A stretch of DNA of 15,086 nucleotides, taken from Kiritimatiellota bacterium. Its GTDB lineage: Bacteria > Verrucomicrobiota > Kiritimatiellia > JAAZAB01. The DNA is taken from positions 1-15,086 of the forward strand of contig VSJD01000175.1 of the NCBI GenBank assembly GCA_008636095.1, read 5' to 3'. Made by a program: the position numbers and the translations under genes. The notes under the pieces were generated by a model. The model had not been told where the DNA came from, did no database searches, and was given only the letters and a program-made list of their open reading frames with translations. Shown in pieces: positions 1-15,086 of the stretch (the first letter of the stretch is position 1; the number at the start of each line of letters is the position of its first letter).

Positions 1-1
1 C

Positions 2-199
2 AATCTTTCCGGCGGACTTAAAGCCAAAGGTCATCCGGTTGGCGCAACGGGGGTTTCCATGCATGCTCTGATATATAAGCAGTTGGCCGGTGACCCGATC
101 GGGTTGGCGTATGGCAAGGGTCAGCCGGAAATTGGCGTCACGCTCAACATCGGCGGTGCGGGAGTTACCAATTGTGTCACGGTGCTTCGCCGCCTGTAA
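2..199 (+). CDS. Thiolase C-terminal fragment (SCP2/SCPx-type acyl-CoA thiolase), 5' end outside window
   Basis: Reading from base 2 gives 65 residues and then TAA. The fragment carries the thiolase C-terminal motif GHPVGATG (active-site His loop) followed about 40 residues later by a TLNIGGAGVTN segment. Classical thiolases have a catalytic CxG at that second site. An Asn-x-Gly there, as in the HNxG motif of SCPx, is typical of the SCP2-type branch, so I assign that subfamily. Such enzymes make or cleave 3-ketoacyl-CoA in the cytoplasm; the substrate cannot be told from this piece. It converges on trpA with 109 bp between the two stop codons. Confidence 0.85.
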   Translation, partial: NLSGGLKAKGHPVGATGVSMHALIYKQLAGDPIGLAYGKGQPEIGVTLNIGGAGVTNCVTVLRRL

Positions 200-297
200 C
201 CTGCTCGTCGGCGCGGTCAACTCGCAAAGGTAGATGCCCCCGGCTACCCGTCGTGCCGAACCATTGTCCCAACTGTGCGACGGCTTGAAAACAGCGT

Positions 298-326
298 AAA
301 AGCCGTGTTCACACCCCGTGCACGGC
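298..326 (-). terminator. Possible weak intrinsic terminator at the end of the trp operon
   Basis: Read on the minus strand, GCCGTG (326-321) pairs with CACGGC (307-302) across a 13-nt loop, and TTTT (301-298) follows directly. The hairpin overlaps the trpA stop codon (311-309). The stem is only 6 bp and the U-tract only 4 nt, so this is a weak candidate. No better terminator is visible between trpA and the thiolase. Confidence 0.35.
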
Positions 327-1103
327 GGCGGCCAATTCGCGGACCAGCTCAGCCAGCCGGCCTTTGCGGGCGGCCTCCACCAGTGCACTGCCGACCACGA
401 CGGCATCGGCATGCCGCGCCGCTTCGTGCGCCTGGGCGCCGTCGCTGATGCCGAACCCGGCGGCGATGGGCAGATCCGTGCAGGTTCGCAGGCGATCAAT
501 ATTTTTCTTTGCGTTGAACACCCGCCGCGTGGGCGGCACCCGCCGCGTGCGCGCGCCGGTCACACCTTTCACCAGGATGTAATATACGAATCCGTCCGCT
601 TCGGCCAGCAGTCTCCGTGCCCGTTCCGGCGAGGTGGTTGGCGCAATGAGCTGAATAAACAACAGCCTGTGGCGTTTCATCGGCGCGCGCAGTTCGGCCG
701 ATTCCTCGAACGGCAAATCCACCACCAGGAGACCGTCAATTCCCGCGCGCTTCGCGTCCCGGCACAGTTTGGTATATCCATACCGGAACAATGGGTTGGC
801 ATAACTGAACAGGATCATGGGGGTCTTAAACGAGCGGCGCAGGCGCGCGGCCATGGCCAGGATCTGTTTCAGGTTCGCACCGGATGCCAGGGCGCGCCGG
901 CCCGCGGACTGGATGGAGGGGCCATCGGCCGTCGGGTCGGAAAATGGCACGCCGAGCTCCAGGAGATCCAAACCGTTGGCCAGCGCCAATCGGATATTCC
1001 GCTCCGAGGTTTTCAAATCCGGATCGCCCGCCGTCAGGTATCCGATCAGCGCCTTGCGGCCTTGCCTCCGCAATGTTTGAAATGTTTGTGTGATTCGGTT
1101 CAC
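309..1103 (-). CDS. trpA: Tryptophan synthase alpha subunit
   Basis: Cleaves indole-3-glycerol phosphate to indole and glyceraldehyde-3-phosphate and channels indole to TrpB. The product has 264 residues, normal for the family. Catalytic Glu49 (ELGVPFSDP) and Asp60 (ADGP) fall at the same numbers as in E. coli TrpA, and GVTGA (180-184) and GFGIS (216-220) line the phosphate site. I chose a GTG start at 1103: the frame stays open upstream into trpB, but the TrpA fold begins here, and GAGG (1115-1112) lies 8 nt before the GTG. This SD overlaps the trpB stop, so the two subunits are probably translationally coupled. Residues 184-195 contain an in-frame 6-residue duplication (ARTRRV/PPTRRV) that lengthens the active-site loop after GVTGA. 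Confidence 0.95.
   Translation of the reverse strand: MNRITQTFQTLRRQGRKALIGYLTAGDPDLKTSERNIRLALANGLDLLELGVPFSDPTADGPSIQSAGRRALASGANLKQILAMAARLRRSFKTPMILFSYANPLFRYGYTKLCRDAKRAGIDGLLVVDLPFEESAELRAPMKRHRLLFIQLIAPTTSPERARRLLAEADGFVYYILVKGVTGARTRRVPPTRRVFNAKKNIDRLRTCTDLPIAAGFGISDGAQAHEAARHADAVVVGSALVEAARKGRLAELVRELAAAVHGV
519..554 (-). repeat. 18-bp in-frame tandem duplication inside trpA
   Basis: Bases 519-536 and 537-554 are adjacent 18-nt copies, identical at 16 of 18 positions and sharing a 13-nt exact core. They encode TRRV twice (residues 186-189 and 192-195) within the loop after GVTGA. Confidence 0.8.
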
Positions 1104-1113
1104 TGTATTTGCC

Positions 1114-2313
1114 TCAATGTTTTCTGTGTTTTTGTTTGTACGACACAATGTTGTCCAGGTCCTTGTCGCCGCGGCCGGACAGGTTGATGACAATAGTTGC
1201 GCGTGCGCCCAGTTTGCGCGAGCGTTTTTTGGCTTCCGCCAGGGCGTGGCTCGATTCCAGTGCCGGCAGGATTCCTTCCAGGCGGGTGAGATCATCGAAT
1301 GCCTGCAGAGCTTCGGTATCGGTGATGGAACAATATTCAACCCGAGCGGTGTCGGCCCAGTGCGCGTGTTGCGGTCCGACGCCGGGGTAATCCAGGCCGG
1401 CGCTGACCGAGTGCGCGTTCTGCACCTGGCCGTCGTTGTCCTGGAGCAGATAACTTTTGGAGCCATGCAGGATGCCGATACTGCCCGCCCCGATACTGGC
1501 GGCGTGTTTGCCGGTGCGGATGCCGAACCCCGCGGCCTCAACGCCGACCAGCCGAACACTTGTCTTGTCCAGGAAGGCCGAAAAAATACCGGCCGCATTA
1601 CTGCCGCCGCCAACGCAGGCGATGACCATGTCCGGCAGGCGTCCGGTTTTTTCAAGTATTTGCGCGCGGGTTTCCGTGCCGATCACGCTTTGAAAAGTCC
1701 GGACCATGCTGGGGTAGGGATGCGGGCCGGCCACGGAACCGATAACGTAAAAGGTGTCGTCCACGCGCGCAACCCAGGCGCGCATGGCCTCGCTCATGGC
1801 GTCCTTGAGGGTGGCCGTACCGCTGTGCACGGGATGAATCCCGGCGCCGAGGAACTGCATGCGCTGAACGTTGGGCGCCTGGCGCCGGATGTCTTCTTCA
1901 CCCATGAACACTTCGCATTCCATCCCGAGCAGGGCCGCCGCCGTGGCGGTAGCCACGCCGTGCTGGCCGGCGCCCGTTTCGGCCATGAGGCGTGTTTTGC
2001 CCATACGGCGGGCCAGCAGGGCCTGGCCGATCGTATTGTTGATCTTGTGAGCGCCGGTATGGTTCAGGTCCTCGCGCTTGAGGTAAAGGCGTGCGCCGCC
2101 ATAGGCTTTCGTCAGGCGCTCGGCCAGATAAAGCGGCGAAGGCCGCCCCACGTAATCCCGGAGGATATCATGAAACAACTTGTTAAATACCGGGTCCTTC
2201 ACCGCCTTGCGATAGGCTTGCTCCAACTCGATGAGCGCCGGCATCAGTGTCTCGGCCACATAGCGTCCGCCATAGGGACCGAAATGACCCCGGGCATCAG
2301 GTTCGTGCTTCAT
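1114..2313 (-). CDS. trpB: Tryptophan synthase beta subunit
   Basis: PLP enzyme that condenses indole with L-serine to give tryptophan, working as an alpha2-beta2 complex with TrpA. The product has 399 residues (E. coli has 397). The PLP lysine is K90 in [12 protein letters not shown]112 lies in the AETGAGQHG motif, and the PLP phosphate loop GGGSN is at 235-239. This is the standard TrpB1 type, not the TrpB2 type. The ATG at 2313 has a strong SD, AGGAG 6 nt upstream, with a second AAGGAG just before it. It lies between trpF and trpA; its stop codon is embedded in the trpA SD, leaving only 10 nt between stop and next start. The trpF-trpB gap of 182 nt holds a long palindrome. Confidence 0.98.
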
Positions 2314-2361
2314 CTTGAACTCCTATCTCCTTGTTAAAATTCTCTGTATAACGCGGCTCTA

Positions 2362-2377
2362 CCCGCAACCCAAAGAA
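2362..2377 (+). repeat. 16-bp inverted repeat, copy 1 (partner at 3263-3278)
   Basis: CCCGCAACCCAAAGAA here is the exact reverse complement of 3263-3278. The pair flanks trpF, with outer ends about 0.9 kb apart. Confidence 0.7.
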
Positions 2378-2380
2378 TAT

Positions 2381-2451
2381 GCCCGCTAAACACGCGAAAG
2401 GAACGCTAAATTAAAAGGAAAATCTTTTCTTCTTTCGCGTGTTTCGCGGGC
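2381..2451. repeat. Palindromic repeat in the trpF-trpB gap
   Basis: Two 20-nt arms (2381-2400 and 2432-2451) are complementary at 19 of 20 positions across a 31-nt loop. The loop is A/T-rich and repeats the motif CGCTAAA seen in the left arm. In the trp mRNA this would be a very stable stem-loop about 45 nt downstream of the trpF stop and about 70 nt upstream of the trpB start. No U-tract follows that would make it an efficient terminator, so RNA processing or stability is the more likely effect. Confidence 0.8.
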
Positions 2452-2495
2452 AATGTTCCGGTTTCTTTTCTTGTTTATAGCAGTTTCCGTTGGAC

Positions 2496-3119
2496 CTAAT
2501 GAACTTCTTTCACGGCCTGGATGAAGGCCGCCACTTTGCGACGATCTTTTTTCCCCGGCGCCTTTTCCACGCCGCTGGCCGTATCCACGCCCAGCGGGGC
2601 GACAATGCGAATCGCTTCGGCGACATTGTTCGGGGTCAAGCCCCCGGCCAGCATCAGCGGCGCCTGACGGGCCAGTTTGGCCGCCAAGGGCCAGTCGGTT
2701 GTCCGGCCGGTCCCTCCGTATCGGCCCCGGACGGTGGCGTCCAGCACGTAACGTGCCGTTGGCCATTGGTCCGGCGCGGGGTCAGGTTTGCCGTGACGCA
2801 GGCGCGCGGCGCGCCAGACCGGAACCGGCATGTCGATCCAATCGGCCAAGCGCTCATCACCATGGAGTTGAATGGCATGCAAGCGGCAATCGCGCGCCAG
2901 CATTTCCACAAGTTCGCGGTGCGCATTCACGAAGACGGCAATGGCCCGCGCGCCGGCCGGGAGCCGATCCAGCAGGCGGCGCAAGGCGCCAGGCGTGATG
3001 CGGCGGGGTGATCGTTCGTACAGCACAAATCCCAGGTAATCCGCCCCCGCGTCCAGCGCCATGCGGGCATCCGGCAGATTGGTCAATCCGCAGATTTTAA
3101 TTTCAGTTGTTCGGCGCAT
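2496..3119 (-). CDS. trpF: Phosphoribosylanthranilate isomerase
   Basis: Catalyses the Amadori rearrangement of N-(5-phosphoribosyl)anthranilate to CdRP, the third step from chorismate. It is a stand-alone TIM-barrel protein of 207 residues, not fused to TrpC. The catalytic Cys10 lies in KICGLT and the general acid Asp127 in VLDAT. QLHGDE (84-89) and AGGLTPNNV (around 160) are family motifs, and the VDTASGVE segment near the C-terminus is the phosphate site. I chose the ATG at 3119 because AAGG stands 8 nt before it and KICGLT then falls at the usual distance. An in-frame ATG at 3137 would add six residues but has no SD. The gene is flanked by a 16-bp inverted-repeat pair and by palindromes on both sides. 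Confidence 0.95.
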   Translation of the reverse strand: MRRTTEIKICGLTNLPDARMALDAGADYLGFVLYERSPRRITPGALRRLLDRLPAGARAIAVFVNAHRELVEMLARDCRLHAIQLHGDERLADWIDMPVPVWRAARLRHGKPDPAPDQWPTARYVLDATVRGRYGGTGRTTDWPLAAKLARQAPLMLAGGLTPNNVAEAIRIVAPLGVDTASGVEKAPGKKDRRKVAAFIQAVKEVH

Positions 3120-3166
3120 AGCGTTAACCTTAACCATCGAGAACCGCTATTAAAAACAAGAATCTT

Positions 3167-3258
3167 ACCACGGATGGCACGGATATCACTGATATGAAAT
3201 GAGTTAACCCGGGACACACTGGTCTTTCTATCCGTGTCATCAGTGTCGGTAATGTGGT
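3167..3258. repeat. Dispersed palindromic element with CACGGAT units, copy A (trpC-trpF gap)
   Basis: The element begins ACCAC and ends GTGGT. Its left part repeats CACGGAT-like heptamers spaced every 9 nt, and its right part carries related sequence in inverted orientation, e.g. CACGGATA (left) against TATCCGTG (right). It shares an identical 20-nt core (3239-3258) with copy B at 14818-14837 in the same orientation. It fills most of the 170-nt trpC-trpF junction. Confidence 0.8.
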
Positions 3259-3262
3259 TGAT

Positions 3263-3278
3263 TTCTTTGGGTTGCGGG
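3263..3278 (-). repeat. 16-bp inverted repeat, copy 2 (partner at 2362-2377)
   Basis: Exact reverse complement of 2362-2377, directly beside copy A of the CACGGAT element and 11 nt before the trpC stop codon. Confidence 0.7.
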
Positions 3279-3289
3279 CAGATCTCGTG

Positions 3290-4090
3290 TTAGCTGCCTA
3301 ATAACGCGCGCAGAGTGGCGGCCGCGTTGTCCGATTTCATCAGCGTTTCGCCGATTAAAAATCCTTTATATCCTCGTGCCTGCAGGTCCTCAATGGTGTG
3401 CCGGCTTTTTATGCCGCTTTCGGCGATTGCCAGGCGGCCCGGCGGAATCAGGGGCGCCAGATCCCGGGCTTGCTCCAGATCGGTCTTCAACGTATTCAGG
3501 TTCCGGCTATTGACGCCTATGATGGCCTGGTCGAGTGAGAGGATGCGGTCCATCTCGTCCCGCGTATGCACCTCCACAATCACATCCAGCCCAATGGCAA
3601 GCGCAATGCTATAAAGTTCGTTCAATAAATGGTCTTCCAGGCCGGCCGTAATCAGCAAGATGACATCCGCGCCCAGTGCCCGCGTCTCAAAGACCTGGTA
3701 AGGATCGGACACAAAGTCCTTGCGCAATATCGGCAAATTCACCGCCTGGCGGACCTGCTTCAGATCCTCATCCCGGCCAAGGAAATGCCGGGGCTCCGTC
3801 AGCACCGAAACACCGACCGCCCCCGCCTGTTCATAAGTCCTGGCCACTGCCGCCGGATCATATACTTTGCACAGCAGGCCTGCCGATGGGCTCGCCTTTT
3901 TGACTTCGGCGATAATGCCCGCCTGGCAGCCGCGCGCTTGCGCGCAAGTCAGCCGCTCCTTCAAGCTCCTGATCTTGGGAAGCCCCGCAACGATCCGTTC
4001 CAGGCGCTCAAGCGGCAGATGTGCGCTGGCCTGCCGGGCATCGTTGCGCCGCTCGGCTATTATGGATTGGAGGAAAGAGCTCATGTTCAT
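3290..4090 (-). CDS. trpC: Indole-3-glycerol phosphate synthase
   Basis: Closes the indole ring by converting CdRP to indole-3-glycerol phosphate with loss of CO2. It is a TIM-barrel protein of 266 residues. Catalytic residues are visible: Glu62 and Lys64 in EVKKASPS (E. coli E53 and K55), Lys124 in LRKDF, Glu173 in VEVHT, Asn194 in GVNSRNL, and the AESGI phosphate motif (223-227). The open frame continues upstream to 4213, but those extra codons run through an octamer repeat and end near the trpD stop, so I place the start at 4090. A second ATG at 4084 (MSSFLQ) is equally possible, and neither has a clear SD. The trpD-trpC gap of 131 nt is mostly repeat. Confidence 0.95.
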   Translation of the reverse strand: MNMSSFLQSIIAERRNDARQASAHLPLERLERIVAGLPKIRSLKERLTCAQARGCQAGIIAEVKKASPSAGLLCKVYDPAAVARTYEQAGAVGVSVLTEPRHFLGRDEDLKQVRQAVNLPILRKDFVSDPYQVFETRALGADVILLITAGLEDHLLNELYSIALAIGLDVIVEVHTRDEMDRILSLDQAIIGVNSRNLNTLKTDLEQARDLAPLIPPGRLAIAESGIKSRHTIEDLQARGYKGFLIGETLMKSDNAAATLRALLGS

Positions 4091-4106
4091 AAATGGAAAC
4101 TGCCCA

Positions 4107-4172
4107 AGTATGGGAGTATCGGCGTACGGGTGTGTGGGAGTACAGAGAAAACTCTTTACTTCCATACACCCA
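4107..4172. repeat. Octamer-array palindromic repeat, copy 1 (trpD-trpC gap)
   Basis: Five 8-nt units related to AGTATGGG run from 4107 to 4146, followed by a short spacer and a partly complementary segment (around 4158-4172). It matches copy 2 (5242-5313) unit by unit in the same orientation, so the pair forms direct repeats around trpD. The array is translated in the spurious 5' extension of the trpC frame. Confidence 0.8.
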
Positions 4173-4221
4173 GATTCTTTGTCATGCTCCTCCATATACT
4201 GAACACCGAACACCTGCGTAG

Positions 4222-5226
4222 TCAGCGCGTGTGTTCGATCAGCGCCTGTAGCTTAGCCGCGGCCTGGCCGCTGTCAATGGAGGTTTTCGCCAGTTCAAAG
4301 CCCTGGTTCAGATCATCGGCTTTACCGCCGGTGACAATACCGGCGGCTGCATTGAGCAACACAATATCGCGCGCGGCGCCGCTTTCGCCCGCAAGCACAC
4401 GGCGGGTGATTGCCGCGTTTGCTTCCGGGGAACCGCCCCGCAGGGAATCTGCCGAATGATAGGCACTAATGAGCGGGAGCGGGTCCAGCTCGTAAGTGCG
4501 CAAGCGGCCATCACGCAACTCCGTGACGCGTGTCGTTGTGGTGGCCGTGATTTCATCAAGGCCGTCCCGGCCATGCACAATGAAGGCCCGCTTACTGCCC
4601 AGGGTGCGTAAGACGGCGGCAAAACTTTCGGTTAGTTCCGGCGCAAACACGCCCAGGATTTGTCCGCGGGCGTTGGCCGGGTTGGTTAATGGGCCCAGCA
4701 TGTTAAAAATGGTGCGGACGCCCAGTTCCCGGCGTACCCCGGCAACGTGTTTCATGGCCGGATGCAGGTTGGGGGCAAACAGGAAACCGATCCCGATATC
4801 GCGGATGCATTCTTCCACGGTTTCCGGCGGCGCCTCAATATTAATACCCAGCGCAACCAGGACGTCGGCCGAACCGCATTGACTGGTGACCGCCCGATTG
4901 CCGTGCTTGGCCACCGGCACGCCTGCGCCGGCCACAACAAACGCGGCCGTGGTGGAAATGTTGAATGTGCCCGCGTTGTCGCCGCCTGTTCCGCAGGTGT
5001 CCACGACCGGCATACCGCCGGTGTCAATCAGCACGGCGTGCCGCCGCATGGCGGCCGCGGCGCCGCTCAGCTCGTCTACGGATTCACCCTTCATGCGCAG
5101 GGCGGTAAGAAACGCGCCGATCTGTGCCGGCGTGAGCCGGCCATCCATGAGCTGGTCGAACACCGTGCCGGCTTCAGACGCGGCCAGGTCGCGGCGGTCT
5201 ATTAGTTTTTGCAGTACGTGTTGCAT
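4222..5226 (-). CDS. trpD: Anthranilate phosphoribosyltransferase
   Basis: Transfers the phosphoribosyl group of PRPP to anthranilate. The product has 334 residues, the usual length of a stand-alone TrpD without a TrpG fusion. The PRPP/pyrophosphate loop GTGGD is at 79-83. The anthranilate-binding stretch begins KHGNRAVTSQCGSAD at 107, and the HPAMKHVAGVRRELGVRT segment follows around 157. The ATG at 5226 has AAGGA 5-6 nt upstream. The gene is bracketed by two direct copies of the octamer repeat (4107-4172 and 5242-5313). The 15 nt around its start codon are identical to those around the trpE start. Confidence 0.97.
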   Translation of the reverse strand: MQHVLQKLIDRRDLAASEAGTVFDQLMDGRLTPAQIGAFLTALRMKGESVDELSGAAAAMRRHAVLIDTGGMPVVDTCGTGGDNAGTFNISTTAAFVVAGAGVPVAKHGNRAVTSQCGSADVLVALGINIEAPPETVEECIRDIGIGFLFAPNLHPAMKHVAGVRRELGVRTIFNMLGPLTNPANARGQILGVFAPELTESFAAVLRTLGSKRAFIVHGRDGLDEITATTTTRVTELRDGRLRTYELDPLPLISAYHSADSLRGGSPEANAAITRRVLAGESGAARDIVLLNAAAGIVTGGKADDLNQGFELAKTSIDSGQAAAKLQALIEHTR

Positions 5227-5241
5227 GGTGTTCCTTCTCTA

Positions 5242-5313
5242 AGTATGGGAGTATGGATGTATGGGCGTGTGGGAGTATAGAGCAAATTCATTACTCCCAT
5301 ACCCCCTCCCACT
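5242..5313. repeat. Octamer-array palindromic repeat, copy 2 (trpG-trpD gap)
   Basis: Five AGTATGGG-like octamers occupy 5242-5281. An inverted segment follows: TACTCCCATAC (5292-5302) is the exact complement of 5243-5253. The RNA can fold into a hairpin between the trpG stop and the trpD SD. Same family and orientation as 4107-4172. Confidence 0.85.
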
Positions 5314-5317
5314 CTTT

Positions 5318-5896
5318 TCAATGCTGCCCCGCGGCCAACTCCAGAAAGTTGCGAAGCAAGTGCTTACCGGACGGTGTCAGGATTGATTCCGGATGAAACT
5401 GGACGCCGTAGGTTGCGTGCCGGCTGTGGCGCAGGCCCATGATTTCATTGTCCTCGCTGTTGGCCTCGATCACCAGTTCCGGGGGCAGGCCTGCGCGCAT
5501 AATGGCCAGGGAATGATACCGCCCGGCCACAAAGGGGTTCTTGAGCCCTTGATACAGCCCCTTGCCGGTGTGATGGATGAGCGACGTTTTGCCGTGCATG
5601 ATTTGCTGGGCGCCGGCCACCCGTGCGCCGAAGGCCGCACCGATGGCCTGGTGGCCCAGGCATACGCCCAGGAGCGGGACAGTGCCGGACAGCCGGCGGA
5701 TTAATGCCACGGAAATGCCGGCTTTCTCGGGCGTGCAGGGGCCGGGCGAGATAATCACAGCCTGTGGATGCAAATTGACCACGGCATCCACCGTCACAGT
5801 GTCGTTGCGGAATACCTGGATTTCGGCGCCCAGCGCGCCGAGCGCATGCACCAGGTTGTAGGTGAACGAATCGTAATTATCAATTAGGATGATCAT
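5318..5896 (-). CDS. trpG: Anthranilate synthase component II (glutamine amidotransferase)
   Basis: Class I glutamine amidotransferase subunit that supplies ammonia to TrpE. The product has 192 residues, typical of stand-alone TrpG/PabA. The nucleophile is Cys79 in GVCLGHQ, with His168 and Glu170 in QFHPES completing the triad; the oxyanion strand SPGPCTP is at 50-56. This type of subunit often also serves p-aminobenzoate synthesis, and no separate pabA is visible here. Its ATG overlaps the stop of the upstream S23-like gene as ATGA (5896-5893), and no clear SD precedes it, so translation probably depends on reinitiation after that inserted gene. Confidence 0.96.
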   Translation of the reverse strand: MIILIDNYDSFTYNLVHALGALGAEIQVFRNDTVTVDAVVNLHPQAVIISPGPCTPEKAGISVALIRRLSGTVPLLGVCLGHQAIGAAFGARVAGAQQIMHGKTSLIHHTGKGLYQGLKNPFVAGRYHSLAIMRAGLPPELVIEANSEDNEIMGLRHSRHATYGVQFHPESILTPSGKHLLRNFLELAAGQH

Positions 5897-6357
5897 AAGG
5901 AATGGTTAATGGTTGATGGTAGATGGTTAATGGAAGAAGCCGGCGAAGCGTTCATGGGTTTGGATTTTCCATGTAATAGGATTTTTCGTTCAATGCTCGT
6001 AATTAAATTGCCCAGCTGATGAAGAGCATCTTCATATCCAGCGAACAGTGTTTCGTCACCGACTGTCAGTAGATGCGTGTCTTTGGCATAGTTAAGATGA
6101 GTCAATGTTTCGCGCGCTTCGCGGCGGCAGCGATGCAAAGATTGTAAATATTCCGTGCTGTATTGAGAATAAAAACCCTCAGTCATGTTGGCGCATGCCG
6201 ATTCCGATGCCCTCAATAATTGGCTCCGTAACCACTTAAAATCTGGCCGGAATGGGCGGCTCATCATTTCGATCTTCAGCGCCAGTTCATAAAATAGCCG
6301 ATACACCGGCATATCCTCAACATTTTCGATATGTTTCTTTTCCATGCTGCGTCTCAT
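5893..6357 (-). CDS. Four-helix-bundle protein (23S rRNA intervening-sequence / S23 family), inserted in trp operon
   Basis: 154 residues from the ATG at 6357; an in-frame ATG at 6345 (MEKKHIENVEDMPVY) is also plausible, and neither has a good SD. The sequence is helical with no membrane segment. It carries the S23/Avd-like pattern LLRASESACANMTEGF followed by CRREARETLTHLNYA, which aligns with the second S23-like protein in this window (VRSSGSVAANYIEAN / CRKEAKESRLWL). The family is known from ORFs in 23S rRNA intervening sequences and from the Avd accessory proteins of diversity-generating retroelements, which bind nucleic acid. It has no known role in tryptophan synthesis. The last 12 or so residues (INHLPSTINHSL) are encoded by the left terminal repeat, and its TGA overlaps the trpG ATG. 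Confidence 0.88.
   Translation of the reverse strand: MRRSMEKKHIENVEDMPVYRLFYELALKIEMMSRPFRPDFKWLRSQLLRASESACANMTEGFYSQYSTEYLQSLHRCRREARETLTHLNYAKDTHLLTVGDETLFAGYEDALHQLGNLITSIERKILLHGKSKPMNASPASSINHLPSTINHSL
5901..5934 (+). repeat. Left terminal inverted repeat of S23 cassette 1
   Basis: About five imperfect units of ATGGTTA. Complement of 6385-6418 at 28 of 34 positions. It lies inside the 3' end of the S23-like gene. Confidence 0.85.
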
Positions 6358-6384
6358 TGCTCATCAATCATTCTTATCTTCGAT

Positions 6385-6418
6385 TCCATTAACCATTGAC
6401 CATTTCCCATCAACCATT
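6385..6418 (-). repeat. Right terminal inverted repeat of S23 cassette 1
   Basis: Same heptamer family as 5901-5934 in inverted orientation. It overlaps the last 9 bases of trpE, including the TGA stop. Confidence 0.85.
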
Positions 6419-7876
6419 CTCTTCCAATCGGAGTCCGTTGGCGGCCAAGGCTACCGCGTTTTGCATGCCGCGCGCCTTGTGACAGGTCTCCTCGAATTCC
6501 TTTTGCGGGTCGGAATTGTAGACGACGCCGCCGCCGGCCTGGATGGCGATGGTGCCGTCGGCGATTTCCAGGGTGCGGATCGTGATGGCAAAATCCATGC
6601 TGCCGTCGTAGCTGATGTAGCCCAACGCACCGCCGTAGGCCCCGCGCGGTTCGCTCTCCAGCTCGTGGATGATTTCCATGGCACGGATTTTGGGCGCGCC
6701 CGACAGTGTGCCGGCGGGAAAGGTGGCGCGGATAACATCGGTGGCGTCACAGCCCTGGCGCAGAATGGCTTCGACATGCGAGACAATATGCATGACGTGG
6801 CTGTAACGTTCGATCGTCATGTATTCGCGCACTTGCACGCTGCCGGTTTCGGCCACGCGTCCAAGATCGTTGCGGCCCAGGTCCACCAGCATAATGTGCT
6901 CGGCCTTTTCCTTGTCGTCGGAGAGGAGATCGTCAGCCAGTTGGCGGTCCTCCTGTTCGGTGGCGCCGCGCGGGCGCGTGCCGGCGATAGGCCGCAGTTC
7001 CACGCGGTTGCCCGTGAGCCGCACCATGACCTCCGGTGAAGAGCCCACCAGGGCCTGGTCGCCGATCTTAAGGAAATAAAGGTAGGGCGAGGGGTTCAGC
7101 AGGCGCAGGGCGCGGTACAACTGGAAGGGCGGCACTTCCGAGTTGGCGCTGAACCGCTGACTTGGGACCACCTGAATGATATCCCCGGCAACAATGTAAT
7201 CCTTGGCTTTGCGGACGATGGCCTGGTACTGGGCGCTCGTCATATTGGAGGTAAACGTTACCGGCGGATAAACGCGATTTTCGGTGTGCGGCGCCGGTTG
7301 CTGGAGGATTGTCTCGATGGCCGCGATTTTCCGGCAGGCGGCCTCGTAGGCCTGTGTCGGTGTAGCACCGCCCGCTTGGGCGGCGGGGCGGGAGCAGACG
7401 ATGATCTTGATCGTGTTGCGCAGGTTGTCGAACACGATCAGGTTATCCACTTTCAGGAAGCGGCTGATCGGCCGGCTCCCGCCACGGACCAGCTTTGGTG
7501 TTGGCAGGCGTTCGAACTCGCGGACGGCCTCGTAGCCGATGTAACCCACGGCTCCGCCGAAAAAGCGAGGCAGGCCCGGCATGGGGGCCGCGCGCACACC
7601 CTGGTACACGGGCCGCAGGCGCCGGAGCAATTGCGGATCCGTAACATCGGTGTGTTCGATTTCGAACAAAAGCTCAGGCTCGACGCCAATGAAGGAATAG
7701 CGGCCCCAGGTTTCGCCGCCCTCGATACTTTCGAGCAGGAACACGTTCGGGTTATCCACGAAGCGCCGGAGCACGGAGACCGGCGTTTCGAGATCGGCCA
7801 GCACTTCCTTGCAGACCGGGATCAGGTCGTATTTCTCGGCCAGCGCGAGGTAGTCCTGTAAGGTTGTGTGTTGCAT
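6410..7876 (-). CDS. trpE: Anthranilate synthase component I
   Basis: Converts chorismate to anthranilate with TrpG-supplied ammonia; first committed and feedback-controlled enzyme of the pathway. The product has 488 residues. The N-terminal tryptophan-binding motif LLES (47-50) is present, so feedback inhibition is expected. The chorismate-binding domain shows IAGTRPRG (297-304), DLGRNDLGRVAE (332-343), FPAGTLSGAPK (386-396), and the C-terminal IQAGGGVVYNSDP with EFEETCHKA. It is first in the operon. The ATG at 7876 has no SD and lies only 8 nt from a -10 box, so the mRNA is probably leaderless. Its stop codon falls inside the terminal repeat of the S23 cassette, which probably supplies its last codons. 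Confidence 0.98.
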   Translation of the reverse strand: MQHTTLQDYLALAEKYDLIPVCKEVLADLETPVSVLRRFVDNPNVFLLESIEGGETWGRYSFIGVEPELLFEIEHTDVTDPQLLRRLRPVYQGVRAAPMPGLPRFFGGAVGYIGYEAVREFERLPTPKLVRGGSRPISRFLKVDNLIVFDNLRNTIKIIVCSRPAAQAGGATPTQAYEAACRKIAAIETILQQPAPHTENRVYPPVTFTSNMTSAQYQAIVRKAKDYIVAGDIIQVVPSQRFSANSEVPPFQLYRALRLLNPSPYLYFLKIGDQALVGSSPEVMVRLTGNRVELRPIAGTRPRGATEQEDRQLADDLLSDDKEKAEHIMLVDLGRNDLGRVAETGSVQVREYMTIERYSHVMHIVSHVEAILRQGCDATDVIRATFPAGTLSGAPKIRAMEIIHELESEPRGAYGGALGYISYDGSMDFAITIRTLEIADGTIAIQAGGGVVYNSDPQKEFEETCHKARGMQNAVALAANGLRLEENG

Positions 7877-7879
7877 GGT

Positions 7880-7897
7880 GTTTCTATATATAGAAAC
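7880..7897. promoter_or_regulatory. Perfect 18-bp palindrome over the trpE -10 box, probable operator
   Basis: GTTTCTATATATAGAAAC reads the same on both strands. It covers the -10 hexamer and ends 3 nt before the trpE ATG, an ideal site for a dimeric repressor to block RNA polymerase. It does not resemble the E. coli TrpR operator as I remember it. The repressor is unknown and not encoded in the window. Confidence 0.7.
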
Positions 7898-7913
7898 AGC
7901 TGGGCGCTGTCAA
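7885..7913 (-). promoter_or_regulatory. trp operon promoter
   Basis: On the minus strand, TTGACA (7913-7908) and TATATA (7890-7885) are separated by exactly 17 nt: a full consensus -35 and a near-consensus -10. An A/T-tract resembling an UP element (7936-7914) lies immediately upstream of the -35. Transcription should begin about 7 nt after the -10, at or within a few bases of the trpE ATG. There is therefore no room for a leader peptide, attenuator, T-box or TRAP site. Confidence 0.8.
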
Positions 7914-7949
7914 TAGAAAAAACATTTTTTTTTGTTCGTGCATTTTGCA

Positions 7950-7977
7950 TTGCGCCGCCGGCGGGCGATTCTATACT
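7950..7977 (+). promoter_or_regulatory. Possible promoter for the DUF167 gene
   Basis: TTGCGC (7950-7955), a 16-nt spacer and TATACT (7972-7977). The -10 is good and the -35 is poor. It is divergent from the trp promoter and would give a ~110-nt leader containing repeat hairpins. Confidence 0.3.
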
Positions 7978-8084
7978 GGCCTTCGCCCTTCTTCGCCAGA
8001 AAGCCCGGTAGCTTGCCACAGGGAGGAATGGCGTTCTTGGCTTCGCAGGGTTTCGCAAAGATACCCCGCGGCTTGCCGCGGGGT
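7976..8084. repeat. Compound REP-like repeat upstream of the DUF167 gene
   Basis: Several inverted motifs follow each other. The clearest is a perfect 9-bp stem, ACCCCGCGG / CCGCGGGGT (8063-8071 and 8076-8084), around a CTTG loop. A second unit near 8005-8025 has the same plan, with CCC and GGG around GCTTGCC. The region looks like an intergenic dispersed repeat rather than coding sequence. Confidence 0.65.
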
Positions 8085-8092
8085 GCTTCACC

Positions 8093-8380
8093 ATGAATTG
8101 GATTACGGCAACCAAAACCGGTGTGATGCTGTCCGTGCACGCCTGCCCGCGTGCCGCGCAGGATCAAGTGCAGGGCCTGCACGGGGATGCCGTCAAGATC
8201 CGCCTGCGGGCGCCGCCGGCGGATGGTAAGGCCAACGATGCGTTGATCGTCTTTCTCAGCCGGATACTGGATGTGCCCGCGCGCCACTTGATTATTGTGG
8301 CCGGGCACAGCGCGCGCCGCAAACGCGTGGCCATTGCCGGAGTAACTGCGGCGGTTGTGCAGGCCAAGCTGGGTCTATAA
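8093..8380 (+). CDS. DUF167 / YggU family protein
   Basis: A 95-residue protein with the DUF167 signature: LHGDAVKIRLRAPPADGKANDALIVF-type core (residues ~29-54) followed by GHSARRKRVAIAG near residue 74. Small basic cytoplasmic proteins of this family are widespread and their function is not established. The ATG at 8093 lies 8 nt after a very stable GC hairpin and has no SD, so translation is probably weak or depends on refolding. Divergent from trpE; the next gene downstream is on the opposite strand, so it appears monocistronic. Confidence 0.92.
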   Translation: MNWITATKTGVMLSVHACPRAAQDQVQGLHGDAVKIRLRAPPADGKANDALIVFLSRILDVPARHLIIVAGHSARRKRVAIAGVTAAVVQAKLGL

Positions 8381-8589
8381 CCCACAACCAAAGCAAACAT
8401 CAACTTGTCCGCCATAGCTTTAGCGACGGTGGAACATCCAGCCCTCCTACGCCCGAGCGCTTCGAAGGGCAAGTTATCGAATGCCCAACGTCGAATGACG
8501 GAATAAGAACAAAGAATACCAGCAACCTTTGCATTTGGCGAAAACAGGCAATCTTGGCTTGCCAAGCGTGGTTTGCGGGCAAGCCCGTA
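8381..8589. other. Intergenic stretch with repeat remnants
   Basis: 209 nt with no credible gene, between the convergent DUF167 and nuclease genes. It holds small perfect hairpins (CTTGG/CCAAG near 8554-8567; CGGGC/GCCCG near 8577-8588), an imperfect CCGCC/GGTGG hairpin near 8409-8433, and a degenerate heptamer array at 8475-8495. The hairpin nearest the nuclease stop could end transcription, but no U-tract follows on either strand. Confidence 0.5.
8475..8495 (-). repeat. Degenerate TTCGACG-type heptamer array
   Basis: On the minus strand three 7-nt units read TTCGACG, TTGGGCA and TTCGATA, related to the five-unit array at 13528-13562. Short, so possibly chance. Confidence 0.4.
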
Positions 8590-9630
8590 TCAGGCCAATT
8601 CCAGTTCGCTTTTGCAAAGTTCGTAAAACCGGCATTGCCGGCAGGTATCGAGATCGGCGGATTGTTCCCAGTCCTCCTGCGGCAGGGGCTGGTTCCTGCG
8701 GATGTCGCCTGCCACGAGGTATTCGGCCATTGTTGCGACCGATTCACGGATTAACCCGCGGGCGTGTTCCAGATCGTGATTGGTCAAGACCATGCTCTGG
8801 GTGGCGCCCTTCGAAAGGTATTCCAGGTGCACCTGGATGCGCTCGGGTGGGAGGGCGTGTTTGATGTGGGCCCATAGGCCGTAAATGGTCATCTGGTCCC
8901 GGTGCGCCGGTTTCTCACTGCCCGCCTTCCAGTCGTGGATGTGCAGGAGGTCCTCTGCGCGATAGGCGTAATCCGGGATGGCATACACCTTGACGGACTC
9001 AAACAGGAACGATTCGGGGTCGCCGCCATCCGCGTGGGCGATGCTAACTTCCTGCTCCGGGCGCACGGACCCCAAGCGCGGCAGGACCTGCTCCAGAAAA
9101 TTAGCCAGGCAGCGCTTGATCTGCTCGATCATGCGCGCGGTCATATCCGCCTCGGGCGTGTGGTGATGCGCGGGGTAGTAATGTTCATGCAGGCAGCAGT
9201 GTTTTTTGGGATTGGCCTGCCATAGTTTCTTTTTGGACTCATTCCAGCATTGATTCAGGTAAGGCTTGGCGACCGTTTCATAGGCTTGGGCCGCGGTAAC
9301 CGGCTTGCCCGCCTGGGCGGAATGCTCCGCCTGCGCGGAATGCTCCGCCTGCGCGGAATGCTCCGCCTGCGCGGAATGCTCCGCCTGCGCGGACTGCTCC
9401 GCCTGCGTCTGCCGGAGCGCCCACATGATGGCGCGTTCCACGGCATTGCCCTGGAGCGTGAACCGGTTTTCCATTTTACCCAGCCGGTAGGCCGTGCGGG
9501 CCAGGTTCGGGGCATCCGCCTTCCACCCGCCCCACATGGCGTACTTGGCCAGGTACCGGCGGCGCGGGCATTCTTCAAAGTCCGCCCGCGCGGAAATAGA
9601 CCAGGAAAAGGTGTTGATTAGTTCGGCCAT
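8590..9630 (-). CDS. RecB/Cas4-like PD-(D/E)XK nuclease family protein with probable Fe-S cluster
   Basis: 346 residues from the ATG at 9630 (MAELINTFSWS). The frame is open further upstream, but that part overlaps the DUF1016 gene and lacks family features. The nuclease motif is PDYAYR (Asp220) followed by HIHDWKAG (Asp233 and Lys235), then a QMTIYGLWA helix, as in PDDEXK_1/Cas4/RecB-C domains. One N-terminal cysteine (C21, ECPRRRY) and three C-terminal ones (C330, C333, C339) match the 4Fe-4S arrangement of Cas4/AddB. Residues ~77-107 are five near-perfect copies of a hexapeptide (SAQAEH) that interrupt the fold. It follows the DUF1016 gene by 40 nt on the same strand, so it is probably co-transcribed. 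The exact substrate is unknown; DNA repair or defence is possible. Confidence 0.85.
   Translation of the reverse strand: MAELINTFSWSISARADFEECPRRRYLAKYAMWGGWKADAPNLARTAYRLGKMENRFTLQGNAVERAIMWALRQTQAEQSAQAEHSAQAEHSAQAEHSAQAEHSAQAGKPVTAAQAYETVAKPYLNQCWNESKKKLWQANPKKHCCLHEHYYPAHHHTPEADMTARMIEQIKRCLANFLEQVLPRLGSVRPEQEVSIAHADGGDPESFLFESVKVYAIPDYAYRAEDLLHIHDWKAGSEKPAHRDQMTIYGLWAHIKHALPPERIQVHLEYLSKGATQSMVLTNHDLEHARGLIRESVATMAEYLVAGDIRRNQPLPQEDWEQSADLDTCRQCRFYELCKSELELA
9311..9400 (-). repeat. 18-bp tandem repeat, five copies, inside the nuclease gene
   Basis: Five contiguous 18-nt units (9311, 9329, 9347, 9365, 9383) plus a partial sixth. The three inner units are identical; the first and fifth each differ by one base. 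Each encodes one SAQAEH-type hexapeptide, so copy number can change without a frameshift. Confidence 0.95.
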
Positions 9631-9670
9631 AGCATTTATCCGGAAGTCATGAATCCTGATAAACCGACAA

Positions 9671-10798
9671 TCATGATTGCGCCTCCATTTCCTTCTCAAT
9701 CTCTTTGACCGTCGGCAGGCTGCCTTTGAATTCTTTGGGCAGCGCCTTGACGATTTTCGTTTCCCATTGGGCCACGCCGATGGGCTTCTTGACATCGCGA
9801 AGCGCATATTCGACAACAATTTTGTCCTTGGATCGACATAGTAATAAACCAATGGTCGGCTTGTCGTCGGGATGGCGGAGAAGATCATCCGCCGCCGAAA
9901 GATACATGTTCATTTGTCCGGCGAAACCCGGTTCGAACGGAACAGCTTTCAGTTCCACGACTACGTAGCAGCGCAGTTTGACGTGGTAAAATAAAAGGTC
10001 GAGATAGAAGTCTTTTGATCCCACTTCCAGATGCACCTGCCGGCCCATGAAGGCGAATCCCGCGCCGAGTTCCAACAGGAAACGTTGGATGTGTCCCATC
10101 AGAGCGTGCTCGACCTCGCGTTCCCGGCGGGGATCGGCTGTGCCGAGGAAGTCGAACAGGTACGGGTCTTTGAATATCTGCCCCGCCATGTCCGAATCGG
10201 CTGGCGGCAACGTAGCCGGGAAATTGTTAATGGCTTTGCCCAGACGTTTGTGGGCACAGCCGTCAATCTGCAGACAGAGAATGGGTTGAGACCAGCCGTG
10301 CTCCACTGTTTTCCGCGCATACCAGAGGCGAATATCAGGTTCTTTCAATTTCTCCATCAGGGCCAGATTATGGTACCAAGTGATTTGTGCAAGCGGCCCT
10401 TGCACAATTGCCCGATTCGGCCAAGTGGCGGCAAAGGCGCGCATGTACTTCAAATTGCGCGGCGAAAGACCTTGCATATCTGGAAAGGCGTCCCGTAGGT
10501 CGAAGGAGAGGCGATCAATGACCTTTGTGCCCCAACCCTCGGATGCTTGCCGTTTCAGAATGATCTGCCCGATTTCCCAGTATGCCAGGATCATCGCGGC
10601 GTTTGCGGAAAGCACCGTCTTGATCCGGCTCTCTTGTATCCGTTTCTTGAGGTCGGCCAGCGTGGCGGCGTAGTCAGGCGGTAATTCCGCAACCATTGCC
10701 GGGACCGTGAACCGGGCTTCATCTCGCGCGCGTCCCAGAGCGCGGCGTGATCCTGCGTTTAGCCGGACAAGGGCTATCGCATTCCGCTTAGACTTCAT
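9671..10798 (-). CDS. DUF1016 / YhcG family PD-(D/E)XK nuclease-like protein
   Basis: 375 residues. The N-terminal DUF1016_N domain (from ~residue 35) shows YWEIGQII (73-80), GLSPRNLKYMRAFA (110-123) and GWSQPILCLQID (168-179). The C-terminal YhcG domain has the nuclease core LDLLFYH (Asp267) and VVVELK (Glu282, Lys284), then the FEPGFAGQMNMYLSAAD helix. These residues look intact. The ATG at 10798 has AAGG 7 nt upstream; the first ~34 basic residues precede the usual domain start, and M35 (10696) is an alternative without an SD. DUF1016 proteins are often met near restriction-modification and other defence genes, but their activity is poorly defined. First gene of a two-gene unit with the nuclease at 8590-9630. 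Confidence 0.92.
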   Translation of the reverse strand: MKSKRNAIALVRLNAGSRRALGRARDEARFTVPAMVAELPPDYAATLADLKKRIQESRIKTVLSANAAMILAYWEIGQIILKRQASEGWGTKVIDRLSFDLRDAFPDMQGLSPRNLKYMRAFAATWPNRAIVQGPLAQITWYHNLALMEKLKEPDIRLWYARKTVEHGWSQPILCLQIDGCAHKRLGKAINNFPATLPPADSDMAGQIFKDPYLFDFLGTADPRREREVEHALMGHIQRFLLELGAGFAFMGRQVHLEVGSKDFYLDLLFYHVKLRCYVVVELKAVPFEPGFAGQMNMYLSAADDLLRHPDDKPTIGLLLCRSKDKIVVEYALRDVKKPIGVAQWETKIVKALPKEFKGSLPTVKEIEKEMEAQS

Positions 10799-11105
10799 AA
10801 CCCAGCCTTTTCAAATTCGCTCGCATCCCCAGCTTGGCCCGTTACACATATCCATTCTTGCTGGGTTCAGCATAATGCTGGACTATGCGCTTAAGCAAGC
10901 CTATTTCAAGGCGCCGGAAATCTGTAAATATTTTTCTTCTTCTCCATGGTCTTTGCGGGTATAAAAGATCAGAAATGCCGCCAGAATGCGCGGGGGATAA
11001 AGGAGCAAGATTAAAAATATGGTCATAGCCGGTATAAAACCGGCTCTACAAATATGATGCATAAGGTAGAGCCGACTTTACGTCGGCTATTTTCAGGGGA
11101 GCAAC
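10799..11105. other. Divergent intergenic region between DUF1016 gene and lpxI
   Basis: 307 nt without a credible gene. It contains a short palindrome, CAGCAT/ATGCTG, at 10868-10880, AT-rich sequence near 10920-10945, and the double hairpin at 11025-11090. Promoters for both divergent genes should lie here, but I see no convincing -35/-10 pair. Confidence 0.5.
11025..11090. repeat. Double-hairpin palindromic repeat upstream of lpxI
   Basis: Two perfect 7-bp hairpins with 5-nt loops: AGCCGGT/ACCGGCT (11027-11045) and AGCCGAC/GTCGGCT (11070-11088). The two halves are also complementary to each other as larger arms (11025-11049 against 11066-11090), so two alternative folds are possible. It ends about 2 nt before the lpxI SD region. 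Confidence 0.8.
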
Positions 11106-11987
11106 ATGAATCAGGCGATACCGGAAAAACTGGGAATCATTGCCGGGCGCGGCGCGTATCCGCGGCTACTGGCGGAAGGTGCCAGGAAACAGGGCGTGCG
11201 GCAGGTGGTGGCCGTGGCGTTTCGCGGGGAAACCGATCCGCGAATCGAAAAGGCGGCTGATCACGTCGTATGGCTGCGCGTCGGCCAATTAGAGGCCATG
11301 CTGGAAGCCTTTCGTCGGCATGGAATCGCCCAGGCGGTTATGGCCGGTCAGATTGCGCCCTCGAATCTTTTTAATATCCGCCTGGATGTCCGCGCGCTGA
11401 CTATCCTGGCCCGGCTAAAGAACCGCAACGCCCAAACCATTTTCGGTGCCATTGGGGATGAACTTCATGCCATGGGGGTCGAACTCCTGCCGGCCTACCG
11501 GTTCATGGAGGACACCATGCCGGCGCCGGGCTTGCTCAGCCGCCGCGCGCCGACCGAGCGCGAGCGCCTGGACATCGAGCTGGGTCTCCAGGCGGCCAAG
11601 GCCACCAGCGCCCTGGAAATCGGGCAGACGGTTGTGGTCAAGGAAGGCGTGATCCTGGCGGTAGAGGCCTTTGAGGGTACGGACGAGACCATGCTGCGCG
11701 CCGGGAAGCTGGGGGGCGCCGGCGCCGTGGTGGTGAAGGTTGCGCGGCAGGGCCACGACATGCGCTACGACATTCCCGTGGTCGGCTTGCGCACCATGGC
11801 GGTGCTGAAAAAAATCAAGGCCGCCGTGCTGGCCGTGGAAGCGCACCGGACCATCTTGCTGGAACGGGAACAAATCATTGAAGGAGCTGACAAACAAAAT
11901 TTGGCATTCATAGCGGTGGAAGTGGAAAATAAAATAAATTCCAAGTTCCAAGTTCCAAATTCCAAGGAAGTTTCAAATTCCAATTAA
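11106..11987 (+). CDS. lpxI: UDP-2,3-diacylglucosamine diphosphatase LpxI (DUF1009)
   Basis: Hydrolyses UDP-2,3-diacylglucosamine to lipid X (2,3-diacylglucosamine 1-phosphate) and UMP, the step before LpxB in lipid A synthesis; the alternative to LpxH. 293 residues. The N-terminal LGIIAGRGAYPRLLAEGARKQ and VVAVAFRGETDP (9-45), VGQL and AVMAGQI (59-83) belong to the N-domain. VVKEGVILAVEAFEGTD (177-193) and MRYDIPVVG (219-227) belong to the C-domain; Asp222 probably corresponds to the essential Asp of Caulobacter LpxI. The ATG is preceded by a GGGGAG SD. The last ~16 residues (278-293) are encoded by the heptamer repeat of S23 cassette 2 and are not part of the family fold. Confidence 0.95.
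   Translation: MNQAIPEKLGIIAGRGAYPRLLAEGARKQGVRQVVAVAFRGETDPRIEKAADHVVWLRVGQLEAMLEAFRRHGIAQAVMAGQIAPSNLFNIRLDVRALTILARLKNRNAQTIFGAIGDELHAMGVELLPAYRFMEDTMPAPGLLSRRAPTERERLDIELGLQAAKATSALEIGQTVVVKEGVILAVEAFEGTDETMLRAGKLGGAGAVVVKVARQGHDMRYDIPVVGLRTMAVLKKIKAAVLAVEAHRTILLEREQIIEGADKQNLAFIAVEVENKINSKFQVPNSKEVSNSN
11936..11969 (+). repeat. Left terminal inverted repeat of S23 cassette 2
   Basis: Imperfect TTCCAAG units lying inside the 3' end of lpxI. Complement of 12404-12437 at 32 of 34 positions. Confidence 0.9.
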
Positions 11988-12004
11988 GAAACAAAGACAA
12001 CAAG

Positions 12005-12373
12005 ATGACAACGGAAAATACCAGGCCACAGGCTTTGGACGAGCGCACATTTCTATTTGCTCAGAATGTGCGCATGTTTGTTACTCAATTGCCGAAAACC
12101 GCGAGCAATCAAGAAGACATTAAACAGGTTGTCCGCTCATCCGGTTCAGTCGCGGCCAATTACATTGAAGCCAACGAGGCGCTCAGCAAGAAAGATTTTA
12201 TCCTGCGCATGAAAATATGCCGCAAAGAAGCCAAGGAAAGCCGTCTATGGCTCCGTTTGCTCAATTGCGGCGAACATGATCAATTAGGCAAGAAGAGTTT
12301 AACTCTTATTCAGGAAGCCACGGAATTAATGCTCATTTTTAACGCCATCATTACCAAGAGCGGTTTGACTTAG
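12005..12373 (+). CDS. Four-helix-bundle protein (23S rRNA intervening-sequence / S23 family), inserted in lpx cluster
   Basis: 122 residues, the usual size for the family, helical throughout, without signal peptide or membrane segment. The S23 signature is clear: DIKQVVRSSGSVAANYIEAN, then a helix with CRKEAKESRLWLRLL. It is clearly divergent from the S23-like protein at 5893-6357, so the two are not a recent duplication. Family members occur in 23S rRNA intervening sequences and as the Avd subunit of diversity-generating retroelements. No 23S rRNA, reverse transcriptase or variable repeat is present here. The ATG lies 17 nt after the lpxI stop with no strong SD. It lies between the arms of cassette 2 and is oriented with the lpx genes. 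Confidence 0.93.
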   Translation: MTTENTRPQALDERTFLFAQNVRMFVTQLPKTASNQEDIKQVVRSSGSVAANYIEANEALSKKDFILRMKICRKEAKESRLWLRLLNCGEHDQLGKKSLTLIQEATELMLIFNAIITKSGLT

Positions 12374-12403
12374 GCGATTGTTTTGTTTGAAATTTGATTT
12401 GGT

Positions 12404-12437
12404 TTCCTTGGAATTTGGAATCTGGAACTTGGAATTT
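12404..12437 (-). repeat. Right terminal inverted repeat of S23 cassette 2
   Basis: Same TTCCAAG heptamer family as 11936-11969, inverted. It lies immediately upstream of the oxidoreductase SD. Confidence 0.9.
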
Positions 12438-12453
12438 TGTTGGAGGGGTTGCT

Positions 12454-13476
12454 ATGAGCGATCATAAAGTCCGTGTTGGCGTGGTGGGCGTCGGCAGTCT
12501 CGGCCAGTGGCATGCCCGTATTTATTCGGAATTGCCGGCGGCCGAGTTGGTCGGGGTGTATGACATCAATCAGGCGCGGGCCGAAGAGATTGCCCGGCGC
12601 TATCGGACGCGGGCCATCCGGGACATGGCCGAATTGGCCGGCATGGTCGAGGCGGCCAGTATCGTGGTGCCGGCGGACAAGCATTTCGAAGCGGCCGCGC
12701 ATTTTCTCGAGCGCGGTGTGCACCTCCTGGTGGAAAAACCAATTGCCACCCGTACGGCCGATGCCGAGGCCATGGTAACCTCCGCCCAGCAGAAGAACCT
12801 CGTCCTGCAGGTGGGGCACGTCGAGCGGTTTAATCCCGTGCTGAAATTCCTGGAAGGCATCCTGGTGCGGCCGCGGTTCATCGAGGCCCACCGGTTACAG
12901 CCCTATCCGCCCGCGCGCGCGGGCCAGTCCCCGCGCGGGACGGAGGTCAGCGTGGTGCTGGATCTCATGATCCATGATCTGGAAATCATCCTGCACCTGG
13001 TGCGCTCGCCGGTGCGCGAGTTTCATGCCGTGGGCGTGCCGGTCCTGAGCCCCAGCGAGGATATCGCCAATGTGCGCCTCGAGTTCGAAAACGGTTGTGT
13101 GGCCAACGTGACCACCAGCCGGATCAGCCCGGAACATTTGCGTAAAATCCGCGTGTTCCAGGAGGATGCGTACATCTCGCTGGATTACGAAAAGCAGTCC
13201 GGGGAAATCTACCGCAAGACCCAGTCGCGCATTGAGCGGAGCAAGGTGCCGATCGAGAAAGGCGAACCGCTGAAAAACGAATTGACGGCGTTTGTCGAAT
13301 GCGTGCAAACGCGCGGCGCGCCGGTCGTCAGCGGCGAACAGGCGGCGGAAGCGTTGAAGCTGGCCGCAGCCATCTGCCGCCAGATCCGGAATTCGGATAG
13401 ACGCCAGACGCCAGACGCCGGCCTGCCCACCGTAGCCCCTGGGGCGAAGGCGGGACGCCAGCCTGGAGAGGAATAA
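12454..13476 (+). CDS. Gfo/Idh/MocA family NAD(P)-dependent oxidoreductase, lipid A cluster
   Basis: 340 residues from the ATG at 12454, chosen because GGAGGGG stands 5 nt before it; the frame is open from 12394, but those codons are cassette-2 repeat. Rossmann domain with GVVGVGSLGQWHA (9-21), the family EKP motif (94-96), VGHVERFNP (120-128) and the catalytic-region LMIHDLEI (171-178). Family members oxidise or reduce sugar hydroxyls. Placed between lpxI and lpxB, a UDP-GlcNAc 3-dehydrogenase (GnnA-like) role in making 3-amino-sugar lipid A precursors is possible, but no GnnB-type aminotransferase is in the window. The last ~25 residues (from ~315, RRQTPDAG onward) are low-complexity and encoded by a heptamer/REP-like repeat. 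Confidence 0.9.
   Translation: MSDHKVRVGVVGVGSLGQWHARIYSELPAAELVGVYDINQARAEEIARRYRTRAIRDMAELAGMVEAASIVVPADKHFEAAAHFLERGVHLLVEKPIATRTADAEAMVTSAQQKNLVLQVGHVERFNPVLKFLEGILVRPRFIEAHRLQPYPPARAGQSPRGTEVSVVLDLMIHDLEIILHLVRSPVREFHAVGVPVLSPSEDIANVRLEFENGCVANVTTSRISPEHLRKIRVFQEDAYISLDYEKQSGEIYRKTQSRIERSKVPIEKGEPLKNELTAFVECVQTRGAPVVSGEQAAEALKLAAAICRQIRNSDRRQTPDAGLPTVAPGAKAGRQPGEE
13399..13445 (+). repeat. AGACGCC heptamer array plus GC hairpin at the 3' end of the oxidoreductase gene
   Basis: Three exact tandem AGACGCC units (13399-13419), then a near-perfect GCCCC/GGGGC inverted repeat centred at 13440. All of it is translated as the C-terminal tail of the oxidoreductase. Confidence 0.75.
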
Positions 13477-13527
13477 AGCAAACGCCGGACTCGCGAAGCG
13501 TGTGGCAAGTATCCATGTGTTTTTTCA

Positions 13528-13562
13528 TTCGACGTTCGGCGTTCGATGTTGGATGTTCGATG
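13528..13562 (+). repeat. Five-unit heptamer array just upstream of lpxB
   Basis: Five 7-nt units related to TTCGATG, 35 nt in all, ending 18 nt before the lpxB ATG. Same period and near-identical length as the terminal repeats of the S23 cassettes but a different unit. No S23-like gene lies beside it. Confidence 0.8.
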
Positions 13563-13580
13563 TTTTCTTAAATAATATTC

Positions 13581-14714
13581 ATGAGGCCTCCTTCCATCAT
13601 GATCATCGCCGGGGAGATTTCTGGCGATATGCACGCCGCCGCCCTGGTGCGGGCGATTCGCCGGCGCCGGACCGACATCGAGTGCTTTGGCATCGGCGGT
13701 GAGAACCTGCGCGCGGCCGGCATGGAAATCCATTATGACGTTCGCGACATGGCCGTCCTGGGGCTGACGGAAGTCCTGCTCCGGTTTAGATTTTTTAACC
13801 GGGTATTTAACGAGATGTTGGACTTGGCCCGGAAACGCCGGCCGGATGCCATTCTGCTGGTGGACTATCCGGGATTCAATCTGCGGTTTGCCGCCCGGGT
13901 ACATGCGTTGGGCTTCAAAGTGCTCTATTATATTTGCCCGCAGGTGTGGGCCTGGAACCGCGGCCGCATTCCGAAGATGGCGCGGGTTGTGGATCGCCTG
14001 TTGGCGATTTTTCCGTTTGAAGTGGACGTGTTCAAGGATAGCGGCCTGCGCGTGGATTTTGTGGGCCACCCACTGGTGGCGCAAGCGGCCTCAGTGCGTG
14101 CGGAGCCCCTGGTGCCATTACCCTGGCAGGGTGAACCGCGTATTGCGCTTTTGCCCGGGAGCCGCTATCATGAAGTTAATCGCATTCTGCCGGTGATGTG
14201 GGCGGCGGCGACACGCGTGCAGTGTCAATTTCCCGGCGCCGGATTCATCATCGCCGCGCCGTCGGAGGAAGTGGCCGGCTGGGTGCGTGCCGTGATGGGC
14301 TCCTTGGGCAAGGGGCCGGAGCATGTATCCGTGGTAGCCGGGCAGACGCGGCAGATCTTGCGCCAGGCGCGCGCGGCGTTGGTGGCGTCCGGCACCGCCA
14401 CGATTGAAACGGCATTGATGCGCTGTCCCATGCTCGTGGTCTACCGGGTAGCCTGGGCCACGTATTGCTTTGGGCGGCTCCTGATCCGTGTGCCGTACCT
14501 GGGCATGGTCAATATCGTTGCTGGAGAGCGCCTGTGCCCGGAATTCATCCAACATGAGGCGCGTCCGGAAGCGATGGCCGCGGCGTTGGCGCCGCTCCTG
14601 CGCGACGGACCCGAGCGGGAAATAATGCTGGCCGGTCTTGACCGCGTCAGCCAAGCCCTGGGCGATTCGCAGGCGGCCGAGCATGCCGCGGATATTATTT
14701 TGCAGGAATTGTAA
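13581..14714 (+). CDS. lpxB: Lipid-A-disaccharide synthase
   Basis: GT19 glycosyltransferase that joins lipid X to UDP-2,3-diacylglucosamine, giving the beta-1,6 disaccharide of lipid A, at the inner face of the inner membrane. 377 residues (E. coli 382). Motifs in order: IIAGEISGDMHAA (8-20), VDYPGFNLR (94-102), YYICPQVWAW (116-125), DFVGHPL (159-165), LLPGSRYHEV (190-199), ASGTATIETAL (269-279), LVVYR (285-289) and NIVAGERLCPEFIQ (311-324). The ATG at 13581 has no SD; M7 at 13599 has GAGG 9 nt upstream and is an alternative. It is the third lipid A gene of the cluster, 104 nt after the oxidoreductase, and the gap is largely repeat. Confidence 0.97.
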   Translation: MRPPSIMIIAGEISGDMHAAALVRAIRRRRTDIECFGIGGENLRAAGMEIHYDVRDMAVLGLTEVLLRFRFFNRVFNEMLDLARKRRPDAILLVDYPGFNLRFAARVHALGFKVLYYICPQVWAWNRGRIPKMARVVDRLLAIFPFEVDVFKDSGLRVDFVGHPLVAQAASVRAEPLVPLPWQGEPRIALLPGSRYHEVNRILPVMWAAATRVQCQFPGAGFIIAAPSEEVAGWVRAVMGSLGKGPEHVSVVAGQTRQILRQARAALVASGTATIETALMRCPMLVVYRVAWATYCFGRLLIRVPYLGMVNIVAGERLCPEFIQHEARPEAMAAALAPLLRDGPEREIMLAGLDRVSQALGDSQAAEHAADIILQEL

Positions 14715-15078
14715 ATACTCAGATGCCTGCATAATTGCAAAGAGGAGATAACCACGGATCACACGGATGGCACGGATAGGGGAAGATGGAGATGTTTTCC
14801 TTGATCACATCCGTGAAATCAGTGTCGGTAATGTGGTCTCTTGGGTTCAAAAAAGAGTGGAAAAAATGGAACCAAGGGAGCATCGTATACGGCCAGTGGG
14901 TGAAAGTGAAAACACTCACTGGGGCGACACGGGAGACGCTCGAGGATTGCAATGGAGTTGCTCTCCGATTCAGTGTCTGAGCGCCGGCGGACATCACCCA
15001 CGTGGGGCTAAACACCCCGTATGCCTGTATGTAACGTGGCCGCCTGCTCCCGATGGTTCCGGTGAAAAGGAAAGCAAA
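14715..15078. other. Intergenic region after lpxB
   Basis: 364 nt. The first part holds copy B of the CACGGAT element. The rest has no feature I recognise. A 64-codon frame (14786-14980) starts inside the repeat, has no SD and matches nothing I know, so I do not call it. No clear terminator follows lpxB; the palindromic element may serve. Confidence 0.5.
14751..14837. repeat. Dispersed palindromic element with CACGGAT units, copy B
   Basis: Begins ACCAC and ends GTGGT. Three CACGGAT units spaced exactly 9 nt apart on the left, and inverted related sequence on the right. Shares a 20-nt identical core (14818-14837) with copy A at 3239-3258. Confidence 0.8.
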
Positions 15079-15086
15079 ATGAACGA
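15079..15086 (+). CDS. Probable start of a further gene, truncated by window end
   Basis: ATG AAC GA at the window edge, preceded by AAGGA with a 7-nt spacer, a good SD. Only two codons are visible, so nothing can be said about the product. Confidence 0.5.

Follow-up and report, generated by a model that had tools for sequence, protein, structure and literature searches.

Given that two divergent genes of the S23 family each lie between inverted arrays of a short repeat in a 15,086-nucleotide stretch of DNA from a Kiritimatiellota bacterium (hereafter the window), we sought to establish what these cassettes are, whether protein and repeat belong together, and what the protein might do with the repeat.

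Two S23 cassettes between operon genes

In both cassettes a gene for an S23/IVP four-helix-bundle protein is flanked by inverted arrays whose unit is 7 nt long. The features concerned are:

5318..5896, minus strand: trpG, host gene downstream of S23-1
5893..6345, minus strand: S23-1 (PF05635, four-helix-bundle protein), alternative start at 6357
5900..5935, minus strand: downstream arm of the S23-1 element
6384..6419, minus strand: upstream arm of the S23-1 element, unit ATGGTTA/ATGGTCA (gene sense), with the trpE stop codon inside
6410..7876, minus strand: trpE, host gene upstream of S23-1
11106..11987, plus strand: lpxI-like host gene upstream of S23-2
11936..11969, plus strand: upstream arm of the S23-2 element, unit TTCCAAG/TTCCAAA, within the lpxI reading frame
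12005..12373, plus strand: S23-2 (PF05635, four-helix-bundle protein)
12404..12437, plus strand: downstream arm of the S23-2 element
12454..13476, plus strand: Gfo/Idh-type dehydrogenase gene downstream of S23-2

Measured from arm to arm, the S23-1 element (5900-6419) spans 520 bp and has inverted arms of 36 nt that are 83% complementary, and the S23-2 element (11936-12437) spans 502 bp with arms of 34 nt that are 94% complementary. The preliminary description had given 518 and 502 bp, with 34-bp arms in both; these values hold for the second cassette and are corrected here for the first. The rest of its account of the layout stands: Tandem Repeats Finder recovers period 7 in all four arms, the gene orders trpE/S23-1/trpG and lpxI/S23-2/Gfo-Idh are in sense throughout, each cassette sits at the 3' end of its upstream gene (one arm contains the trpE stop, and the other is read through by the lpxI frame), and the two cassettes differ both in their heptamers and in their proteins, which are 19% identical. 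The S23-1 reading frame additionally extends across its own downstream arm as far as the trpG start, which it overlaps. The arm scores of 22.8 (S23-1) and 29.6 (S23-2) compare with 99% and 99.9% points of 15.4 and 21.2 in 1276 shifted control windows. At gathering scores Rfam gave no match in the window.

Both proteins exceed the family cut-offs of PF05635 (S23-1: E 3.9e-13, 50.0 bits; S23-2: E 6.6e-11, 42.8 bits; cut-off 33.8) and TIGR02436 (52.1 and 64.3 bits; cut-off 24). In Pfam searches at E 0.001 PF05635 was their sole match, and 22 further S23 proteins matched only PF05635 and bAvd (PF22296), the latter in 17 of the 22; no RAYT-type transposase domain was matched. PHROGs returned no match, and the profile searches together (Pfam, TIGR02436 and PHROGs) detected no catalytic domain in S23. 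An AlphaFold2 model of S23-2, the one protein modelled, has four helices (pLDDT 90.2), and Foldseek relates it to 2rld (E 3.1e-5), 2gsc (3.7e-3) and the Avd protein 4dwl (2.6e-2), as well as to reverse-transcriptase complexes of diversity-generating retroelements (DGRs). In 12 of 15 S23 pairs (the 12 with dS above 0.1) dN/dS was 0.03-0.17; S23 is under strong purifying selection between copies.

Arms and repeat units across the S23 collection

Searches for S23 and for relatives of S23-1 and S23-2, which yield a non-random sample, gave 318 hits, and removal of 20 (duplicates or domains below 60 aa) left 298 S23 genes. Arms of this kind flank 208 of them, as against 13 of the 1276 control windows, and 90 have no arms over the threshold. 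The best lag among the 208 is 7 in 169 and 8 in 25, and arm lengths at the 10, 25, 50, 75 and 90% points are 24, 28, 33, 38 and 49 nt. In the window's own genome (G000), nine of 12 PF05635 matches carry arms, 10 of the 12 exceeding the Pfam cut-off. The arms lie close to the neighbouring genes (median distance 7 nt to the stop codon and 17 nt to the start codon), and 125 elements are in sense with both neighbours versus 15 antisense to both, a count that leaves out 23 of the 208 for short flanks. S23 genes are found scattered through operons, CRISPR and DISARM operons among them.

For the comparison of units with proteins we used 160 period-7 elements, 48 of the 208 having another period or weak periodicity. 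Unit similarity climbs with S23 identity also where the flanks are unrelated: among S23 proteins that are 60-80% identical and have unrelated flanks it is 0.642 (127 pairs) against 0.432 when permuted, a value reached by none of 500 permutations. A further contrast is between pairs with similar S23 genes in unrelated flanks (0.65) and pairs with dissimilar S23 genes in related flanks (0.40), where flanks count as related if they share a homologous ORF anywhere within 1.2 kb, a definition that takes in paralogous operons. The unit therefore follows the S23 gene, and the locus is rejected as source of the association since unit similarity does not follow the flanks. GC composition was likewise rejected, with a partial correlation of 0.30 remaining (permuted standard deviation 0.023). 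Unit families track those of S23 at unrelated loci, and also across genomes from different phyla, whereas below 40% protein identity no association was seen among the named genomes. These comparisons show that the arms belong with the S23 family and not with the locus. The pairing of protein families with repeat families, earlier drawn from two examples, thus withstands the refutation test set for it and is supported; what matches, though, is a core of few positions and not a single fixed heptamer for each protein, and the period is 8 in 25 of the 208.

Probable mobility of the elements, and S23-less hairpins

Between sister copies, the shared DNA stops at the arms or within them. After pairs with homology far into the flanks were filtered out, 21 pairs with confined homology remained, 16 of them armed and five from an armless subfamily, and in the armed ones the match runs at most 14 nt past the outer edge of the arm. 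Cyanobacterial plasmids that are about 97% identical (L312/L328 and L326/L327) differ by the element, which has GTAAT on both sides; this candidate target-site duplication was seen at a single site, and is not clear at the other junctions compared. Presence and absence also distinguish L318 from L330/L331, and L310 from L320, L321, L322, L324 and L325. At a second plasmid site a clean duplication was rejected, the L310, L318, L313 and L335 junctions being diverged or holding another insert, and a search within the genus for an empty site of L004 found no match outside G000. Sequence comparison thus shows that a junction which contains the arm-to-arm stretch in some genomes or plasmids lacks it, or has other DNA in its place, in others. 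Together, the junction and pair comparisons indicate that the mobile unit is delimited by its terminal inverted repeats, and that the S23 element is probably mobile from arm to arm. Genomes G001, G003 and G004 retain heptamer scars at trpE/trpG, which could predate the element rather than be its remains.

Cognate arrays also occur apart from S23 genes. The S23-1-type pattern ATGGTYR has 141 matches in G000 and TTCCAAR has 80 in G002, while the reversed patterns yield 0-1. Convergent array pairs number 12 in G000 (among the first 100 of the 141 matches listed) and 13 in G002, where S23 remnants in frames below 60 aa would escape notice; divergent pairs number none in G002 and none among those first 100 matches in G000. 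Both genomes hence hold dispersed, gene-less inverted doublets able to form hairpins. A sister genome has a hairpin family of about 145 bp whose arms are laid out as in S23-2; in regions chosen mostly for having both array strands, 17 such hairpins of 138-174 bp were found, and in only 10 of the 17 does the loop match the inner ends of the S23-2 element better than all 100 shuffles. As G003 has 58 ATGGTYR-type matches and no S23-1 relative at E 1e-9, and G004 has 17 TTCCAAR-type matches and no S23-2 relative at E 1e-5, arrays and gene can evidently part. The S23-less hairpins with cognate arms, in G000 and the sister genome, strengthen the comparison with RAYT transposases and REP sequences drawn in the preliminary description.

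Alternative readings, candidate mechanism and known systems

An element acting at the RNA level, whose arms pair in the operon mRNA, with RNase III cutting the stem and S23 binding it, protecting it or aiding excision, appears unlikely. The sense bias could reflect such a role, and PMC4990558 describes a Coxiella intervening sequence (IVS) of the same protein family and layout: 428 nt, with GACAGAT heptamers ahead of the S23 ORF and a stem of 28 bp that RNase III cuts. Moreover, arms match better within an element than with a sister's same-side arm in 160 of 176 pairs (60-80% identity, unrelated flanks), in elements pre-selected for matching arms. However, at identities of at least 80% this difference vanishes (24.3 versus 23.7; 9 of 15 pairs), and antisense copies such as L311 and L315 exist. 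Selection for an RNA hairpin, as earlier envisaged, was not supported: read as sense RNA, arm mismatches are not enriched in G-U relative to A-C at any of three score thresholds (259:257, then 179:198, and 82:84 in the best arms). This lack of wobble bias favours recognition of the ends as DNA.

Alternatively, S23 might be a passenger of a heptamer-ended hairpin that owes its movement to an unrelated transposase with its gene elsewhere, a reading which the lack of a detected catalytic domain and the unaccompanied arrays of G003 and G004 would suit. We regard this as improbable, given the tracking of unit and S23 families across unrelated loci and phyla and the strong purifying selection on S23. 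That S23 is a resident regulator, with the arms as host-operon control sites for self-regulation or polarity, and spread by ordinary recombination, is highly unlikely: the arms do lie near stop and start codons and both window loci show S23 conserved between G000 and G002, but in G001, G003 and G004 the host genes persist at these junctions while the element is missing or decayed, host genes elsewhere are unrelated, and many hairpins lack S23. Chance or simple-sequence slippage can create short tandem units, but the excess of arms over control windows already refutes this reading, and their inverted placement around one gene family and the lack of divergent pairs among the array matches listed speak against it too.

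We consider it probable that the cassettes are copies of an S23 mobile element whose protein binds its own array in DNA, pairs the ends and recruits an enzyme. The element would comprise a heptamer array, the S23 gene and the inverted array, about 0.4-0.55 kb in all, lying where the stop of one operon gene meets the start of the next. S23 as a homopentamer would bind the array, perhaps with one subunit per heptamer because five units give an arm of about 34 nt, arm lengths being only suggestive on this point. We infer that S23 drives movement: it would bring both ends together, recruit a cutting or copying activity from elsewhere, and act on its own element in cis and on S23-less hairpins in trans, and sense copies would prevail as the element borrows the transcription of the host operon. 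A family of unknown function would thereby gain a testable role and a tie to a specific DNA signal predictable clade by clade, and transposition led by a protein without a known catalytic domain would follow if S23 moves the element. More tentatively, and with somewhat less than even confidence, this may be a separate class of transposable element, in which a pentamer of a protein of about 120 residues without a nuclease domain reads a 7- or 8-nt array code, one unit per subunit, and moves itself and gene-less hairpins with chemistry borrowed from the host or a reverse transcriptase. In that event 23S rRNA IVSs would be copies that inserted into rRNA genes, and the element's debris would include many of the heptamer repeats that have been described in bacteria as regulatory. 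The reading may thus unite rRNA IVSs, heptamer repeats between bacterial genes and the S23 genes scattered in operons.

MITEs are short and non-autonomous, and retain the ends of a parent insertion sequence that carries the gene. The S23-less hairpins resemble them in keeping such ends, but unlike MITE parents the gene-bearing copy has no known transposase, and target duplication is seen at one site only. The predicted fold of S23-2 is that of Avd of diversity-generating retroelements (bAvd; 4dwl, 8ub7). Tandem 7-nt units also occur as TAACTGA near gene starts in Beggiatoaceae, and in cyanobacteria and Bacteroidetes; PMC4679880 describes direct repeats with a suggested regulatory role, unlike the inverted arms here, and its main text lacks the terms S23, intervening and helix bundle. 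According to PMC4990558, IVSs with an S23p ORF occur in Coxiella, Leptospira and others, and their mobility was already proposed by Ralph and McClelland 1993, as cited there. Both cassettes share with them the protein family, a single S23 ORF flanked by inverted-repeat ends and, as in Coxiella, heptamers before the ORF; unlike them, they lie at protein-gene junctions (trpE/trpG and lpxI/Gfo-Idh) rather than in rRNA genes, with many families per genome, S23-less hairpins, and arms made of heptamer arrays that correspond to the S23 clade. As in REPIN/RAYT systems (PMC3116915), a dispersed protein family has its own inverted repeat for each member, and gene-less hairpins occur as inverted doublets; unlike there, no transposase domain is matched, the ends are 7-nt tandem arrays, and the S23 gene sits between them. 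S23 elements resemble REPIN/RAYT in logic, without a recognised transposase, and the 23S rRNA IVS in anatomy, outside rRNA.

Heptamer arms around the S23 genes

The two S23 cassettes of the window had been described as sharing a common design, and this design proved real: each consists of inverted, 7-periodic arms with one PF05635/TIGR02436 (S23) gene inside, and the two proteins are 19% identical.

5900-5935/6384-6419: S23-1 arms, inverted with a 7-nt period, between trpE and trpG
11936-11969/12404-12437: S23-2 arms, inverted with a 7-nt period, between lpxI and a Gfo-Idh gene

The window's own genome (G000; 3.8 Mb) contains 12 PF05635 matches, 10 of them above the Pfam cut-off, and inverted heptamer arrays surround 9 of the 12. 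Each armed gene has a different unit, except that loci L002 and L003 have AGAGGTC-type units in common and related proteins. The armless genes (L005, L011 and L012) look like other S23 subfamilies. A subfamily without arms is seen in L005, L026, L029 and L047, with DNA 78-91% alike in five listed pairs; the gene adjoining S23 in L005 is presumably cas4. Many contigs of this assembly are exactly 10,000 bases, as if cut.

We then surveyed 298 distinct S23 genes at 289 loci, drawn from the genus, family, class and phylum of the window and from 80 named loci of many phyla, scoring the best-matching arms in the 300 nt before and the 450 nt after the gene against 1276 control windows of equal shape shifted along the same loci. 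The 99% point of the controls is exceeded by 208 of the 298 genes versus 13 shifted windows, and the 99.9% point by 118 versus 2. Armed genes number 58 of 92 in the named loci and 150 of 206 in the remaining loci. The strongest lag within the arm is 7 in 169 of the 208 and 8 in 25, with a median arm length of 33 and a median inner distance of 432. The preceding stop and the following start both lie close to the element (medians of 7 nt for 186 and 17 nt for 190 of the 208, respectively), and among 185 elements both neighbors are in sense orientation in 125, both antisense in 15 and mixed in 45.

Movement of the element

Sequence comparisons indicate that the S23 element is mobile as a unit. 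We collected 21 pairs of sister copies whose DNA identity of at least 75% is restricted to the element region; 16 of these have arms, and the match stops at or inside them, at most 14 nt past the outer edge. Element DNA is 88-92% alike across two genera in L042, L004 and L033, and further pairs with an arm-bounded match are L030/L027, L288/L060, L272/L059 and L336/L312. Within the window's genus, both elements occur in G000 and G002. At the trpE/trpG junction, the other three genomes (G003, G004 and G001) have short arm-like stretches, which are either scars or older arrays; at the lpxI/Gfo-Idh junction, one arm and the final S23 codons remain in G003, arms but no S23 in G001, and in G004 the junction is clean.

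Ten S23 loci were inspected among 42 matching records of cyanobacterial plasmids (two of the ten being one duplicated region); nine have arms above threshold and the tenth scores 15.0. The cleanest empty site involves an insert of about 410-430 bp, with GTAAT on either side, in Trichormus (L312) and Scytonema (L328), which is missing from Nostoc carneum (L326) and Microchaete (L327) at about 97% identity. Less clean filled and empty sites are L318/L333 versus L330/L331, with arms lacking S23 at the same junction in L332, and L309/L310 versus L320, L321, L322, L324 and L325.

At the junction where L310 has its element, L323 has an unrelated gene, and at the next junction an antisense S23-2-like gene (hit H46); this region is therefore an insertion hot spot. 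L039 has tandem elements: behind the first come another arm and the beginning of another S23 copy. According to record annotation, cyanobacterial defence operons also host S23 elements (L313, L315, L316 and L335), at cas6/cas4, cas2/cas1, drmD/pglX and cas10/cmr3.

Arm units in S23 families and gene-less arrays

The proposal that each repeat family is matched to a protein subfamily is borne out among 160 period-7 elements, where unit similarity climbs with S23 identity in pairs whose flanking ORFs are not homologous.

Unit similarity by S23 protein identity
Below 25%: 0.399 (3642 pairs)
40-50%: 0.462 (1852 pairs)
50-60%: 0.501 (385 pairs)
60-80%: 0.642 (127 pairs)
At least 80%: 0.742 (11 pairs)

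Permuted arms give about 0.432, and the observed values of all four bins from 40% up were reached in 0 of 500 permutations. Between named genomes the association is present at 40-60% identity (0 of 400 permutations) and absent below 40%. GC content fails to account for the association and was ruled out as its cause. Were the arms to evolve with their locus, as the preliminary description allowed, flanks should predict the unit; similarity is 0.403 for the same flank with unlike S23 (108 pairs) versus 0.650 for different flanks with alike S23 (138 pairs), and the arms therefore travel with the S23 gene. The unit code is made up of a few fixed core positions in each clade and does not assign a single heptamer to every protein. 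The largest clade has an AG core common to Ruminococcus, Planctomycetales, Chloroploca and Ramlibacter loci, among others.

The six closest armed relatives of S23-1 (60-94% identity) lie at several junctions, which we take from reading frames to be trpE/trpG again (L034), next to a carrier of redox centres (L136), and ABC permease/ATPase pairs (L137-L139); L135 lies at another junction. Five have ATGGTTA-type units and one ATGGGGA, and the next relative, at 46%, has no arms above threshold. Most S23-2 relatives (39-68%) have common-core units, e.g. ATTCTAA, ATCCGAA, ACGCCAA and ATCCCAA, with exceptions.

The S23-1-type pattern ATGGTYRATGGTYRATGG, with at most one mismatch, has 141, 57, 30, 58 and 33 matches in G000, G002, G001, G003 and G004, respectively, and its reversed form 0-1; TTCCAARTTCCAARTTCC has 17, 80, 7, 1 and 17. 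Convergent array pairs number 13 in G002 (44 arrays, 60-200 bp) and 12 in G000 (65 arrays, <300 bp, first 100 of 141 matches listed), and neither set contains a divergent pair. Hairpins occur in 18 of 20 TTCCAAR regions, the other two running into a contig end; 17 of the 18 measure 138-174 bp, carry arms that resemble the S23-2 cassette's and average 78% pairwise identity, and in 10 of the 17 the loop resembles the inner ends of the S23-2 element beyond 100 shuffles. An ATGG hairpin is present in 12 of 20 ATGGTYR regions; by eye, the loop in L429 resembles a stretch of the S23-1 gene. Frames of at least 60 aa in all 40 of these regions lack an S23 match. Often CCCGCAACCCAAAG or a close variant stands just outside the gene-less TTCCAA hairpins (L399, L409, L413, L414), a possible target preference; such stretches also occur at 2358-2377 and 3263-3282 of the window. 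Further window features are:

3167-3258 and 14751-14837: two inverted repeats of about 90 nt, similar to each other, CACGGAT-type units, 9-nt period, no gene; these are gene-less hairpins at other junctions
4106-4171 and 5241-5306: two inserts, 83% alike, GTATGGGA-type units
13525-13564: solo array of TTCGATG-type units directly before lpxB
9309-9407: 18-nt repeat, 5.5 copies, 97% match, inside a PD-(D/E)XK nuclease-like gene, minus strand
9671-10798: YhcG/DUF1016 nuclease-domain gene among biosynthetic genes

The GTATGGGA-type inserts (8-nt period detected at 5242-5278) stand beside the genes that come next in the trp operon that holds S23-1, and resemble the arms, likewise with an 8-nt unit, that S23 elements L058 and L076 have in other genomes. 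In G000, TTCGATG also serves as the arm unit of the L008 S23 element.

End recognition and comparison with known systems

At 60-80% identity and with unrelated flanks, arms match better within an element than between the same sides of sisters (24.0 versus 15.5; 160 of 176 pairs), which could reflect pairing of the ends or copying from arm to arm; no such difference is seen at 80% identity or more (24.3 versus 23.7; 15 pairs) or with similar flanks (23.9 versus 23.8; 31 pairs). The suggestion that the arms act as an RNA hairpin loses ground here: RNA-level pairing should leave G-U mismatches in excess of A-C, yet they number 259 and 257, which favors recognition of the element ends at the DNA level. 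The ends would be bound as DNA, with the cutting or copying activity for movement coming from elsewhere; no catalytic step of element movement was found.

S23 is under purifying selection, with dN/dS of 0.03-0.17 in 12 of 15 pairs (dS >0.1), the other three being too close to judge. The predicted fold of S23-2 is a four-helix bundle (pLDDT 90) matching 2rld and 2gsc, both deposited with five chains, and Xanthomonas S23p is a homopentamer, as cited in the accessible text of PMC4990558. Five subunits at seven nucleotides each would come to about the 34-nt arm, an agreement we offer as a suggestion. Weaker structural matches are Avd of DGRs and the DGR reverse-transcriptase complex; bAvd is also matched by 17 of 22 canonical S23 proteins, and PF05635 is likened to Avd in the available part of PMC10053308.

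A search of open-licence literature, mostly not as full text and with subscription papers outside it, found nothing linking S23 genes with heptamer-ended elements outside rRNA. Other heptamers are the cyanobacterial STRR heptamers and the tRNA-Leu intron heptanucleotides. In the portion of PMC4679880 available, Beggiatoaceae TAACTGA heptamers are described without S23. The Coxiella IVS encodes a protein of the same family as the window's S23 and has a 28-bp stem with GACAGAT heptamers before the ORF; the accessible text of PMC4990558 regards these as repeats local to an rRNA element and cites a long-standing proposal of IVS mobility. Nearest to the S23 elements in logic, judging from the accessible part of PMC3116915, are the REPINs.
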